A stretch of DNA of 64,000 nt, taken from Sulfurimonas autotrophica DSM 16294. GTDB taxonomy: Bacteria; Campylobacterota; Campylobacteria; Campylobacterales; Sulfurimonadaceae. Each line of letters starts with the position of its first letter. Within the stretch, counting starts at the first letter, position 1. This document shows, in pieces, positions 1 through 64,000 of this stretch. A program made the position numbers and the translations under genes. The notes under the pieces were generated by a model. It was not told where the DNA came from. It did no database searches and was given only the letters and a program-made list of their open reading frames with translations. The stretch spans positions 1,240,001 through 1,304,000 of the forward strand of contig NC_014506.1 in NCBI RefSeq assembly GCF_000147355.1. Reading direction: 5' to 3'.

Positions 1-1038
1 ATGTATACTGCCCCCAAAAACTATGACAAGCCAGCCGAGAATGGACATAAACCAGTCTTTCATTGCAATAGCTATACCGGCTGATGCAAACCCTAAAATA
101 GTGACAAGATATGATACATTTTCCATATAATTAAAAAACAAGATCAAAATAATAATCGTAAAGTTCGTAAATGTAATAATTTTGTTTGCCATATAAAAAC
201 GTTCATTATCTGTTATATATTTTTTTACGACCAGTTTTAAAAGAAAGAATATAAAAAATACAAACAGAATCGCTGTTCCGATTTTGATGAGTCGGTATAC
301 CTGCTTTTCAATACCTTTGTTGATGTTTATTTCTGCAATATCGAGTCGTTTTTGATACACATCCATTGTAACATTCATAGTGTCCAATGCCCGCTCAAAC
401 ATCTCCAACTGTGTCTGTTTATTCTTATAAATTTGGGCATATTGTTTATTATCAGGCTGCAGCTGTAAAATCTTTTTGTAAATTTCGTTTTCTTGTTTTA
501 ATTCATCAATTAAGTCAACTAAGCTCTCTCTTTTTTTCTTGTATTCTTCGAGGTTTGCATTGAGTGTTTTAATCATAGAAAGACCGGTTAAAATATCAAA
601 AGGATTATGAATTTCCGGTACTTTATCAATATTTGGCGGTGTGATTAAATCTGAAAAAGGTGCAGAACTACCAGTGCCTTTGAGTTTATCAATCTGTGAT
701 GCCAAAATATTTTCTTTTGATATCAAACCTATAAGTTCATCTTTATCTGCAGCAGTTTTTGAGTGTTTTGAGAGATATTTAATTCTCTTTTTAATGGCCT
801 CGAGATTTTGTTTGACGTCTAAAGATGTCAAATAAGAGGAATAACTTTTTGTCCACATATTTTCATCAGAAATTTGTGATTCAATAGCTTCTAAAGAGTA
901 CTGATAATCTTTAATCTTTTGAGCAATCAATTGTTGTTTGTCAAAATCAGCCTGTGTCTTATTTGTATCTGAAACTTCTGCATGCGTTAAAGATGCAAAA
1001 AAGATAAGTACTGCAAAGATAAACGAGTGTATTGGCAT
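1..1038 (-). CDS. MscS-family mechanosensitive channel, 3' end outside window
   Basis: Reading from ATG at 1038 the product has a signal peptide (MPIHSFIFAVLIFFASLTHA), then about 200 mostly hydrophilic, coiled-coil-like residues, then membrane helices. Just before the window edge comes ILGFASAGIAIAMKDWFMS, which resembles the pore-lining TM3 of MscS channels. A long periplasmic N-terminal region before the channel core is typical of the larger MscK/YbdG-like members. Its ATG overlaps the aroB stop by one base (TGATG), so the two are translationally coupled. The channel probably gates ions on hypo-osmotic shock. The cytoplasmic beta domain lies beyond the edge, so the subfamily cannot be settled. 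Confidence 0.82.
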   Translation of the reverse strand, partial: MPIHSFIFAVLIFFASLTHAEVSDTNKTQADFDKQQLIAQKIKDYQYSLEAIESQISDENMWTKSYSSYLTSLDVKQNLEAIKKRIKYLSKHSKTAADKDELIGLISKENILASQIDKLKGTGSSAPFSDLITPPNIDKVPEIHNPFDILTGLSMIKTLNANLEEYKKKRESLVDLIDELKQENEIYKKILQLQPDNKQYAQIYKNKQTQLEMFERALDTMNVTMDVYQKRLDIAEININKGIEKQVYRLIKIGTAILFVFFIFFLLKLVVKKYITDNERFYMANKIITFTNFTIIILILFFNYMENVSYLVTILGFASAGIAIAMKDWFMSILGWLVIVFGGSIH

Positions 1039-2087
1039 CAATTTTCTCCAAATTTAGAGAGTACTGACAAAATCAACTCTTTGTCAACTGCATCTGTGAT
1101 CTTAACACCGCCAATACCTATGGGAACGATAAAGGTCACAGAGGCATCTGAACTTTTTTTATCTAAGAAAAATGTTTCATAAAAATTGTTTACATCTTTT
1201 ATAACATAAGAAGTCGGCAGGTTATATTTTTGTAAAAGATTTTTTATTCTTTGTGCTTCTTCTTCACTCATCAGACCCATAGCAACTGCTGTCTCATTTG
1301 CCATTACTATGCCTATTGCCACAGCCTCGCCATGTAGGTAAGTTTTATAATTTGTTTCATTTTCAATAACATGTCCGAACGTATGTCCATAATTCAGCGC
1401 GGCTCTAAGTCCGTGCTCTTTTTCATCTTTGGCAACAACCTCTGCTTTTGTCTCTACTGCCTGCTTAATTGCTTCTTGCAAAACTTTTTTGTCGTGCAAA
1501 TCTGCTTTTTCTAAAAACTCAAAAAAATCTTTGTTAAAAGTCACTGTCATTTTAATAATTTCGGCAACACCCGCGCCAAATTCTCTTTTTGGCAGTGTCG
1601 ATAAAAAATGAGGGTCAATATACACAGCTTTTGGCTGATAAAAAGCACCTATCAAGTTTTTTCCGTAAGCGTTATTTATACCTGTTTTGCCACCAACGCT
1701 TGCATCTACCTGTGAAAGCAGAGTTGTCGGCACTTGAATAAAATCAATACCGCGCTGATATATACTCGCCGCATAGCCTGTCATATCACCTATGACCCCT
1801 CCACCGAAAGCGATAAGCATTGATTTTCTGTTAAAGCGGTGATTAAATAAGGATTCTAAAATCAAATCAATTGATGCCTGATTTTTATACTCTTCTCCAT
1901 CAGGTACAGTGATAATATAAAGCTCTTTTGCCGATATTTTTGAAAGTAAATACGCTAAATGAAGTCCGGCTACCTTCGGGTTTGTCACAATTGCTACTTT
2001 TTTATCAAAATGTTTTTTTTCAATTGTATCAATTGTTATGTCGTATGAGTTATCAATTACTTGTTTTAAGGGGATGTTTACCTGCAT
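1038..2087 (-). CDS. aroB: 3-dehydroquinate synthase
   Basis: Second step of the shikimate pathway: converts DAHP to 3-dehydroquinate using NAD+ and a divalent metal in the cytoplasm. The 349-residue product has the normal family length. It shows the nucleotide-binding GGGVIGD (about residues 95-101), the PTTLLSQVDASVGGKTG substrate/NAD loop, and metal-ligand contexts GAGVAEIIK, NYGHTFGH and LHGEAVAIG. The ATG start is close behind a TATAAT box at 2100-2105. It is followed by the MscS channel gene with a one-base overlap. Confidence 0.97.
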   Translation of the reverse strand: MQVNIPLKQVIDNSYDITIDTIEKKHFDKKVAIVTNPKVAGLHLAYLLSKISAKELYIITVPDGEEYKNQASIDLILESLFNHRFNRKSMLIAFGGGVIGDMTGYAASIYQRGIDFIQVPTTLLSQVDASVGGKTGINNAYGKNLIGAFYQPKAVYIDPHFLSTLPKREFGAGVAEIIKMTVTFNKDFFEFLEKADLHDKKVLQEAIKQAVETKAEVVAKDEKEHGLRAALNYGHTFGHVIENETNYKTYLHGEAVAIGIVMANETAVAMGLMSEEEAQRIKNLLQKYNLPTSYVIKDVNNFYETFFLDKKSSDASVTFIVPIGIGGVKITDAVDKELILSVLSKFGEN

Positions 2088-2099
2088 TCTCTATCCAAA

Positions 2100-2105
2100 A
2101 TTATA
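2100..2105 (-). promoter_or_regulatory. -10 box (TATAAT) for aroB-mscS
   Basis: A perfect TATAAT on the minus strand lies 12 bp upstream of the aroB ATG, in an AT-rich stretch just after the hairpin that ends the previous gene. No clear -35 is visible, which is usual for sigma70 promoters of this class. Transcription from here would leave only a very short leader. Position is inferred from sequence only. Confidence 0.4.
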
Positions 2106-2116
2106 AGATGATAGAT

Positions 2117-2157
2117 AATACTTAATTTTTGCTAAAAAAGGGCTAAATTAAAGTATT
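2117..2157 (-). terminator. Hairpin directly after the TrkA-like gene
   Basis: Arms AATACTTAATTT (2117-2128) and AAATTAAAGTATT (2145-2157) pair with a single bulged A and enclose a 16-nt loop holding a T run on the minus strand. The stem begins right at the stop codon of the TrkA-like gene. It is AT-rich and lacks a classical trailing U tract, so termination is plausible, not certain. Confidence 0.4.
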
Positions 2158-3564
2158 TTAGAGTTGCACAGGTATAAATATTTGATGATAATCGTCTAAT
2201 TTAAAGTATAACTTTTCACTGTCTATAGAAAAAAGAGCATAAATATGACGTATTGTAAGCTTATTGGTGAAAGGAATAATCTGTACAAAATTCTCTTTTT
2301 GTTTTAATGCCCGGATTGGATTTTCACTCTCTTTAAAAACTTTGATTGATTTGGAAAAAATAGTCGAAAGATTATAAAAATGCTCAATTACCTGCTCTTT
2401 CTCCTCCTGATGTTCATTCATGTAATTATAAAGTTCTATATTGAAATTGAGCTGCTCAGAAATATCAAAAATAGTTGCGGAAATCTTTTCCAAATCCCTA
2501 TTGTCAGAGAGTATTAAAGCGACATCTTTAACCTTTGAAAATGATTTTTCTGAAAGTTTTAATACCGGTACATGTACGTCATACAAGCATTTTCTTACAT
2601 GATAATCAGCAAACATCTCGCGCGAGACGATAACTAAACCGACATGATATGATTTGACATCATGCAAAAATGTAGCACGTAAATCATTGCTGTCATAATC
2701 TATATCTACAACAACATCCAAATCTCTTAAACTTTTGATATCTTCAATAATTTCAATATCAGAAGGATTTACAATTTTTATAATAAGTTCATGTTTGAAT
2801 TTTTCATGTATATACATCGCACGGCGGACAAGACCGGGAATATTTGAATGATTTATAATATTCATATCTATATATAAAAGAATATTCGTTCCAAAAGGTT
2901 CAGGGAACTGTCCAAGTTCGCGTTTAATGGCTTTATATACAGAACGCAATACTGCCGGGTCACCTACAAGAAGAAGTGTGTCATTTGGCTGTATCATACG
3001 CCTGCGCGAAGGCATAATGAGTTTTCGATTTCTATATATAGCTACAATGCGCCAATTTTTTTGTTCAATAACTCCGATATGACGGTAAACAAAAGAACTT
3101 CCAAATGGAACAAGCACTTCCATAATTTCACCCTCACCTATCCCCACATTCTGCGCAATAACAGGCACATTTGGCAGATAATCAAGTAAACGGGATGCTA
3201 AAATCTCATTAGCATTCACTAAGACAACATTGGCATCTTCATTTGTCATATTCCATTGATTCAAAACAACAACACGTAGTTGTTTTTTCACTACTCGAAT
3301 ATTTTTAATAGTATTTTCTATTTCGATTTGATTATCCATAGCTATAATAACTTGAATAAACTCCATTTTCAGCAGATTTGCCAATTTATAAAAACTTGTA
3401 GGATCAAACTCATAAAATTTAAAGCGTGCCGGATTTGCATCTTTAAACTCTTTTTCTTTTGTTTGTATTATATAGTAGATATTTTCGCTTGAATATGTTT
3501 CGGTTACCCTTTGAATGAAATGATCACCCACTGGTCCACTACTGATAATTAAAATTTTTTTCAT
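2158..3564 (-). CDS. TrkA-like RCK-domain protein (COG3400 type)
   Basis: A 468-residue protein with a Rossmann-type N-terminus (MKKILIISSGPVGDHF) like the RCK_N/TrkA_N domain. An RCK_C-like segment follows around residues 145-215 (GEIMEVLVPFGSSFVYRHIG to PNDTLLLVGDP). The C-terminal half (from NILLYIDMN) belongs to no domain I can name. TrkA-like proteins bind NAD(H) or nucleotides and gate K+ or other ion transporters from the cytoplasmic side. No transporter gene is adjacent, so the partner is unknown. It overlaps the upstream SH3-like gene by 4 nt (ATGA). Confidence 0.75.
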   Translation of the reverse strand: MKKILIISSGPVGDHFIQRVTETYSSENIYYIIQTKEKEFKDANPARFKFYEFDPTSFYKLANLLKMEFIQVIIAMDNQIEIENTIKNIRVVKKQLRVVVLNQWNMTNEDANVVLVNANEILASRLLDYLPNVPVIAQNVGIGEGEIMEVLVPFGSSFVYRHIGVIEQKNWRIVAIYRNRKLIMPSRRRMIQPNDTLLLVGDPAVLRSVYKAIKRELGQFPEPFGTNILLYIDMNIINHSNIPGLVRRAMYIHEKFKHELIIKIVNPSDIEIIEDIKSLRDLDVVVDIDYDSNDLRATFLHDVKSYHVGLVIVSREMFADYHVRKCLYDVHVPVLKLSEKSFSKVKDVALILSDNRDLEKISATIFDISEQLNFNIELYNYMNEHQEEKEQVIEHFYNLSTIFSKSIKVFKESENPIRALKQKENFVQIIPFTNKLTIRHIYALFSIDSEKLYFKLDDYHQIFIPVQL

Positions 3565-4079
3565 TTGACGTCTCTTTTAAAAGCATCATTAATATCAATC
3601 CATAAAGGTTTTTCAGCTTTTACCCACTGTCTGTTTTTAAAATATCCTGTAATTTTTATAAATTTGTCTGTTTTTTGATTTGAAGTAAAAGAGGTGCCCT
3701 TTTCCCATTCATCTATTTTCATACCATTGATATCATTATATATAGGTGCATTTTTATTCAAACGATATGCACTGGCATTTGTATGAATGATTTTAGTACG
3801 CATTTTTAATTTAGGAAAAACATTTTCCTGATTATTCAAACATTTTACTTCTTTTACTTTGATTTTTACTATATTATTTTCTTTGGCTTTTAAAAGATTA
3901 TTGGCTATTTTTAATTCATTTTCCAAAGTTTTTACTCTATTTTTATAGATATTTATCTCCTTTTGAGATTTTTGATAATTCATACGCAGCTTAGTAATAT
4001 CTTCTACAATAGAGTCAATACGTTGTATTTCATCTGCATAAAGATTCAACACAAAAATCAGAACAAGTAAAAATTTCAT
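3561..4079 (-). CDS. Exported coiled-coil / SH3-like protein
   Basis: 172 residues: a signal peptide (MKFLLVLIFVLNLYADE), a charged coiled-coil (about 20-80), then a C-terminal region resembling a bacterial SH3 domain (residues of the type ASAYRLNKNAPIYNDI, WEKGTSFTS, FIKITGYFKNRQWVK). Bacterial SH3 domains often sit in periplasmic proteins that contact peptidoglycan. Its ATG shares one base with the trmA stop and its end overlaps the TrkA-like start by 4 nt, so it is part of that operon. No specific function can be assigned. Confidence 0.6.
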   Translation of the reverse strand: MKFLLVLIFVLNLYADEIQRIDSIVEDITKLRMNYQKSQKEINIYKNRVKTLENELKIANNLLKAKENNIVKIKVKEVKCLNNQENVFPKLKMRTKIIHTNASAYRLNKNAPIYNDINGMKIDEWEKGTSFTSNQKTDKFIKITGYFKNRQWVKAEKPLWIDINDAFKRDVK

Positions 4080-5191
4080 TACAACCCTTTTTTTATAAGC
4101 TTTACACCCATTTCAACATGATGCGTGTATGGGAATTGATCAAAAAGTGCCATATCCGTAATGTCATGTGTTTTACATAATATATCTAAATCATCCAACA
4201 ATGTTTGCGGGTTACATGATATGTATACTATATGATTATATCTTGAAGCAAACTTACATGAGTACTCACCCATTCCACTTCTTGGAGGATCAACAAAGAT
4301 AGAGTTGATGGTATAATTCTTAATGTCAATATCTTTCATTCTTCTAAACTCTCGCACACCCTCAAGCGCATCAACAAATTCTTCAACACTCATGCGTACA
4401 AATTCTATATTATGAACATCATTTAAATGCATATTTGCTTTTGCTGCATTGATAGAAGATTTAGATATTTCAGTAGCCAGTACTTTGTTGAATTTTTTTG
4501 CAAATGGAATCGTGAAATTTCCTGCACCGCAGTAAAGTTCAAGCAAATCATCCTGCGTATCTGAGAATTTGGCTGCAGCCCATGCAATCATCTGCTCATT
4601 TACCCTTGGATTTGGCTGAGTAAAACTATTTTCTATATATTTAAATTTATAAACATCGTTGTTTACATGTAAAGTCTCAGTTATATAATCCTGCCCGATT
4701 ATGACTTTTTGCTTACGTGACCGGCCTATGATGTATATATTCAAATCTTGTGCAATTTTTTTTGCTTTTTCCTGCCATACTACATCTAAAGCCCTGTGAT
4801 ACAAAAGTGAAACAACTATCTCACCGGAACTTGAACTTAAAAAGTCTGCACCAAAAAGTTTAAAATCTATATCATTTACTTTAATTGCAGAAAGAAGTTG
4901 AGGCATAAGTGCTGCAATATATTCATTCACCTGCGGACATTCATCTATCAGAACCACACCTTTTTTATCAATATGATTCATTGCATATGATATATCATCA
5001 TCAATATGCCATATTTTGAACTCGCTTCTTGCACGATAATGCTCATCCAAAGATTTATACACAGAAATATCTCCACTAAAATAAGGAGCAAATCGTTCTT
5101 TGTTTATCTGTAATTTTTCATTGAGCTGTGCTTCATATCCATTTTCATAAACTCTACAGGCACCACATTCGCCAAAATATTTACAATCCAA
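4079..5191 (-). CDS. trmA: tRNA (uracil-54-C5)-methyltransferase, with added Cys cluster
   Basis: Makes m5U54 in the tRNA T-loop using SAM. The body matches E. coli TrmA closely: SEFKIWH, VVSLLYH, ENSFTQPN, DLLELYCGAGNF (SAM site), VREF, FVDPPRSGM, the catalytic YISCNP and LFDQFPYTHHVEMG near the end. The 370-residue length also fits TrmA. Unlike E. coli TrmA it carries C3, C9, C12 and C85, nearly the spacing of the [4Fe-4S] ligands of RlmD/RumA. The start codon is TTG: the frame begins M(TTG)-D-C-K-Y-F and has no better upstream choice. It is followed by the SH3-like gene with a 1-nt overlap. Confidence 0.9.
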   Translation of the reverse strand: MDCKYFGECGACRVYENGYEAQLNEKLQINKERFAPYFSGDISVYKSLDEHYRARSEFKIWHIDDDISYAMNHIDKKGVVLIDECPQVNEYIAALMPQLLSAIKVNDIDFKLFGADFLSSSSGEIVVSLLYHRALDVVWQEKAKKIAQDLNIYIIGRSRKQKVIIGQDYITETLHVNNDVYKFKYIENSFTQPNPRVNEQMIAWAAAKFSDTQDDLLELYCGAGNFTIPFAKKFNKVLATEISKSSINAAKANMHLNDVHNIEFVRMSVEEFVDALEGVREFRRMKDIDIKNYTINSIFVDPPRSGMGEYSCKFASRYNHIVYISCNPQTLLDDLDILCKTHDITDMALFDQFPYTHHVEMGVKLIKKGL

Positions 5192-5212
5192 TTTGTATCC
5201 TTAAAAAAATAT

Positions 5213-5950
5213 TTATTTTATAGAAAAGATTAAATTACCTATAAGTAAATTCCAACCGTCAATCAATACGAATACAAGTATTTTAAAAGGCAGAGAAATC
5301 ATAACAGGAGGCAGCATCATCATACCCATCGACATCAAAATAGATGCCACAACCATATCTATAACCAAAAATGGTAAAAAGAGTAAAAAACCTATCTCAA
5401 AAGCGGTTTTCATCTCACTGATAATAAATGCCGGAATCACAATAGATAAAGGTACATCTGCCACACTTTTAGGGTTTTGCATTTTTCGTATGCGTAAAAA
5501 GAGTGCTAAATCTTTTTCTCTGGTATTTCTAATCATAAAGTTTTTAAAAGGCAAGGTAGTTTTTGTGAAGGCCTCTTCATAGCCTATTTCTTTGGCTACA
5601 TATGGCTTAATACCCTGATTATAAGCTTTAGTTCCTATGGGTTCCATCACAAAAAAAGTCAAAATCATTGCGAGCATAACAAGCAGTTGTGTCGGAGGAA
5701 CCTGCTGTGTACCGAGTGCCTGACGTAAAAACCCAAATACAATAACAAAACGGGTAAATGTTGTCATTACAAGCACCATAGCCGGTGCTAAAAAAAGTAA
5801 TGTAAGAACAACTAATACATTAAGGGATGAAACAAGCTGCTGCGGCGTATCCGGTGCTGAAAGGCTTAAATTCATAGTAGGGATAACCGGAGATTGCGCA
5901 CCAAATGTCAAAGCACTTAGTGCTAAAAGTAAAAATAGACCTCTTATCAT
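5213..5950 (-). CDS. fliP: Flagellar type III export protein FliP
   Basis: Core inner-membrane component of the flagellar export gate (FliPQR). At 245 residues it has a signal peptide (MIRGLFLLLALSALTFGA) and hydrophobic segments matching FliP: TRFVIVFGFLRQALGTQQVPP, the MILTFFVMEP segment, and the C-terminal IGFLLFLPFLVIDMVVASILMSMGMMMLPP. It overlaps motB by 4 nt (ATGA), so this export gene is transcribed behind the stator genes and not with fliQR. Nothing looks degraded. Confidence 0.95.
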   Translation of the reverse strand: MIRGLFLLLALSALTFGAQSPVIPTMNLSLSAPDTPQQLVSSLNVLVVLTLLFLAPAMVLVMTTFTRFVIVFGFLRQALGTQQVPPTQLLVMLAMILTFFVMEPIGTKAYNQGIKPYVAKEIGYEEAFTKTTLPFKNFMIRNTREKDLALFLRIRKMQNPKSVADVPLSIVIPAFIISEMKTAFEIGFLLFLPFLVIDMVVASILMSMGMMMLPPVMISLPFKILVFVLIDGWNLLIGNLIFSIK

Positions 5951-6726
5951 TTCTTCTCAGCTGTCTTATCTAAAATTGAATTGTTTACATTTGTGGCTTC
6001 ATCATTTTTTTTACCGTAAAAATGCAACTCAACTCTTCGGTTTTTTTCTCTTCCTGTTGCAGTTGCATTTGTAGCGATTGGCTGATACTGAGCAAAACCT
6101 GTAGCACTCATACGTGCCGGATCTACTCCATCTAAAATTAGTTCATGGAGTACTGCTAAAGCTCTTGCGGTTGAGAGTTCCCAATTGTCTTTATATGGGC
6201 TGTTTGCTCCAGGACCCGTATTATCAGTATGCCCTTGAACATCAACTAGCATATCATTTGGCAACTCTTGAATAATCAAAGTAATTCGTTTTAAAAATAA
6301 TAACGCATCCTGATTTTCTATCGTAGCACTTCCGGGATTAAATAAAAGCGTAGCAGGCAGTTTTATAACAAAACCATCCTGAGCTTCTTTTATAGTAATT
6401 GCCGGAGATTGTGTTTTTTCCATCATCTCATTTGCATCACCTGCAGCCTGCTGTACTCTATTTACAATTTCACTCGTTTCATCTTGAATATCTATCGGCG
6501 TAGCTTCAAGCATTCTTTTTTTCGAAATTTCAGTTTGGGTACCGCCTTCGAGTACACTCATAGCGCCTGACAGTGAACCGATTGCTTCTGAAATCTTTTT
6601 TGCGTCCATACTTGACATAGAAAGGAGTAAAACGAAAAAACACAAAAGAAGAGACATCAAGTCTCCAAATGCAGCCAACCATGCCGGCAAACACTCTTCA
6701 CATTCAGGACATTTTTGCTTAGCCAT
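5947..6726 (-). CDS. motB: Flagellar stator protein MotB
   Basis: 259 residues. A short cytoplasmic N-terminus (CPECEECLPAW) precedes one membrane helix (LAAFGDLMSLLLCFFVLLLSM) that carries the proton-binding Asp of MotB (GDLMSLL). A plug/linker and a C-terminal OmpA-like peptidoglycan-binding domain follow (VDVQGHTDNTGP, LSTARALAVLHEL, NRRVELHFY). It pairs with MotA as the torque-generating proton channel. Gene order motA-motB-fliP with 12-nt and overlapping junctions indicates one transcript. Confidence 0.95.
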   Translation of the reverse strand: MAKQKCPECEECLPAWLAAFGDLMSLLLCFFVLLLSMSSMDAKKISEAIGSLSGAMSVLEGGTQTEISKKRMLEATPIDIQDETSEIVNRVQQAAGDANEMMEKTQSPAITIKEAQDGFVIKLPATLLFNPGSATIENQDALLFLKRITLIIQELPNDMLVDVQGHTDNTGPGANSPYKDNWELSTARALAVLHELILDGVDPARMSATGFAQYQPIATNATATGREKNRRVELHFYGKKNDEATNVNNSILDKTAEKK

Positions 6727-6738
6727 TAGTAATGTCCA

Positions 6739-7503
6739 TTATTCAAACTGACTTACACGATCAGCAGGTGCCAAGTATGCAAGCAGTTTCGCTTCAAGAA
6801 CCCTAGGTGCATCACCAGATTGAATAGACATAATACCCTCAAGTATCATCTGTTTGAGCATAGTCTCCTCATCATTTCTAATACTCAAAATATTAGAAAT
6901 CGGTGTTCCAAATATATTACCAATCATTGCCCCATACATTGTTGTAAGGAGTGCAACTGCCATCGATGGACCGATTGCCGAAGGATCTGCCATATTTAAA
7001 AGCATGGCAACCAAACCAACCAGGGTTCCAATCATACCCATTGCCCCCGCAAGTCCTGCCCACTGATTAAAAATCGAAGCATAAACCTTATGGCGTGTAC
7101 TTGTTTGTTCCATATCAATTTCAAGTAAATCACGAATAGTATCAGGTTCACTACCGTCAATAGCCATGGAGAGTCCTTTTTTCAAAAACTCATTTTCTTC
7201 ATTGTTAACCTCACTCTCCAAAGCCAAAATACCGTCCTTTCTCGCTTTAGTTGCAAACTCTACAAGTTTTTTAATAAGCTCACCAATATCTTCTTCGCCA
7301 GGTTTGATAGCTTTCATAAATACTTTAGTGAATTTTTTCATCTGAGCAGGTTTGAAGGAGATCATCAATGCCCCGATACTACCCCCGACAACGATTAAAA
7401 CAGAAGGAATGTCAATATATGCACCGACACCAACACCCATTGTCATGGCTCCAAGCAAAAGAGCCATAATCAAAACAATACCAATGACCGTACCTAAATC
7501 CAT
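6739..7503 (-). CDS. motA: Flagellar stator protein MotA
   Basis: 254 residues with the four-helix MotA layout: N-terminal helices (GTVIGIVLIMALLLGAMTMG, SVLIVVGGSIGALMISF), a cytoplasmic loop that contacts FliG (LVEFATKARKDGILALE), and the C-terminal pair of helices (LAGAMGMIGTLVGLVAMLL, GPSMAVALLTTMYGAMIGNI). First gene of motA-motB-fliP. No sigma54 or sigma28 box is evident upstream. The 211-bp leader contains a palindromic element (7567-7630) and an AT-rich stretch with a TATAAT near 7697. Confidence 0.95.
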   Translation of the reverse strand: MDLGTVIGIVLIMALLLGAMTMGVGVGAYIDIPSVLIVVGGSIGALMISFKPAQMKKFTKVFMKAIKPGEEDIGELIKKLVEFATKARKDGILALESEVNNEENEFLKKGLSMAIDGSEPDTIRDLLEIDMEQTSTRHKVYASIFNQWAGLAGAMGMIGTLVGLVAMLLNMADPSAIGPSMAVALLTTMYGAMIGNIFGTPISNILSIRNDEETMLKQMILEGIMSIQSGDAPRVLEAKLLAYLAPADRVSQFE

Positions 7504-7566
7504 CCAAAAACCTTATTTAAGAAATCAAGTTCAAATAAAACCGTATTTTATCTTGTTCTTTTAGCC

Positions 7567-7630
7567 CTAGTCAAATGATTTTAATCGTCGCGTAGCTAAG
7601 GCTATGCTCCTCATAAAATAATTTGACTAG
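7567..7630. repeat. 64-bp near-palindromic element upstream of motA
   Basis: Outer arms CTAGTCAAAT (7567-7576) and ATTTGACTAG (7621-7630) are perfect. Next come ATTTTA/TAAAAT (7578-7583/7114-offset partner at 7614-7619), and an inner stem GCGTAGC (7590-7596) with GCTATGC (7601-7607) and a 4-nt loop. The three stems are separated by a mismatch and an internal loop. It lies between the end of the PAP2 gene and motA and has no coding sense. The size and form fit a dispersed palindromic repeat or a folded RNA leader. Only one copy was found in this window. Confidence 0.55.
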
Positions 7631-7714
7631 AACGAAAATAACATTGCTACAATCTCGCTCTTATTTAAACTTAATCCCTAAAAAATTTATAATTACATTA
7701 TAATAGCACAATAA

Positions 7715-8395
7715 TTATAAAGAGTAAATTTTATTGACTATCTTTGCAATGAGTAAAATAATCAACCATGCCAAAATCATCGTTATAACTGTATGGCTGA
7801 AAAAATGATCACCTATAATCATTTTATACAGCCCCATACTCCAGCCGACTGCCAAAGCAGAAGTACCGGCAATAATTTTGTGTTTTCTTTTATGAAATAA
7901 AAAGATAAGGCTCAAGAGTGCAAAACCGCCGCTTGCATGTCCTGCAGGCCAGCATTTACTTTTTTCATGGTGGAGTTTGAACTCCGGCGTGTAATTTTGC
8001 CATACTGCCGTTCTTGGGTATATACCACCGTATCTTACTTCATCTTTCGGGCAAGGCATATTTGTTTGGCCTTTTATAGAACTTGCAATTAGCGGAACAA
8101 AAATAGCTGATAAAATAACAATTATCATTCCTCTTTTATAGTCATTGACTAATTTTGTTTTTCTAAAAAGTATTAGTGCAATTAACAAACTCACAGCAAA
8201 GGCAATTAAGAGTTTTTTAATTCCGTCATAAAATATAAATTTGTAAGGCTCTTCACCCCAAAAAAGAATCCATTTATGTGTCGAAAAATTGAAAAATTCA
8301 TCTTGCAAGCTAAGATCAACATCAGTGATACCAAAAAATACAATACTAAAAAGCAGTACTATAAAGGTAACGACAAGCTGTTGATTAATGTTCAT
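7715..8395 (-). CDS. PAP2-family membrane phosphatase, LpxE-like
   Basis: 226 residues, six hydrophobic segments. PAP2 phosphatase motifs are visible in order: KGQTNMPCP (form of KxxxxxxRP with the Arg replaced), PAGHASGG (form of PSGH) and GDHFFSHTVIT (form of SRxxxxxHxxxD). It overlaps eptA by 11 nt. In Helicobacter pylori the neighbouring pair LpxE (HP0021) and EptA (HP0022) removes the lipid A 1-phosphate and replaces it with phosphoethanolamine. The same arrangement here suggests the same role at the inner-membrane periplasmic face. Another lipid phosphatase activity is possible. Confidence 0.75.
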   Translation of the reverse strand: MNINQQLVVTFIVLLFSIVFFGITDVDLSLQDEFFNFSTHKWILFWGEEPYKFIFYDGIKKLLIAFAVSLLIALILFRKTKLVNDYKRGMIIVILSAIFVPLIASSIKGQTNMPCPKDEVRYGGIYPRTAVWQNYTPEFKLHHEKSKCWPAGHASGGFALLSLIFLFHKRKHKIIAGTSALAVGWSMGLYKMIIGDHFFSHTVITMILAWLIILLIAKIVNKIYSL

Positions 8396-9980
8396 TTTTT
8401 AGAATATCCATCTTTTTATTGTACTCTTTTGTTTTTACATTAAAGAGTCCTAAAAGCGTATGAAACAAATCATCTTGTGTATATTTCTCATCTTTTCTTT
8501 TTCTCAATGCTTTTTCATTTACTCTTTTTGCCATATTTTTTCCAAACCACATAAGAGCACCGATATGTACCTGCGCATCAGGAGCCATAAAGTAAGGAAG
8601 CCCGTGAAGATAAACACCTCCCTCGCCTAAACTCTCTCCATGGTCACTCATATATATCATGGCTGTATCATATTTTTTATCATATTTTTTTAAAAAATCT
8701 ATCGTCTTGTCTAAAAAATAATCCGTATATAAAATTGCATTATCATACGCATTTTTTATCTCTTCCTGCGTACAATCTTCAAGCTGATTCGTCTTACATG
8801 TAGGTGTGAATTTCTCGAACGCTTTTGGATAGCGTTTATAGTATGCAGGTCCATGATTTCCCATTTGATGTAAAACTATTAAAATATTTTTGTTCTTGTT
8901 TTTTTCTATAAATTTATCAAGTCCGACAAGCATTCCTACGTCTCTACACTCACCATCTTCACAAATAGTATTGTTCTTTGGAATTTTATAATCTTCATAC
9001 GGTACACGCAGTGCCACACCTTTTGAGTCAGAGTTGTTATCTCGCCAGAGTATTGCCACATCTTTCGTATGCTTTAAAACATCAAGCACATTTTCGGTAC
9101 TGATACCTTTTTTATAGCTGTAACTTGATTTGTTATACTTTGAAAACATACAAGGTACAGATGCTGCTGTAGACGTTCCGCATGAATAAAAATTCGGAAA
9201 ATCTACAATATCATCTTTTGAAAGCAGCGGGTTTGTCTCTCTTTCATATCCGTTAAGACTGAAATGATCTGCACGTGCTGCTTCTCCGACAACCATAATC
9301 ACCAATTTACTACGATTGTCATCATTTACTACTTTTGCATCAAGTCCTATAGGTTTTACTACAAGTTCGCCGCTGTTAAAGGTCAAATTGATATATTTTC
9401 CAATGGAGTACATCCAGTATGCCGGATTTATTGTATAACGCAGGGGTTTATGTTCTCTGACAAATGATGTATAAAATTTACTAAATAAAAAGACGGATGC
9501 TATGATAACTGCCAAAGAGAGTCCGATGAGTTTTAACCGTGCTAAAAGTTCTTGTTTAAAGGGTCTGTACTCAATCTTTGCTTTGTATACGAAATATGAA
9601 GGTAAAAGACCCAAAAAGACAAAATATAAAACCTGTTTAAGTGTTACCAAGTCCAGAGATTCATGCATGTTTGTCTGCAGTGTGTTTCTAATCATACTTG
9701 CATCAATAACGACATGATAGCTGTTCATAAAGTAGTTTGTGAGTGATGATATAAGTAACAGCGTAATAAGAATTGGCTTAAGCGTATATTTATAACATAA
9801 CAGACTCAGCAAAAATATCATAAAAAACACAATAATAACTGCTAGCGAAATCAAAAAGCCGATATTGTGCCAATTGAGAGGATAAACCTGCAAGACGTTA
9901 TGAAAAAAGCTGTAATTGTCAAATAAAATAAAAAATATGCTGACATAGATGATAAGTTGTGTTTGTGTAAATCTTTTCAA
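8385..9980 (-). CDS. eptA: Lipid A phosphoethanolamine transferase
   Basis: 531 residues: five N-terminal membrane helices, then a periplasmic sulfatase-fold domain. Catalytic elements of the EptA/MCR family are present: MVVGEAARADHFSLNGYERETNPLL region, the CGTSTAASVPCMFS segment with the nucleophilic Thr, and YMSDHGESLGEGGVYLHG near the C-terminal Zn site. It transfers phosphoethanolamine from phosphatidylethanolamine to lipid A, which lowers surface charge and cationic-peptide binding. The start appears to be TTG, without a good ribosome binding site; no ATG fits the first helix. It is coupled to the downstream LpxE-like phosphatase. Confidence 0.9.
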   Translation of the reverse strand: MKRFTQTQLIIYVSIFFILFDNYSFFHNVLQVYPLNWHNIGFLISLAVIIVFFMIFLLSLLCYKYTLKPILITLLLISSLTNYFMNSYHVVIDASMIRNTLQTNMHESLDLVTLKQVLYFVFLGLLPSYFVYKAKIEYRPFKQELLARLKLIGLSLAVIIASVFLFSKFYTSFVREHKPLRYTINPAYWMYSIGKYINLTFNSGELVVKPIGLDAKVVNDDNRSKLVIMVVGEAARADHFSLNGYERETNPLLSKDDIVDFPNFYSCGTSTAASVPCMFSKYNKSSYSYKKGISTENVLDVLKHTKDVAILWRDNNSDSKGVALRVPYEDYKIPKNNTICEDGECRDVGMLVGLDKFIEKNKNKNILIVLHQMGNHGPAYYKRYPKAFEKFTPTCKTNQLEDCTQEEIKNAYDNAILYTDYFLDKTIDFLKKYDKKYDTAMIYMSDHGESLGEGGVYLHGLPYFMAPDAQVHIGALMWFGKNMAKRVNEKALRKRKDEKYTQDDLFHTLLGLFNVKTKEYNKKMDILKNEH

Positions 9981-10040
9981 GGGGAAATTCTTCTTTATTC
10001 TAAAATATCTTATTGTAAATAAGTTTGGAATTATACACTT

Positions 10041-10046
10041 TATAAT
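10041..10046 (+). promoter_or_regulatory. -10 box (TATAAT) for glmU
   Basis: A perfect TATAAT lies 44 bp before the glmU ATG in the divergent eptA-glmU spacer. The expected start of transcription, about 7 bp downstream, falls at about 10053, exactly on the ATG of a 12-codon upstream reading frame. Inferred from sequence only. Confidence 0.45.
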
Positions 10047-10052
10047 TAAATA

Positions 10053-10091
10053 ATGGTAACATTACGCATTAAAATAACCAAAGAGCAGTAA
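10053..10091 (+). other. Possible 12-codon leader peptide coupled to glmU
   Basis: ATG at 10053 opens the frame [12 protein letters not shown], whose TAA overlaps the glmU ATG by one base (TAATG). The predicted transcript would begin at or near its ATG, so it would be leaderless. glmU itself has only a weak GAG-type ribosome binding site, which makes coupling plausible. A frame this short can occur by chance. Confidence 0.25.
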
Positions 10092-11395
10092 TGAAAAAAG
10101 AAAATATAAGTATTATAATTTTAGCAGCCGGAAAAGGCAGCCGTATGAAATCATCAAAGGCAAAAGTTTTACACACGATCAGCGGGAAACCTATGCTCTA
10201 CCACATTATAAAAGAATCCCGTAAAATTTCTGATGATATTACAGTAGTAGTTGCCCACCAAAAAGAAGCTGTTATTGATGAAATGCATAAATATTTTGAT
10301 GATATAAATTTTGTTATACAAGATGCGCAGAACTTTCCCGGAACCGGCGGCGCACTAAAAAATGTCAGCCCAAAAAATGAAAAAGTTCTTGTTTTAAACG
10401 GAGATATGCCGCTTATTACCGCAGAGTCGCTTGAAGGTTTTTTAGAAATGGACGCGGACATCATTATGAGTATATTTGATTTAGAGGACCCTAACGGTTA
10501 CGGTCGCGTCATTATACGAAACAATCATGTTGAATACATTGTAGAACAAAAAGATGCTGATGATGCAGAGCTTAATGTCACAACAGTCAATGCAGGAGTA
10601 TATGCCTTTTCAAAAGTGATTTTAGAGCGATACATTCCTGATTTAAATAATGCCAATGCGCAACAGGAATACTATCTTACCGATATTATAGCGATGGCAA
10701 ATGAAGACGAGTGCAGCATCGTTCCTTTGCTTGTAGATGAAGAGTATTTCAAAGGTGTCAACTCCAAAAAAGACCTTGCAGATGCAGAAAATATAATGCA
10801 GAATAGAATTCGCACAAAATGGATGCAAGAAGGTGTGAGCATGCAGCTTCCCTCGACCATCTATATAGAAGAAGGCGTGACATTTGAGGGTGAATGCACA
10901 GTAGAAAACGGCTGCCGCATTACAGGAGAGAGTAAAATAATAAGCTCACACATAAAAGCCGGAAGCGTTGTAGAAGACAGCATTATGAAAAACTCAGACT
11001 GCGGACCGATGGCTCATTTAAGACCACTTTCAAACATAGAAGACACACACATCGGTAATTTCGTTGAAGTAAAAAAATCAACACTCAAAGGTGTAAAAGC
11101 AGGTCATTTAAGTTACTTGGGCGATGCCGAGATAGATGAAGGCACAAACATAGGCGCAGGAACCATTACATGTAACTACGACGGTGTCAAAAAATACAAA
11201 ACACTCATAGGGAAAAATGTTTTCATAGGCAGTGACTCTCAGCTTGTAGCACCAGTCATTATAGAAGATGATGTAATGATAGCAGCAGGAACAACGGTTA
11301 CAAGCGGAGAAATAAAAAGCGGAAACCTCGTCCTAAGCCGAACAAAAATGCGCCTTGTAAAAGACTTTTATTATAAGTTTTTTGGGAAACACTAG
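10091..11395 (+). CDS. glmU: Bifunctional GlcNAc-1-P uridyltransferase / GlcN-1-P acetyltransferase
   Basis: Makes UDP-GlcNAc for peptidoglycan and lipopolysaccharide. The N-terminal nucleotidyltransferase domain has [21 protein letters not shown] (family LAAGxGTRMxSxxPKVLH), [19 protein letters not shown] and VNAGVYAF. The C-terminal left-handed beta-helix acetyltransferase domain has [38 protein letters not shown] and TITCNYDG. The 434-residue length is slightly short but normal for Campylobacterota. It is divergent from eptA and followed by ycjX after 70 bp. Confidence 0.96.
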
Positions 11396-11465
11396 CCAAA
11401 TATTTCTCTTTATTAGTTATAGTATACTAAAATGATGATATACTAGACAAATAAAGAGGTACTGT

Positions 11466-12803
11466 ATGGCAACTGAAATTTTAAAAAATCTGCTTAATTT
11501 ACCCAACATTTCATTAAGCTCAAACTCCGTTAAAATCGCCATCACAGGACTGAGCCGCTCGGGCAAAACCGTCTTCATCACTTCACTCATCGATCAGCTT
11601 TTATATCAAGATAAAATCCTCGGTGTCACAGCCTCTTATCCGCCTTTTAAGACAACTATCAAACCGCCTTTGGCAAATGCAAAACGATTTGACTACTACA
11701 CTCTTATACATCAGCTCAAACAAGAACACAGATGGACAAAAGGAACAGATGAAATCACCCATACAGTTTTGGAGATAGAGACAAAAAGCCGCTTTGCATT
11801 TTTAGGCAACTCTACCTTTGAAATAGAGCTCATTGATTATCCAGGCGAATGGCTGCTTGATTTGGCATTACTCGAGATGAACTATAAAAAATGGTCACAA
11901 AAAACTATGCTCTGGCTTCACAGTGTAGATGATGACAAAGCAAGAGCATATCTAGCAACACTGGATTCGCTGACCGCCAAAATAAATACACAAGAAGTTG
12001 AGCTAAAATTACATAACAAGTATAAAGAACTTCTCATCCATCTCAAAAAAAATCACTACTCCCAACTCACACCGGGAAGATTCATCATGCCCTCTGATTT
12101 GGCAAATGACCCGATACTTGTTTTTGCTCCCTTGCCTCCAAACGCAGCAAAAGAGCTTTTTAAGAGTTATGAGAAACGCTACAACAGATATGTCAAAGAA
12201 ATCGTCAAAGATATACAGCTTGAGCATTTCAAAGGTTTTGAGCGGCAAGTTGTGTTGGTGGATGTTCTTGAAGCTTTGCAAAACGGCTATGATTGTTACA
12301 GTGATATGAAAAACGGACTCAAAAGTATGCTCGCACTTTATGAGCACAAAAACAAAAACTTTTTGTCACAGTGGTTTAGCCCAAGTATCAAAAAAGTTCT
12401 CTTTTGTGCTACAAAAGCAGACCAGGTCGCAGCTTCACAGCACGCCAACTTCAGCGCACTTTTAGTAGATATGATAGACGACCTGCAAAAAGAACTCGAC
12501 ATCTCACATATCAAAACAAATACCCAGATAGTTGCCGCTTTAAAATCCACCGTAACAATAGAGAAGAAGTACGAAGGACAAACTCTCTCTTTTATCCGCG
12601 GTATTTTAGAAGAAGACGGCGAGATGCATGACCTTTACCCCGGCAAAATGCCCATACGCTTCCCAAGTAAAGCAGAATTTGACACAAGTAAATACGGCTA
12701 TAAGAACTTTCTGCCACCTAAAAAGCCATACCGAGAAAATGAATCCCTTGCGCATATTAATATGGACAGAGTCATTAGAAAACTCATAGGAGATCTGTTA
12801 TGA
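11466..12803 (+). CDS. ycjX: YcjX-family P-loop GTPase (DUF463)
   Basis: 445 residues with a Walker A motif GLSRSGKT at residues 28-35 and a G-domain context ELIDYPGEWLLDLALL typical of YcjX. In E. coli ycjX-ycjF belong to the phage-shock regulon, but the biochemical role is not settled. The start has a GAGGT ribosome binding site. It overlaps the next gene by 4 nt (ATGA), and the two-gene pair is conserved across proteobacteria. Here there is no pspA nearby. Confidence 0.87.
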   Translation: MATEILKNLLNLPNISLSSNSVKIAITGLSRSGKTVFITSLIDQLLYQDKILGVTASYPPFKTTIKPPLANAKRFDYYTLIHQLKQEHRWTKGTDEITHTVLEIETKSRFAFLGNSTFEIELIDYPGEWLLDLALLEMNYKKWSQKTMLWLHSVDDDKARAYLATLDSLTAKINTQEVELKLHNKYKELLIHLKKNHYSQLTPGRFIMPSDLANDPILVFAPLPPNAAKELFKSYEKRYNRYVKEIVKDIQLEHFKGFERQVVLVDVLEALQNGYDCYSDMKNGLKSMLALYEHKNKNFLSQWFSPSIKKVLFCATKADQVAASQHANFSALLVDMIDDLQKELDISHIKTNTQIVAALKSTVTIEKKYEGQTLSFIRGILEEDGEMHDLYPGKMPIRFPSKAEFDTSKYGYKNFLPPKKPYRENESLAHINMDRVIRKLIGDLL

Positions 12804-13843
12804 GTATCAAACCATTCAGCCAAAAAGTAAAAGAAAGCGCGTCACAACAACAAGAAACCCTGAAACCTTTTGTTGCTGAGCCTAAAGGCGGTGTAGAGAT
12901 AGAAGAGCAAAGCTTAGAACTTTCCCAAACGCAACTCGAAGAAAAAAGAAACTTTCTTCAAAAAAGCATAAGATTTTTAGGCTCTCTAAGTGGCATCCTC
13001 GTTACGCTCATCACTTTTTTGTTTATCGCACTCACAGTAGATGCGCTGCAAAATCTAGAGTCACTCTACCAAAGTAAATCACTCTTAGATATGTTCTATC
13101 TCATCGGGCTCACACTTTTAACACTCTCACTCGGACTCTTTAGCTACAAAAACTACAAAGATATAAAAGCACTCAAAAATGCAAAAAAGATGCAGAATTT
13201 TTATGCCCTGCAAAAAGAAAATCCTAACAAACAAATCATCCCGATGACAAGAAAACTGCTTGATAGATATGCAAAAAATTACACGAATGAAAAAATCCTG
13301 ACAAAGATAGAAGTCTTGCAAAACAGCATCAACAATTCATATGATTATTATGAGATATATGATGACCTTGACAAAGAGGTACTCAGCCTCATCGACACAA
13401 AAGCAAAAGAAAAAATCAAAAACGCTTCCATCCAAGCTGCCATTTCTACAGCCATCTCTCCTCTTGCCTTGCTTGATGCGATGATAATCATCTGGCGCAG
13501 TTTTTTACTCACAAAAGAGATAGCCGTTTTATATGGCTACAAACCAAGTGTCTACTCTACCGTAGTCCTGCTCAAACACGGTGCTTTCAATGTCTTCTTT
13601 GCAGGTGCAACAGAACTTGCACAAGAGTATGCAAACGAAACTATGCACAACTCACTTATAGCCAAAGCTTCCTCTTCCGCTTCACAGGGCATAGTAAATG
13701 GCGTACTGATGGCGCGTCTGGGTTACGGCGTACTAAAAGCCTGCCGCCCTCTCCCACTCAAAGCCAAAAGAGATAGTTTTATGGGCGCAATTTATAAGGC
13801 TTTAAAAAATACACTACTAGAAAACAAAAATGATGTTAATTAA
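12800..13843 (+). CDS. ycjF: YcjF-family membrane protein (DUF697)
   Basis: 347 residues. A charged N-terminus (about 50 residues, Gln/Glu rich) precedes two membrane helices (about 52-75 and 90-112: SLSGILVTLITFLFIALTVD, FYLIGLTLLTLSLGLFSY). A DUF697 region follows, with AAISTAISPLALLDAMIIIWR and TELAQEYANETMHNS. It is the usual partner of YcjX, overlapping it by 4 nt. The function is unknown. It is followed 14 nt later by the UPF0182 gene. Confidence 0.82.
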   Translation: MSIKPFSQKVKESASQQQETLKPFVAEPKGGVEIEEQSLELSQTQLEEKRNFLQKSIRFLGSLSGILVTLITFLFIALTVDALQNLESLYQSKSLLDMFYLIGLTLLTLSLGLFSYKNYKDIKALKNAKKMQNFYALQKENPNKQIIPMTRKLLDRYAKNYTNEKILTKIEVLQNSINNSYDYYEIYDDLDKEVLSLIDTKAKEKIKNASIQAAISTAISPLALLDAMIIIWRSFLLTKEIAVLYGYKPSVYSTVVLLKHGAFNVFFAGATELAQEYANETMHNSLIAKASSSASQGIVNGVLMARLGYGVLKACRPLPLKAKRDSFMGAIYKALKNTLLENKNDVN

Positions 13844-13857
13844 AGGAAACTAAAATT

Positions 13858-16620
13858 ATGAAAAACTTAAATAAACCAATTATTATTACGACTCTTACAA
13901 TTTTTATTATTTACCTGTTTGGCTTGTTTTTTAATTATTATGGCGACTGGCTTTGGTTTAAGAACATGGGATATGATTCTGTATTTGATACTATTCTCCT
14001 AACTAAGATCTCATTATTTACTATATTCTTCTTTATTTTCATTGTCTTTTCAGGCATCAACATTTATTTTGCATATCATAGAGGAAGCCAAAGCAGAAAT
14101 AACATTCCGCTTGCAGAGGATGACCCGAGACAACAAATTTTACGACTATTTCAGAGAAAAACAATTACTTGGTTCTGGGCTATTGTTATCTTCTTTTTTG
14201 CTATTTTTATGGGTTCTTACGGCTCTGCAGATTGGAATGAATTTTTAAAGTTTATCTATCCGTCTTCTTTTCATTTGAAAGAACCTATTTTTAAAAAAGA
14301 TGCAGGATTTTATATTTTTACTCTTCCGGTGTATCAATTTGTTGTAAGTTGGTATCTTTTTATGGTTATAATTACTTCTATTTCTGTTTTATTCTCTTAT
14401 TACATTGATAATGCATTTAATTATACTGCTAGAAAATTCAACATTGCCGCGAAGGCAAAAAACCATTTAATCCAACTGTCCGCCTTTTTTGCATTGGGCG
14501 TTTCTGCACACTATTTTATAAAGTTATATAATCTTTTATATTCTTCTAATGGTGTTGCGTATGGACCTTCTTATATGGACGTTCATGCACAGATTCCAGC
14601 TTATTGGACTATTCTTGTGATTAGTTTGATTATGACGCTACTTTTATTTTTTTATCCTTTTTATAAAAAAATAAAAATTATTGTTTCTGCCTTAGGAATA
14701 TGGGTTTTAGTTTGGGTAGGATTTGTGTCGATCTATCCGGTAATGATTGAGAAATATATCGTAAAACCCAATGAGCTGACAAAAGAAACACCTTATATCT
14801 TAAATAATATAAAATTTACACGTGCAGCTTTCGGTTTAAATAAAATCAAGGTTAAACCTTTTTCTGTTGATCAGAATATTACTTATAAAGATATCTTGGA
14901 GAACCATAATACTATTAAAAATATTCGCTTATGGGACCGCAGACCTTTAATACAGACCTACAAACAATTGCAGGAGATTCGTTTGTATTATAATTTTAAT
15001 AGTGTACTGGTTGACCGTTATCATTTTCATAAATACACCGAAGTTGTAATGGGAGCCAGAGAGTTACCTGAATCAGCAATTCCTGCACGGGCACAAACCT
15101 GGGTAAACAACCATTTGATTTATACCCACGGATATGGTGTTGTGATGAACCCTGTCAATGAAATCACTCCCAATGGAATGCCTAATTTTATTGTAAAAGA
15201 CATTCCCCCTGTGACATCCGTTAACCTAAATATTAAGCAAATGGCTATCTATTACGGTGAAAAAACGAAGCAGTTCGTTTTGGTAAACACAAAAGCCAAA
15301 GAATTTGATTATCCTAAAGGGGATGACAATGTTTATGCCTCTTATGCAGGAAAAGGAGGAGTACAGATTTCTTCTCTTTTGAGGCGTCTGGTATATGCCT
15401 GGAAGTTTTCTGACATCAATATTCTTTTGACAGGTTATCTTACCGACCAAAGTCGTATTATGTTTTACCGAAATATTAGGCAACGTGTTGCAACGCTTGC
15501 TCCGTTTCTTTCTTTTGATACTCAGCCTTATCCGGTTGTTGGCAAAGATGGCAGCCTCTACTGGATACAAGATGCATACACCACAAGCAATATGTTCCCC
15601 TATTCGGAACCGCTCTATCAAAACCCGATGGAAAGAGGGATTAATTACATTAACAACTCCGTAAAAATTGTAATTAATGCTTATAACGGAGATGTTTCAC
15701 TTTATGTTATTAACCCAAAAGATCCGCTTGTTCAAACGTATGAAAAAATATATCCTAAACTGTTCAAGCCTTTTAGTGACATGCCTCACTCTCTAAAAGA
15801 GCATATCCGCTATCCAACAGATCTGTTCAATATTCAAACTAAAATGTACAATGTATATCATATGACCGACCCAAAGGTATTTTACAATCAGGAAGATTAC
15901 TGGGAAATTCCAGACGCAACATACAGTTACGGAAAAGAAAAAATGTTCCCTTATTATATTATTATGCGTTTACCGGATACAAAAAATGAAGAATTTATTT
16001 TAATGATACCGCTTACTCCTTCAAAAAAGGACAATATGAATGCATGGCTATGTGCTCGCTGTGATGCCCAAAATTATGGTCAACTAATTGTTTATACTCT
16101 GCCTAAAGACAAGCTTATTTACGGGCCGATGCAAATTCAAGCCAGAATCAATCAGCAGCCGGACATCTCCGCTGAACTGACTCTTTGGGGTCAGCAAGGT
16201 TCAAAGGTTATCAAAGGCAATCAGCTGGTTATTCCTATAAAAAATTCATTTATTTATGTAGAACCTGTGTACCTGCAGTCAGAAGAAGGTCAAATTCCCC
16301 AATTGAAAAGAGTTATTGTGGCATTTAAAGAAAAAGTGAAAATGAGAAAAACACTTGATGAAGCACTTAAAGCTGTATTTGGTGTTACTACTGATCAGAT
16401 GATGAATCCCCAACAATCAACAGGCAAACATATAAGAGGAATAAATGTGCTTTCTATTGAAGCCCGCAAAGCTCTTAAACATTATAATAATGCTTTAAAT
16501 TCCTTGCAAAAAAATGATTGGGCTAATTTTGGAAAAGAGTTACAGCAAATGCAATCAGTTTTATCGAAAATGACGCAGTCTGAAACTAAGTCAAGTACTA
16601 ACCCAAGTGAAAAATATTAA
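13858..16620 (+). CDS. UPF0182 family large integral membrane protein
   Basis: 920 residues. About seven hydrophobic helices span roughly the first 300 residues (IIITTLTIFIIYLFGLFFNY, ISLFTIFFFIFIVFSGINIY and others), followed by a large soluble, probably periplasmic, domain. Features of the UPF0182 family include DWLWFKNMGYDSVF near the start, IRLWDRRPLIQTYKQLQEIRLYYNF, and MERGINYINNSVKIVINAYNGDV. The function of the family is unknown. It is best known from actinobacteria, cyanobacteria and firmicutes, so its presence between ycjF and a DNA glycosylase gene here hints at transfer. The reading frame is intact. Confidence 0.82.
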   Translation: MKNLNKPIIITTLTIFIIYLFGLFFNYYGDWLWFKNMGYDSVFDTILLTKISLFTIFFFIFIVFSGINIYFAYHRGSQSRNNIPLAEDDPRQQILRLFQRKTITWFWAIVIFFFAIFMGSYGSADWNEFLKFIYPSSFHLKEPIFKKDAGFYIFTLPVYQFVVSWYLFMVIITSISVLFSYYIDNAFNYTARKFNIAAKAKNHLIQLSAFFALGVSAHYFIKLYNLLYSSNGVAYGPSYMDVHAQIPAYWTILVISLIMTLLLFFYPFYKKIKIIVSALGIWVLVWVGFVSIYPVMIEKYIVKPNELTKETPYILNNIKFTRAAFGLNKIKVKPFSVDQNITYKDILENHNTIKNIRLWDRRPLIQTYKQLQEIRLYYNFNSVLVDRYHFHKYTEVVMGARELPESAIPARAQTWVNNHLIYTHGYGVVMNPVNEITPNGMPNFIVKDIPPVTSVNLNIKQMAIYYGEKTKQFVLVNTKAKEFDYPKGDDNVYASYAGKGGVQISSLLRRLVYAWKFSDINILLTGYLTDQSRIMFYRNIRQRVATLAPFLSFDTQPYPVVGKDGSLYWIQDAYTTSNMFPYSEPLYQNPMERGINYINNSVKIVINAYNGDVSLYVINPKDPLVQTYEKIYPKLFKPFSDMPHSLKEHIRYPTDLFNIQTKMYNVYHMTDPKVFYNQEDYWEIPDATYSYGKEKMFPYYIIMRLPDTKNEEFILMIPLTPSKKDNMNAWLCARCDAQNYGQLIVYTLPKDKLIYGPMQIQARINQQPDISAELTLWGQQGSKVIKGNQLVIPIKNSFIYVEPVYLQSEEGQIPQLKRVIVAFKEKVKMRKTLDEALKAVFGVTTDQMMNPQQSTGKHIRGINVLSIEARKALKHYNNALNSLQKNDWANFGKELQQMQSVLSKMTQSETKSSTNPSEKY

Positions 16621-16624
16621 GAAT

Positions 16625-17107
16625 ATGATACAACACCATACTATTGAACCCGTGATATTTCCTGATTCAAAAGTGCTTATTCTTGGTTCATTTCCGAGTA
16701 TAAAATCTTTTGAAGAGGGTTTTTACTATGCGCATCCACGTAACCAATTCTGGCAAATTTTGAATCAGATTTTTGGTGAAAGTATACAAACCAAAGAAGA
16801 TAAAATTGCACTATGCAAAAAATATCATATCGCCCTTTTTGACAGTGCTGCAAGCCTGCAGCGTGAAGCAAACAACTCCAGTGATACAAACCTTAAAAAT
16901 ATTGAAGTCAATGATTTTGAAAAGATTTTAAATGAATACCCAAACATCAAAACTATTTTATTTACAGGCAAAAAAGCGGAGCAGATTTTTAACAAAAAAT
17001 ACAAAGATTTAGATATTGAAAAGATTCTGCTTCCTTCAACCTCTCCCGCACATGCAAGTATGAAGTTTGAAGAAAAACTTACCAAATACAAAGAAGCTTT
17101 AACTTAA
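16625..17107 (+). CDS. Hypoxanthine/uracil-DNA glycosylase-like protein (UDG superfamily family 6 type)
   Basis: About 160 residues. Motifs fit the HDG/Mug-like branch: LILGSFPSIKSFEEGFYYAHPRNQFW near the N-terminus (motif 1 GSFPSxxS and the NxFW context) and LLPSTSPAHAS near the C-terminus. Such enzymes remove deaminated bases (hypoxanthine, uracil) from DNA. I prefer ATG 16625 (MIQHHTIEP). A GTG at 16607 would overlap the UPF0182 gene and has no better ribosome binding site. Substrate is inferred from family only. Confidence 0.75.
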   Translation: MIQHHTIEPVIFPDSKVLILGSFPSIKSFEEGFYYAHPRNQFWQILNQIFGESIQTKEDKIALCKKYHIALFDSAASLQREANNSSDTNLKNIEVNDFEKILNEYPNIKTILFTGKKAEQIFNKKYKDLDIEKILLPSTSPAHASMKFEEKLTKYKEALT

Positions 17108-17153
17108 GCAAATTGGATATAATTGCAATAAATAACTCAGGGACAAATATTTA

Positions 17154-18773
17154 ATGAATTTTCTATCTAAAGAGGCTCCGCTTCAACAGTCTATATCTGC
17201 CATGAAAGCCGTTTTATCTGATGTAGGGTGCGAAACAGTTTTTCAAGAACAAAAAAATCCTCTCTCACACTGCTACTCAGTGAATCTCAGCTCAAAAGAA
17301 GCCCCGAGACATATTTACTCTAACGGCAAAGGCGTGCTCAGTGATGCTTCCATGGCAAGTGCTTTAGGTGAATACATTGAACGTTTACAGACAAATAACT
17401 TTTTTATAGATTTTCATCTGCCAAATAAAAAATATTATCCTGATGAAGCTGCATTGGATTTTCACGAAGAATATCTCAGTGATGAACTGATGTCCGTTTA
17501 CAACTCTGAAGGCAATTTGTCACCTGAAGACTTAGTAGACTTTAATAGCGACTATGAGGACAAAATTGTTGCTCTGCCTTTCATCAAGCAATCCACTCAG
17601 GAGCGTGTTCCTATTCCGCTAAATATTTTGAGCAATCTCTACGTGAGTAATGGTTTGGCAACGGGGAATACACCACTTGAGGCAAGAGTGCAGGCATTAA
17701 GTGAAATATTTGAGAGATATGCGAAAATTGCCATCATAAAAAACGGGTATGCTCTGCCAAAATTCCCTGATGCAGTCGTAAAAAGTTTCCCAAAAGTGTA
17801 TGAAGATGTACAGGCGTTGCAAAAACTCGGCTACAAAATAGAGGTACTTGATGCTTCTCTTGGCGGAGAGTTTCCAGTGACTGCCATCTCGCTTATAAAT
17901 CCAGAAAATGCAACCCTATTTGTTTCTTTTGGTGCACACCCTATTTTAGAAGTTGCACTTGAGAGAACTATGACGGAGCTTATGCAGGGACGCTCGTTAG
18001 AGAATCTTGACAATTTTGAAGTGCCTACATTTGATATGAGTCTTGTTGCGGACAGCTTTAACCTTGAGTCGCACTTTGTAGATTCAAACGGCAAACTCGG
18101 ACTTCCTTTTTTAAGTGCCAAAAAAAGTTTTGAGTATACACCTGTTAGTTATGCAGGCAACGCAATACAAGATGAATACAACTATCTCACAGACATTCTC
18201 AAAAAAATGGACAAAGAATTTTATGTCAGAGAGTATGATTATTTGGGCTTTTACTCATGCCAAATCATTGTACCGGGTGTTTCGGAGGTTTACCCCATCG
18301 ATGATTTGATTTATAACAACAAAAACAACGGAAAACTCATCCGTGATATGGTTTTAAACTTTACAAAATATGACCCGCAGGAAATTATGCTAAATATTGA
18401 ATCTTTAGAAGATTCACTCAATGTTGAAAAGTACATCGGCGTAATTTTTGAGCAAAATTTCACTATGGCTGAGTTTAAAGCACAAATTCTTTTGCGTTTA
18501 GGCGAGTATGATGAAGCGCTTGAACTGTTAGAGTACGGTACAAACCAACTTGGTCATCTTGTTGTAGAGCTGGCTAGACTCAAAGAGATGGAGCTTGATT
18601 TTGAAGATTATGAAGAGGCTTTATATGATGTTTTTACAAAAGAGCAGGTAGATAAAGCACTTGGTATACTAGAGGGAGAAGAATTTTTGATAGACACGAC
18701 ATTGCATCAAGACTATAAAAATATGCTTACCCTCTATGACAAACTTGAGAGACAAAAATGCAAAATGAAATAG
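17154..18773 (+). CDS. ycaO: YcaO-domain protein, E. coli YcaO type
   Basis: 539 residues. The YcaO ATP-binding motifs are present: ASALGEYIERL, GLATGNTPLEARVQALSEIFERYAK and LEVALERTMTELMQGR. A C-terminal helical region has TPR-like repeats (LRLGEYDEALELLEYGTNQL). YcaO proteins activate amide backbones with ATP. E. coli YcaO has been linked to RimO-dependent methylthiolation of ribosomal protein S12. There is no RiPP precursor or partner cyclodehydratase nearby, so the housekeeping role is likelier. Its end overlaps rlmI by 16 nt, which suggests coupling. Confidence 0.85.
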   Translation: MNFLSKEAPLQQSISAMKAVLSDVGCETVFQEQKNPLSHCYSVNLSSKEAPRHIYSNGKGVLSDASMASALGEYIERLQTNNFFIDFHLPNKKYYPDEAALDFHEEYLSDELMSVYNSEGNLSPEDLVDFNSDYEDKIVALPFIKQSTQERVPIPLNILSNLYVSNGLATGNTPLEARVQALSEIFERYAKIAIIKNGYALPKFPDAVVKSFPKVYEDVQALQKLGYKIEVLDASLGGEFPVTAISLINPENATLFVSFGAHPILEVALERTMTELMQGRSLENLDNFEVPTFDMSLVADSFNLESHFVDSNGKLGLPFLSAKKSFEYTPVSYAGNAIQDEYNYLTDILKKMDKEFYVREYDYLGFYSCQIIVPGVSEVYPIDDLIYNNKNNGKLIRDMVLNFTKYDPQEIMLNIESLEDSLNVEKYIGVIFEQNFTMAEFKAQILLRLGEYDEALELLEYGTNQLGHLVVELARLKEMELDFEDYEEALYDVFTKEQVDKALGILEGEEFLIDTTLHQDYKNMLTLYDKLERQKCKMK

Positions 18774-19957
18774 ATCTCACACTCAAATCCGACTTTATAG
18801 AGCAGATAAAAAACGGCTACCCTCTTATATCTAAAGAATGCGTTGAAGATTGGAGTACAATAACACAAGAAGGTTCCATACTCAGGCTAATTGACAAGAA
18901 AAAAAACTTTATTGCCAAAGGCTATTACGGTCTTCAAAACAAAGGCCAAAGCTGGGTACTTTCACGCAAAGCAGATGAAGCAATAGACACAGATTTTTTC
19001 AAACATAAAATAAAAGCCGCCCTAGCCTACAGAAAAGATTTTTTTGCTAACGAGCAAACAACTGCCTTTAGAGTTTTAAACGGCGAAGGTGACGGAATCG
19101 GCGGCTTGAGTATTGATTATTTTGAAGGGTATTATCTTTTTACCTGGTACAGCATAGGAATATATGAGCTAAAAGAGATGATACTTGAAGCTTTTAAACA
19201 AAGTGTCGATTTTAAAGGCATCTATCAAAAAAAGCGTTTTGATACAAAAGGCAGATATCTTGATGATAACAATGACTTTGTTTGCGGCAAAGAAGCACCA
19301 CGGCCTTTACATGTAAAGGAAAATGGTGCCAAATTTGCAATTTATTTGGATGATGGAGCGATGGTCGGGGTATTTTTAGACCAAAGAGATGTAAGAAAAG
19401 CCATTCGTGACAAATATGCGAAAGACAAAACCGTGCTCAACACCTTTTCATACACCGGTGCATTTTCTGTATTTGCAGCCCTTGGCGGTGCAAAAAGTAC
19501 AACAAGTGTAGATTTGGCAAAAAGAAGCCTGCCTAAAACAAAAGAACAATTCAGCATTAACAATATTGACTTAGAAAAACAAAATATCGTTGTTGAAGAT
19601 GTCTTTTTATACTTCAAGTATGCCGTGAGAAAAAAACTTCTTTTTGATATGGTTGTCGTGGATCCACCAAGTTTTGCACGTTCAAAAAAACATACATTCA
19701 GTGCAAGCAAAGACTATGTAAAACTCCTCAAAGAAGTCATACAAATAACAAATAGCGGCGGCATTATCGTCGCTTCCACCAATGCTGCTAACTTTAGTAT
19801 GATGACTTTTCGAGGCTTTATAGACAAAGCTTTTAAAGAGTTAAAAATAAAATACAAAGTGCAAGAGAGTTACTCTCTGCCAAAAGATTTTCGCGTGGCA
19901 GAGAAGTTTAAAGAAAGCGACTACTTAAAAGTGGTGTTTGTACAAAGAGTAAAATAA
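18758..19957 (+). CDS. rlmI: Class I rRNA methyltransferase, RlmI-like
   Basis: 399 residues with a small N-terminal PUA-like domain, a beta-hairpin linker region (GDGIGGLSIDYFEGYYLF) and a Rossmann SAM domain. Key motifs are FLDQRDVRKAIR, VLNTFSYTGAFSVFAALGGA (SAM), SVDLAKRSL and VVVDPPSFARSKK. E. coli RlmI makes m5C1962 in 23S rRNA. The gene overlaps ycaO by 16 nt. Its last 37 nt overlap the convergent rhodanese gene, so the two coding ends share DNA on opposite strands. Confidence 0.87.
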   Translation: MQNEIDLTLKSDFIEQIKNGYPLISKECVEDWSTITQEGSILRLIDKKKNFIAKGYYGLQNKGQSWVLSRKADEAIDTDFFKHKIKAALAYRKDFFANEQTTAFRVLNGEGDGIGGLSIDYFEGYYLFTWYSIGIYELKEMILEAFKQSVDFKGIYQKKRFDTKGRYLDDNNDFVCGKEAPRPLHVKENGAKFAIYLDDGAMVGVFLDQRDVRKAIRDKYAKDKTVLNTFSYTGAFSVFAALGGAKSTTSVDLAKRSLPKTKEQFSINNIDLEKQNIVVEDVFLYFKYAVRKKLLFDMVVVDPPSFARSKKHTFSASKDYVKLLKEVIQITNSGGIIVASTNAANFSMMTFRGFIDKAFKELKIKYKVQESYSLPKDFRVAEKFKESDYLKVVFVQRVK

Positions 19958-20373
19958 CCAAGATAGTTTTTAATCTCTTTACCTGCATTTACCCAGCTCT
20001 CTATTCCGCCTTCAAGGTTTACAACATTACTAAAACCTAAATCTTTTAATGTTTTAGCAGCCATTAGCCCTCTGGCACCCTTAAGGCAATAGCAAACTAT
20101 TTGATGATCACTCAAATTAACGAGCTTGTCATCAACGGCAAATTCAATTTTACCTCTTGGAATAGTAAAAATAGACTTAGCGGGTATGACACCACTGGCA
20201 AATTCATCGGCTTCTCTGACATCAATCAAAACCATATTTTCCAAGTCAATATCTTCAACTTTTATCTGTTTTATTTCCTCTTTGGCTTTTGTGAGCAACT
20301 CCTTTAAGTGCCCCTTTATTAGGCCGATATCACACCTTTTATAGTACTCTTTCATCTGTTCATTATGATTCAT
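19921..20373 (-). CDS. Single-domain rhodanese sulfurtransferase
   Basis: 150 residues. A helical N-terminal part of about 45 residues is followed by a rhodanese fold: VLIDVREADEFASGVIPAKS, the active-site loop IVCYCLKGARG (Cys in CLKGARG) and VVNLEGGIESWVNAG. It moves sulfane sulfur or acts on persulfides, which would suit a sulfur-oxidizing organism, but the substrate is unknown. The start is well supported by AAGGGGG six bases upstream of ATG. Its 3' end overlaps rlmI. Confidence 0.85.
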   Translation of the reverse strand: MNHNEQMKEYYKRCDIGLIKGHLKELLTKAKEEIKQIKVEDIDLENMVLIDVREADEFASGVIPAKSIFTIPRGKIEFAVDDKLVNLSDHQIVCYCLKGARGLMAAKTLKDLGFSNVVNLEGGIESWVNAGKEIKNYLGYFTLCTNTTFK

Positions 20374-20486
20374 AATATCCCCCTTTTTTTATAGTATACA
20401 ACTCCATAGCTTAATGAATAAATAAGGCTTCTTTATTATTTCTAAGTATATTTGGATAAAATACAAGAAAAAATAAAGATTTTTCA

Positions 20487-21761
20487 ATGAATATACCAAA
20501 TGATTTAATAAAAGATAAAAAAATCCTCCTTGCAGTGACAGGTTCTATTGCTATATATAAAACACTTGAACTCGTTAGAAACTTCGTTAAAGCAGGAGCA
20601 GAAGTAAAAGTCGTGATGAGCCAAAGTGCAAAAAAATTCATAGCTCCGCTTACATTTGAAACACTCACTTCCAATCAAGTTCTTGATGATACGAATGAAT
20701 CTTGGGCAAATGAACATAATCATATTCAAACAACAGAATGGGCAGATATTATGGTCATTGCGCCTGCGACTGCAAATACAATTGCAAAACTTGCCAATGC
20801 CATTGCTGATAACATGCTATTGCAGTGTGCTCTTGCATTTAGCGGTATGAAAATTTTAGCTCCTTCAGCAAATACAAATATGCTTGAAAATCCCATAACA
20901 CAGGCAAATCTGAAGATGCTTGGAATTTCAAACTATACTATTTTAGAGACTCAGACAAAAGAACTTGCCTGTAAAACAGTCGGTGACGGTGCTATGGCTG
21001 AGCCATTAGACATTTTTTATCAAACTTGCCGTGAGCTGCTCAAAGAAGAGTTTTGGGAGCATAGACGCGTTATAGTTACGGGCGGTGGTACTATTGAGAA
21101 GATAGATGAAGTGCGTTATATTTCAAATTTTTCAAGTGGAAAAATGGCATCTGCACTAGCAACTGCACTTTACTTAAAAGGTGCGGATGTAAACCTCATT
21201 GCGACAAAATTTGACAGTGATTTACCTGTAAATATGCATAAAATAGAAGTCGAAGATTCAGAGGAAATGCTTGAGTATCTGGTAGATTCTATACGCATTG
21301 CAAAAAAAGGCAAGCTCTCAAAACCTACACTTGTTCGAGATGAACATATACATGTAATCCAAAAGAAACCTTATCTCTTTATGGCGGCAGCTGTGAGTGA
21401 CTATGTTCCTGAATTTCCACAAGATTCCAAGCTCAAAAAAGAGAATTTAGGTGAAAAATGGGAATTGGGCCTTAAAAAGAATATAGATATATTAAGTTCT
21501 ATTGATAAAGAAGGTATAACAGTCATAGGTTTTAAAGCTGAAATAGACAAAGACAAAGCAAAAGAAAATGCCAAAGAAATGCTTCAGAAAAAAGGGCTTG
21601 ACGGAGTTTGTTTAAATATTTTAGACAATGCGCAAAGCTTTGGCAGTGATGACAATGAAATCGAATTTATTACAGCACACAAAGATGTCCTCTTGCCTAG
21701 AGATGATAAACTGAGTGTTTCATTTGAAATAGTAAAAAATGCAAAAGAACTTCAAGAGTAG
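20487..21761 (+). CDS. coaBC: Phosphopantothenoylcysteine decarboxylase / synthase
   Basis: Two steps of coenzyme A synthesis. The flavoprotein decarboxylase domain (CoaC) has KILLAVTGSIAIYKTLELVR, the catalytic-His-like context TTEWADIMVIAPATANTIAKLANAIADN and PSANTNML. The synthase domain (CoaB) has RRVIVTGGGTIEKIDEVRYISNFSSGKMASALA, AAAVSDYVPEFP and IGFKAE. The length of 424 residues is normal. A TAAAAT box lies about 25 bp upstream. First gene of a tight operon running to truA. Confidence 0.95.
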   Translation: MNIPNDLIKDKKILLAVTGSIAIYKTLELVRNFVKAGAEVKVVMSQSAKKFIAPLTFETLTSNQVLDDTNESWANEHNHIQTTEWADIMVIAPATANTIAKLANAIADNMLLQCALAFSGMKILAPSANTNMLENPITQANLKMLGISNYTILETQTKELACKTVGDGAMAEPLDIFYQTCRELLKEEFWEHRRVIVTGGGTIEKIDEVRYISNFSSGKMASALATALYLKGADVNLIATKFDSDLPVNMHKIEVEDSEEMLEYLVDSIRIAKKGKLSKPTLVRDEHIHVIQKKPYLFMAAAVSDYVPEFPQDSKLKKENLGEKWELGLKKNIDILSSIDKEGITVIGFKAEIDKDKAKENAKEMLQKKGLDGVCLNILDNAQSFGSDDNEIEFITAHKDVLLPRDDKLSVSFEIVKNAKELQE

Positions 21762-22442
21762 ATGATGAACAAAGCCAAACATATTGCTATTATCATGGAT
21801 GGCAACGGCCGCTGGGCAGAACTGCAAGGCAAAAAACGAGTCAAAGGGCATGAGGCAGGTGCAAAAGTGGTCAAAGAAATCACAACCTACTGCTCAAATG
21901 ATGAAGATATAGAGCGCTTGACACTCTATGCATTTTCAACAGAAAACTGGAAAAGACCGCGTCTTGAAGTTGAATTTTTGATGAAACTTTTAGAAAAGTA
22001 CCTCAAAGACGAGCTTCTTTCATACTTACAAAATAATGTCAAATTTGAAGCTATCGGCGATATACGGGCCTTTTCAAAATCATTGCAAAAGACGATACAA
22101 ATGGTTGAAGAAAAAACTGCCCACTGTGACGGTCTTGTTCAAAGTCTCGCGCTTAACTATGGCTCACAAGATGAAATTCTTCGTGCGGTCAATTCTTTAA
22201 AAAAGCATGATGAAAACATCACAGTAGAAATGCTTAATAATGCACTTGATTGCAAACAAGACGTGGATTTATTGATTCGCACAGGAGGAGACAAAAGACT
22301 CTCCAACTTTCTGCTATGGCAGTCAGCATATGCAGAACTTTTTTTTACAGACACGCTCTGGCCTGACTTTACATGTAAAGAGCTTGAAAAAATCATACAT
22401 AAATTTACAAAAGTCGAAAGACGATTTGGCGGTCTCAAATGA
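21762..22442 (+). CDS. uppS: Undecaprenyl pyrophosphate synthase
   Basis: 226 residues; cis-prenyltransferase making the C55 carrier for cell-wall glycan synthesis. The signature IAIIMDGNGRWAE places the catalytic Asp at residue 13. YAFSTENWKRPRLEV, the R-T-G-G region (LLIRTGGDKRLSNFLLWQSAYAELFF) and a C-terminal RRFGG follow. The canonical RTSGE reads RTGGD here. It starts directly after the coaBC stop with ATGATG and overlaps the prepilin peptidase gene by 4 nt. Confidence 0.96.
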   Translation: MMNKAKHIAIIMDGNGRWAELQGKKRVKGHEAGAKVVKEITTYCSNDEDIERLTLYAFSTENWKRPRLEVEFLMKLLEKYLKDELLSYLQNNVKFEAIGDIRAFSKSLQKTIQMVEEKTAHCDGLVQSLALNYGSQDEILRAVNSLKKHDENITVEMLNNALDCKQDVDLLIRTGGDKRLSNFLLWQSAYAELFFTDTLWPDFTCKELEKIIHKFTKVERRFGGLK

Positions 22443-23257
22443 TGGAACTTGGCATAGCTTTTATTATAGGTTTACTTTTTGGTTCATTTTTAAATGTTGT
22501 TATTCTTCGTATACCAAAAGGTGAGAGTGTTGTTTTTGATGCTTCACACTGCACATCTTGTGGTAAAAAGCTAAAGCCATGGCACAATATTCCTCTGCTT
22601 TCATGGCTTCTCTTACGAGGCAAGTGCGCTTACTGTAAAAGTAGTATTTCTATGCAGTACCCTCTTGTTGAACTGCTCTCAGGATTTATTTTTGTCGTCA
22701 TAGCCAATAAATTCGGTTTAGAGTTTCCGGCATTTTTTATAGCACTAAGTTTTTTAATGCTTTTAGCCCTTTCGGTTATAGATTTTAGATATAAAATGAT
22801 ACCCGACTCACTCAACCTTTTGGCAATTTTCTTCGCTATTATGGGTGCATGGAGCATAAATGGAGTCATTATAAATCTTGAAAATGCTTTGCTCTTTGCA
22901 GGTGGTTTTACACTTCTGCGTTTTGCACTTTCATATTACCTAACATCTTCGGTCTATAAAGCCGGATTAAAAACAAAAACATCTTGGAACAAACACTATG
23001 ACAGAACGCCTTTTATAGAAGCTATGGGAGAAGGTGACATTATGGTTGCGGCTACAATGGGTGCACTTCTTGGTGTAAAACTTGGTCTTTTTGCCATTTT
23101 TCTCTCAGCACTCTTAGCGCTTCCTGTTATGCTGTTCGTTTTAAATAAATCAAAAGAGGAACAGCGTGTTCCTTTTGTTCCCTTTTTAGCTCTTGCTACA
23201 TTTATAGTCTATATTTATGACTCCCAAATCCTAAGTTTTATACAGGCCAACTACTAA
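22439..23257 (+). CDS. pilD: Prepilin peptidase / N-methyltransferase (A24)
   Basis: 272 residues. The N-terminal membrane segment is followed by the cytosolic zinc region with two CxxC pairs (CTSCGKKLKPWHNIPLLSW, CAYCKSS) of the methyltransferase part. The type 4 prepilin peptidase membrane domain shows aspartates in VIDFRYKMIPD and GEGDIMVAATMGALLG. It cleaves and methylates type IV pilins or pseudopilins in the inner membrane. No pilin genes lie in the window. It has overlapping junctions with uppS and the next gene. Confidence 0.93.
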   Translation: MMELGIAFIIGLLFGSFLNVVILRIPKGESVVFDASHCTSCGKKLKPWHNIPLLSWLLLRGKCAYCKSSISMQYPLVELLSGFIFVVIANKFGLEFPAFFIALSFLMLLALSVIDFRYKMIPDSLNLLAIFFAIMGAWSINGVIINLENALLFAGGFTLLRFALSYYLTSSVYKAGLKTKTSWNKHYDRTPFIEAMGEGDIMVAATMGALLGVKLGLFAIFLSALLALPVMLFVLNKSKEEQRVPFVPFLALATFIVYIYDSQILSFIQANY

Positions 23258-24279
23258 TGCAAAGATTACAAAAATATATACTCAATAACTTTTCTGCCCT
23301 TTTTATGTCTATCTTTTTACCGCTGTTTGTTATAGCATCGGTCATATTTTTGATTAAACTTTCCACCTACACTGCTGTAATTCAACTCAGTATTTGGGAA
23401 ATGGGGAAACTCTACCTTTTTGTTTTACCTGAGATTCTTTTTTATACCCTGCCAATTACCTTTTTTATTGCGGCTACGCTCTCATTATTTAAGCTCTCAA
23501 ATGACAACGAAATCATTGTTATTTTTGCATTGGGCATTGAGCCGGGCTTTATTGTAAAAACTTTTTTCAAACCGGCATTTATTTTAAGTCTGCTTTTAGC
23601 CTTTGACTTTTTGGTTGTTTCTCCTCATACAACAGTTTTATCAAAAAACTTTCTCTCTTATAAAAAAAGTGAAGCAAAGTTCAACCTTGCGGCCAGTGAG
23701 TTTGGAAACAGTTTTGGCGACTGGCTTTTATATATCGGGGAAAAAGATAAAGATGGTACTTTCTCAAAAGTATTTTTATTTAACAAAAAACAAGAAAATG
23801 AAGAGATACTTATAGCTGCTAAAAGAGCAACAGTCATCAACGACGCAGGTATTTTACGCCTGAAACTTATGGACGGTGAGGGTTACAGTTACTCTACAAA
23901 TAAGTTTTCTCAAGTCAATTTTAAAGCAATGCTTATAAATGATACACTCAAAGCGGATCTGACAACTTATAAACAACCTCTGCAATATTGGCTCTCAAAA
24001 GAGAATGCAGGCAGAAAGAAGCATGTTCTTATTAAAGACACCCTCTTAAGTCTTTTTCCTATGATAACACTTTTTTTAATTGCGAGCATCGGCATAGTCC
24101 AGGTCAGACATCAAAAGTCTAAAGTCTATTTATACCTCTTTTTAACTATAGTTTTATACTATGGAATGACTATTGGTTTAGAAAAAATGTTTCAATACTA
24201 TACTATTTTAGTTGTCACTCTTTCATGGCTTATCGCTACCTATATTTTCTATAGAAAAACCATTGTAAACAAGTTTTAA
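23257..24279 (+). CDS. LptF/LptG-family permease (YjgP/YjgQ)
   Basis: 340 residues with the layout of the lipopolysaccharide export permeases: three N-terminal helices, a periplasmic beta-jellyroll-like region (about 135-265, including FGDWLLYIGEKDKDGTF and DGEGYSYSTN) and three C-terminal helices. It works with LptB in the inner membrane to extract LPS toward LptC/LptA. It cannot be assigned to LptF or LptG from sequence alone, and no second copy is in the window. It overlaps pilD by one base and precedes truA by 4 nt. Confidence 0.88.
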   Translation: MQRLQKYILNNFSALFMSIFLPLFVIASVIFLIKLSTYTAVIQLSIWEMGKLYLFVLPEILFYTLPITFFIAATLSLFKLSNDNEIIVIFALGIEPGFIVKTFFKPAFILSLLLAFDFLVVSPHTTVLSKNFLSYKKSEAKFNLAASEFGNSFGDWLLYIGEKDKDGTFSKVFLFNKKQENEEILIAAKRATVINDAGILRLKLMDGEGYSYSTNKFSQVNFKAMLINDTLKADLTTYKQPLQYWLSKENAGRKKHVLIKDTLLSLFPMITLFLIASIGIVQVRHQKSKVYLYLFLTIVLYYGMTIGLEKMFQYYTILVVTLSWLIATYIFYRKTIVNKF

Positions 24280-24283
24280 ACAG

Positions 24284-24994
24284 ATGAGAGTAGCACTACA
24301 TTTAGCTTATAACGGCACACATTTCTTTGGTTCGCAAACACAAAAAGAGACATCAAAAACGGTTCTTGGCGAGCTTGAAAATGTTTTAAAAAAACTCGGT
24401 ATTGAGCAAAAAGTAATCGCAAGCGGACGAACAGACAAAGGAGTGCATGCGACAATGCAAGTCTGCCATATCGACCTGCCTCCATATTGGGAAGATACAC
24501 AAAAACTCAAAAGAGTCCTCAATGAAATGCTCAATGACGCTTTACATGTAAAGAGAATCAGACCGGTAAGTGATGATTTTCATGCAAGATACAGCGCCAA
24601 AAAAAGGACCTATCGCTACATCATAAAAACGACGCAAAGCAATCCCTTTGAAAAAGATTTTGTGACTTTTTTAAAGGATATAAATTTTGAAAACATACAA
24701 GAGAATATAGCTCTTTTTGTCGGTAAACATGATTTTAAACAGTTTATGAAGACAGGCAGTGAGGTAAAATCTACAACAAGAATCATCTATAAAGCCTTTG
24801 CATACAAATATAAAGATTATGTTGTATTAAATTTTCAGGCAAACGGATTTTTACGAAGTCAAATAAGATTAATGGTCGGTGCACTTTTATCGCTCAATGC
24901 ACAACAAATACAAGAACAACTCAACTGCAGTAACAACTACAAAATAAAACCGGCCCCAGCCAACGGACTTTATCTCTCAACAATTACATATTAA
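24284..24994 (+). CDS. truA: tRNA pseudouridine(38-40) synthase
   Basis: 236 residues. The catalytic signature ASGRTDKGVHA has its Asp at residue 51; FHARYSAKKRTYRY and FLRSQIRLMVGALL are also family features. It modifies the anticodon stem-loop. It is the last intact gene of coaBC-uppS-pilD-lptF/G-truA. The sequence just behind its stop codon is a remnant of an unrelated cytochrome gene. Confidence 0.95.
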   Translation: MRVALHLAYNGTHFFGSQTQKETSKTVLGELENVLKKLGIEQKVIASGRTDKGVHATMQVCHIDLPPYWEDTQKLKRVLNEMLNDALHVKRIRPVSDDFHARYSAKKRTYRYIIKTTQSNPFEKDFVTFLKDINFENIQENIALFVGKHDFKQFMKTGSEVKSTTRIIYKAFAYKYKDYVVLNFQANGFLRSQIRLMVGALLSLNAQQIQEQLNCSNNYKIKPAPANGLYLSTITY

Positions 24995-24999
24995 CTCCT

Positions 25000-25158
25000 C
25001 AAAACAATGACTGGTGGTACGGAGCATATGATAAAACAGGAACGACCGTCTGGTTTGAGGGGAAAATAAAATCATGTATCAAGTGCCATCAAATAGCAAA
25101 AAAAACTGATTATCTTTTTACTGAAAGTGTAATGGAAGAGATTGACTTTCAAGAGTAA
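25000..25158 (+). pseudogene. C-terminal remnant of a cytochrome P460-family gene
   Basis: An open frame of about 52 codons directly behind truA reads (Q)NNDWWYGAYDKTGTTVWF and ends with a CIKCH heme-binding motif followed by KKTDYLFTESVMEEIDF and a stop. The tail (WYG.Y...WFEGKI.SC..CH....TDYLF) is that of periplasmic cytochrome P460-like proteins, where CxxCH sits near the C-terminus. There is no signal peptide, N-terminal domain or start codon with a ribosome binding site. It is therefore the end of a gene whose front was deleted, with the breakpoint at or inside the truA 3' end. Confidence 0.65.
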
Positions 25159-25216
25159 ATTTATGCTTTTTTCGTTACACTTATCTATATTATAAATATT
25201 TTAAAAGAGAGTAATT

Positions 25217-25690
25217 ATGTTTGAAAATGTAAAAATGCCTGAAGGGCTCAATCCTGAAGTATTAGAGCATTTAATGAATCCACAAAATTATGGAAAATTA
25301 GATGATGCAGACGGTGTCGGTGTTGCTTTGGATGAAAAAACAAAAGAGTATGTCATCTTTTATACAAAACTTGACGGCGACATTATAAAAGATGTCAAAT
25401 TTGCAACAAACGGTTGTCAAGACACAGTAGTTATCGGCTCAATGTTTACACAAATGATAAAAGGTAATGACACAGAGTATGCAAATACCGCTGTAGAAAA
25501 AATGCATGATAAACTGGGGCAACTCTCGCCGCAACAGCAGATTTGCGCAGACATTGTATTTACGGCTTTTTTAGCATCACTTAAAAATTATGAAAATAGA
25601 CAAAACGGCGAAGATGAAGAGTTACATGTATTTAAAATGAAAGAAAGTTGTGAATCAACTGCAATGCCAAAGGATGAAGAAAATGAATAA
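25217..25690 (+). CDS. IscU/NifU_N-like protein lacking the canonical CGD cysteine
   Basis: 157 residues similar to Fe-S scaffold IscU: VLEHLMNPQNYGKLDDADGVG, then a segment aligned with the loop that normally holds the first cluster Cys but here reads VALDEKTKEYV. The second Cys remains in FATNGCQDT (C67), and a later Cys sits in QQQICADIVF. A C-terminal acidic tail with one more Cys follows. Loss of the first ligand makes classic scaffold function doubtful. Its stop overlaps the ATG of the next gene by 8 nt, so the two are made together. Confidence 0.7.
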   Translation: MFENVKMPEGLNPEVLEHLMNPQNYGKLDDADGVGVALDEKTKEYVIFYTKLDGDIIKDVKFATNGCQDTVVIGSMFTQMIKGNDTEYANTAVEKMHDKLGQLSPQQQICADIVFTAFLASLKNYENRQNGEDEELHVFKMKESCESTAMPKDEENE

Positions 25691-26492
25691 GACATATCAA
25701 GAAAAACATGAACTGTGGCTCTCTATACTTTTTGCATCATTTGCAGTAAATAATGAAGAAATTAAATCTCGGTTATATGATTTTTCTCAAATTGCATTTC
25801 GTCACATGAAGTGGCTGGGTCAAGAAGCATTGGAAAATGGTGAAGATTATAACTATGACAGAGATATGGTTTTGTTCAAACGTAACACAGTTTTTGAAAT
25901 CATTGAAGCACTCCAAGAAGAAATCAAAGCAATACAAAAGTTTTACCCTGAAAATATTTTAGGAGAGCGTATCAAAACTGATGACGCCTACCTTTTGGAA
26001 TATCTCTCTCAAGTTTTAAAAGATAGTGCAAATAATAAAGAAGTGACTGCCTTTAATATGCAAAGAAAATGGGACGATAAAAATCTTGCACAAGAACAGA
26101 TTGATGCACTCACACTTTTTTTATTTGAAGAATCATACAAAGAGTATGAACTTATTTTAATCTATGCCTATATGCAGGCCAGAACAAAAGATGTACTCCA
26201 TTTCAACGTTTTTCAAGATCTTGTTGACGAATCACACTTTCACCTTAAATCATTTGGCAATATGATGGCAAAACTCGGCATTTTGGCTCTTCCGAGAGAA
26301 CTCCATACCATGACCTATGTCGTCAAAGATTTAAACCAATTTGTCAAAGACGGTATAGCAGAAGAAGAAGCAGCAAAAGTAATGTGCAAAGAACTCAGTG
26401 ATGCTATTAAAGATGAAGAGCTTTCAAAATTCTTTGATTTTATTAATTATCAGGAAAGCTATCATATAGAACTTATGAAAAAACTTTTATAA
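25683..26492 (+). CDS. Ferritin-like helical protein, unknown function
   Basis: About 269 residues, almost wholly helical. Three acidic/His motifs look like a di-iron ferritin-like site: EESYKEYELILIYAY, DESHFHLKSF and QESYHIELM, with two E-x-x-H type elements. I chose ATG 25683, which overlaps the IscU-like stop (ATGAATAA); the earlier in-frame ATG at 25650 lies inside the upstream gene. A role with iron is inferred from the motifs and the IscU-like partner only. Confidence 0.6.
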   Translation: MNKTYQEKHELWLSILFASFAVNNEEIKSRLYDFSQIAFRHMKWLGQEALENGEDYNYDRDMVLFKRNTVFEIIEALQEEIKAIQKFYPENILGERIKTDDAYLLEYLSQVLKDSANNKEVTAFNMQRKWDDKNLAQEQIDALTLFLFEESYKEYELILIYAYMQARTKDVLHFNVFQDLVDESHFHLKSFGNMMAKLGILALPRELHTMTYVVKDLNQFVKDGIAEEEAAKVMCKELSDAIKDEELSKFFDFINYQESYHIELMKKLL

Positions 26493-26495
26493 GTT

Positions 26496-27242
26496 CTATG
26501 ATTTTAGTTTCGCCCAGAGTATTCCTAAATACTCATGTATAGCAATACTGGATATAAAAAAACAACCTGGATCTGGTGCTCGTAAATATCCTCTGAATTC
26601 ACTTTTATAATAATTTGTCGGCGCAGGGATAGGATGCATACCTAAAGATGTAAAAAGCATCATAGCACGCGGCATATGTGTTGCAGATGTCACCAGTATA
26701 AATGACTCATTGCCCACAAGAGTTTTCGTAAACAGTGCTTCTTCTTTTGTATCGGTCGGCTTGCCGTTAATTATCATATCTTCATATTTTATACCAAGGG
26801 CATTGGCAAGCTTAGCATTCATTACTGCATTTGGGGTATCTGTTTTTCCTTCATATCCTGTAAAAATTATTTTAGAACCAGGCATTCTTTTATGAATGAT
26901 GACACCTTCTAGTACCCTTTTTGTTCCTCCGCTACTGATTTGTGAAGAAATAGGCTGAGATTTATCTGTATTGTGTCCGTTCCCAAGAACATGAATGTAC
27001 TTTACATTCTGTGTATAATCAAATTTCGGATACTGATTTTCTAAATTTTGCACCAAAAAATTTGTAAAAGGCGGGTAGGAAAATAACAGCAGTAAAAACA
27101 ACCCTAAAGAAAGCATTATTTTAGCAGCGCGAACTCTCTTTACATGTAACAAAAAAAGTCCAATTGCAAACAAGGTCACAACCAAACCCAAAGGCTCTAC
27201 AAAGAATGTAACAAATTTTTTCAGTAAAAATCCCAAACTCAT
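26496..27242 (-). CDS. elyC: ElyC-like envelope factor (DUF218/YdcF superfamily)
   Basis: 248 residues: two N-terminal membrane helices, then a DUF218 domain. It lines up with E. coli ElyC: VKYIHVLGNGHN, the segment PGSKIIFTGYEG, DTKEEALFTKTLVG, and SFILVTSATHMPRAMMLFTSLGMHPIPAP. ElyC affects peptidoglycan assembly in E. coli, probably through the lipid carrier. It overlaps the upstream hydrolase gene by 4 nt and ends only 3 bp from the convergent ferritin-like gene. Confidence 0.8.
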   Translation of the reverse strand: MSLGFLLKKFVTFFVEPLGLVVTLFAIGLFLLHVKRVRAAKIMLSLGLFLLLLFSYPPFTNFLVQNLENQYPKFDYTQNVKYIHVLGNGHNTDKSQPISSQISSGGTKRVLEGVIIHKRMPGSKIIFTGYEGKTDTPNAVMNAKLANALGIKYEDMIINGKPTDTKEEALFTKTLVGNESFILVTSATHMPRAMMLFTSLGMHPIPAPTNYYKSEFRGYLRAPDPGCFFISSIAIHEYLGILWAKLKS

Positions 27243-28006
27243 GTTATAACCTCATTAATTTTATTTATGACACGCGGATCCCAAAACAGTTCTGTGTGTG
27301 AAAGTCCATTAAACTCTTCATAATGAACTAAATTTTTTATATGTTTTTTTAAATTTCTGGCATTTTGCAGTGGAATAAGTTCATCATCTCGGCTTACAAA
27401 CAAATATGTTTTTGCTTCTACACTTTCCATATAATGAATTGTTTTAAATTTATAATGTAAAAGTTTTGCCATATAAGATATTTTGGCATATTTATATCGT
27501 AAGAGCTGTCCTATAGAATCAAAGGCACCTATTAAAAAGAGAGTTGATACTTTATGTTTTGAAGCAACGAAAGCTGCAACACTAGAACCTAAAGAATAAC
27601 CTAAAAGATAAAAATCACCATAATTTTTCTGCACCAGCCGGGCAATTTTAAGGCCATCTTGTAAAATATTTTTCTCATTTGCGACACCACCGCTTTTGCC
27701 GTAACCTCGGTAGTTAAATGTCACTATTCGTGATTTTGGATAGACTTGAGAAAGTCTGTTTAAAAGTGCTACGCCGTCATGACTCCGACCGACAAACATA
27801 AGCAGAGTACTTTTTGGGTTTGCAGGCTCATAGATTGCGCCTTCAAGTTCTATACCATCATCAGTTTTTACCCCAAGCATAGAACAATTTTGGCATAAAC
27901 GTCTCTCTTTAATATACGTAGGTCTAAAAATCATAAAATACTGCCATTGATAAAAAGCAAAAATTAGAATTAAAAAAGTGAAAATTAAAAAAGCTATATA
28001 AATCAT
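27239..28006 (-). CDS. Membrane-anchored alpha/beta hydrolase
   Basis: 255 residues. One N-terminal membrane helix (IAFLIFTFLILIFAFYQWQYF) anchors an alpha/beta-hydrolase domain. The nucleophile elbow is LLGYSLGSSVAA (Ser), an acid is probably in FVSRDDELIP, and the His is in GLSHTELFWDP. The oxyanion-region motif FNYRGYGKSGG is typical of the BEM46/ABHD13-like branch. The substrate is unknown, perhaps a lipid or ester at the membrane. It is operonic with elyC (4-nt overlap) and divergent from the next gene. Confidence 0.8.
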   Translation of the reverse strand: MIYIAFLIFTFLILIFAFYQWQYFMIFRPTYIKERRLCQNCSMLGVKTDDGIELEGAIYEPANPKSTLLMFVGRSHDGVALLNRLSQVYPKSRIVTFNYRGYGKSGGVANEKNILQDGLKIARLVQKNYGDFYLLGYSLGSSVAAFVASKHKVSTLFLIGAFDSIGQLLRYKYAKISYMAKLLHYKFKTIHYMESVEAKTYLFVSRDDELIPLQNARNLKKHIKNLVHYEEFNGLSHTELFWDPRVINKINEVIT

Positions 28007-28062
28007 AGTAAGAATTGTAGTATAATTCCAATAATAATGATAGACTTCAAACAGGATAATGA

Positions 28063-28797
28063 ATGCAAGTATTTGGAAAATTTTCTACAAACTTTGATAT
28101 GGACTACTTGGTTGAGCAGTACATGTACATAAATGAGAGCGAAGATGAAAAAATCACCGTTGATGATTTAGAGAATATGCTCAAAAAAAAACGTAAACAT
28201 GTAGCAGGAACCGTTTTTTTATACAACCCAGAAGTCAGCCCTGTCGGCCATAAAATGAGCCGTTTTTTACAAGAAGACGGATTTGACAGATATGATAAGT
28301 TTGTTCCTTTGAATGAAAGCCCAAAAGATTACGTTCTCAATGCAGGTTTTAAAGAACACTACAAAGGCAAATTAGTAGAAATCAGATATATTTTTAATTA
28401 TAACAGAGAAAATATTGAGCCGACGCCTATTTTGGAAGAGTTTGATGCTGACCTGGACAAGATCTCATCAACACAGCTTACACGTTATGACAAACAGTTA
28501 AATTATATAGATATTCCAAACATCAGACTCAGCGGTAAGTTTGTATTTTTTGGCATGGGAAATAAATATGACAGACACCACAAAGCCATCATAGCTTACG
28601 TAAGAGCGCTCTCTGAACATGTCAACAAACTCGATAAAAACGTAGTATTTATGTATGACAACAATTATGACCCGGATGAATGTATAGAAAGGGCATACTA
28701 CCTTTCACCTTTTGCCGGTGGAAAAGCCAGAGAAATCCGCGCAAATGCCGTAAAAGAGATTTTTAAAACAGTCCCTCCACAAAGAGTGAAAATCTAA
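28063..28797 (+). CDS. Conserved hypothetical protein
   Basis: 244 residues, soluble, no signal peptide or membrane helix. I do not recognise a family. Visible features are a basic KKKRKH stretch near residue 42, paired aromatic/charged segments (YDKFVPLNES, RYIFNYNRENIEP), and a C-terminal region (AIIAYVRALSEHVNKL, FMYDNNYDPDECIERAYYLS, GGKAREIRANAVKEIF). The codon pattern and length support a real gene. It has its own TATAAT-like box in the divergent spacer and ends overlapping the minus-strand oxidoreductase gene by 4 nt. Confidence 0.6.
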   Translation: MQVFGKFSTNFDMDYLVEQYMYINESEDEKITVDDLENMLKKKRKHVAGTVFLYNPEVSPVGHKMSRFLQEDGFDRYDKFVPLNESPKDYVLNAGFKEHYKGKLVEIRYIFNYNRENIEPTPILEEFDADLDKISSTQLTRYDKQLNYIDIPNIRLSGKFVFFGMGNKYDRHHKAIIAYVRALSEHVNKLDKNVVFMYDNNYDPDECIERAYYLSPFAGGKAREIRANAVKEIFKTVPPQRVKI

Positions 28798-29918
28798 CTA
28801 TTTTTTTTAGCCCAGCGAGCAAAAAATCTTGCCGGGCTGATTCTCTCACTTATTTTTTTACCATGTAAAATATGTTCTGTCAGTATTTTTGCCAGATATG
28901 GTGCTAAAACAAAACCATATCCGCCGCTTCCGTTTATCATATAAAGATTCGGATAATAAACATACTCTGAGTAATCCGGCTTCTTTACATGTAAAGAAGC
29001 CTTACATGTAAGCACCGTTTCTTGAGACAGTACCAACGAACCGACCATCGGCAGATAATCAAATGAACCTGAACGCAGTCCTGTATAATCTTTTATGACT
29101 TCTATATTTTCAAGATTCATCGTTCGTGCAGCTTTCTCTAACAACTCTGCTCTGCCCTGCTCTACATCATAACTCTCTTGATTTTTTTCGGGATGATAAT
29201 GCACATTATGCGTAGCACCTATAGCAAGCTCGCCTTTATTGTTTGAAGGTGAAATAGAAACATATTGATGAACAGAACAAGGGTTTTGTGTTGTTGTTTT
29301 AATATCTATACGATGTCCCCAAACACCGCGGAGTTTAATATAGGGCTCTTTTACAACCATATCATAAGCACCTGTCGCTAAAACAACATTCTTTGCACTG
29401 TAGGTTTCATTCATTACCCAAAAATCATCATTAAATATAAGCGTATCCACTTTCTCTTTTACAAGTTTTGCACCGCAGGACATATCATTGCAAACACGTT
29501 GCGCATCTACGACACCCGCGTTGAGACAAACATTTTCTCTTTTTTTTGCCTCTGCACTCAATTGTTGCTGTAAATCAGCCGGAATATTTTGCAAATTGAG
29601 CTGTGTATTTTGTTTATAAATGCGCAAAGCCTCATCATCTGCTTCATCTTTGGCTAAATGAACAAGTTGTGCTTTTTTAAAGTTTAGAGGGAAATTTTTA
29701 TCATAAAAATCATAAGAGTAGATAAATGCATCATGGAGCATCTCTTTGAGCTCACCTGCTTTTGAAAATTTTGGAGATATAAAGGCACCCGCGGCACCGC
29801 TTCCGCCGCTTGCGATGCCCTCTTTATCAAAGAGAATAACACTTTTACCTTCTTTTATAAATTCATATGCCACGCTGCAGCCGTTTATACCGGCTCCAAT
29901 TATGGCTATATCATACAT
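28794..29918 (-). CDS. FAD-dependent oxidase, MnmC C-terminal-domain-like
   Basis: 374 residues of the DAO family. FAD binding is shown by YDIAIIGAGINGCSVAYEF. The match to the MnmC oxidase domain is good in order: SGAAGAFISPKFSKAGELKEM, RGVWGHRIDI, LAIGATHNVHYHPEKN, YTGLRSGSFDYLPMVG and GSGGYGFVLAPYLAKILTEH. In E. coli this domain removes the carboxymethyl group from cmnm5s2U34 in tRNA. Here it stands alone, without the methyltransferase domain. It is placed directly behind glyS, another tRNA-related gene. Confidence 0.75.
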   Translation of the reverse strand: MYDIAIIGAGINGCSVAYEFIKEGKSVILFDKEGIASGGSGAAGAFISPKFSKAGELKEMLHDAFIYSYDFYDKNFPLNFKKAQLVHLAKDEADDEALRIYKQNTQLNLQNIPADLQQQLSAEAKKRENVCLNAGVVDAQRVCNDMSCGAKLVKEKVDTLIFNDDFWVMNETYSAKNVVLATGAYDMVVKEPYIKLRGVWGHRIDIKTTTQNPCSVHQYVSISPSNNKGELAIGATHNVHYHPEKNQESYDVEQGRAELLEKAARTMNLENIEVIKDYTGLRSGSFDYLPMVGSLVLSQETVLTCKASLHVKKPDYSEYVYYPNLYMINGSGGYGFVLAPYLAKILTEHILHGKKISERISPARFFARWAKKNS

Positions 29919-31937
29919 TTATATACTTACTTCTTTAATATCGGCAATGTTGAGTATGCTCTTATATATAGAAGCGACTAATGCCTTACGGTTGTTTTTG
30001 ATTTTGTCATCTTCTGCATTGACCATAACACTATCAAAAAACAAATCAAGTTCAGGTTTGAGTCCAAGAAGCGCATCAAGCTCTTCTTCATAACTCTCAT
30101 ATGTTTTTGAAGTCACTTCTTTATATCTTTTATAGAGTGTTTTTTCTGCTTCTTCTTCAAAAAGACTCTCATCTACATTCAGGTCACCATTGAGATCGAT
30201 GTCTTTTGTAATGTTTGCTACACGCTTAAATGTAGATGACACTTCATCAAAGCCTTCAGAATTTACAAGAGTATTGAGTGCTGCTATTTTACGGCCAAGT
30301 GCAAGAAGTTCTCTTTCATCTGATGCTAAAACAGCTTCAATAATAGACGGATTCACTTTATAGTATCTTCTGATACGTTCTAATATAAAGTTTTCAAGTT
30401 TTTCCAAATCAATTGCATCATAATTTTTAGAGAGTTCTTTAAGCGTTTTCACGATGTCAAATTCAAAACCGTACTCATTCACTATGCGGATAATGCCGTT
30501 GACTGCACGACGCAGGGCAAATGGGTCACGTGAACCTGTCGGTATTTCATTGACACTAAACAGCCCGAGTAATGTGTCAAGTTTTATACTCATAGCGACG
30601 ATTGCACTTAAAGGAGTAGAAGGTAGTTCACTCTCTTCGCCCTCTGGAAGATACTGCTCTTTTATAGCAAGTGCTACGGCATCATTTTCTCCTGCTTCTT
30701 TTGCATAGTAGTATCCCATAAGCCCTTGAAGTTCTGTAAATTCATATACCATTTCACTCATCAAGTCAGCTTTTGCAAGTTCTATGGCTCTGTTTAAATC
30801 TTCTTTTTTAGCATCAGGCTGATACATATCATATAAAGCATCGGCAATTTTTTCTTCACGCTCAATTTTATCTGCAACACTTCCAAGACCTTTAAAGAAA
30901 GCAACTTTTTCAAGTCCTTTGGTACTCAGTCCATTTTTTAAGTCATTGTCATAAAAGAAAAGTCCATCAGCTAAACGAGGACGAAGCACTCTTTCATTTC
31001 CTGCTATAACTTCAGAAAAATCATCACTCAACGCGTTGGAAACAACTACAAATTTGTTCACAAGTTGTCCATCTTTAAATACAGGAAAATAACGCTGATG
31101 CTCTTTCATTGATGTGATAATAACCTCAGGAGGCAGTCGTAAAAATGCTTCATCAAACGAGCCAAGCAGTGCTGTAGGATTTTCAGTAATAGCAACAACT
31201 TCTGCAAAAAGGTCATCATCTATCTCAACATTGACACTATTGTCTTTTTCTATGGCCTTAATGTCACCGAGTATTTTTTCTTCTCTTTCTTGTTGAAAAA
31301 GTGTCACACCGCCATTTTTAAGTGTTTCAAAATAATCTTTTGCACCTGTGATTTCTACAGGATTAAAGTTTGCTATGCGATGCACACGGGTAATTTTTGA
31401 AGAATCTACCCCGTACATATACATAGGTACAAGCGTATCATCCAGTTGCACATTTACCCATCTGATAGGACGAATAAAACTCTCATGCAGACTGCCCCAG
31501 CGCATAGATTTGCCAAAGTCAAGTGACTTTAGCCAACTGTATATAATCTCAGGAAGTAATTCTGCTGAGGGTTTTCCTGCAACATCTTTTTTATAGTAAA
31601 GTACCTCTTTACCGCCTTTGTTCGCCGTGCTGAGTTCCTCTAAACTAACGCCGCATTTACGTGCAAAACCTTCAGCCGCTTTGGTCGGAGTACCATCTTT
31701 ATATGCGACTGCCAAAGGTGCGCCAAAAAACTCTTCTGCACTGTCATCTTGACCTGTTTTAAACTCTCTGTGCCACATTACCAAACGGCGGGGCGTATAA
31801 TAAAATTCAAATTCACTCAAAAGAGAGTACTTTTCTAAAATATCGGCATACTTTCTTTCAATATTTTTCATCTCTTTTAAAAGAGGAACTGCCGGAAGTT
31901 CTTCAACACCGATTTCAATTAGTAATGGTTTTAACAT
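29919..31937 (-). CDS. glyS: Glycyl-tRNA synthetase beta subunit
   Basis: 672 residues, normal for the beta subunit of the bacterial alpha2beta2 enzyme. It starts LLIEIGVEELPAVPLLKEMKNI, as the family does, and shows FYYTPRRLV, GPLAVAYKDG-type PTKAAEGFARKCGV, RFIRPIRW-like SFIRPIRWV, VAITENPTALLGSFDEAFLRLPPEVIITSMKEHQRYF, GSRDPFALRRAVNGIIRI and a C-terminal anticodon-binding helical domain. The alpha subunit gene glyQ is not in the window. Followed directly by the MnmC-like gene. Confidence 0.96.
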   Translation of the reverse strand: MLKPLLIEIGVEELPAVPLLKEMKNIERKYADILEKYSLLSEFEFYYTPRRLVMWHREFKTGQDDSAEEFFGAPLAVAYKDGTPTKAAEGFARKCGVSLEELSTANKGGKEVLYYKKDVAGKPSAELLPEIIYSWLKSLDFGKSMRWGSLHESFIRPIRWVNVQLDDTLVPMYMYGVDSSKITRVHRIANFNPVEITGAKDYFETLKNGGVTLFQQEREEKILGDIKAIEKDNSVNVEIDDDLFAEVVAITENPTALLGSFDEAFLRLPPEVIITSMKEHQRYFPVFKDGQLVNKFVVVSNALSDDFSEVIAGNERVLRPRLADGLFFYDNDLKNGLSTKGLEKVAFFKGLGSVADKIEREEKIADALYDMYQPDAKKEDLNRAIELAKADLMSEMVYEFTELQGLMGYYYAKEAGENDAVALAIKEQYLPEGEESELPSTPLSAIVAMSIKLDTLLGLFSVNEIPTGSRDPFALRRAVNGIIRIVNEYGFEFDIVKTLKELSKNYDAIDLEKLENFILERIRRYYKVNPSIIEAVLASDERELLALGRKIAALNTLVNSEGFDEVSSTFKRVANITKDIDLNGDLNVDESLFEEEAEKTLYKRYKEVTSKTYESYEEELDALLGLKPELDLFFDSVMVNAEDDKIKNNRKALVASIYKSILNIADIKEVSI

Positions 31938-32023
31938 ATTTAGACTCTTTATGTATTAATTAACGCGATTTTATCTGTTTGTTGGTTAAAATCTTGTTAA
32001 AATTAGACATAAAAAGGATGATA

Positions 32024-32674
32024 ATGAAAAAAATACTACTTTCACTTATACTTGGTTTTTCACTCTATGCGTCTGTTGTGCACGAGGCTAAAGTACTTGA
32101 AACTCTTAATAGCGGCGGGTATACCTACATAAAAGTCAAAGAAGGTACAAGCAGCTATTGGATTGCTATGACACAAATAGCTCTAAAAGTAGGTCAAACA
32201 ATTCAATACAGTGAACAGGGATGGATGAAAAACTTTCATTCAAAGACACTCAACCGTACCTTTGAGAATATTTTATTTGCTGCTGACGTCTCAGTTCAAA
32301 CACAGGCACAAAAGCTCCTAAGTGTCAAACCTGACATTATGCACTCGAAGTATCAGAGAAAAGGAACACTCACTATTGCACGGCTTTTTAAAAATCGTGA
32401 TGCATATGCGACAAAACAGGTAACGGTAAGAGGAAAAGTAACAAAAGTTTCACAAGCTATTATGGGACTAAACTGGGTACATGTAGAAGATTCAAGCAGG
32501 TTTTCAAATATGGATGACTTAGTATTTACGACGAAAAAAACACCACCGCATGTTGGAGATATCGTAAATGCGACAGGAATTGTTGTAAAAGACAAAGATT
32601 TCGGTTATGGATATTTTTATCCGCTTATTATTCAAAACGCAAATTTTAGTAAACAATTTTTAAATAAATCTTAA
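32024..32674 (+). CDS. Exported OB-fold protein (NrfJ/tRNA_anti-like)
   Basis: About 216 residues from ATG 32024, chosen because AAGGAT lies a few bases upstream and a signal peptide (MKKILLSLILGFSLYASVVH) starts there. Two OB-like modules are visible: one near the N-terminus (VLETLNSGGYTYIKVKEG, SYWIAMTQIALKVGQTI) and one at the C-terminus (TVRGKVTKVSQAIMGLNWVHVEDS, GDIVNATGIVVKDKDFGYGYFYPLI). Such modules occur in exported NrfJ/DUF4920-like proteins. The function is unknown, possibly metal or cofactor related. A hairpin follows the stop. Confidence 0.7.
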   Translation: MKKILLSLILGFSLYASVVHEAKVLETLNSGGYTYIKVKEGTSSYWIAMTQIALKVGQTIQYSEQGWMKNFHSKTLNRTFENILFAADVSVQTQAQKLLSVKPDIMHSKYQRKGTLTIARLFKNRDAYATKQVTVRGKVTKVSQAIMGLNWVHVEDSSRFSNMDDLVFTTKKTPPHVGDIVNATGIVVKDKDFGYGYFYPLIIQNANFSKQFLNKS

Positions 32675-32697
32675 ACAAGAGAAATATACTCTTGTTT
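32673..32697 (+). terminator. Stem-loop terminator after the OB-fold gene
   Basis: Perfect 9-bp arms AAACAAGAG and CTCTTGTTT separated by 7 nt. The stem starts inside the stop codon of the OB-fold gene and ends in TTT. It probably separates that gene from the superoxide reductase gene, which has its own AT-rich promoter region (TATACT near 32717). Confidence 0.55.
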
Positions 32698-32761
32698 ATG
32701 ATAATACTAAAAGTTTTTATACTACAATACCGCTAAATAAAATAAACACAAGGAATTTAAT

Positions 32762-33148
32762 ATGCCAAAGATTAACAAATATGTTGACATTGACACAGTA
32801 GAAAGAGAAGCAAAAAAAGATCTTATTGATCGTCACTCACCATTCATCACAGTACCAGGTGTAGCTAAAAAAGGCGAAATGCTTGCAGTAAACGTGAAAA
32901 TGGGTCAAGAATATACTCACCCGGATGATTTTGATCACTATATCGAATCTATCACTCTTTATGATGGTGACACTAAATTAGCAACAGCTACTTTTGTACC
33001 GGGAACTCTTGGTAATGAAAAATCTCATGCTGAAGTAACATTCAACATCAGACCAATGAAGAAAAAACTTAACCTTGTAGCACACGGTTACTGTACTAAA
33101 CATGGCATCTGGGAATCAACTCCTGAAATCGTAGAAGTTACTGAGTAA
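32762..33148 (+). CDS. Superoxide reductase (neelaredoxin / class II type)
   Basis: 128 residues, no N-terminal desulforedoxin domain. All five ligands of the square-pyramidal iron are present: H25 (DRHSP), H53 and H59 (THPDDFDHYIESITLYDG), C111 and H114 (YCTKHGIWES). It reduces superoxide to peroxide without making oxygen, as suits a microaerophile or anaerobe. The usual EKHxP catalytic motif reads D23-R24-H25-S26-P27, so Lys is replaced by Arg. The start has AAGGA seven bases upstream. It is monocistronic: hairpins lie on both sides. Confidence 0.9.
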   Translation: MPKINKYVDIDTVEREAKKDLIDRHSPFITVPGVAKKGEMLAVNVKMGQEYTHPDDFDHYIESITLYDGDTKLATATFVPGTLGNEKSHAEVTFNIRPMKKKLNLVAHGYCTKHGIWESTPEIVEVTE

Positions 33149-33162
33149 TTAAACTCCTCTGA

Positions 33163-33190
33163 TATTATAGAGCTCTTTTGCTCTATAATA
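33163..33190. terminator. Bidirectional stem-loop between superoxide reductase and HD-GYP genes
   Basis: Perfect 11-bp arms TATTATAGAGC (33163-33173) and GCTCTATAATA (33180-33190) with a 6-nt loop. It sits 14 bp after the superoxide reductase stop and 6 bp from the end of the convergent HD-GYP gene, so it can serve both strands. The U tract is short. Confidence 0.6.
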
Positions 33191-33196
33191 CCTCTT

Positions 33197-34138
33197 CTAC
33201 TTAAACATTTCAATCATATTATTTAAAATTTTACCATCTAACTGTTTTCCCATTTTTGTTTTCATAAGCAATAAGGCTTCAAAGGCACCCATCGGTTCTC
33301 TATAACTTTTTTTACTCGTCAGAGCATCAAAAACATCACAAACAGCTATAATTCTTGCTACATAAGGAATGTTTTCACCTCTCAATCCTGAAGGGTATCC
33401 CGAACCGTCCATTTTCTCTTGATGATATCTAATACCAAATAAAACTTCTTTATTTTTAATTCCAAGTTTCATGCCTATGGTATATCCTAACATTGGATAT
33501 TTTTTTATTTCTTCAAACTCTTCATCAGTAAGTTTACCCTCTTTATTAACTATTTCAGGATTAATTTTACTTTTTCCTATGTCATGCAGCAATGCTGCTT
33601 CACCTAATGCCTTCAATCTCGGTTTATTCAACTTAAGGTGAGAACCAAGACTCAGCGCATAGATGGAAACATTGATAGAATGTGTCATTATAGAATATTC
33701 ATGCTCTGCAATATTAATTATTGAATCAATGTCAAAATCATCATCTGAAACTGTGTCTGCCAGTTCGTTAACCACATTTTTTGATGCTTTATATGTCTCA
33801 ACTGCATCAGGATTGGCAAAGAGTGTTGCAAGAATTACGGAAGCTTTTTTATATACACTTGTTGCTTTTTGCTCAAAACTAATATATTTTTTTTTCTCAT
33901 GCTTTACAATACTATTATAATACTTCAAATAATGTGCCCGGTGATGTTCATTTATATATAATGCTTCAATCGAAGAGAGTTTATCCATATCACTTTTAAT
34001 TATTGGCGTATTTGCACTTTTAAAAAGATGCATTTTATTTTCTGTTTCGGAGGCTACAAAGAGTGGAAACTCATACGCTTCATTCTCTTTGATTATACTT
34101 TTATCTATAGCTATATAAGTCGTTTTCTTCAAGTACAT
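33197..34138 (-). CDS. HD-GYP domain c-di-GMP phosphodiesterase
   Basis: 313 residues. An N-terminal region of about 120 residues has no clear domain. The HD-GYP domain has HSINVSIYALSLGSHL, ALLHDIGKSKI (HD pair), and the GYP-type stretch RYHQEKMDGSGYPSGLRGENIPYVARIIAVCDVFDALTS (HHExxDGxGYP form). HD-GYP enzymes degrade c-di-GMP. It overlaps the GGDEF/EAL gene upstream by 10 nt, so two c-di-GMP turnover proteins are co-translated. Confidence 0.92.
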   Translation of the reverse strand: MYLKKTTYIAIDKSIIKENEAYEFPLFVASETENKMHLFKSANTPIIKSDMDKLSSIEALYINEHHRAHYLKYYNSIVKHEKKKYISFEQKATSVYKKASVILATLFANPDAVETYKASKNVVNELADTVSDDDFDIDSIINIAEHEYSIMTHSINVSIYALSLGSHLKLNKPRLKALGEAALLHDIGKSKINPEIVNKEGKLTDEEFEEIKKYPMLGYTIGMKLGIKNKEVLFGIRYHQEKMDGSGYPSGLRGENIPYVARIIAVCDVFDALTSKKSYREPMGAFEALLLMKTKMGKQLDGKILNNMIEMFK

Positions 34139-35703
34139 GTTCCAGATTCTAATTTCAAAGATGGTTCATCAATGTAAAACCCTTGCGAGTAATCTATACC
34201 CAACTCACATACTTTATCCATTACAACGCTTGAATGAACATACTCTGCTATAGTTTTAATACCCAGTTTTTTTGCAAACTGAACTATCGTATCAACAACA
34301 ACTTCTGAAGCTTCATCTATATCTATATTTTCTATAAGTGAGCCGTCTATTTTTATATAATCGGCATTGATTTTCGTTATATATGAAAAGTTCGAATATC
34401 CGCTTCCAAAATCATCTATCGCAATTTTTGCACCATACCTGACAACTTCACTGATAAACCTGTCTACTCTTTTAAAATCCTGTACCGCTTCTGATTCTAA
34501 AAGCTCAAATGTAACTCTTGATGCAGCCCTGGAGTTTTTCAGTTTATCCAATATAAAATTAAATATTTCACTGCTCATAATATCTTCAATAGAGAGGTTA
34601 ATACTAAACTCAAACTCATTCTCTTCAAAGGCAGCAAAAGATTTATTTACTATTGTTTTGGTCACATCATTATAAATTTTAATATTTTTTGCAATAGGAA
34701 TAAATAAAAGAGGAGAAAGAATTTTTTCATTTACATCTATAAGTCTTGCCAGGCACTCATATTTTGTAATTTGTTTCGTTTTATTATCAAGAATTGCTTG
34801 AAAATAGGGAACAATTCTATCATTTTGCACCGCTTCTCTGACAACATAAGAGAGCTGTAAATTTCGATGATATTCATCTTCAAAATGCATTTTATCTTCA
34901 TATATCCAATAAGGTACGCCTTTTTTCTTTGCATGCATCAAAGCCATAGAAACTTTAGAAAAAATATTATTATTTATTCTGTCTGATGAAGATGCCAGAG
35001 TAAAATCAACAAATATTTGAGTTTCTTGATAGGCAACTTTTATATTTTTTATTTTGTCATATAATTCGGCTAAATAAGCTTTTAGATGATAAAAACCAAG
35101 GTTGTCATCTATGATAATAGCATACTCTGCACCTGACAAACGATAAACCTGATGAGGAACAAGTACTTCTTTTAAATACTTGCCAACATACTCTAAAACA
35201 TAATCCCCAACCACAAAACCATAAAAATTATTAATTGTCTGAAAGTTATCAATTTTTAAAAGAATCAATCCACACTCTTCACAATTTTCCAAGTCTTTTC
35301 GAAGTTGGTATAAGTTTGGAAGATTTGTCAAATGGTCCGTAAAATAACGTTTAAAAAGTTCTGTCCTATACTCTTGTATATTAGATTTTTTATTTGAATG
35401 ATCTACATACAACTCTTTTAAAACTTCATCACTTATATGTTCTACATCGTCTGTATCTATAGTAAAAACTATTACGGAAGTTTTTTGTTTATCATCATGT
35501 TTTAGAAGCACTATTTTTGTATCAGGAACTACTTTATTAATTTCTCGCACAAGGCTTTGTACCAGTACAGTATTGTGTATATATGAGACCACATGAATCA
35601 ATACTTTATTTTTCACCAACAGCTCAATTTCATTCATTATACTCGGAACTTCAGCGGATGAGCTTAGTGTAAAATTATTAATCTTTAAGGTATCGCTTTT
35701 CAT
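34129..35703 (-). CDS. GGDEF-EAL protein with degenerate GGDEF, probably a phosphodiesterase
   Basis: About 524 residues from ATG 35703 (an upstream ATG at 35724 is possible). An N-terminal segment of about 110 residues may be FIST-like. The GGDEF domain has the signature replaced by RLSGAEYAIII (SGAEY), so cyclase activity is unlikely. The EAL domain keeps YECLARLID (ExLxR), INLSIEDI, LLESEA, AIDDFGSGYSNF, KIDGSLI and QGFYIDEP, so hydrolysis of c-di-GMP is likely. No signal peptide or membrane helix. It overlaps the HD-GYP gene by 10 nt. Confidence 0.9.
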   Translation of the reverse strand: MKSDTLKINNFTLSSSAEVPSIMNEIELLVKNKVLIHVVSYIHNTVLVQSLVREINKVVPDTKIVLLKHDDKQKTSVIVFTIDTDDVEHISDEVLKELYVDHSNKKSNIQEYRTELFKRYFTDHLTNLPNLYQLRKDLENCEECGLILLKIDNFQTINNFYGFVVGDYVLEYVGKYLKEVLVPHQVYRLSGAEYAIIIDDNLGFYHLKAYLAELYDKIKNIKVAYQETQIFVDFTLASSSDRINNNIFSKVSMALMHAKKKGVPYWIYEDKMHFEDEYHRNLQLSYVVREAVQNDRIVPYFQAILDNKTKQITKYECLARLIDVNEKILSPLLFIPIAKNIKIYNDVTKTIVNKSFAAFEENEFEFSINLSIEDIMSSEIFNFILDKLKNSRAASRVTFELLESEAVQDFKRVDRFISEVVRYGAKIAIDDFGSGYSNFSYITKINADYIKIDGSLIENIDIDEASEVVVDTIVQFAKKLGIKTIAEYVHSSVVMDKVCELGIDYSQGFYIDEPSLKLESGTCT

Positions 35704-35809
35704 ACAATCTTTGCCTTTGTGCATATGCTAATATGTATAATAACATATTTTTCACTCATAAAGTAGAATTTAACCGCAGTTTTACTATACTTTATATAAT
35801 ATTTTATGA

Positions 35810-36481
35810 ATGGTGGTAGTATTGAAATCTTATCAAAATCTTGTTTTACTTCAAAACCTATACCGCTTAAAAGCAATGGGTTTTGAGTACATAGAACACT
35901 TTAATGTAAACGATAAAACAAACTATGAAAAACCAAATACACTTGAAGCATTAGCGCAAAATATAGCTTCATGTCACCTGTGTGATTTAAGCAAATCAAG
36001 AACACAAAGTATGAGCGGCTACGGTAGTAAAGATGCTAAGCTTGTCATTATAGACTATAGTGTATCCCAGGCACAAGACAGTTCAAACTCATACTATGCC
36101 GGGCGGTCTGGAGAAACATTAAAAAACATGATAGAAAAGGTTTTACATTTGAGCATAGATGACATTTACTTAACGCATGCAGTAAAATGTAAACCACTTC
36201 AATCAAACAAACCTTCTCCCTCAGAATATAATTCTTGTAAAAACTATCTGTTTTCCCAGTTAGATTTCATAAAACCCAAGGTCATAGTAACCCTGGGTGA
36301 AGATGCTTACACACACATCACCGGGGACACAAACTTTGAAAATGTCAGAGGCCATGTCATAGATTACAAAGAGTATAAACTTATTCCAATTTATCATCCT
36401 CAATACCTTTTAAGAAACCCTCATCTAAAAAAAATCACGCTAAATGATTTAAAAACTATAAAGAGCTGTTTGCAGGACTGA
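35810..36481 (+). CDS. Family-4 uracil-DNA glycosylase-like Fe-S protein, altered motif 1
   Basis: 223 residues. Four cysteines match the [4Fe-4S] ligands of UDG family 4: CHLC, the Cys in HAVKCKPLQS and one in EYNSCKNYL. YYAGRSGETL corresponds to the PFVGxAG element and YHPQYLLRNP to the C-terminal HPS motif. The family motif GEAPGxxED near the first strand reads IIDYSVSQAQD here, so the catalytic acid is missing. It may be a non-catalytic or changed-specificity member. The start is uncertain (ATG 35810 or a nearby GTG/TTG). Confidence 0.75.
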   Translation: MVVVLKSYQNLVLLQNLYRLKAMGFEYIEHFNVNDKTNYEKPNTLEALAQNIASCHLCDLSKSRTQSMSGYGSKDAKLVIIDYSVSQAQDSSNSYYAGRSGETLKNMIEKVLHLSIDDIYLTHAVKCKPLQSNKPSPSEYNSCKNYLFSQLDFIKPKVIVTLGEDAYTHITGDTNFENVRGHVIDYKEYKLIPIYHPQYLLRNPHLKKITLNDLKTIKSCLQD

Positions 36482-36539
36482 AATACAACTGTCTACAATG
36501 ATATTCTAGTCTCTTTGATGTTATACTGTTAAATAACAA

Positions 36540-36563
36540 AACTAAATTCTATGTTTTTTAGTT
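36540..36563 (-). terminator. Weak stem-loop after the hydrogenase/hyp locus
   Basis: Arms AACTAAA and TTTAGTT (7 bp) with a 10-nt loop lie about 23 bp past the end of the hypX-hypA gene on the minus strand and are followed by TTGTTATTT. The stem is short and AT-rich. It may end the hydrogenase transcript or that of the convergent UDG-like gene. Confidence 0.3.
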
Positions 36564-36585
36564 AGGTTTCTTTATAGTTGATTCC

Positions 36586-38544
36586 TTATTCCATTTCCAA
36601 ACTCATGAGAAACATATCTTCTCCGTCAATTACTTGTACATCTATAGATTCACAATTTTGACAACAATAGTCTATTTTTTCGAGCTCACTGATATTTCCG
36701 CAATTATTACATTCAATCGTCAAAGGTTGTATATTCACAATCAATTCAGCTCCATCACAAACTGTTTTTTCCTTAAAAGTGTTAAATGCTATCTCAAGTA
36801 AGTGTGATTCTACGCCACTCATAAGTCCAATTTTTACAACAATTTTGCGAACCTTTGTAGCTTCATTCTCTGCTGCTATTGTTTCAATTTGTTCCAGTAA
36901 GGCTTGAACAACACTATACTCATGCATTTTGACTCCTTTTAGTCTCTCGGGTGTTTTTGTCGGACATATTTTATATACAAACTCATGACGCAATTTATGA
37001 AATGCACTCTCTTGATTCCAAAACTCAGGGTACATAGTTTCAAGTTCCTGTTTTTTGCAAGATTCCATAAAATCCTTGTCCATCTCAAGTTGTTCCTGCT
37101 TTTTCCAAATAAAATCTTCACTATATAAAGAAGCTGTAAAATCATGCAAATTCTTATAATAGCTATTTTCTGAAAAAACTTCATCTACCATAGCTATTTT
37201 TTTTGCATAATTAACAGATATCGGTAAAGCATCATTTAAAAGTTGTTTAGCCATTTCTTGTCCAACTCTTTTTGGTAAAGTATAGGTATGATATTCACTT
37301 CCGCTTAATCCCAGTGTTTTATAGTGTGGATTCAAAACTACACTCTCTTTTGCAACGACATAATCACATGCCAAAGCAAGAAATACACCACCTGCCCCTG
37401 CATTTTGAGCTAAAGATGCCACTGTTGCAACTTCATCCGCTTCTAAAATTGACTTTATCAAGTCATTCATAGCATTAATATTACTCCAACCGTCTTCACC
37501 CTGTTTTTTTGAATCTTCCAGAATATTAAGGTGAATACCATTAGAAAAAAAATCTAAACCGCCACAAAGTACAATAACTTCACTTTCTTCTTTTAAATAT
37601 TCAAAAGCATACTTTAACCGCATACATTGCTCCGAACTCATTGCTCCGTTATGAAAATTGAAATTCAGATACGTCACTTTCCCTTTTTGTTCTACACTTA
37701 TTTCATAAAAAGTATTATATGATTTATCAAAAATCAAAGGTATTCTTAACTCTTTTATGCCTGCTATTTTTTCTTTTAAAACATATGTTGCCGGCAGTTT
37801 AAAACGATGCGGTTCTTTTAAATGGCTAATCCAGACAGCTCCATCTTTTGTACCTATACATACGGCACCATCTCGTTTAGCAAGTATTTCTTTAAGATTT
37901 CCTCGCAATTTATCTTCTTTATGAACACCATACAGGTAGCATCGCACTCCACAAAGTTCATCAAGAACACCGGGAAAACTATCACTAAGGTTAATCTTAT
38001 CTATAATTATGGATGTAGAGTCTTCCTGCCAGTTAATTGTTCGCATTACCGTAGTATATTTTTTATGAATAGGATTTAATAATTGTAGTATCTGCACTGG
38101 TTTAGACAAAAAAATTTCAAGAGCTTTAAGAGATGCAGATACCACTTCTTGACGATATAATGAAGCTTTATAAGTTTCTCGAACGCTAAAATCAGAGTAG
38201 GCTACAATATCTCCTCCATCATACAAAGCATTTGCCCGAAGAAGCACAACACCCCACTCTTTTGTATGACTTTTCAATGCATATTCCAAAGAATTTGGTC
38301 CCCTATCCCCAATGGGACCCGGATGAAAAATATATGTTGAATATCTTTTATAAATTTCTTCAGGTATAAAAGCTTTTAAATAAGGTGCTAAAATCAACTC
38401 AGGTTCAAATTCCAAAACCTCTTGAATCATCTGCTCTCTATGAATGCCAAATACTACATTCAATTTATGCCCGTCATCTTTTAACCTTGTATATACAGCC
38501 TGAGATAATGAATTAAACGCAGTTACAAGGAGTAAAATTTTCAT
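36586..38544 (-). CDS. hypX-hypA: HypX-HypA fusion: CO-ligand synthase joined to nickel chaperone
   Basis: 652 residues in one frame. Residues 1-about 270 are a formyl-THF transferase-like domain (YIFHPGPIGDRGPNSLEYAL, H74). Residues about 285-500 are an enoyl-CoA-hydratase-like domain (DGWSNINAMNDL, AQNAGAGGVFLALACDYVVA). Together these form HypX/HoxX, which makes the CO ligand of [NiFe] hydrogenase from formyl-THF. Residue 540 begins a complete HypA: MHEYSVVQALLEQIE with the Ni-binding His/Glu, and Zn cysteine pairs CNNC and CQNC. Just before codon 540 lies AAGGAG, four bases from ATG 36927, so free HypA (113 residues, 36586-36927) may also be made. Last gene of the locus. Confidence 0.88.
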   Translation of the reverse strand: MKILLLVTAFNSLSQAVYTRLKDDGHKLNVVFGIHREQMIQEVLEFEPELILAPYLKAFIPEEIYKRYSTYIFHPGPIGDRGPNSLEYALKSHTKEWGVVLLRANALYDGGDIVAYSDFSVRETYKASLYRQEVVSASLKALEIFLSKPVQILQLLNPIHKKYTTVMRTINWQEDSTSIIIDKINLSDSFPGVLDELCGVRCYLYGVHKEDKLRGNLKEILAKRDGAVCIGTKDGAVWISHLKEPHRFKLPATYVLKEKIAGIKELRIPLIFDKSYNTFYEISVEQKGKVTYLNFNFHNGAMSSEQCMRLKYAFEYLKEESEVIVLCGGLDFFSNGIHLNILEDSKKQGEDGWSNINAMNDLIKSILEADEVATVASLAQNAGAGGVFLALACDYVVAKESVVLNPHYKTLGLSGSEYHTYTLPKRVGQEMAKQLLNDALPISVNYAKKIAMVDEVFSENSYYKNLHDFTASLYSEDFIWKKQEQLEMDKDFMESCKKQELETMYPEFWNQESAFHKLRHEFVYKICPTKTPERLKGVKMHEYSVVQALLEQIETIAAENEATKVRKIVVKIGLMSGVESHLLEIAFNTFKEKTVCDGAELIVNIQPLTIECNNCGNISELEKIDYCCQNCESIDVQVIDGEDMFLMSLEME

Positions 38545-38550
38545 ATAAAC

Positions 38551-39549
38551 CTAGCAAATTCTCGGTAACAATTCACCTGTCGGTGTATCTAAAAATCTTT
38601 TTGTACCATAAGAGCTTAATAAAACTACTTTACCGGTATACATATCACTTACATTAGCAATTTTTACTGCATTATTTGAATTTTCAAATTCATGTAATAC
38701 ATTGAGGGCTTTGTCTTCATCCTCTTTTTTTATCGCTAAAACAAAAGTTCCTTCATTTGCAAGATTTACCGCTTCAAAACCGAGCATTTCACAAATGCCC
38801 CTAACTTCTTCTGATACAGGGAGAGCATCTTCTTGGACCTCTATACATATTTTTGATTGTTTAGCCCATTCGTTAAGTACGGCACTGACACCGCCTCTTG
38901 TAGCATCACGCAATGCAGTAATATTTACCCCAGCTTCTATAAGAGCCTGCACTTGATGTGTCAGCGAAGCACAATCACTCTTTAGCTCTGATGTCAGTTC
39001 GATGCCTTCACGTGCTGCAAAAATAGTAGCACCGTGACGACCTACATCCCGGCTGACCAAGATGACATCATCTTTGCTGATATTGTTTGAACTTATATCT
39101 TTTTTTTTAATTTCTCCAATACCGGTAGTATTTATAAAAATTTTATCGACACTGCCACGAGGAACTACCTTGGTATCTCCGCCTACAACAACAGCACCAT
39201 TATCTTCAAGCTCTTTTTTCATACTGCGAACAATTTTTTCAAGTTCTCTAGTAGAAAACCCTTCTTCTATAATAACGCTACATGTAAGGTACTTCGGTTG
39301 TGCACCCATCATGGCCAAATCATTGCATGTACCGCAAATAGCAAGTTTTCCTATGTCTCCACCGGGGAAAAATAGAGGACTTACAGTAAAACTGTCTGTG
39401 CTAAATGCGAGCTTTCCGTTATGTATAACGGCTGCATCTTCGCTTTTTTCTAAAATTTCATTTTTAAAAGCTTTATAAAAAATTTTGGTAATAAGTTCAT
39501 TATTCTCTTCTCCACCGTTTCCCATAGCTAAAGTTACTTGTTTATTCAT
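38551..39549 (-). CDS. hypE: Hydrogenase maturation protein HypE
   Basis: 332 residues of the PurM-like fold. HypE turns a carbamoylated C-terminal Cys into thiocyanate, giving the cyanide ligands of the active-site iron. The N-terminus has MGNGGEENNELI, the ATP-binding stretch has AFSTDSFTVSPLFFPGGDIGKLAICGTCNDLAMMGA, and the essential C-terminal PRIC is intact. Its ATG overlaps the hypD stop by 4 nt. Partners HypF, HypC and HypD are encoded upstream in the same direction. Confidence 0.97.
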   Translation of the reverse strand: MNKQVTLAMGNGGEENNELITKIFYKAFKNEILEKSEDAAVIHNGKLAFSTDSFTVSPLFFPGGDIGKLAICGTCNDLAMMGAQPKYLTCSVIIEEGFSTRELEKIVRSMKKELEDNGAVVVGGDTKVVPRGSVDKIFINTTGIGEIKKKDISSNNISKDDVILVSRDVGRHGATIFAAREGIELTSELKSDCASLTHQVQALIEAGVNITALRDATRGGVSAVLNEWAKQSKICIEVQEDALPVSEEVRGICEMLGFEAVNLANEGTFVLAIKKEDEDKALNVLHEFENSNNAVKIANVSDMYTGKVVLLSSYGTKRFLDTPTGELLPRIC

Positions 39550-40691
39550 AATAAATTCCCATATTTATAATAAGCAGCACAGGCACCTTCACTACTTACC
39601 ATACATGAACCAAGCGGAGTTGATGGTTTACATGCTGTACCAAAAATTGTACACTCATGCGGTTTTGCCATTCCGCGCAAGATATCACCACATATACAAA
39701 GCTTATGATCTTCTATCTCTTCACGCGGTAAAATATCTGCATATATCTTTTCAGCATCTATTTCAGAGAACTCAAAACGAAGTTTGTACCCACTGTCAGG
39801 CACATTACCAAGTCCACGCCACTTAAAGAGTGAGGCTTTTTCAAAGTATTTCCCTATCAATGCCTGTGCTTTTAAGTTTCCATCATGTGAAACAAGTCGT
39901 TTATATTCAACTTCTAATTCACATCTGCCCTCATTAAACTGGCAAACAATCATAAGAATAGCTTCCATAATATCCACAGGTTCAAAACCGGCAACAACTA
40001 CTGGCCGATGATACTCTTTTGGAAATTTTTCATAAATTTTACTTCCGGTAATAACACTTACATGTGATGGACCCAAAAAAGCATCAATTGCGTTATTATA
40101 ACTGTCTACATGTTCATCTCTACTATCAATAAGTTCAACCATCACTTCGGGTACTGTTACATGATTAATATGAAAAAATATATTTTTAATACCGCGTTTT
40201 AAAACAATATCTATAAAAGATGTTGTCATAGGTGTAGTAGTTTCAAATCCTATTGCAAAAAATATTATTTTTTTATCCGGATTTTCCTCTGCAATTTTAA
40301 GAGTATCTAATGGTGAGTAAACAAAACGAACATCAGCACCTTTAGCTCTGGCATCCTGTAAGCTTCCTTTACTGCCTGGGACTTTAATCATATCTCCCAG
40401 TGTTACAAGTATTGTATCCTCTTGTTGGGCCAAAATATATGCATGATCAATTCTCTCTTTTGGCATAATACAAACAGGACATCCAGGGCCATGTATAAAG
40501 TTAATATTTTGTGGTAATAGCTGAAGAAGACCAAATTTCATAATGGAGTGAGTGTGACCTCCGCAAACTTCCATGATATTTATAGGACGAGGCAGTTGTT
40601 TGGCCTCTGTATTAATGAGTTTTGCAAAACCTTGGATTACTTCTGGATTACGAAACCCCTCATATAAGTCTTTTAGCTGTAATTCATTCAT
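39546..40691 (-). CDS. hypD: Hydrogenase maturation protein HypD
   Basis: 381 residues; the [4Fe-4S] scaffold on which Fe(CN)2CO is built with HypC. Conserved stretches: IMEVCGGHTHSIMKFGL, NINFIHGPGCPVCIMPK (Cys pair), FFAIGFETTTPMTT, FFHINHVTVPEVM and the C-terminal cysteines in LCICGDILRGMAKPHECTIFGTACKPSTPLGSCMVSSEGACAAYY. All cluster and thiol residues seem present. Its ATG shares one base with the hypC stop (TAATG). Confidence 0.97.
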   Translation of the reverse strand: MNELQLKDLYEGFRNPEVIQGFAKLINTEAKQLPRPINIMEVCGGHTHSIMKFGLLQLLPQNINFIHGPGCPVCIMPKERIDHAYILAQQEDTILVTLGDMIKVPGSKGSLQDARAKGADVRFVYSPLDTLKIAEENPDKKIIFFAIGFETTTPMTTSFIDIVLKRGIKNIFFHINHVTVPEVMVELIDSRDEHVDSYNNAIDAFLGPSHVSVITGSKIYEKFPKEYHRPVVVAGFEPVDIMEAILMIVCQFNEGRCELEVEYKRLVSHDGNLKAQALIGKYFEKASLFKWRGLGNVPDSGYKLRFEFSEIDAEKIYADILPREEIEDHKLCICGDILRGMAKPHECTIFGTACKPSTPLGSCMVSSEGACAAYYKYGNLL

Positions 40692-40960
40692 TATGCACCT
40701 CTATTTGAGCAAATATCATCCTCTTCTTCATTAAGTTTTTCAAGAATTTCATTATATACTTTTAGAGACTCTAGAGCATCTTCTTCATCGATCTTGTTCA
40801 TAATAAATCCGATATGAAGTAAGACATAATCACCGATCTCAACAGCACCCTCTTCCATAAGTTCCAAACCAGCTTCACGCTTTACGCCCATTGTATCAAC
40901 AATTGCAATATTTCTCTCTAAATCCAGTTCCACCACTTTGCTCGGTATAGAAAGACACAT
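40691..40960 (-). CDS. hypC: Hydrogenase maturation chaperone HypC
   Basis: 89 residues from ATG 40960, chosen because HypC must start MCLSIPSKV: the exposed Cys2 carries the iron ligand complex. AGGAG lies nine bases upstream. Other family features are VDTMGVKREAGLEL and GDYVLLHIGFIMNKIDEEDA. It delivers the Fe(CN)2CO group from HypD to the large subunit precursor. It starts 5 bp after hypB. Confidence 0.96.
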   Translation of the reverse strand: MCLSIPSKVVELDLERNIAIVDTMGVKREAGLELMEEGAVEIGDYVLLHIGFIMNKIDEEDALESLKVYNEILEKLNEEEDDICSNRGA

Positions 40961-40965
40961 TTTGC

Positions 40966-41748
40966 CTAACTCCTCATCTTTCTTTTGAATTCTATCCAAT
41001 CAATAACTTGTTGGATTGAACTTTTATCTTTGATGTTTATTTCAAGTATATCTACGCCCGGTTTTATTTTACGAGCCTCTTTTTTCTCATGTTTTAAATC
41101 ATAATCAAAATATGGAAGTAAATCTGTCTTTGTTATCAAAACTAAGTCGGCCTGACGAAACATTACCGGGTACTTTTCTATCTTATCACTTCCTTCAGGG
41201 ACAGAAACCAGTACTATATTTAAATGACTGCCAACATCGTAACTTGCAGGGCATACAAGGTTGCCTACATTTTCAATGAAACATACATCGATCTCATCCA
41301 AAGGCATATCATGTAGACCTTTGTGCACCATAAATGCATCTAAATGGCACGCCGAACCCGTCTGTATTTGGTATGCGGGAATTCCCTTAGATTTAATTCT
41401 GTCTGCATCCCTGGAAGTTTCCAAATCTCCTTCAATAACACCAAATTTAAAACCTGCCATCTCTGCCATATTTTCCAAAAGTGTTGTCTTGCCGCTGCCA
41501 GGACTACTCATAAGGTTAATACTCAAAACATTATGATTGTCCAAATGTGCACGATTATGTACTGCTTCTTGATTATTCTTGTCCAATATTTTTGTAATCA
41601 CATTTATTGTTTTTGTATCATTTAACTGAGGATTATGATGCAGCGTTTCATGTGCTGCCTGATGTTGATGAGAATGATGATGTTCATGGTCGTGATGATC
41701 AGTTCCTAAAGTTGTTCCTGCTATACTGCATCCACAATCTGCACACAT
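40966..41748 (-). CDS. hypB: Nickel-inserting GTPase HypB
   Basis: 260 residues. The N-terminal MCADCGC motif is the high-affinity Ni site of the CxxCGC type. A His-rich stretch (11 His between residues 18 and 38) probably stores nickel. The G domain shows the P-loop SSPGSGKTTLLE (residues 81-92), GDLETSRDADRI, the metal residues in TGSACHLDAFMVH, and ITKTDLLPYF. It acts with HypA to load Ni into the large subunit. It lies just behind the nickel transporter gene. Confidence 0.96.
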   Translation of the reverse strand: MCADCGCSIAGTTLGTDHHDHEHHHSHQHQAAHETLHHNPQLNDTKTINVITKILDKNNQEAVHNRAHLDNHNVLSINLMSSPGSGKTTLLENMAEMAGFKFGVIEGDLETSRDADRIKSKGIPAYQIQTGSACHLDAFMVHKGLHDMPLDEIDVCFIENVGNLVCPASYDVGSHLNIVLVSVPEGSDKIEKYPVMFRQADLVLITKTDLLPYFDYDLKHEKKEARKIKPGVDILEINIKDKSSIQQVIDWIEFKRKMRS

Positions 41749-41772
41749 ATATTTTTCCTTACTTATAAATTT

Positions 41773-42414
41773 TTACGCTAAAAGCATATCTGTTCCAACA
41801 AGAACAGAGACTAATCCTGCTGTTACAAAAACTCGTCTTACATTTGTTTTATTTGTTAAAAACTCTTTATTTATATAGAGTATAACACCACCAAAGCCAA
41901 CAAAGACTAAACTAACCCCCGCAACAAAAGCTAATACCATACTAAAATCTATTGCCTCACCATGTAGCATTCCAAGAGTAACTAGCATACCCCGCACACC
42001 GCCCATACCCATTAACGCACCTATAGTCCACGCAGAAGTAGTAGCCACAGAGGTATCGTGCGAGTGCTCTTTTCCGAAATAGATGTGAATATGTTCCTTA
42101 CCTTCGTGGATATGTTTATTAAGATGAATCTTGTCTGTAAATACCATATAAAGCAGATAAATCCCCATTGCAATAATAACAGCCGATGAGATTACATCAC
42201 CATAAGCAGTCGCACTCTCTGGCAAATGGTATATCTCTAAAAGCTTCGCAAATATAAAAAGCGTCATACCGTGTCCAAAAGCAAAGGCCAAAATAATTAG
42301 CATTGTTTTTTTTATAGACTTTCCAATGGAAAAATCTGTAATTGCCGTTAGATGATCCGATCCAAATGCATGAAGAATTCCATACCAAAAAATTATCATA
42401 TAACCCAATTCCAT
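41773..42414 (-). CDS. NicO/HupE-like nickel transporter
   Basis: 213 residues, about six membrane helices. The first helix contains HAFGSDHLTAI, matching the H-x4-D-H metal signature of NiCoT/RcnA-type carriers. A second helix has FGHGMTLFI. A cytoplasmic or periplasmic His-rich loop (HLNKHIHEGKEHIHIYFGKEHSHD) follows. Its position between hypF and hypB makes nickel import for the hydrogenase the obvious role. The start has AAAGGA five bases upstream of ATG. A TATAAT box at 42439-42444 may give it and the genes behind it a second promoter. Confidence 0.8.
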   Translation of the reverse strand: MELGYMIIFWYGILHAFGSDHLTAITDFSIGKSIKKTMLIILAFAFGHGMTLFIFAKLLEIYHLPESATAYGDVISSAVIIAMGIYLLYMVFTDKIHLNKHIHEGKEHIHIYFGKEHSHDTSVATTSAWTIGALMGMGGVRGMLVTLGMLHGEAIDFSMVLAFVAGVSLVFVGFGGVILYINKEFLTNKTNVRRVFVTAGLVSVLVGTDMLLA

Positions 42415-42438
42415 TACAATCCTTTTAAAAAATTTTCT

Positions 42439-42444
42439 ATTATA
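42439..42444 (-). promoter_or_regulatory. Possible internal -10 box before the nickel transporter gene
   Basis: TATAAT on the minus strand lies 25 bp before the transporter ATG in the 104-bp spacer after hypF, the widest gap in the downstream part of the locus. Just upstream, AGCCAAT/ATTGGCT arms followed by TTTTTT could partly terminate the hypF transcript. Both are sequence-based inferences. Confidence 0.35.
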
Positions 42445-42518
42445 TTAAGAAAAAGATAAAAAAGCCAATATCTTATATGTTTTTTGAACTAAACTGGAGC
42501 ATTTCTGCTATTTCAACT

Positions 42519-44789
42519 TCATTGGCTATTTTTTAGTGCATAATATGCTTGTCCAAGAGAAATACTCCCATCATTAACCGGTGTACTCTCTTGAATATAG
42601 CATTTAATGTTCAATTCTTCAAATTTCTCTTTGATTTTTGCAACTAACACCTTGTTCTGAAATACTCCACCACACAGTACAACAGGCAAATGTGGATATT
42701 TACCAGAGATATTAACGACAATATCACACAATGTGTTTAAAAATTTTGCAGCTATTTTCACAGATGATTCTTCTTCTAAAATCTCATATACCATCTCTTT
42801 ATAGCTTATTATATTATTATCTATGATATATGTATAGTTTTTTTTAGAAGCAGACTGTTTTGCCATTCTTTCAATAATAAGACCACTCTCACCCTCATAA
42901 CCCAAATCATCAATATTGCCACTCAGTGCATAAACACCGTCAAAGAGCCTTCCAACTGATGAACTTTGTGGCGAATTTATCTTTCGTTGATACATTGTAT
43001 GAAGTGTTTTAATCTCGGAGATAGAGAAACTTTTTACCAAAGGATATTGCATTACAAGTATTTCTTGAAGAGAAAAACACTCAAAAAGTAAAGACAAGCC
43101 AACTCTCCTTGGTTCTCGTACTGCTTTTTCGCTGCCTAAAAGGTATATATTTTGCAGATGATAAACTCTCTCATACTTTTGAGGTGAAGCTATGAGCATT
43201 TCTCCACCCCATAGCGTTGCATCATCCCCATAGCCTGTTCCATCAAAACAAAATGCCAATACTTCTTCATCTAAAGAGTACTCTGCCATGGTTGCCAATG
43301 CATGTGCATAATGATGTTGTAACTCTACGAGTTCAATATCTGCGTGAGATGATATATACTCTTTTGCCCATGCAGTTGTTTCATATCTTGGATGTTTATC
43401 ACAAACTATTATGTCCGGTTCAAAGTTGTAAAATTTCTTAAAAGTATCTAAAGTTTTTTCAAAATATTCAAATGCTTCTAACGAGTTTAAATCACCTACA
43501 TGTGGCGATAAAATCATATTATTGTCAAAGACAAGTGTCATAGTGTTTTTTTGGTTTGCACCCACTGCAAGAATCTTTTTTTTGCAATTAGCCTCTGTAA
43601 AGAAGCTTTTTGGTCCAAATCCTCTGGCAAGTCGTAAAAAAAGTGTTTTCTCGTCCACACTCATAACTACACTATCATCGCATGCATTTATTATCTCTCT
43701 GTCATGCGTGAGTATATTCTCTACAATAAAAGAGAGTTTTTTTACAATCTCTTTTTCATCAGTAACAATAGGCTCATCGCTCACATTTGCACTTGTAGCG
43801 ACTATTGGTGTTTTTAATATTGTCAGTAAAAGTTCATGTAGTGGCGTATAAGGGAGAAACACACCTATCCTGTCTATATTTGGGGCAATTGAATCAGCTA
43901 AAAAAGTAGTATCTTTTTTCTCAACCACTACAATGGGTCTCTCGCGTGAGAGAATAAGTTCTTCATCTTTTTTGGAGAGTTTTGCCACTTTTTTAATCTC
44001 TTTAATTGACAAAAACATTACAGCCAAAGGTTTTGTAGGTCTATGTTTATTTTTTCGCAACTGCTTTACTGCTGACTCATTTGTAGCATCACATACAATA
44101 TGAAAACCACCTAAACCTTTAAGTGCAATACTTTTTCCATTTTGAATCAATTGAGCACACTGCTCTATAGGGTTTGTATCATTAACGGTATCACTGTCTA
44201 TGTTTTTAATTACTAATCGGGGACCACATTTATAACAGCTAATGGGTTGGGCATGGTATCTTCTGCTAAAAGGATTTTCAAACTCTGCTCTACACTCATC
44301 ACACATTTCAAATTGTGCCATTGAAGTATTTATTCTATCATAAGGAAGCGTTTTTGTAATTGTATATCTTGGTCCACAGTTGGTGCAATTTATAAACGGG
44401 TATTTATATCTTCTATTATTTTTGTCATTCATCTCCAAGAGACACTCATCACACAGTGAAACATCAGGAGAGACGAGTGTAGTAACACTGCTGTTCTTTG
44501 ATTTTACTATTTCAAATTCTATCTCATTTTTACAAGAAAGTATTTTTACATTGAGTTGTTCTATCCTACTCAGAGGTGGAGCGGAATTTTGTAACGCATC
44601 TACAAAAGCGTCTAAAGCAACCTTGTCACCTTCAATCTCTACAATAACACCTGAACCATCATTGTAAACGCAGCCTGCAAGCTTATCCTTTTGTGCCAAT
44701 TGATAAACAAAAGGCCTAAATCCCACACCCTGGACAATACCAAAAATGGTAAGTTGCAACCTTGTTTTAGATATAAACTCTACTGACAA
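42519..44789 (-). CDS. hypF: Carbamoyltransferase HypF
   Basis: 756 residues. Domains in order: acylphosphatase (FGIVQGVGFRPFVYQLA), two Zn-finger motifs (CDECLLEMNDKNNRRYKYPFINCTNCGPRY; CDECRAEFENPFSRRYHAQPISCYKCGPR), a YrdC-like nucleotide-binding domain (ALKGLGGFHIVCDA) and a Kae1-like carbamoyltransferase domain (ELQHHYAHALATMAEY, CFDGTGYGDD, VVLCGGVFQN). It uses carbamoyl phosphate and ATP to carbamoylate HypE. The start codon is TTG at 44789: AAGGAG lies seven bases upstream and no ATG fits the acylphosphatase N-terminus. Confidence 0.96.
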   Translation of the reverse strand: MSVEFISKTRLQLTIFGIVQGVGFRPFVYQLAQKDKLAGCVYNDGSGVIVEIEGDKVALDAFVDALQNSAPPLSRIEQLNVKILSCKNEIEFEIVKSKNSSVTTLVSPDVSLCDECLLEMNDKNNRRYKYPFINCTNCGPRYTITKTLPYDRINTSMAQFEMCDECRAEFENPFSRRYHAQPISCYKCGPRLVIKNIDSDTVNDTNPIEQCAQLIQNGKSIALKGLGGFHIVCDATNESAVKQLRKNKHRPTKPLAVMFLSIKEIKKVAKLSKKDEELILSRERPIVVVEKKDTTFLADSIAPNIDRIGVFLPYTPLHELLLTILKTPIVATSANVSDEPIVTDEKEIVKKLSFIVENILTHDREIINACDDSVVMSVDEKTLFLRLARGFGPKSFFTEANCKKKILAVGANQKNTMTLVFDNNMILSPHVGDLNSLEAFEYFEKTLDTFKKFYNFEPDIIVCDKHPRYETTAWAKEYISSHADIELVELQHHYAHALATMAEYSLDEEVLAFCFDGTGYGDDATLWGGEMLIASPQKYERVYHLQNIYLLGSEKAVREPRRVGLSLLFECFSLQEILVMQYPLVKSFSISEIKTLHTMYQRKINSPQSSSVGRLFDGVYALSGNIDDLGYEGESGLIIERMAKQSASKKNYTYIIDNNIISYKEMVYEILEEESSVKIAAKFLNTLCDIVVNISGKYPHLPVVLCGGVFQNKVLVAKIKEKFEELNIKCYIQESTPVNDGSISLGQAYYALKNSQ

Positions 44790-44917
44790 CGATATTCTCC
44801 TTAGTTTTTCCCTTTAGTTCACCGATGAGTTCACAAAAATAGTCTCCAATACTTTCAAGCACTTTCTTGCTATTCATTTCGAAGGACAATTGGATAAAGC
44901 ACTCAAAAAACTTTATA

Positions 44918-45442
44918 TCATAATCTCAACTCATCAATTATTTCAGCTAATAAAACATTATCTTTTTTCACAACTTCAATACCTAAAATTTCTACCTCTT
45001 TTAGAAGTGTTTGTATAAGTAAATCAAACTTTCTATGTAAAACTTCACTAAGCCCTATTCCAATAGAGTTAATGTCTTGAGGTATTATGCCAAAGAGTGT
45101 TATATTTGCTCTTTTACCATGTAATTCACATATCTCTAGCATCTCTACTACCTCAACTTCGTGAGCTGTATTTTTATATCTACTGCTATTAAGTAGTTCA
45201 TCTGACGGAATTTTATATATCTCTCCTGCTTTGTCATCTATAGAGATTGTATCAACTATAAAAACATTATCATAATTTAAAAAATATTCTGCAAGATTAA
45301 AGCCAAGTGTACCACCATCAAGAAGTTCTAATTTTTGTTTAAACTCGTAATTTTTTCTAAGGTAATTTATAGCTATGACACCTATCCCATCATCACAAAA
45401 AAGTAAATTTCCTATCCCTATGACTATGTTTTTATTTTGCAT
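44918..45442 (-). CDS. [NiFe] hydrogenase maturation endopeptidase (HyaD/HupD family)
   Basis: 174 residues of the M52 family. The N-terminus IVIGIGNLLFCDDGIGVIAI carries the acidic metal ligand in GNxLxxDDGxG, and FIVDTISIDDKAGEIY and the His-containing TAHEVEVVEML region follow. It cleaves the C-terminal tail of the large subunit after Ni insertion; here the tail would be 16 residues. It overlaps the large-subunit gene by 19 nt. A 128-bp gap follows, with a doubtful 36-codon frame. Confidence 0.93.
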   Translation of the reverse strand: MQNKNIVIGIGNLLFCDDGIGVIAINYLRKNYEFKQKLELLDGGTLGFNLAEYFLNYDNVFIVDTISIDDKAGEIYKIPSDELLNSSRYKNTAHEVEVVEMLEICELHGKRANITLFGIIPQDINSIGIGLSEVLHRKFDLLIQTLLKEVEILGIEVVKKDNVLLAEIIDELRL

Positions 45443-47121
45443 CTGCTTAACTCTTTACCATCTGCATCTATAACATGAACCGCACATGCCAAGCATGGAT
45501 CAAAAGAGTGCAAAACTCTTAAAACTTCCAAAGGTTTTGAAGTGTCTTCTATCTTTAAGCCAACCAGAGCCTCCTCATATGCACCTCTGAGTCCGTCAAA
45601 ATTTCTAGGTGTTGCATTCCATGTTGTTGGTGCTATTACTGAAAAGTTTTCAATACGAGCATTTTTTATATTTATAAAATGAGATAGAACACCGCGAGGC
45701 ACTTCAAAAAATGCTCTCCCTTTTGCCTCTTTTTCTAAAGAGTTAAAATCAAATTTTACCCATGTATCCGTATCATAGTATTTTATATTTTGTATCAGGC
45801 GAGAGACAAGCTTAAAGATATACTCACATATATAGTTCGTTTCTATTGCCCTTGCTGCATTTCTACCAACAGTAGTAGATAAATCCATCAGCTCCAAATC
45901 TGTCTCTTTTAAAAACTCATCTACAAAAGATTTTATAAGAGTGTTATCTTTAGTATAGCTAATTAGCACCCTTGCGAGTGGTCCACTCTCCATAGTTTTT
46001 CCGTTGTATCTTGGAGCTTTTACCCATGAATATTTATCACTATTCTTTGCAGTTTTTAAAGAACCATCTTCATTTAGGTCTGTGTAGTGCACTTCATCAT
46101 ACCCCAGGGTACCTTCTCTCACATTGCCATTCATTTTGTCTTTATACCAAGCACGGTCAACCTCTTCTGTTATTTTAGTCTCATCAAAATCTTCTATTGT
46201 TTCAAAATCATGATTATAAATAACACCATCACAAAAGAGTTTTCGCTCCCCCTCAAATTCATAACCACCAACAGATAAAAAGTTACCATTGGCACGACCA
46301 ATTCCAGCTTTTACCTCATCTCTATAAGCGATAGACAACAGCTTTGCATCTGGGAGGTAGGCACGTTCTATAAAATCTTTCGCCTCTTTGATGATAAAAA
46401 GATAATCATTTAACCGTTGAGGATTTAACATGTCAGCGACACTTGTTACACCACCAACTACTATGCTTTGCGGATGTGGGGTTTTACCACCAAAAATAGC
46501 TACGGCTTTACTTATATTTGTTTGAAATTTAAGAGCCTCTAAATAGTGAGAAATCATAATGAGATTTTGTTCAGGAGTTAGTTTATAATCCACATGACCC
46601 CAGTAGCCGTTTGAAAATGGACCAAGTTTTCCAGCCTTTACAAAGTTACCTAATTTCTCCAGCACTGCTTCATAATGAGAGTGCGAGTTCCTAAAAGGTT
46701 TTTGCGTGTACTTATGAGCCTCTTTAGAAGTTGCTTTTGGGTCTGCCTTTAAAGCAGTTGTTACATCTACAAAATCCAAAGAGTGAAGATGATAAAAGTG
46801 CACAACATGATCTTGAATAAAAAGTGCCATAGCCATCAAATCTCTGATAATCTCAGCATTTTTAGGAAGTTTTAAAGAGTAAGCATCCTCCACACTTGTA
46901 ACAGCGGCACGAAAATGAGAGTTTGTGCAAACACCACATATACGCCCTGCCAAAAGTCCGGCATCACGAGGGTCTCGCCCTTTTAGTATCATCTCTATGC
47001 CACGAAAAAGCTGTCCACTGACATATGCATCTTTTACAACGCCATCTTCATCCACCTCAATTTCAGCCCGTAGATGCCCTTCAATCCTTGTAATAGGGTC
47101 AATAACAATTTTTTTAGTCAT
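45424..47121 (-). CDS. [NiFe] hydrogenase large subunit, cytosolic group-2-like
   Basis: 565 residues from ATG 47121 (MTKKIVIDPITRIEGHLRAE), which overlaps the small-subunit stop by 8 nt. Both Ni-binding motifs are intact: RICGVCTNSH (C62, C65) and DPCLACAVH (C543, C546, H549). The precursor tail after H549 is 16 residues long, the substrate of the next gene's protease. There is no membrane anchor, and the partner lacks a Tat signal, so the enzyme is cytosolic. These traits point to group 2; the subgroup needs a tree. Confidence 0.95.
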   Translation of the reverse strand: MTKKIVIDPITRIEGHLRAEIEVDEDGVVKDAYVSGQLFRGIEMILKGRDPRDAGLLAGRICGVCTNSHFRAAVTSVEDAYSLKLPKNAEIIRDLMAMALFIQDHVVHFYHLHSLDFVDVTTALKADPKATSKEAHKYTQKPFRNSHSHYEAVLEKLGNFVKAGKLGPFSNGYWGHVDYKLTPEQNLIMISHYLEALKFQTNISKAVAIFGGKTPHPQSIVVGGVTSVADMLNPQRLNDYLFIIKEAKDFIERAYLPDAKLLSIAYRDEVKAGIGRANGNFLSVGGYEFEGERKLFCDGVIYNHDFETIEDFDETKITEEVDRAWYKDKMNGNVREGTLGYDEVHYTDLNEDGSLKTAKNSDKYSWVKAPRYNGKTMESGPLARVLISYTKDNTLIKSFVDEFLKETDLELMDLSTTVGRNAARAIETNYICEYIFKLVSRLIQNIKYYDTDTWVKFDFNSLEKEAKGRAFFEVPRGVLSHFINIKNARIENFSVIAPTTWNATPRNFDGLRGAYEEALVGLKIEDTSKPLEVLRVLHSFDPCLACAVHVIDADGKELSRCKIKT

Positions 47122-49537
47122 TATTTTCTTCTTCAACATATTTCCTCTCATTTGCAAACTTATCTACAAAACCTCTCTCTACACATCCCATACATCCATG
47201 TCCGGCTTGAACAGGCCAACTTGTAGAGCTGTTAAACTTCATAGTTGGACAATTAACATTTGTATATGGACCTTTACATCCCATCTCAAAAAGGCAATAT
47301 CCTTTTTTAGCACCTGCATCTCCCCACTCTTGCACAAATTCACCTAGCTCATAGTGCCCGCGTCTTTCGCAATTATCATGAACTCTTCCTTTATAAGCCC
47401 ATAAAGGTCGATTAAATTCATCAAGGGCAGGTAACTCTTCAAACATGATATATGAGAGTAATGTTCCTACAATATTTGTTGGATTTGTTGGACACCCCGG
47501 TATATTTATAACATCCTCTCTCTTTAGTGCCTGAGCTACTCCAACTGCTCCAGTTGGATTTGGAGAGGCCGCTACTACACCGCCGTCAAACGCACAACTT
47601 CCAACTGCGATAACAAGAGCTGCATCATTTGCACATTTTTGAAGTAACTCTATACCGGTTTCTCCTTTTGGACCTACTCTTAGAAATTTTCCATCCATTG
47701 CCATAGGAACCGCACCCTCTACTATCAAAATATATTCACCCTTTTGATTTGTGATAATATCTTCTAAAATAGTCTCGCTTTGATTTCCACTAGCACTCAT
47801 TAAAAGTTCATGATAATCAAGCGAAATATAATCAAATATCAAATCTTCAATCGCCGGATTTGCCGACTTTATAAATGCTTCAGAATTTCCGCTACAATCC
47901 GCTAACTCAAGCCAAACTATTGGAACTTTGTTTAAAGACTTAACACCTTTTTCAACCACTTCTTCAAAATTTGGATGAAGCTGCATAGAGGCTGTAACCA
48001 TTGAAATCCAACTATTTATCTCATGTTTTGCAATATCTAAGGACTCCATTGCCGAATCAAGGTTATCTGCTGTAAGAGAATTTCTTGGATGAATCACATT
48101 AAACTTATCTAGGCGTTTTTGAATCTCTCTTATCTCTTTTTCTCTTTTAATATCCTCTGGAGTTTTTCTCGGCATATTTGGATCTATGAGATGTTGAGAA
48201 TCTTTTATGACATTCTTCACCATCATTTTACATCTGCCACAAACTCTACCAGCATTTGAGAAATCACTTAGTTCTCCAAATGAAGAAATTCCAGTCCGAG
48301 TGACAATATCTACCAAATCTTGATAGTAAACATGCTCACAACTACAAATAAGCCGGCCTCTCTCACCTATAAGTCTGTTTTGATAAAGATAGTTAATATC
48401 TACCTTATCCGCGATCTCTATTAAATTTTCTATATAGCCAACATCCACATTGGAGTTTATCCCTATAAATCTTGTAAGTTTATCTTCACGTATAAAGTAT
48501 TCATCTATTCGGTTATCCTTTTTTGAGGTGATAAGCACCTTCTCGTAATCACTACTCGATTTTGGCGAATGGACTTCAACTAAGTCAAACTCACCAACTT
48601 TTAACATGTCAATACTGACTTCAAGTTTAAACTCTTTTATATCTGTTTGCAAAATGTGAGATATGGCACAATCTGCCTCGCTCGTACACTCTTTGACATG
48701 TCCGGCTATAAAGTGTAACTCTTCAACTTCTGCACACTCTCCAACAGCGTAAATATCCTCATCCTCTGTTTGCATATAAAGGTTGGTTAAGATTCCTTTG
48801 TTGCATCTCAAAGTCTCTCTAAAAATCTCAATATTTGGTTTTATACCTATAGCAAAAATTAAAAAAGGATTTTTGATTTGAAGTTTTTTAGTTTTAAGAA
48901 GTGTTATTTCTTGATTATTTACTTCATGTTCAACTATCTCATCTTCGTAAGATATTCTAACTTTTCCACTCTTTGTGCAACACTCTTGGATCATTTTTAT
49001 GGAGTCAATAGATAGGTGCTTGCTGTAAAGATGAGTAGAGCGTAAAAGTAGTGTTATATTTTTTACATGTGGCATCTCGTCTAAAGTCTCAAGAAGTTCA
49101 AGTCCTAAAGGACCGCCCCCTACTATAACAATCTCTCTATTTTCAACACCATTTTTAATAAGTTCAGAATCTTCAACACTTCTAAATACAGTCGCATTTT
49201 TAATGCCCTCTATATCAAAGAGTGTAATGGGTTTAGAGCCAGTAGCAATAATGAGTTTGTCATAACTAAACATTGAGTCGTCTGAGAAAACTTTCTTTTT
49301 TGATTTGTCTATTTTGTTGATTTTTTGATTTAGTTCAAGTTTTACAGTAGGGTCAAGATCCAAAGATATTGTATCACTATCTTCTGAGCCATCAACTAAA
49401 CGACAGAGATGTATCCTGTCATAAGGAACATATTTTTCATCGCTAAGTATCATTACTTCTAAAGCAGAATTTTGTTTTTTCAGGTTATTTGCTAAATATA
49501 CTGCAGCTATACCACCACCGACAATCACTACTCTCAT
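47114..49537 (-). CDS. NirB-like FAD/BFD flavoprotein fused to [NiFe] hydrogenase small subunit
   Basis: 807 residues. Residues 1-about 390 form a two-dinucleotide-binding flavoprotein like the NirB/rubredoxin-reductase family: VVIVGGGIAAVYLA (FAD), VIVGGGPLGLELLE (about 137-150, NAD(P)), DIYAVGECAE. Residues about 394-445 are a BFD-type [2Fe-2S] domain with C398, C400, C433 and C436. After a helical linker, about 535-800 is a hydrogenase small subunit. Proximal cluster ligands are C548, N551 (CSGN instead of CxxC), C648 and C682. Distal: H720, C723, C748, C754. Medial [3Fe-4S]: C763, C782, C785, with P775 at the fourth position. No Tat signal. Electrons could pass from H2 to FAD and on to NAD(P)+ or another acceptor. 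Confidence 0.9.
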   Translation of the reverse strand: MRVVIVGGGIAAVYLANNLKKQNSALEVMILSDEKYVPYDRIHLCRLVDGSEDSDTISLDLDPTVKLELNQKINKIDKSKKKVFSDDSMFSYDKLIIATGSKPITLFDIEGIKNATVFRSVEDSELIKNGVENREIVIVGGGPLGLELLETLDEMPHVKNITLLLRSTHLYSKHLSIDSIKMIQECCTKSGKVRISYEDEIVEHEVNNQEITLLKTKKLQIKNPFLIFAIGIKPNIEIFRETLRCNKGILTNLYMQTEDEDIYAVGECAEVEELHFIAGHVKECTSEADCAISHILQTDIKEFKLEVSIDMLKVGEFDLVEVHSPKSSSDYEKVLITSKKDNRIDEYFIREDKLTRFIGINSNVDVGYIENLIEIADKVDINYLYQNRLIGERGRLICSCEHVYYQDLVDIVTRTGISSFGELSDFSNAGRVCGRCKMMVKNVIKDSQHLIDPNMPRKTPEDIKREKEIREIQKRLDKFNVIHPRNSLTADNLDSAMESLDIAKHEINSWISMVTASMQLHPNFEEVVEKGVKSLNKVPIVWLELADCSGNSEAFIKSANPAIEDLIFDYISLDYHELLMSASGNQSETILEDIITNQKGEYILIVEGAVPMAMDGKFLRVGPKGETGIELLQKCANDAALVIAVGSCAFDGGVVAASPNPTGAVGVAQALKREDVINIPGCPTNPTNIVGTLLSYIMFEELPALDEFNRPLWAYKGRVHDNCERRGHYELGEFVQEWGDAGAKKGYCLFEMGCKGPYTNVNCPTMKFNSSTSWPVQAGHGCMGCVERGFVDKFANERKYVEEENND

Positions 49538-49553
49538 GATACGACCTTTATAT

Positions 49554-49588
49554 AAAAAAGTTATATCTGTATATTATATAACTTTTTT
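49554..49588. promoter_or_regulatory. Palindrome overlapping the hydrogenase -10 box
   Basis: Perfect 13-bp arms AAAAAAGTTATAT (49554-49566) and ATATAACTTTTTT (49576-49588) with a 9-bp centre. On the minus strand a TATAAT at 49573-49578 lies inside it. The hydrogenase ATG, with AAAGG eight bases upstream, is 16 bp beyond. The position fits an operator over the promoter. A terminator-like attenuator is the alternative, since the stem ends in a T run on both strands. Confidence 0.45.
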
Positions 49589-49690
49589 TGTTAGAACCAC
49601 TTGCAGATTATCAAAAACAACCCACGATATAAGCTATATTAATTTTTATAAGTATATCATAAATAATATCTTTATATTAGACTCCCAAAA

Positions 49691-49757
49691 AATGAATATT
49701 CATTTATTATATCTATCTCTAACTATTCTTACTCTAAGTTCAAGATAGATATAATAA
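49691..49757 (+). promoter_or_regulatory. 14-bp palindrome plus long hairpin upstream of the LpoA-like gene
   Basis: AATGAATATTCATT (49691-49704) is a perfect 14-bp palindrome. It abuts a hairpin with perfect 15-bp arms, TTATTATATCTATCT (49704-49718) and AGATAGATATAATAA (49743-49757), around a 24-nt loop. The hairpin ends 31 bp before the ATG of the plus-strand gene. The 250-bp divergent spacer therefore holds three separate inverted repeats. Which gene they serve cannot be told. Confidence 0.4.
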
Positions 49758-49788
49758 GATCCATATTTAAAACTATAAAGAGCTGCTT

Positions 49789-51063
49789 ATGAAAAAACTA
49801 TTATTTTTACTTTTACCTTGTGTCATTTTTGCACAAAGTTTTATGATATCAAACATTCCAATACCAAGAATATATATACAAGACCTTGATCCTTATGCAT
49901 GTAATAATACATGTATGAGAGAGCTTTTAGACAATGGACAGATATTTTCTTTTCTTTCGCATGCAAATAAAAAACTTACAGACAAAGATTTGGATGAAGC
50001 ACGCATTATCAACATTGCCGTACTCAACCTAGGCGCATCAAATGCCGGAGCAAAACTAAAAATAGCACTGCTGCTGCCTTACAACAAAATAGGAAAATAT
50101 GCATCCACGACAACAAATGCTACTTTTGCTTACCTGATGACAAAAAGCAACTCTTTTATGCTCAAAAGTTACAAAATTGAAAAAGAAGATATATCTGATT
50201 TGCAACAGGCACTGAGTCAAATAGAATCTGACGGTTTTGACTATGTGATAGCACCGCTGACAGCTCAAGGAGTTAACAATGTTATAGAGCTAAATCCAAA
50301 TTTAAATATATATTTTCCTACTATTAACAAAAAAGATGTTGATACGATGTCTACTTCTCTTATTTTTGGAGGTATTGACTACAAGAAGCAAAGTCAGATG
50401 CTGCTTCATGAAGCGGTTTCCCCTTTAGTTATATTTTCTGACAAATCACAAACCGGGAAGAAATTAGCATTTTATCAAGAAGAAGAATTTCTGCATCCGT
50501 CTACTGACGTAAACGATACTATGTTTTATGATGATGAAGTCAGTGTTTACAGTGAAGATACAAATCTCACCCAAGAAAAAAAAGTATTCAAGTATTTTAT
50601 TTCAAGAAGAACAACAAATCTTGAAAAATATCTCAAAAAGAATGAAGATATTGTTAATGCTTCATTTTTTGTAAATACTCCAATTATTAAGACCGGCATG
50701 ATACTTTCACAACTCACACTTTATGACGCAAATGCAACAAATATTCTCTCAACACAAATTAATTACGACCCTCTGCTGCTCTCTATGACACAATACAGTG
50801 ACAGAAAAAATATGATTGTGGCAAATTCCATTACCCAAGATAATAATGTGCTTATCGAAACAAATTCACTTTTGGGAAATGATATAGTTTATGACTGGAT
50901 TAATTACACCACAACGGTCGGTATAGATTACTTTTATGCGCAAATTACCGGTGAAGACAGAGAATACAATATCAATGTATCTGATAATCAGATGGTGTAT
51001 AACATAAAACTTTTACGTCCTGGAATATCGAGGTTTTTCAAATATACTCCACCACAAGAGTAA
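49789..51063 (+). CDS. Exported protein with LpoA/LppC-like periplasmic-binding fold
   Basis: 424 residues with a signal peptide (MKKLLFLLLPCVIFAQS). The mid region KIALLLPYNKIGKYASTTTNATFAYLM, followed by DGFDYVIAPLTAQGVNNVIEL and NIYFPTINKKD, has the order of type 1 periplasmic-binding folds as in LpoA/LppC, activators of penicillin-binding proteins. No lipobox Cys is clear, and C38/C42 could form a disulfide. The function is unproven. Its last 51 nt overlap the convergent MFS gene. Confidence 0.6.
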   Translation: MKKLLFLLLPCVIFAQSFMISNIPIPRIYIQDLDPYACNNTCMRELLDNGQIFSFLSHANKKLTDKDLDEARIINIAVLNLGASNAGAKLKIALLLPYNKIGKYASTTTNATFAYLMTKSNSFMLKSYKIEKEDISDLQQALSQIESDGFDYVIAPLTAQGVNNVIELNPNLNIYFPTINKKDVDTMSTSLIFGGIDYKKQSQMLLHEAVSPLVIFSDKSQTGKKLAFYQEEEFLHPSTDVNDTMFYDDEVSVYSEDTNLTQEKKVFKYFISRRTTNLEKYLKKNEDIVNASFFVNTPIIKTGMILSQLTLYDANATNILSTQINYDPLLLSMTQYSDRKNMIVANSITQDNNVLIETNSLLGNDIVYDWINYTTTVGIDYFYAQITGEDREYNINVSDNQMVYNIKLLRPGISRFFKYTPPQE

Positions 51064-52170
51064 TGTCAAGAACATTACTCCCATTCCTGCCTCACTTATC
51101 AATACAGCATTTTCAAAACCGTAATTTTTCCAAATATACCCTATAACAATTGCTCCTAAAGCACTAAATACAGCAACACCGCCATAAAATACTCCAAACA
51201 CAAAACCTTTGGAATTTGCATATGCAGAAATATAGGCACGAATAGCATTTAAACTAAAAACGGTAAAAAAACCCAAAAAAGCAAATGCCAGCCAAAGATT
51301 TACATTCATCATAGAAATAGATACAATGCCAAAAATAAATGCAAGCAGCATTACTCTGATAACACCTATTTTATCACTTAAAATTCCGCCATAATAACTC
51401 ACCAGAGTCTGTACAGCTGTAAGCATTATCACAAAAAGTGGAATAGTTGCCAGTGAGAAACCCTCATTTCTAGCTTTTAAAATAAAGAACTGATCACTCA
51501 TAATAAAAAAGATAAATCCAAAATATATAAAGAGTACCGGTAAAAGTTTATAATCCTCTTTATTGACTACGTTTTGAGTTTTGCTCAATTGTTTCGGTGC
51601 GTCTTTTACAAAAAAGAGGGCTATAAAAGTAGCAATAAGACCGGGAATAAGCGTGAGTTCAAAAATAACCCGTATGGAATGTTCATCTTTTGCAATATAC
51701 ATAAAAATCAGAAAAACAATGAAAGCACCGCTGAGTTCACCCGCAATGTCCATTGTTTTGTGAAAGCCGAAAGTCTTGCCGTCTTCTTTATTTTTCACAT
51801 ACGAGCTGATAAGAGAGTCCTTTGAAGCACTTCTGATAGCTTTACCCATTCTTTCAACACCACGCAGCAGTGCAACACTTATATAAGTATGCGAGAAAGC
51901 TAAAAGCGGTTTAGAAAGCGCCGATATAAAATACCCGGTAACAACAAAAGGCTTGACAATCTGATACCTGTCGCTTAAATACCCAAACAAAACCCTAAAA
52001 GCATAAGAAATGAATGTGGCGATGGCAATAATAATTCCCAGTTTATCTACGCCCTCATGCAGTACATAAACAACAAAAACAGGTAAAAGAGTGGTAATCA
52101 TACTCGAAGACATATCGGTAAAATAGCTTACCCAGCCTAAATATATAACATTTTTATCTATAGTTTTCAT
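51013..52170 (-). CDS. MFS transporter
   Basis: 385 residues, about 12 hydrophobic helices. The MFS loop 2-3 motif is visible as RVLFGYLSDRYQIVKPFV and its repeat in the second half as SYYGGILSDKIGVIRVM. RGVERMGKAIRSASKDSLIS is characteristic of a subgroup of uncharacterized bacterial MFS proteins. The substrate is unknown. Its 3' end overlaps the convergent upstream gene by 51 nt, so its last 16 residues share DNA with that gene. Confidence 0.82.
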   Translation of the reverse strand: MKTIDKNVIYLGWVSYFTDMSSSMITTLLPVFVVYVLHEGVDKLGIIIAIATFISYAFRVLFGYLSDRYQIVKPFVVTGYFISALSKPLLAFSHTYISVALLRGVERMGKAIRSASKDSLISSYVKNKEDGKTFGFHKTMDIAGELSGAFIVFLIFMYIAKDEHSIRVIFELTLIPGLIATFIALFFVKDAPKQLSKTQNVVNKEDYKLLPVLFIYFGFIFFIMSDQFFILKARNEGFSLATIPLFVIMLTAVQTLVSYYGGILSDKIGVIRVMLLAFIFGIVSISMMNVNLWLAFAFLGFFTVFSLNAIRAYISAYANSKGFVFGVFYGGVAVFSALGAIVIGYIWKNYGFENAVLISEAGMGVMFLTLLLWWSIFEKPRYSRT

Positions 52171-52179
52171 TTAAGCTTC

Positions 52180-52554
52180 TTAAAATAGAGAAAGAATCAG
52201 CTTTTTGCTGTCATTGTTTAACTTTTGTACTTTAGAGTCAAAATCAATATAGACCAAAAGAATTTCAAGTTCAAATATCTTTTCTTCGTCTTTATATATT
52301 TCCTGAACCAGTGTAAATGAAGCCGCTTTCATCTGCATAAGTCTGGTTTTCACTTCAAGCATATCTCCGAGTTTTGCACTTTTATAAAAATCTGCATTGA
52401 CCTTACGAGCCACAAAATGTCCACCTTCTAAAACAGGAGTCAAACCTCTATCAAAAAAAGCCTCACTCCGAGCCCTTTCACAAAAATTTAGATAATTTGA
52501 ATGGTAAACAACCCCGCCGGTATCTGTATCTTCATAATAGACTCTTATTTTCAC
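52180..52554 (-). CDS. ybgC: Acyl-CoA thioesterase YbgC
   Basis: 124 residues, hotdog fold. The 4-hydroxybenzoyl-CoA-thioesterase-like signature RVYYEDTDTGGVVYHSNYLNFCERARSE holds the catalytic Asp, and HFVARKVNADFYKSAKLGD follows. Related H. pylori and E. coli proteins hydrolyse acyl-CoAs. The start is GTG (GTG-K-I-R-V), matching homologue N-termini. The AAAGG ribosome binding site directly touches it, so spacing is poor. The palindrome AATGTA-GAT-TACATT lies 26 bp upstream (52580-52594). Confidence 0.9.
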   Translation of the reverse strand: MKIRVYYEDTDTGGVVYHSNYLNFCERARSEAFFDRGLTPVLEGGHFVARKVNADFYKSAKLGDMLEVKTRLMQMKAASFTLVQEIYKDEEKIFELEILLVYIDFDSKVQKLNNDSKKLILSLF

Positions 52555-52654
52555 CTTTGATTCCTGTTTTATTTAATTTAATGTAGATTACATTATTAAC
52601 TTTATACATAATTATAGCCAGGTTTTTTGCATATGATACTCAAATATATTATTG

Positions 52655-52660
52655 TATAAT
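52655..52660 (+). promoter_or_regulatory. -10 box (TATAAT) for the DksA-like gene
   Basis: TATAAT in the context TTGTATAATACAA lies 25 bp before the ATG of the DksA/TraR-like gene. The surrounding 13 bp is itself a near-palindrome. Inferred from sequence only. Confidence 0.4.
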
Positions 52661-52685
52661 ACAAATCTCAATATGGAAAATAAAT

Positions 52686-53030
52686 ATGACACAGCAAGAA
52701 AAAATAGAAATTAAAAAAACTATAGAAAAAGAGATCGAAAGTCTCACACAAGAAGTAGAAAAAATACAAGAACAATTGAAACCTATAAAAAAAGATTGTT
52801 CTCTTGACAGTATCGATCATAAGATATTAAAACAAGATCAAAACATTACAATACAAAGATATGAAGTTGCCAAAAAAAGATTAAACAGATTAAAAGCTGC
52901 TTATTTAAATGTAGATACTGATGAGTATGGCGTTTGTAAAGAGTGTGAAGAAGATATTAATACACAGCGCTTAAAACTCATACCGGAATCTCAATATTGT
53001 GTAGCATGTATGAATGAACTGGGATTATAA
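52686..53030 (+). CDS. DksA/TraR-family zinc-finger protein
   Basis: 114 residues. A long N-terminal helical coiled coil (about residues 5-75, rich in Lys and Glu) is followed by a C4 zinc finger, CKECEEDINTQRLKLIPESQYCVAC, near the C-terminus. This is the layout of DksA-like proteins that act in the RNA polymerase secondary channel, often with ppGpp. The coiled-coil tip lacks an obvious pair of Asp as in E. coli DksA. It is monocistronic with its own TATAAT box. Confidence 0.88.
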   Translation: MTQQEKIEIKKTIEKEIESLTQEVEKIQEQLKPIKKDCSLDSIDHKILKQDQNITIQRYEVAKKRLNRLKAAYLNVDTDEYGVCKECEEDINTQRLKLIPESQYCVACMNELGL

Positions 53031-53031
53031 A

Positions 53032-54111
53032 TTAAAACAATTTCCCAATTTTTCTAAATCCATACCAGTAAAGTATAATTCCCAAAACGACAACTCCACT
53101 AAAATATGGCCACAAATCAATAAACTCTGTACCCCTAAAAAAAATACTTTCCGTTCCTTCTATGTAATAACGAAGCGGTGAAAACAGAGAAAGCTTTTGA
53201 AATATAGGATGCATTGCGTAGATAGGCGTCCATGCGCCGCTGAGAAAAATTAATGGCATCATAATGATAATGGAGAGTTGTGCCACCTGCATTACATCTT
53301 TGGACACTGCCGCTACAAAGAGCCCTATACCTGCACTTGAGATGGAATAAAAAAAAGTCAATAGCATAAATGCCCAAAACGAACCGTTTAGCGGTACGTC
53401 AAATGCACCAAAGAGTACAAATCCTACTGCCAAAACCGTACCTGCCATGACAATGATAACCTGCGAAAAACTTTTTGCCAAAATAATTATTTTAGGGTTT
53501 ACCGGAGTAAGCAGCATAATATCCCATGTACCGTCTTCTTTTTCTTTTACAAATACTATGGCTGTAAGAATAACTATAAGTAAAGTAATCACTGAAAGCA
53601 GTTCAGTAAGGGCCATAAAACTGTGATTATCAGCGTTTTGATTAAAAAGTTTGTGTGATTTTAACACAAGCGGAAAATTTTGTGCTTGAAAATCAAATAT
53701 AATATTTTGAAGATAAGTTAGTGTTGTCAAGCTTTGAGATGCTGCCGTGGCATCAAGTAGCAGATTGATTTGAGCTTTTTTTCCAGTCTTGTAGTTTTTT
53801 TCAAAATCAGAGTCAAATATTATACCTACCATTACCTCTTTATTAAAAATAGCATCAGAAAGTTTTTTTTGCGAAAGAAAAGCAATCGGTGGCTTAAATT
53901 CCGGCTTATGTAATCTTGCAAGTATTTTTTGACTGATGCCTCCGCCTGTTTCATCAACATAGCCGACAACTACATTACGCGGTTTTATCTGAATTCCTGC
54001 ACCGGCAATGTAAACATCTGCAGTAAAAGAGTAAAGCACCACAATTACAAGCATTACCGAACGTAAAAAGCTGAGTAATTCTTTACTGACTATCATAGCA
54101 AATATACGCAT
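53032..54111 (-). CDS. ybhR: ABC-2 type exporter permease (YbhR-like)
   Basis: 359 residues. One N-terminal helix, a large periplasmic domain (about 45-165) and five C-terminal helices; this is the ABC2_membrane_3 layout. IVFVKEKEDGTWDIMLLTPVNPKIIILAKS is the typical cytoplasmic coupling segment between the first and second helices of the core. It is the second permease half of the exporter, overlapping ybhS by one base (TAATG). Last gene of the efflux operon. Confidence 0.88.
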   Translation of the reverse strand: MRIFAMIVSKELLSFLRSVMLVIVVLYSFTADVYIAGAGIQIKPRNVVVGYVDETGGGISQKILARLHKPEFKPPIAFLSQKKLSDAIFNKEVMVGIIFDSDFEKNYKTGKKAQINLLLDATAASQSLTTLTYLQNIIFDFQAQNFPLVLKSHKLFNQNADNHSFMALTELLSVITLLIVILTAIVFVKEKEDGTWDIMLLTPVNPKIIILAKSFSQVIIVMAGTVLAVGFVLFGAFDVPLNGSFWAFMLLTFFYSISSAGIGLFVAAVSKDVMQVAQLSIIIMMPLIFLSGAWTPIYAMHPIFQKLSLFSPLRYYIEGTESIFFRGTEFIDLWPYFSGVVVLGIILYWYGFRKIGKLF

Positions 54112-55232
54112 TACTTCATCTCCTTTTTCAGTAGTAGTGTGCCGGCAGTAAATAACACAGCAGCAAACCCGACAAGTATCAGAAGATATAGAACAATTTT
54201 TTCAGAACTAAGACCCTGCCCTATAAGAAAAGTATCATAAAGTATATGATTGTAATACATTACAGGAAAACTATGTGCTTCTATGTAGGATTCTCCCACC
54301 ATAGAAGATATCGGCATCAGCATACCTGAGTATAAAAATCCCGGAATAATCGTAATAATTACTGTCAAAACAACGGCTACAATCTGCCTGTTTGTAATAA
54401 CAGAGATAAGCATACCTATGGAGAGACTAATAAGAATGTAAAGCTCGCTGCTAAGCCAATAAAGCATAAAACTTCCTCTAAAAGGAACATTAAAAATATA
54501 GAGTGCTATTAAAAAAAGTATGAAAATATTGAGCGAATGCAATAAAAATACAGGAAATAATTTAGCAAGCAGAAATTCACCTTTACTGAGAGGTGAAGCA
54601 TAAAAATTAAAAATAGTTCCTCTTTCTTTCTCTTTTACTATAAGCAGTGCGGCCAATATTGCAGGAGCAACCAAAAGTACAAGTCCTATGAGTCCTGGAA
54701 CTATGGCATCTTCATCACGCATTGCCTGATTAAAAAGAGTTCGCTGATTAAGTGTAATAAGCCCTTTTGTTGCAAGTCCGCTTTTTTGTGCCACCTCATT
54801 TGCTGCATCCAGTACGGTTCCTTGTATATAACTCTCAATAGTTGTAGCTCTCGTTGGAAACGATGCATCTACAAAAATACCTATCTCACTTTTTTGACCA
54901 TGCAGCAGTCGTTTTTCAAATGAAGCCGGAATTATTAAAACTGCATCAGTTTTTGCCTGTTTTATGGAACGCAAAGCCTCTTTTTCGCTTACATGTAATA
55001 CTGTTGCGTTAAAGTATTTGGTATGTTCAAACTTTGACGTAAGCATTTGAGAATATTTACTTTGATCATTGTCTATGATTAAAATTCTTGCATGCGTTAC
55101 ATCCATACGGATACCGTAACCAAAGAGCAATACAATCATAGTCGGCATCAAATAAACCATCACAATAAGACGTGTTCTAAAAAGTTCCATAAATTCTTTG
55201 AGCATATAGGCTTTAATAGTTGTTATTTTCAT
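54111..55232 (-). CDS. ybhS: ABC-2 type exporter permease (YbhS-like)
   Basis: 373 residues with the same layout as the next gene: N-terminal helix, periplasmic domain, then helices with the coupling element LIVKEKERGTIFNFYASPLSKGEFLLAKL and IIPGFLYSGMLMPISSM. Two related permease halves encoded side by side behind a double ATPase is the YbhFSR arrangement. It overlaps ybhF by 4 nt. Confidence 0.88.
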   Translation of the reverse strand: MKITTIKAYMLKEFMELFRTRLIVMVYLMPTMIVLLFGYGIRMDVTHARILIIDNDQSKYSQMLTSKFEHTKYFNATVLHVSEKEALRSIKQAKTDAVLIIPASFEKRLLHGQKSEIGIFVDASFPTRATTIESYIQGTVLDAANEVAQKSGLATKGLITLNQRTLFNQAMRDEDAIVPGLIGLVLLVAPAILAALLIVKEKERGTIFNFYASPLSKGEFLLAKLFPVFLLHSLNIFILFLIALYIFNVPFRGSFMLYWLSSELYILISLSIGMLISVITNRQIVAVVLTVIITIIPGFLYSGMLMPISSMVGESYIEAHSFPVMYYNHILYDTFLIGQGLSSEKIVLYLLILVGFAAVLFTAGTLLLKKEMK

Positions 55233-56851
55233 GAAATATCCTTGTAATAGCTCAAGAAAATATCTTCAAAAGTATTTGCGTCCGGATGGGACTGGTAAAG
55301 ATTCTCTATGGTGTCATCTGCAATTTTTTTCCCTTGTTTGAGCAGTACAACTCTGTCACAGTATTCCGCCTCACTCATATAGTGCGTCGTAATAAGTATG
55401 GAAATATTCCACTGCTCTTTGAGTTTTCTGAGTATCTCCCAAAACTGTGCTCTTGCAATAGTATCGACCCCGCTTGTCGGCTCATCCAAAAAGAGCACAA
55501 GCGGTTCATGCAGCAGTGCCGCTGCAATGGAAAAACGCTGATTTACTCCCAGTGGCAAAGCCGTCGGTAAATCATCCATATACTCTTTAAAGCCAAGTTC
55601 ATTTGCATACTCTTCAATTCTTTTTAATGCTGTATCAATAGGCAACCTGTGCATATTGGCAAAATAAATAAGATTTTCCCGTACGGTCATATCGTTGTAT
55701 AAGGCAAAATGTTGGCTTACATAACCGATTTTAGATTTGAGTTCTCTACGGTCAAGTCCACTATGGATAACTTTGTCAAGCAGCGTCAGTTCACCGTCAT
55801 CTATGGAATATAATCCCAGCAGCATTTTAATAAAAGTAGTTTTTCCTGCCCCGTTTGCCCCTAAAAGCCCTAAAATTTCACCCCGTTTGAGTTCTATATC
55901 TACATGGTCATTCGCTGTAAAATTGCCAAATCTTTTTGTGATACCCTTTGCCTGCATCACAACTTGGGGCATTTCAAGTTCTTCATCTCTTTTGACTATA
56001 TCAATTTTAGGCAAAAGTTTTTTCTTTTGCAGGGCATTGACAAAAAAGAGTCCTTCGAGTGTAGGTTCTGTCTGCTTTACATGTAAAGGCTCCAGCGAGT
56101 AGGTACGTTTGTTAAATGCAAGACAGTTTTCTGTACAATCACTCTGCTCATATACATAAGGACGTATAGAGTCTAGAAGCTCTTCATTTGTTCCCCGCGC
56201 AATAATTTCCCCTTCATCAAACAGAAGAATTTTATCCATCTTGGAGGCTTCTTGCATATAAGCGGTACTTACCAAAATGACGGTACCTTCCTCTTTTCGT
56301 ATAGTGTCTAAAATTTCCCATAACTCTAAACGGCTTAAAGGATCTACCCCCGTTGTCGGCTCATCCAAAATGAGCAGTTTTGGACGATGTAAAAGTGTAC
56401 AAATCAGTGAAAGTTTTTGCATCATTCCGCCGCTAAGCTTTCCTGCTTCTCTATTAACAAAATCACTCAAACCTGCCATATGAAGTAACTTTTCTCTGTA
56501 AGCCATAAACTTTTCGTCTTTTTTTACATCACGAATATCGGCAAAAAATTGCAAATGCTCGCCTACCGTTAACGTATCATAAAGTACAAGTCCTATTCCT
56601 TGAGGCATCAGTCCTATAAAAGGTTTTACCTGCTCTGCTTCTTTTGGTGAATGATAAGCTATATTGTTGTAAACAACTTCACCATCGAAGCGAATCACAC
56701 CTGCTATAGCATGCATCAATGAGCTTTTTCCTGCTCCGTCTGCACCGATAAAACCAATAATCTCTCCACTGTTAGCTTGCAAAGAGGCATTTTTTATACC
56801 TACTCTTTTTTTATAAGTTACTGTTACATTTTTTACTTCAAGAATAGACAT
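55229..56851 (-). CDS. ybhF: Double-ATPase ABC exporter subunit (YbhF-like)
   Basis: About 540 residues from ATG 56851, just 7 bp after the ybhG stop; an earlier in-frame start would lie inside ybhG. It has two nucleotide-binding domains. The first has Walker A GADGAGKSS, signature LSGGMMQKL and Walker B LLILDEPTTGVDP. The second has GANGAGKTT, FLDEPTSGVD and a degenerate signature LPLGVNQRFS instead of LSGGQ. The active sites are therefore not equivalent. It powers the YbhSR permeases. Confidence 0.92.
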   Translation of the reverse strand: MSILEVKNVTVTYKKRVGIKNASLQANSGEIIGFIGADGAGKSSLMHAIAGVIRFDGEVVYNNIAYHSPKEAEQVKPFIGLMPQGIGLVLYDTLTVGEHLQFFADIRDVKKDEKFMAYREKLLHMAGLSDFVNREAGKLSGGMMQKLSLICTLLHRPKLLILDEPTTGVDPLSRLELWEILDTIRKEEGTVILVSTAYMQEASKMDKILLFDEGEIIARGTNEELLDSIRPYVYEQSDCTENCLAFNKRTYSLEPLHVKQTEPTLEGLFFVNALQKKKLLPKIDIVKRDEELEMPQVVMQAKGITKRFGNFTANDHVDIELKRGEILGLLGANGAGKTTFIKMLLGLYSIDDGELTLLDKVIHSGLDRRELKSKIGYVSQHFALYNDMTVRENLIYFANMHRLPIDTALKRIEEYANELGFKEYMDDLPTALPLGVNQRFSIAAALLHEPLVLFLDEPTSGVDTIARAQFWEILRKLKEQWNISILITTHYMSEAEYCDRVVLLKQGKKIADDTIENLYQSHPDANTFEDIFLSYYKDIS

Positions 56852-56858
56852 ACTGTTT

Positions 56859-58016
56859 TTACAATACCGGTATTGTACTAAGTGAAGATGGTAAACCTTT
56901 TCCATCAAGAGAAACAACACCAATAGCCGGAATACCGAGTTTCAGCAGTGGGTCAACTTTGAGTGGCTTTAAATGTACGGCAAATACTCTTTGAATTCTA
57001 TCACTTCGTACACTAACCTCTTTTGGAGTAAACTCCGCTTTTTGTGCGATTCGTACTACTTTTGCTTCTATTGGCTGGTCTGGATAGGCATCAAGAAAAA
57101 TAACCGCTCTGTCACCTACTTTTATTTTTCCATTTTCAATTGTATCGATGAATATTTTAAGATACAAAGAGTGTGGGTCTAAAAGCGTAGCTATAGGCAT
57201 ACCTGAACCTATCACTTCTCCTTCATTGGCAATTTTTTCTACCGTCACCCCATTAACACTAGAGCGAAGCGTCATCTCATCTATCATCGCTTTAACTTGT
57301 GCTTTTGAGGCTTTTAGTGCTTTTATACCATCTTTTAAAGCATTAATGTTTGCACTAATAGATAAAAGTTTTTGTTGTGAAGCCTGTGCATCGGTTAAAC
57401 CAATTTTGGCTAATTTCACGGCTGATTTTACTTCTTTGCGTTGCTCATGAAGCACATTAAGTTTGTTTGTTTGAGTATCTAATTTTAATTTGGCAAGTTC
57501 AAATTTTTGTTTCTCTATACTTTTTGTTTTATACAATTTTTGAGCGCGTTTAAAATCTCTTTTTGCCTGGGCAAGCACATCTTTTTGAATCAAAATATTT
57601 TGCTCTGAGGATTTTTGGGATGCCTTTGCAGAAACAAGTTGCGCTTGTGCTTTTTTCAATAAAAGTGGAATCATTGTCTGTGAAATATTTTCCTCTATTT
57701 TTTGTGCATCCAACTGTTGTTGTTGTGCCTGAAGTTGTGCTGCAAGTTGTGCATATTGAGCCTCAAATTCTTTGCTTTTTAGCACACCGATAACCATACC
57801 TTTTGTAACAGCCACGCCGTCATCAACAAAAATCTTCTCTAATCTCCCTGCATATTTGGCATTGAGGTTCACCAAATCACCATCCATACGCCCTGTTCCT
57901 TCAACTAAATTTGAAGGAAGTGTTTGCGGGTGTAATTTTTTGTAAATCATCCCGCCTGCTATCACAAGTAAAACAGCTATGACAACAGCCAACCAATATT
58001 TTTTTAAAACTTGCAT
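56859..58016 (-). CDS. ybhG: HlyD/MFP-type adaptor (YbhG-like)
   Basis: 385 residues. One N-terminal membrane helix (YWLAVVIAVLLVIAGGMIY) is followed by a biotinyl-lipoyl-like region (VNLNAKYAGRLEKIFVDDGVAVTKGMVIGVL), a long alpha-hairpin coiled coil (about 85-240, very rich in Ala, Gln and Lys), and a beta-barrel domain. It links the inner-membrane ABC exporter to a TolC-type channel. AAGGAG lies nine bases upstream of the ATG. It sits 20 bp behind the RND pump gene. Confidence 0.9.
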   Translation of the reverse strand: MQVLKKYWLAVVIAVLLVIAGGMIYKKLHPQTLPSNLVEGTGRMDGDLVNLNAKYAGRLEKIFVDDGVAVTKGMVIGVLKSKEFEAQYAQLAAQLQAQQQQLDAQKIEENISQTMIPLLLKKAQAQLVSAKASQKSSEQNILIQKDVLAQAKRDFKRAQKLYKTKSIEKQKFELAKLKLDTQTNKLNVLHEQRKEVKSAVKLAKIGLTDAQASQQKLLSISANINALKDGIKALKASKAQVKAMIDEMTLRSSVNGVTVEKIANEGEVIGSGMPIATLLDPHSLYLKIFIDTIENGKIKVGDRAVIFLDAYPDQPIEAKVVRIAQKAEFTPKEVSVRSDRIQRVFAVHLKPLKVDPLLKLGIPAIGVVSLDGKGLPSSLSTIPVL

Positions 58017-58036
58017 CTTTAAAACTCCTTCTGTGT

Positions 58037-61000
58037 TTAACTCTCTATTTTTTTTTCATACCACTTTCTGAGCCATCTATCGATTGGATTTATCATTCTA
58101 TAAATCACCGGAACAACAAGCAATGTTAACACCATCGAGCTTAATAAACCACCTATAATAGCAATTGCCATCGGTGCTTTTGTCTCACTTCCCAAAGAAT
58201 CACTGAGTGCCAATGGAAGCATCGCAAATATCATCGCAACAGTCGTCATCAAAATCGGGCGAAGTCTTTTCTCCCCAGCCTCAAGCAGTGCTGCATTGGC
58301 ATCTTTTCCTTTTGCAACGGCTTCATTGGCAAAATCAACAAGCAATACGGCATTTTTACCAACCATACCCATCAGCAGCATAAAGCCAATCATAACAAAG
58401 AGACTGAAATGCAGATGCGTGAGATACAATGCTATCATCACCCCGATAATACTCAGCGGCAATGCCACCATGATGATAATCGGCTGAATAAGAGATTCAT
58501 ACAAAATTGCCAAAATTATAAACATCAAGATAATAGACAAACCAAGTGCCGCGCCAAAAGCCTTACCTGTTTTTTCCATCTCTTCTGCAAATCCTGTGAA
58601 TTTATAGTTCACACCCGATGGCAGCAGCTTATCTATTCCTGCACGTGTATAATTCACCGCGCCGCCCAAATCAAGACCGAACAGATCGGAATAAATAGTC
58701 ACCTGTCTTTGTCTGTTGTAATGATAAATCGAACCCAGAGATTTTGAATGCGTAAAGTTCACAAGACCGTCCAAGTAAACCAACTGTCCGTTTTTTGCTC
58801 TAAGTTGTATTTTTTTAAGATCATCTATGCTCACACGATCCTTATCAGGTAATCGCAGTGTGATTTTATACTGTTTTCCATTTTGTTCAAAATAAGAAAT
58901 TTCCAAATCACTAGAAAAAGCGATAGAAACAGCCTTTGCAATTTGTGAAGCGCTGATACCCATTTTATTGGCATTTTCACGAATTATATTAATGTCAATC
59001 TGAGGTTTCCCCTCATCAAGATTGGAATCAATATCAGCAAATCCTTTCTTTTTACCCAAATAATCCATCAGATTTTTTCTCGCCACTGCCAAATCATCAA
59101 AAGAGTCCGAAGTTAGAACAATTTGATACGGTACTGTTACACCCGCACCTTTAATATTTGGAATTGCTGCTGCTGTTATAAACATCTCTTTAGAGAAGGG
59201 CTTAAGCTTCTCTCTAAAACTTTGTATAATCTCTTCTTGATTTTTTTCTCTTTTGCCTTTAGGTGTCAGTTTTACATAAATAAGTGCTTTATTTTTTTCT
59301 TGCACACTATTATAGCCAACACTCAAAGTTGTAAAAACGACATTTTTATCAGCTCTTACTAAATTTTCAACTACTTTTGACTCGCGTATCATTTCATCCA
59401 AACTGATACCTGCCGGAGCTCTGAGTTTTATCTCAAACTCGGCCTTATCTTCTTTTGGAATGAAATCCATTCCGATTTTTGGAAAAAGTGAGAGAGAGGC
59501 AACAAATGCCGCAATTACAAAAACAAGGGTTAAAACTTTAAAACGAAGAACAAATTTCAGCGTTGCCGCATACATTCTGTCTAAAAGTTGAAAAATCGGC
59601 TCTGTAATATTATAAAATTTGCTTTCTCCCTTGTGCAGCACTCTCGCACTCAAACTCGGCATAAAGCTCATAGCAACAGTATAAGAGATAATAACGGCAA
59701 AACCTACCGTCATGGCAAAACTCTCAAAGAATTTTCCTACAATCCCGCTCATATGCGCAACAGGCAGAAAAACGGCAAGAAGCATTGCCGAAATGGCTAA
59801 AATGGCGAATGCCATCTCTTTTACGCCATAAAGTGCCGCTTCAAACTTATCCATTCCTGCTTCCATCTTTTTATAGATATTTTCCAGCACAACAATGGCA
59901 TCATCAATGATAATACCGATAGCGAGCGTAAGCCCGATAAGTGTCATTTTATTTAAGTCAAAACCCATCAAATTCATCAAAGCGATCGTACCAAAGATAG
60001 ATATAGGAATAGAAAGCGCTGAAACAATAGTAATCGTAAAGTTACGTAAAAAGAAGAAAATAATAATTACTGCCAAAAATGCACCATAAATCAAATCGAA
60101 CTTTACATCTTCGAGCGAATGGATTATAAAAGGTGTCGTATCTTGCAAGGTTGCAACACCGTATTTATCCCCTGCCATCTTTTTAAGCTGCGGCATAGTT
60201 GCTTTTACACGATTTACAATGTCTATAGTATTTGTTCCCGAAATTTTTTGCACTTCAAGCATAACACCCGGTACGCCGTTGTAAGAAGAATAACTTTTTG
60301 CATCGCTCAAAGAATCTACAACTGTTGCCAAATCTTTAAGGCGCAAATCATTTTTGATGATGATATTTTGCAACTGCTTGACACTTAAGGCATCCGCTTT
60401 GGTTTTTAATATAATTTCTTTGGTTTTTGTTATAAGTTTTCCACCGCCGATTTTGACATTTTCGCGTGCAACTATGTCATTTAACTCTTTAACGGTAATG
60501 GCGAATTTATTGAGTTTATAAATATCGGGAAAGATTTTTATCTCTCTGTCTTTATACCCGATGATGTTAATAGCACCGACACCGTTGATTTTTTGCAAAG
60601 CCGGTTTGACCTTTTCATCGGCAAATACCATCAGGTTTTGCAAGCTGTCTTTTTTTGCCGTTAAAAATACATTTATAACAGGAGCACCACCGATGTCGAG
60701 TTTGCTTACCAATGGTGTTTGGGCATCTTTAGGAAGAATTACGGCTGAGACTTTATCTCGTACATCATTAGTAGCTTCATCTATGTTGCGTTCTAAAAAA
60801 AACTTTACCATTACAACAGAGACACCATCACTGCTTGTAGAAGTTATACTGTCAACACCGCCTATACGTGAAATTGCCTCTTCTATTTTCTCTGTGACCT
60901 GTGATTCTATGGTATCAGCTTCTACACCCGGATAAATTGTCTTTACCGTGACTATAGGAAAGTCAACATTAGGGTAAAGTGCCGAGGGCATACTCTTAAA

Positions 61001-61078
61001 GCTCATATATCCGAAAATCACCAATGTAAAAACATACATCAGTGTAGCAATCGGTCTGTTTATAGCTAACTTATACAT
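58037..61078 (-). CDS. RND efflux pump, HAE1/AcrB family
   Basis: 1013 residues with the twelve-helix RND layout and two large periplasmic loops. The transport helix 4 motif LTLAIGIIIDDAIVVLENIYKK holds the two Asp of the proton relay. PNVDFPIVTVKTIYPGVEADTIESQV near the start and GMVGKNAVLLVDFANEAVAKGKD in the second half are family signatures. It exports hydrophobic compounds using proton-motive force. The substrate is unknown. It is preceded by its adaptor and TolC-like genes. Confidence 0.94.
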   Translation of the reverse strand: MYKLAINRPIATLMYVFTLVIFGYMSFKSMPSALYPNVDFPIVTVKTIYPGVEADTIESQVTEKIEEAISRIGGVDSITSTSSDGVSVVMVKFFLERNIDEATNDVRDKVSAVILPKDAQTPLVSKLDIGGAPVINVFLTAKKDSLQNLMVFADEKVKPALQKINGVGAINIIGYKDREIKIFPDIYKLNKFAITVKELNDIVARENVKIGGGKLITKTKEIILKTKADALSVKQLQNIIIKNDLRLKDLATVVDSLSDAKSYSSYNGVPGVMLEVQKISGTNTIDIVNRVKATMPQLKKMAGDKYGVATLQDTTPFIIHSLEDVKFDLIYGAFLAVIIIFFFLRNFTITIVSALSIPISIFGTIALMNLMGFDLNKMTLIGLTLAIGIIIDDAIVVLENIYKKMEAGMDKFEAALYGVKEMAFAILAISAMLLAVFLPVAHMSGIVGKFFESFAMTVGFAVIISYTVAMSFMPSLSARVLHKGESKFYNITEPIFQLLDRMYAATLKFVLRFKVLTLVFVIAAFVASLSLFPKIGMDFIPKEDKAEFEIKLRAPAGISLDEMIRESKVVENLVRADKNVVFTTLSVGYNSVQEKNKALIYVKLTPKGKREKNQEEIIQSFREKLKPFSKEMFITAAAIPNIKGAGVTVPYQIVLTSDSFDDLAVARKNLMDYLGKKKGFADIDSNLDEGKPQIDINIIRENANKMGISASQIAKAVSIAFSSDLEISYFEQNGKQYKITLRLPDKDRVSIDDLKKIQLRAKNGQLVYLDGLVNFTHSKSLGSIYHYNRQRQVTIYSDLFGLDLGGAVNYTRAGIDKLLPSGVNYKFTGFAEEMEKTGKAFGAALGLSIILMFIILAILYESLIQPIIIMVALPLSIIGVMIALYLTHLHFSLFVMIGFMLLMGMVGKNAVLLVDFANEAVAKGKDANAALLEAGEKRLRPILMTTVAMIFAMLPLALSDSLGSETKAPMAIAIIGGLLSSMVLTLLVVPVIYRMINPIDRWLRKWYEKKIES

Positions 61079-61080
61079 AC

Positions 61081-61788
61081 TTATTTTCCATCAACTAATA
61101 TATAACCGTCACCAAAAAGCCCGACGGTAAAATCTTTTGCTTTTACTTCTGCTTTTATTTTTCTGTTGTCAAAATTTGCATACGGATAGACTTTTGAAAT
61201 AACACCTGTATATGTTTTATCATCACCGTCTACTTTGTACTCAAAAGTTTGTCCGACTTTTACAATATGATGATATTTCTGATCAAACTCCAAAATGAGC
61301 TTTCTTGCATGCAGACTTTGAATTTTAAAAACAGTTTTAAGCATCATACCGCTGACCGCATCACCGATCTCTATTTCTTTATCATAAATGATTCCCTCAA
61401 ATGGTGCTTTTAAAATCGTCTTTTCATACAAAGCCTGCTGATACGCCACAGATGCTTTTGCATTTTCATAGTTACTCAGGACTTTGTCATACTTACTTGC
61501 ATCTATAAGATTTTTGATTTTTTTCTGTCTTTCTAGTTCTCTTGAAGCAAATTTTAGGACTATTTTCGTTTTTTGAAGCATTGCTTTTATATCAGCATTA
61601 TCGAGTGATGCCAATATTTGATTTTCTTTTACCACAGAACCAATGTCTACATGTACCTTTTGCACTATACCACTCGCAGTAAAAGCAAGATTGGCACTCT
61701 TTTGTGCTGCCACATTAAACGTTGCATAGATATTCTCAGCATGCGACAAACTTACCAGTGTAAGTAAAGTTAAAAATATTTTTTTCAT
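61081..61788 (-). CDS. RND periplasmic adaptor (short MFP)
   Basis: 235 residues, shorter than typical AcrA-like adaptors (about 380). It has a signal peptide (MKKIFLTLLTLVSLSHAE), a lipoyl domain half (GIVQKVHVDIGSVVKENQILASLD), a short helical hairpin (about 70-120), the second lipoyl half (KTILKAPFEGIIYDKEIEIGDAV) and a beta-barrel domain. The membrane-proximal domain appears to be missing. It overlaps the TolC-like gene by 4 nt and pairs with the RND pump. Confidence 0.85.
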   Translation of the reverse strand: MKKIFLTLLTLVSLSHAENIYATFNVAAQKSANLAFTASGIVQKVHVDIGSVVKENQILASLDNADIKAMLQKTKIVLKFASRELERQKKIKNLIDASKYDKVLSNYENAKASVAYQQALYEKTILKAPFEGIIYDKEIEIGDAVSGMMLKTVFKIQSLHARKLILEFDQKYHHIVKVGQTFEYKVDGDDKTYTGVISKVYPYANFDNRKIKAEVKAKDFTVGLFGDGYILVDGK

Positions 61789-63023
61789 TTTATAAATTCC
61801 TCTAAGTTCTTATTGTTATAGTAGTAATAGATTCCGTACGCTATTTCTAAATCATTGAGTGATTTTTCATACGTTGCTTTTGCCTCTGTTTTTGATGAAA
61901 GTGCATCAAGATAAACAACATTGTCCACTATGCCTGCATTGTATTTTTCAGTAATAGTTTTAAGGGCACTTTTTGCCGCTTTAAGGGCACTTTTTGAACT
62001 TTTGATATTAAGCTCTGCTGTATGAATCCTCTGCAGAGCCAGTTCAAGCTGCATCTGCTGCTCTTTTGATTTATAAATAATCTGCTGATTCAGTGCATCG
62101 GCTTGGAGTTTGACAGCCTCTTTTTGCTCTTTGAGTGTTCCAAAATCAAAGAGTCTTATGCCGACTGTAGCCATCACTTCGTTTTGATTATTTAAAAGCT
62201 GTATAGGTTGCCCTGCTAAAACCGGCTTGTCCTGATAACCATAAACTGTATACGTCTCTTCTATATGTATTGTCGGGTAATAATAACTGTCGATTGTTTC
62301 ACTTAAATTTTGCAGTGCTGTTTTAGTATATTTGAGTGCTTGTATAGAGTCTAGTTCATTCTGAGTCTCTTGCACTGTTTTTTCAAAGCTTGAATTTTCT
62401 AATGAGCTTATTTTTTTACCGACTTTAAGCTCCAATCCTTTTTTCACTGCCGTTATTTGAAATTTTATAGATTCTATTGCATAGATATTGCTGTCATACG
62501 CAGATTGGAGTCTATCGACATCATCGCTCGTTGCCAGCTCGGCTTCATAAAAATGTTGCATTCTCTCTAGTTGTGCTTTTACTGCTTTTGAAGCTTCTAT
62601 TCTGGCTTCAAGAGAAGAGTTCAAACTTTTCAGGTTATAATAATCTTGTGTGATAGAGAGCAAAATAGACTTTTTTGTATCTTTATAAGTAAAAGAAGCT
62701 GATTTGTGTTCATTCTCTTTTTGTTGTTTAGTGTATGATTTTTTCCCGCCGTCATATATATCAAAGCCTATTTTTGCATTTGCTCCATAGGTTGTTCCAG
62801 GCTGAAAAGGACTCGCATCATCATCTCTTTTATAAAAAGCACTCGCATCTAAAGTAGGAAAATAATTACTTGTTGCACTTTTTACCTCTTTTTCTTTTGC
62901 TGCAACTGAAATTTTAGAAGCGTTTACAAGGTTGTTATTTTCTTTTGCAAAATCCAAAAGAGATTTTAAATCATCACCAAATAAAAGAGCCGGTACAATA
63001 CCGAGTAAAAGTAGTTTTTTCAT
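61785..63023 (-). CDS. TolC-family outer-membrane efflux protein
   Basis: 412 residues with a signal peptide (MKKLLLLGIVPALLFGDD) and the repeated helical-hairpin pattern of outer-membrane efflux proteins, for example ITQDYYNLKSLNSSLEARIEASKAVK and its counterpart QLELALQRIHTAELNIKSSKSALKAAKSAL. It would give the operon's exit duct, possibly shared by the RND pump and the YbhGFSR exporter. It begins 2 bp behind the tetR stop. Confidence 0.9.
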   Translation of the reverse strand: MKKLLLLGIVPALLFGDDLKSLLDFAKENNNLVNASKISVAAKEKEVKSATSNYFPTLDASAFYKRDDDASPFQPGTTYGANAKIGFDIYDGGKKSYTKQQKENEHKSASFTYKDTKKSILLSITQDYYNLKSLNSSLEARIEASKAVKAQLERMQHFYEAELATSDDVDRLQSAYDSNIYAIESIKFQITAVKKGLELKVGKKISSLENSSFEKTVQETQNELDSIQALKYTKTALQNLSETIDSYYYPTIHIEETYTVYGYQDKPVLAGQPIQLLNNQNEVMATVGIRLFDFGTLKEQKEAVKLQADALNQQIIYKSKEQQMQLELALQRIHTAELNIKSSKSALKAAKSALKTITEKYNAGIVDNVVYLDALSSKTEAKATYEKSLNDLEIAYGIYYYYNNKNLEEFIK

Positions 63024-63025
63024 AA

Positions 63026-63616
63026 TTATTTCTCCATTAAATCAAATAAAATATCTATTTGATTATTTATTTTTTGTTCTAAGTTAGCGATGGCACTTGT
63101 TGTGACACTCATAATAAAAGCACCCTGCGCAAAAGCAAATATACCCATTATAAGTTCTTTTGCTTCAGGCTTTAACTCATTATTTGCTATACCTTCTTGT
63201 ATAATACTTTCCATCCATTTCTCATATAAAATATAACACTCAGTTTGAAAAGAGACCATATCATCATTGCTGCTGCTTAGAGCAATAGCAGTGAACTGTT
63301 TGTATATTTCACGCAGTTCTTCATCTTCGTCAGTATAAAAAAAGCTGAAAAAGCTTTTCACCTTTTCTCTTGTGGTTACATGTAAAGCAAGTTTTGCTTC
63401 TTTTCGTTTGTTGTGCTCTTGCATTAGAATCTCAACTAATTCAAAAACAATTTCATCTTTATTTTTAAAGTATTCATAAACTGTACCTTTGCCAATATTG
63501 GCAGCTTTTGCTATTTGAGAAATTGTTATATTATTGATTCCATCGTTTAAAATCAGCTCTTTTGTTCCAATTGCAATATCTTTTTTTTTCTGTTCTTTGT
63601 CAACTATAATTGCCAA
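63026..63616 (-). CDS. TetR-family repressor of the efflux operon
   Basis: About 196 residues. The N-terminal helix-turn-helix is clear: ISQIAKAANIGKGTVYEYFKNKDEIVFELVE. The C-terminal ligand-binding domain is helical and diverged. I chose the TTG start at 63616 because GGAGG lies six bases upstream; a TTG further up at 63649 would lie in the operator. It leads the efflux operon and probably represses it through the palindrome at 63632-63648, with release by an exported compound. The ligand is unknown. Confidence 0.9.
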   Translation of the reverse strand: MAIIVDKEQKKKDIAIGTKELILNDGINNITISQIAKAANIGKGTVYEYFKNKDEIVFELVEILMQEHNKRKEAKLALHVTTREKVKSFFSFFYTDEDEELREIYKQFTAIALSSSNDDMVSFQTECYILYEKWMESIIQEGIANNELKPEAKELIMGIFAFAQGAFIMSVTTSAIANLEQKINNQIDILFDLMEK

Positions 63617-63631
63617 CTCTAACCTCCATAA

Positions 63632-63657
63632 TGACCGACTATCGTTCAATTATTATA
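63632..63657 (-). promoter_or_regulatory. TetR operator and -10 box of the efflux operon
   Basis: TGACCGACTATCGTTCA (63632-63648) is an inverted repeat with 7-bp arms, 6 of 7 positions matching, around a 3-bp centre. A perfect TATAAT on the minus strand (63652-63657) lies 3 bp upstream of it. The operator therefore covers the start of transcription and the leader up to the GGAGG of tetR. Such spacing is typical of autorepression by TetR proteins. Confidence 0.6.
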
Positions 63658-63772
63658 GTGATTTTAGGATTAATGTTTGATTAAAGCTTTTGCTTTGCTA
63701 AAAACTGTTGAATTGATTTTTAAAGATTCGGCAGAGCATCATCGTCTATATATAAATTCATTGAACGTTTAC

Positions 63773-64000
63773 TCAATTCAGAGCCATATAAACTAAAGGC
63801 GGATAAATAAGCAGTCCTATATATGGCATATATTTGTCGAGTTGTGTTGATAAGGCAATTTTTAATTCATCAGAAATTTTTTTATCTATAAAAATTTGTT
63901 TGATAAAATACAATTTTGTAAAAATATCCGCTGCTTTGAGAAGAAACAAGACAAGAGCATATATATTATAATCACTCAGTATCATAAGCCAAATAGCAAA
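63773..64000 (-). CDS. Small membrane protein, 5' end possibly outside window
   Basis: An open frame runs from the window edge to a stop at 63773. It contains two hydrophobic segments (IYALVLFLLKAADIFTKLYF and YIGLLIYPPLVYMAL) around a short charged loop. An ATG at 63985 would give 70 residues, but the frame stays open to the edge, so the true start may lie beyond. The function is unknown. The 115 bp between it and the efflux promoter holds no recognisable feature. Confidence 0.5.
   Translation of the reverse strand, partial: FAIWLMILSDYNIYALVLFLLKAADIFTKLYFIKQIFIDKKISDELKIALSTQLDKYMPYIGLLIYPPLVYMALN

Follow-up and report, generated by a model that had tools for sequence, protein, structure and literature searches.

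A palindrome of 64 bp lies in the spacer before motA, the first gene of motAB-fliP in Sulfurimonas autotrophica DSM 16294, and raises the question of whether it is a mobile element or a part of the regulation of the flagellar motor genes. A first-pass annotation of the 64,000-nt stretch of DNA analysed here (the window) proposed a MITE-like element, a REP-like element, or a folded 5' leader of the motAB-fliP transcript. As described below, the palindrome very probably forms the middle of a MITE 158 bp long, which was inserted before motA and derives, as a short non-autonomous form, from the ISAzo13 family of insertion sequences (IS). This assignment, made by sequence comparison, is based on copies in relatives, TTA/TAA duplications, empty sites, and a terminal repeat bordering an ISAzo13 remnant. 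The features of the locus are listed in Table 1.

Table 1. Features of the motA upstream region, in window positions
Feature	Position	Strand	Basis
motA coding sequence	6739..7503	-	name from the first-pass annotation and sequence reading
motA ribosome-binding site (RBS) TAAGG, outside the element	7511..7515	-	identical before motA in G011 and G117
Left target-site duplication TAA	7518..7520	+	
Whole MITE, 158 bp	7521..7678	.	homology to five 159–161-bp copies elsewhere; missing from the empty sites of G011 and G117
Left terminal inverted repeat	7521..7539	+	differs from GGAATCAAAATTAAATAAA at 4 of 19 positions
Left-arm promoter-like site directed at motA, TTGACT-18-TAAAAT	7545..7574	-	consensus match only
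Central 64-bp palindrome of the first-pass annotation	7567..7630	.	folding, pair covariation
Apex hairpin GCGTAGCTAAGGCTATGC	7590..7607	+	similar apices in other hairpin elements
Right-arm promoter-like site directed outwards, TTGACT-19-TACAAT	7623..7653	+	sequence reading and alignment A2
Right terminal inverted repeat	7660..7678	-	differs from the family repeat at 5 of 19 positions
Right target-site duplication TAA	7679..7681	+	
Putative native motA promoter, -10 (TATTATAAT)	7697..7705	-	motif GTGSTAWYATAA in 30 of 30 motA loci

Structure and stability of the palindrome

The palindrome is real. Its 10-bp arms, CTAGTCAAAT and ATTTGACTAG, are perfect, as is the 6-bp stem that had been described, and the inner stem comprises 7 bp including one G-U pair. 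One unpaired base per side follows the 10-bp arms, and an internal loop of 6+6 bases precedes the inner stem. The spacing had also been given correctly, with 84 bases to the preceding open reading frame (which ends at 7715) and 63 to motA. The reading of CTAG as the ends of the element was wrong, as the tetranucleotide is internal and a weaker, mismatched pairing runs outwards to 7521 and 7678.

As RNA, the palindrome folds with an MFE of -24.3 kcal/mol on the + strand (z -7.25) and of -23.3 on the opposite strand (z -5.93), and on neither strand were any of 200 shuffles as stable. It ranks second for stability among the 64-nt segments of the 64 kb, behind the one at 55465, in a scan of the + strand only (step of 8 bases plus the palindrome's own segment, scored there at -23.3). 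At a length of 158 nt, 1597 segments were compared (step of 40, both strands folded). The one at 7521, which corresponds to the whole element, came out as the most stable, its MFE on the motA strand being -54.9 kcal/mol and the mean -29.4.

A hairpin of this strength, located at the above distance past the upstream frame, might end transcription of the upstream gene as an intrinsic terminator, perhaps working in both directions. However, no T-run follows the stem, and a terminator scan returned 0 sites. The native motA promoter is located upstream of the hairpin, so that termination would cut its transcript, yet for the S. autotrophica type strain motility by means of a polar flagellum has been described (PMC3035374). 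The terminator function is regarded as very improbable.

Boundaries and distribution of the element

The MITE-like reading of the first-pass annotation stands in kind, as shown by the length of 158 bp, the terminal inverted repeats and the TAA duplication; its boundaries have moved outwards to those in Table 1. The search for a target-site duplication, which had been suggested as a check, revealed TAA at both flanks. The element is short and non-coding, with no overlapping open reading frame of at least 80 aa.

Among 60 relatives searched, a match was found in G034 (87% over 115 bp), beside prfB, a name given by sequence reading, rather than motA. When the G034 copy was used as the query, 37 of 135 genus genomes matched at E <= 0.01, mostly over short stretches. 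At most six candidates per genome were scored, and among these, long matches besides those in G034 and the own genome occurred in G125 (two), G112, G014, G062, G090, and G130. Full copies of the family measure 158–161 bp. Outside the window there are five two-ended copies of 159–161 bp, namely G034:C170, G125:C213, G125:C19, G112:C248, and G062:C8, and their ends are GGAATCAAAATTAAATAAA or near variants of it.

In total, 15 two-ended insertions with these repeats are known in the genus, including the window element and these five copies. Short two-ended forms are found at G125:C29 (46 bp), G125:C40 (30 bp), and G034:C8 (40 bp), while G062 contains three of 102 bp (C35, C47, C57) and three of 35–36 bp (C90, C3, C2). 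Several insertions are thus present in each of G125, G034, and G062. Matched TTA/TAA duplications flank 13 of the 15, the window element among them; the two exceptions are G062:C3, with TTA and TAA, and G034:C8, with TCA and TTA when read on one strand.

In a sample of 398 genomes from the order, with two candidates scored per genome and E <= 1e-5, a match was found in the own genome only (1 of 398). The terminal-repeat pattern, with up to 3 mismatches, matched 53 of the 135 genus genomes, and its reversed control also matched many. Because the pattern also finds gene starts of the type TAAGGAatcAAAATG, single matches with 3 mismatches were not taken as copies. In four contigs of a Bacteroidetes MAG (RDXZ01; L117, L119, L120, L123), the same terminal repeat as in the Sulfurimonas MITE accompanies another interior. 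Both ends are present in three of these contigs, separated by 206–208 bp and flanked by matching TTA or TAA triplets.

MITEs usually exist in several copies per host genome, although a single copy may be all that is left of an old family. No second copy was found in the own genome (G000, one contig, 2,153,198 bases), which lacks this usual multicopy hallmark. Among the weaker matches, which are 13–24 bp long, those at 176323, 644852, 660552, 629, 612174, and 1696927 were examined and yielded no second copy. For the first-pass annotation, a single genomic copy would have spoken against its proposal. The single copy was indeed what the own genome contained, but this test misleads, because the family occurs in other genomes at other loci. 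Judging by the copies in relatives, the window element is a lone, decayed member of a MITE family.

The alternative of a REP-like element, or more specifically a REP/RAYT-type palindrome spread by TnpA-REP, would account for an intergenic palindrome with the tetranucleotide CTAG at the foot of its hairpin. REPs are 20–40 bp long and high-copy (PMC3733652), in contrast to the single 158-bp copy found here, with its IS-type terminal repeats and 3-bp duplication. The REP-like reading is not supported, and its probability is considered close to nil.

Conservation of pairing across copies

Alignment A2 comprises the six full copies of the MITE; a seventh copy without ends, G130:C128, was left out. 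The 23 pairs of the core are standard in 93.5% of the cells, a value reached in 1 of 500 shuffles. At three core pairs, at least one copy has both partners replaced (6 of 500 shuffles), and the covariation score of the core is 0.125 (1 of 500). The number of further pair types in the core was not unusual (85 of 500). When the partner is shifted by 1–3 columns, core pairing falls to 28–40%. Coming from six related sequences, the covariation can be taken as modest evidence. Besides selection, template switching may keep the arms of palindromic elements matched. In the window copy, the terminal repeats have decayed (Table 1) and the inner arms are perfect.

Probable relationship to the ISAzo13 family

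The likely parent is indicated by G062, which is probably a Sulfurimonas crateris MAG. At the end of its contig C90, the repeat GGAATCAAAATTAAATAA borders the C-terminal 73 residues of a transposase matching ISAzo13. This fragment matches NCBIfam NF033519 with 1.8e-15, which is below the whole-protein cut-off, as expected for a fragment, and Pfam PF07592 with 4.6e-13, which is over the cut-off. A second ISAzo13 stretch, containing a stop codon, is located on the far side of the C90 repeat. On contig C16, the repeat is followed by the start of a frame in two places; the 33-aa N-terminal fragment had no match to any family. A complete autonomous IS was not encountered, the pieces in G062 being at contig ends or interrupted. 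A decayed ISAzo13 end with a similar repeat, TAAGGATTGAAAATTAAATAAT, beside it is also present in G047, from another family of the order. PF07592 matches were obtained in 2 of the 135 genus genomes (one over the cut-off) and, at E <= 1e-10, in 3 of the 398 order genomes. The own genome gave no PF07592 match, and no ISAzo13 transposase was found in it.

The 3-bp TTA/TAA duplication of the MITE family agrees with the duplication size of the ISAzo13 family, as ISAzo13 and Zator are described as producing 3-bp duplications (PMC10045372). In a comparison with the left end of the IS, none of 2000 shuffles was as good as the 102-bp MITE of G062, compared with 3 of 2000 for the G125 copy and 43 of 2000 for G062:C8. 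The likeness of the centre of the window MITE is weak (29 of 2000). We infer that an ISAzo13 transposase acting in trans may have moved the MITE into TAA (TTA on the motA strand), duplicating the triplet. What is left would be a lone, decaying copy, which is presumably immobile because no ISAzo13 transposase was detected in the own genome.

A separate observation concerns stop codons at the insertion sites. In 6 of the 15 two-ended insertions (G034:C170, G112:C248, G125:C29, G125:C40, G062:C90, G062:C2), an open frame of at least 100 codons ends exactly at the duplication, where the stop is either TAA itself or TAG, formed by TTA plus the G of the element. Among the non-disruptive TTA/TAA sites of the window, the corresponding figure is 20 of 320 (binomial 0.0002); without the three short G062 elements, the count is 4 of 12 (0.005). 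As the observed side may include genes truncated by the element, and the window serves as a stand-in for other genomes, this excess is mentioned only as a side remark.

Insertion between the motA promoter and the ribosome-binding site

MotA orthologues are present in 48 of 60 genus genomes, and 30 motA loci, including the own one, were examined. The promoter motif listed in Table 1 was counted over whole loci and is also seen before motA. The core of the element occurs in 1 of the 30, the own locus. In G011 and G117, whose MotA proteins are each 96% identical to that of the window, the upstream gene, promoter, and RBS are alike by reading, and the site is empty; in G011 it reads ...TATTATAATGTAATTATAAATTTTTCATAAGGTTTTTGGATG. 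Because the same neighbours and promoter exist there without the element, it appears to have entered the motA 5' UTR after the split from G011 and G117. A clean loss from both is possible, albeit less likely. The behaviour expected of a MITE is seen in these empty sites together with the copies at other loci in G034, G125 (two), G112, and G062.

The distribution also bears on the proposal of a conserved structured 5' leader, such as a riboswitch, thermosensor, or attenuator, controlling motAB. The very stable fold on the transcript strand, the promoter upstream and the RBS downstream, and the compensatory changes in the core are all in line with such a leader. Against this, the core is present in only one of the 30 motA loci, the own one, and relatives have the element beside other genes. 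An Rfam search of 7400–7800 gave nothing above the gathering score, and a match to MIR2630 (E 0.008; 24.4 bits against a cut-off of 144) was taken as chance. A motA-specific riboswitch or leader was rejected because of the empty sites in G011 and G117, and a conserved leader of any kind is highly unlikely. The folded leader of the first-pass annotation survives in another sense: because the element is located between the conserved motA promoter and the RBS, a folded leader is plausible as a consequence of the insertion.

A different palindrome upstream of motA was observed in G018, another genome of the genus (L171, 1166–1217). It has 15-bp perfect arms, AGACTTCTGTCATAA, and an MFE of -30.8 with flanks, and it also sits between the motA promoter and the RBS. 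This is possibly an independent hairpin insertion into a motA leader.

Possible effects on motAB expression

With the motA promoter and RBS kept after insertion of the MITE, native transcripts would carry a leader forming one long stem. The native start is estimated at about 7690, which gives a predicted leader of about 187 nt compared with about 24 nt in G011. Together with 40–43 nt of coding sequence, the MFE of the leader is -62.9 kcal/mol, versus -7.0 in G011. In the RBS region, bases are unpaired with a mean probability of 0.52, versus 0.59 in G011, and because these values hardly differ, the model gives no sign of blocked motA translation. The stem could serve as a substrate of RNase III or partly hinder transcription.

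The element also contains promoter-like sites in both arms. In the right arm, the 19-nt spacer is outside the range of the promoter scan, and the -10 reads TATAAT in three of five aligned relatives. From the -35/-10-like site of the left arm, a second, short motA transcript could start near 7538, with a predicted leader of 35 nt. This site allows for the explanation that the element is kept by selection, its left-arm promoter now driving motAB-fliP as an exapted MITE promoter. The distance of the site from motA is fitting, and its -35 is located within the well-kept core, whereas the terminal repeats have decayed. In A2, the corresponding -10 is TAGAAT in three of five relatives and another sequence in two; with TAAAAT, the window is nearer to the consensus than those three. 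Nevertheless, the site is a consensus match only, in a region (7400–7850) where the scan found 6 such matches against 2.7 +/- 1.7 in shuffles, and the native promoter looks intact, so that a second one is not needed. Exaptation is thus considered possible but rather unlikely. As regards the MITE as an insertion that left the native signals in place, we infer that some effect on motAB expression is conceivable, with the chances put a little below even.

A shared apex hairpin

The apex of the window MITE resembles those of other hairpin elements. A pattern based on the core of another element, L013, was found in 12 of the 135 genus genomes at 16 places, with 0 matches for the reversed control. 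All 16 places are in large hairpins, each with a GGGTTTTTAGAGGTGCCC-like end or its complement as judged by eye, and these ends differ from those of the window MITE. The own genome contains a palindromic element of a second family, L203 (G000:C1:96188-96455), with GGGCACCTCTAA... ends and an MFE of -124.4 with flanks. Its apex, GCGTAGCTATGGCTATGC, is one base off that of the window MITE. Partial matches to the L203 end pattern are present in the own genome at 1152524 and 1696851.

Similar apices, in several copies each, also occur in the other genera represented by G039, G167, and G199/G321. Across the order, the apex pattern, which is self-complementary in any case, gave 16 matches in 9 of 398 genomes; with 15 matches, the reversed control reached nearly the same number, and the count by itself is no sign of enrichment. 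Their clustering in a few genomes (five in G039 and two each in G000, G167, and G321) is suggestive. Ten of the 16 were folded, and most are in longer hairpins; L207 (G343) is unlike such an element. Tentatively, and with more doubt than confidence, the apex CGTAGC-N4-GCTAYG can be proposed as a portable module acquired independently by hairpin MITE families, including the second family with GGGCACCTCTAAAAACCC-like ends. In that case, central parts would be swapped between MITE families through recombination, or elements with this apex would be favoured by a host factor that recognises it.

Comparison with known elements and significance

RUP of pneumococcus has terminal repeats and a host different from those of the Sulfurimonas MITE. 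Like RUP and other bacterial MITEs, the element is short, non-autonomous, and mobile, with terminal inverted repeats; RUP is reported as 107 bp long with 108 copies (PMC2229807). The Correia elements (CREE/NEMIS) of Neisseria, the longest class of which is given as 153–157 bp with about 120–250 copies per genome (PMC2649163), share with it the inverted repeats, promoter elements at the ends, the RNA hairpin, and the position between promoter and gene. In N. meningitidis, one such element sits between mtrCDE and its native promoter, and its cleavage there by RNase III is reported as demonstrated (PMC2649163). The terminal sequences and the host differ, and one copy was found in the own genome.

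To the ISAzo13 family of IS, which is described as related to the eukaryotic Zator (PMC10045372, PMC5718144), the MITE is linked by its terminal repeat, which borders an ISAzo13 transposase remnant in the genus, and by the 3-bp duplications. It differs in its lack of an open reading frame of at least 80 aa and in the small size of its full copies.

No description of an ISAzo13-linked MITE family in Sulfurimonas was found in the portions of the literature searched, and the consulted part of PMC9208149 treats MITEs only in general terms. For Sulfurimonas, a hairpin MITE family probably tied to ISAzo13 is added, of a kind that is itself familiar in bacteria. G011 and G117 on the one hand and the window on the other allow a clean comparison of empty and occupied sites at the operon of a flagellar motor, which is useful for tests of how a long hairpin in a leader affects expression.

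Follow-up and report, generated by a model that had tools for sequence, protein, structure and literature searches.

How two hydrogenase maturation genes, hypX and hypA, came to be read as one frame in the deep-sea sulfur bacterium Sulfurimonas autotrophica OK10 (DSM 16294), and what such a frame can still produce, is the question raised by this locus. The answer requires the extent of the frame, the start signals that remain inside it, the arrangement of both genes in related genomes, and the chemistry of the HypA N-terminus.

The merged frame and its genomic setting

Within the window, that is, the whole stretch of 64,000 nt analyzed here, a single open reading frame on the minus strand (36586..38544) runs for 652 aa without an internal stop, corresponding to a predicted mass of 74.2 kDa. 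Its HypX part comprises residues 1-539 (36928..38544, minus strand), as delimited by Pfam and by alignment to PDB 6j0p, and its HypA part comprises residues 540-652 plus the stop (36586..36927, minus strand), as delimited by Pfam and motif alignment. A Pfam search with the merged protein places Formyl_trans_C (PF02911) at residues 167-256 and ECH_1 (PF00378) at residues 298-485, both above cut-off; PF00551 scores below cut-off on the HypX part. The HypA domain is complete, with positions 1-112 of the 112 in profile PF01155 matched at residues 540-651 and a score of 98.7 bits against a curated cut-off of 28.9. Scored within the fusion, HypA falls slightly under the cut-off of TIGR00100 (84.3 versus 88.1). 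The closest solved structures are Aquifex aeolicus HypX for residues 1-535, where the 6j0p alignment covers both domains (E 2.8e-128), and Helicobacter pylori HypA for residues 539-651. A predicted model of the fusion reached a mean pLDDT of 69.7, with values below 50 around residues 492-544; its poor quality probably reflects fragmentary alignment of the HypX tails and of HypA.

These results agree with a first-pass annotation of the locus, which had HypX ending near residue 539 and a full HypA starting at residue 540 with no stop between them: the 652-codon frame and the Pfam matches concur. The internal ATG lies at 36927, as had been proposed, and the expected products of 74 kDa and 12-13 kDa compare well with predicted masses of 74.2 kDa for the fusion and 12.66 kDa for free HypA.

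The merged gene is the last of a complete hyd-hyp cluster encoded on the same (minus) strand. The order is a flavin-fused hydrogenase small subunit (47114..49537), the [NiFe]-hydrogenase large subunit (45424..47157; the sole PF00374 match in the genome), a maturation protease of the HycI family (44918..45442), hypF (42519..44789), hypB (40966..41748), hypC (40691..40999; its listed start is the first TTG, and translation probably begins at a more internal position), hypD (39546..40691), hypE with its AIRS domains as the upstream neighbor (38551..39549), and hypX-hypA. The protein at 47114..49537 is a single polypeptide of 807 aa in which pyridine-nucleotide flavoprotein and BFD [2Fe-2S] domains precede the small subunit. 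It is found at full length in about 40 other Sulfurimonas genomes at 65-85% identity, and the flavin-fused hydrogenase represents a conserved, unusual, apparently cytoplasmic type.

Start signals of hypA

The Shine-Dalgarno sequence of hypA, AAGGAG (36933..36938, minus strand), lies within the last hypX codons. It is followed by the spacer TCAAA (36928..36932, minus strand), which in the six nearest relatives aligned has one base more. The first-pass annotation had recognized the same AAGGAG at four bases from the internal ATG; the motif stands, and the distance is 5 nt. For the start at 36927, the duplex energy of pairing is -8.4 kcal/mol, assuming that OK10 carries the common bacterial 16S tail. 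Within the window, 51 gene starts have a median of -3.0 and 445 in-frame internal ATGs a median of -1.5. Equally strong pairing occurs at 4 of these 445 internal ATGs, and the hypA Shine-Dalgarno ranks among the strongest in the window. Pairing at the hypA start site exceeds chance. RNA folding around the junction is unremarkable compared with shuffled sequences (z 0.8).

A strong internal start site for hypA, as suggested from AAGGAG and the ATG at 36927, is therefore upheld by this duplex energy. Its presentation as a new internal ribosome binding site is not, because this is the ordinary site of hypA. In the survey of adjacent pairs, the hypA Shine-Dalgarno occupies the same place in relatives, either within hypX or at its end.

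Junctions in related genomes

A HypX scan of genome contigs yielded 80 loci, in 61 of which hypA follows hypX. The comparison of junctions that had been proposed for the locus gave a uniform outcome: in all 61 adjacent pairs the genes are separate, and none is fused. The hypX stop is a TGA inside ATGCATGA, the first codons of hypA, in 33 of the 61 pairs, giving an overlap of 8 nt; the remaining stops precede the hypA ATG, either immediately or by some tens of bases. The codons ATG CAT GAR always hold a TGA in the -1 frame. In these 33 pairs (for example, L001:3838-3845 and L002:5619-5626), the end of hypX is thus tied to codons of the invariant HypA nickel motif. Another arrangement is seen in L050, L068, L069, G080, G106, and G056, where hypX and hypA share a frame and a stop codon directly precedes the hypA ATG; one stop change, or readthrough, would join the two genes there.

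A wider search of the genus covered 135 genomes, about 100 HypA copies, and every HypA match. Among full-length HypA proteins, OK10 (G000) is the only one in a long frame (open frame 654, against 199 for the second longest). No comparable long frame was found for full-length HypA among the best phylum matches listed, nor among the rows listed for a sample of Pseudomonadota. Two further candidates, G050 (open frame 710) and G113 (open frame 733), were rejected on reading, as stops separate hypX from hypA in both. Viral contigs searched for the junction sequence gave no match, and the literature searched yielded no HypX-HypA fusion. HypX/HypA remnants with many stops occur at G108:C71:82918-84866 and on contigs C2, C5, and C23 of G073; the G073 remnants are present in repeated copies, and the remnants look like decayed duplicates.

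Origin of the merged frame

As assembled, the OK10 junction reads CTAAAAGGAGTCAAAATGCATGAG. Alignment with the six nearest HypX relatives reveals a sole gap in about 120 aligned bases, namely one base missing between GGAG and ATG. This gap moves the hypX frame, which is now continuous with hypA. In ATGCATGAG, the TGA that serves as hypX stop in 33 of the 61 relatives is retained out of frame (36920..36922, minus strand). The earlier explanation, loss of the hypX stop, is thus correct in that hypX is read into hypA and incorrect as to the lesion: the stop codon is not mutated, a base is missing from the spacer, and the TGA survives. The alignment suggests that the OK10 lineage lost one base between the hypA Shine-Dalgarno and the ATG, a deletion that would have taken hypX out of the frame terminated by the TGA and placed it in that of hypA.

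We infer the polarity of this change from the longer spacer shared by all six nearest relatives, the deletion itself being read from one assembly of one strain. The nearest relatives of OK10 HypX are 74-76% identical to it; at this distance the event is not datable, nor is it polarized beyond parsimony. Judged by glycyl-tRNA synthetase, OK10 is closest, among genomes with a long match, to G128, G011, and G094 (91-92%), yet their HypX proteins are only 59-61% identical to that of OK10 and belong to a different clade. OK10 hypX thus tracks the genome phylogeny only loosely, probably owing to transfer or differential loss of hyp genes within the genus, and for the same reason the deletion has no close relative against which it could be dated.

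A lone case against 61 separate junctions raises the alternative of a sequencing or assembly error, in which the true spacer is one base longer and hypX stops at the TGA in ATGCATGA, as it does in relatives. The gap lies between two short A runs (CTAAAAGGAGTCAAAATG), where pyrosequencing errs most. However, the runs are just 4 long, and the OK10 genome was assembled from 3.7x Sanger, 121.7x 454, and 30x Illumina coverage and polished to a stated error rate of less than 1 in 100,000 (PMC3035374). An error within this 20-nt stretch would then have a probability of about 2 in 10,000, uncorrected for selection of the finding. The first-pass annotation had named a lone assembly error, in a setting where relatives always keep the genes separate, as the outcome that would overturn the fusion; the genes are indeed separate, but the finishing quality makes the error unlikely (PMC3035374), and we infer that the sequence at the junction is correct. 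A -1 ribosomal shift near the junction is a much less plausible alternative still. It would return some ribosomes to the old TGA, which persists in the -1 frame (AAT GCA TGA), and so release HypX of near-ancestral length. Yet the junction contains no canonical in-frame slippery heptamer (CTA AAA GGA GTC AAA ATG) and no stable RNA structure, and programmed frameshifting was rejected for want of a slippery site.

Products of the locus and their functions

Sequence evidence favors, with reasonable confidence, the interpretation that the lost spacer base gave rise to a HypX-HypA fusion together with free HypA that serves nickel delivery, the fused HypA domain being a passenger. Most likely, both the 74.2 kDa fusion and the 12.66 kDa HypA are made. 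Ribosomes finishing hypX would read on to give the 74 kDa HypX-HypA, and ribosomes starting at the retained hypA Shine-Dalgarno and ATG would give an ordinary HypA of 12.7 kDa. Nickel delivery would then fall to free HypA, and the HypX part would keep working with HypA as a C-terminal passenger.

Both parts appear well preserved. In the 6j0p alignment, the residues matching A. aeolicus His74, Asp80, Asp109, Tyr416, and Glu426, the proposed catalytic set (PMC6802093), are all retained. At 0.31, the OK10 HypX branch is not notably longer than those of the related L005, L003, and L006 (0.23-0.28) and hence gives no sign of decay. The HypX/HoxX role, formation of CO from formyl-THF, is predicted for OK10 HypX. 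On the HypA side, alignment finds the MHE nickel motif and the two CxxC zinc motifs intact; residue 40 is Glu, versus Asp in H. pylori, and is Glu also in most relatives shown. The OK10 genome holds one copy only of HypA (PF01155).

The N-terminus of HypA distinguishes the two products. In H. pylori, the Met1 amine of HypA ligates nickel (PMC5557546; reviewed in PMC7055735), and the L2* variant, with a Leu inserted after Met1, shows 14% hydrogenase activity versus 12% in a hypA mutant (PMC5557546). At the OK10 locus, a free Met1 amine occurs only in the product started at 36927, where start signals are present and initiation is predicted from them. Fused HypA, devoid of this amine, should not form the native nickel site, and by analogy with H. 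pylori it is unlikely to act as a working nickel chaperone.

These considerations bear on two other functional interpretations. The first-pass annotation had proposed that the fusion couples CO-ligand synthesis to nickel delivery, which would make it an adaptive tether within a single polypeptide. HypX and HypA belong to the same pathway and both domains are intact, but they act at different steps and with different partners, HypCD in one case and the large subunit with HypB in the other (PMC12134894). The fusion is also absent from all relatives read, and in fused HypA the nickel-ligating Met1 amine is not free. As L2* is nearly equivalent to a hypA null (PMC5557546), fused HypA is unlikely to deliver nickel; the coupling claim is unsupported, the least supported of the functional interpretations, and we regard such tethering as highly improbable. 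A second interpretation starts from the phenotype of OK10, which does not use H2 and in which hydrogenase activity was not detected (PMC3035374), a phenotype that, as Han and Perner (2015) point out in a review, does not match its hydrogenase genes (PMC4584964). Impairment of HypA, HypX, or both by the fusion could be one reason for this lack of activity despite a hydrogenase operon. The merged frame holds the sole HypA of OK10, a Met1 block equals a null in H. pylori (PMC5557546), and in HypX the C-terminal tail lies next to the CoA site (PMC6802093). Against this stand the excellent hypA start site, from which free HypA should be made, and the intact state of hypX, hypA, and the other hyp genes, where decay is not seen. 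Moreover, the flavin-fused type is the one PF00374 hydrogenase of OK10, and a strain limited to it, without a periplasmic type, might for that reason alone fail to grow on H2. No periplasmic-type small subunit was found for OK10 among the matches listed; a second small subunit of this type is present in many relatives. Impairment by the fusion is therefore doubtful, and it is similarly improbable that the missing base lowers hydrogenase maturation enough to be a cause, or part-cause, of the failure of OK10 to oxidize H2.

Comparison with known systems and implications

The production of a fusion beside free HypA can be set against several described systems. OK10 HypX resembles HypX/HoxX of A. 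aeolicus (6J0P) in both domains and in the proposed catalytic residues, and differs in that it lacks its own stop and continues into HypA. With HypA (TIGR00100/PF01155; H. pylori 6g81/2kdx), the OK10 copy shares the complete domain, the MHE motif, and two CxxC motifs; when translation begins at hypX, its N-terminus is not free, and it is the only copy in a long frame among those examined. Overlapping operon gene pairs, which are probably translationally coupled, are represented by the relatives themselves, where hypX and hypA overlap by 8 nt and the hypA Shine-Dalgarno lies inside hypX. In OK10, by contrast, one missing base has turned this arrangement into an in-frame fusion. LysC beta of Bacillus subtilis and Campylobacter jejuni (PMC11955535) is likewise a C-terminal domain with its own start inside a long frame; the OK10 case differs in that the short product corresponds to a formerly separate gene of unrelated fold.

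The locus thus offers a clear natural case of two overlapping operon genes fused by a change of one base, in which the second protein is not necessarily lost. That second protein is HypA, whose N-terminus is chemically required in the hydrogenase maturation pathway. For the type species of Sulfurimonas, the merged frame may be regarded as a concrete, testable suspect for the published mismatch, in which hydrogenase genes are present and H2 is not used.
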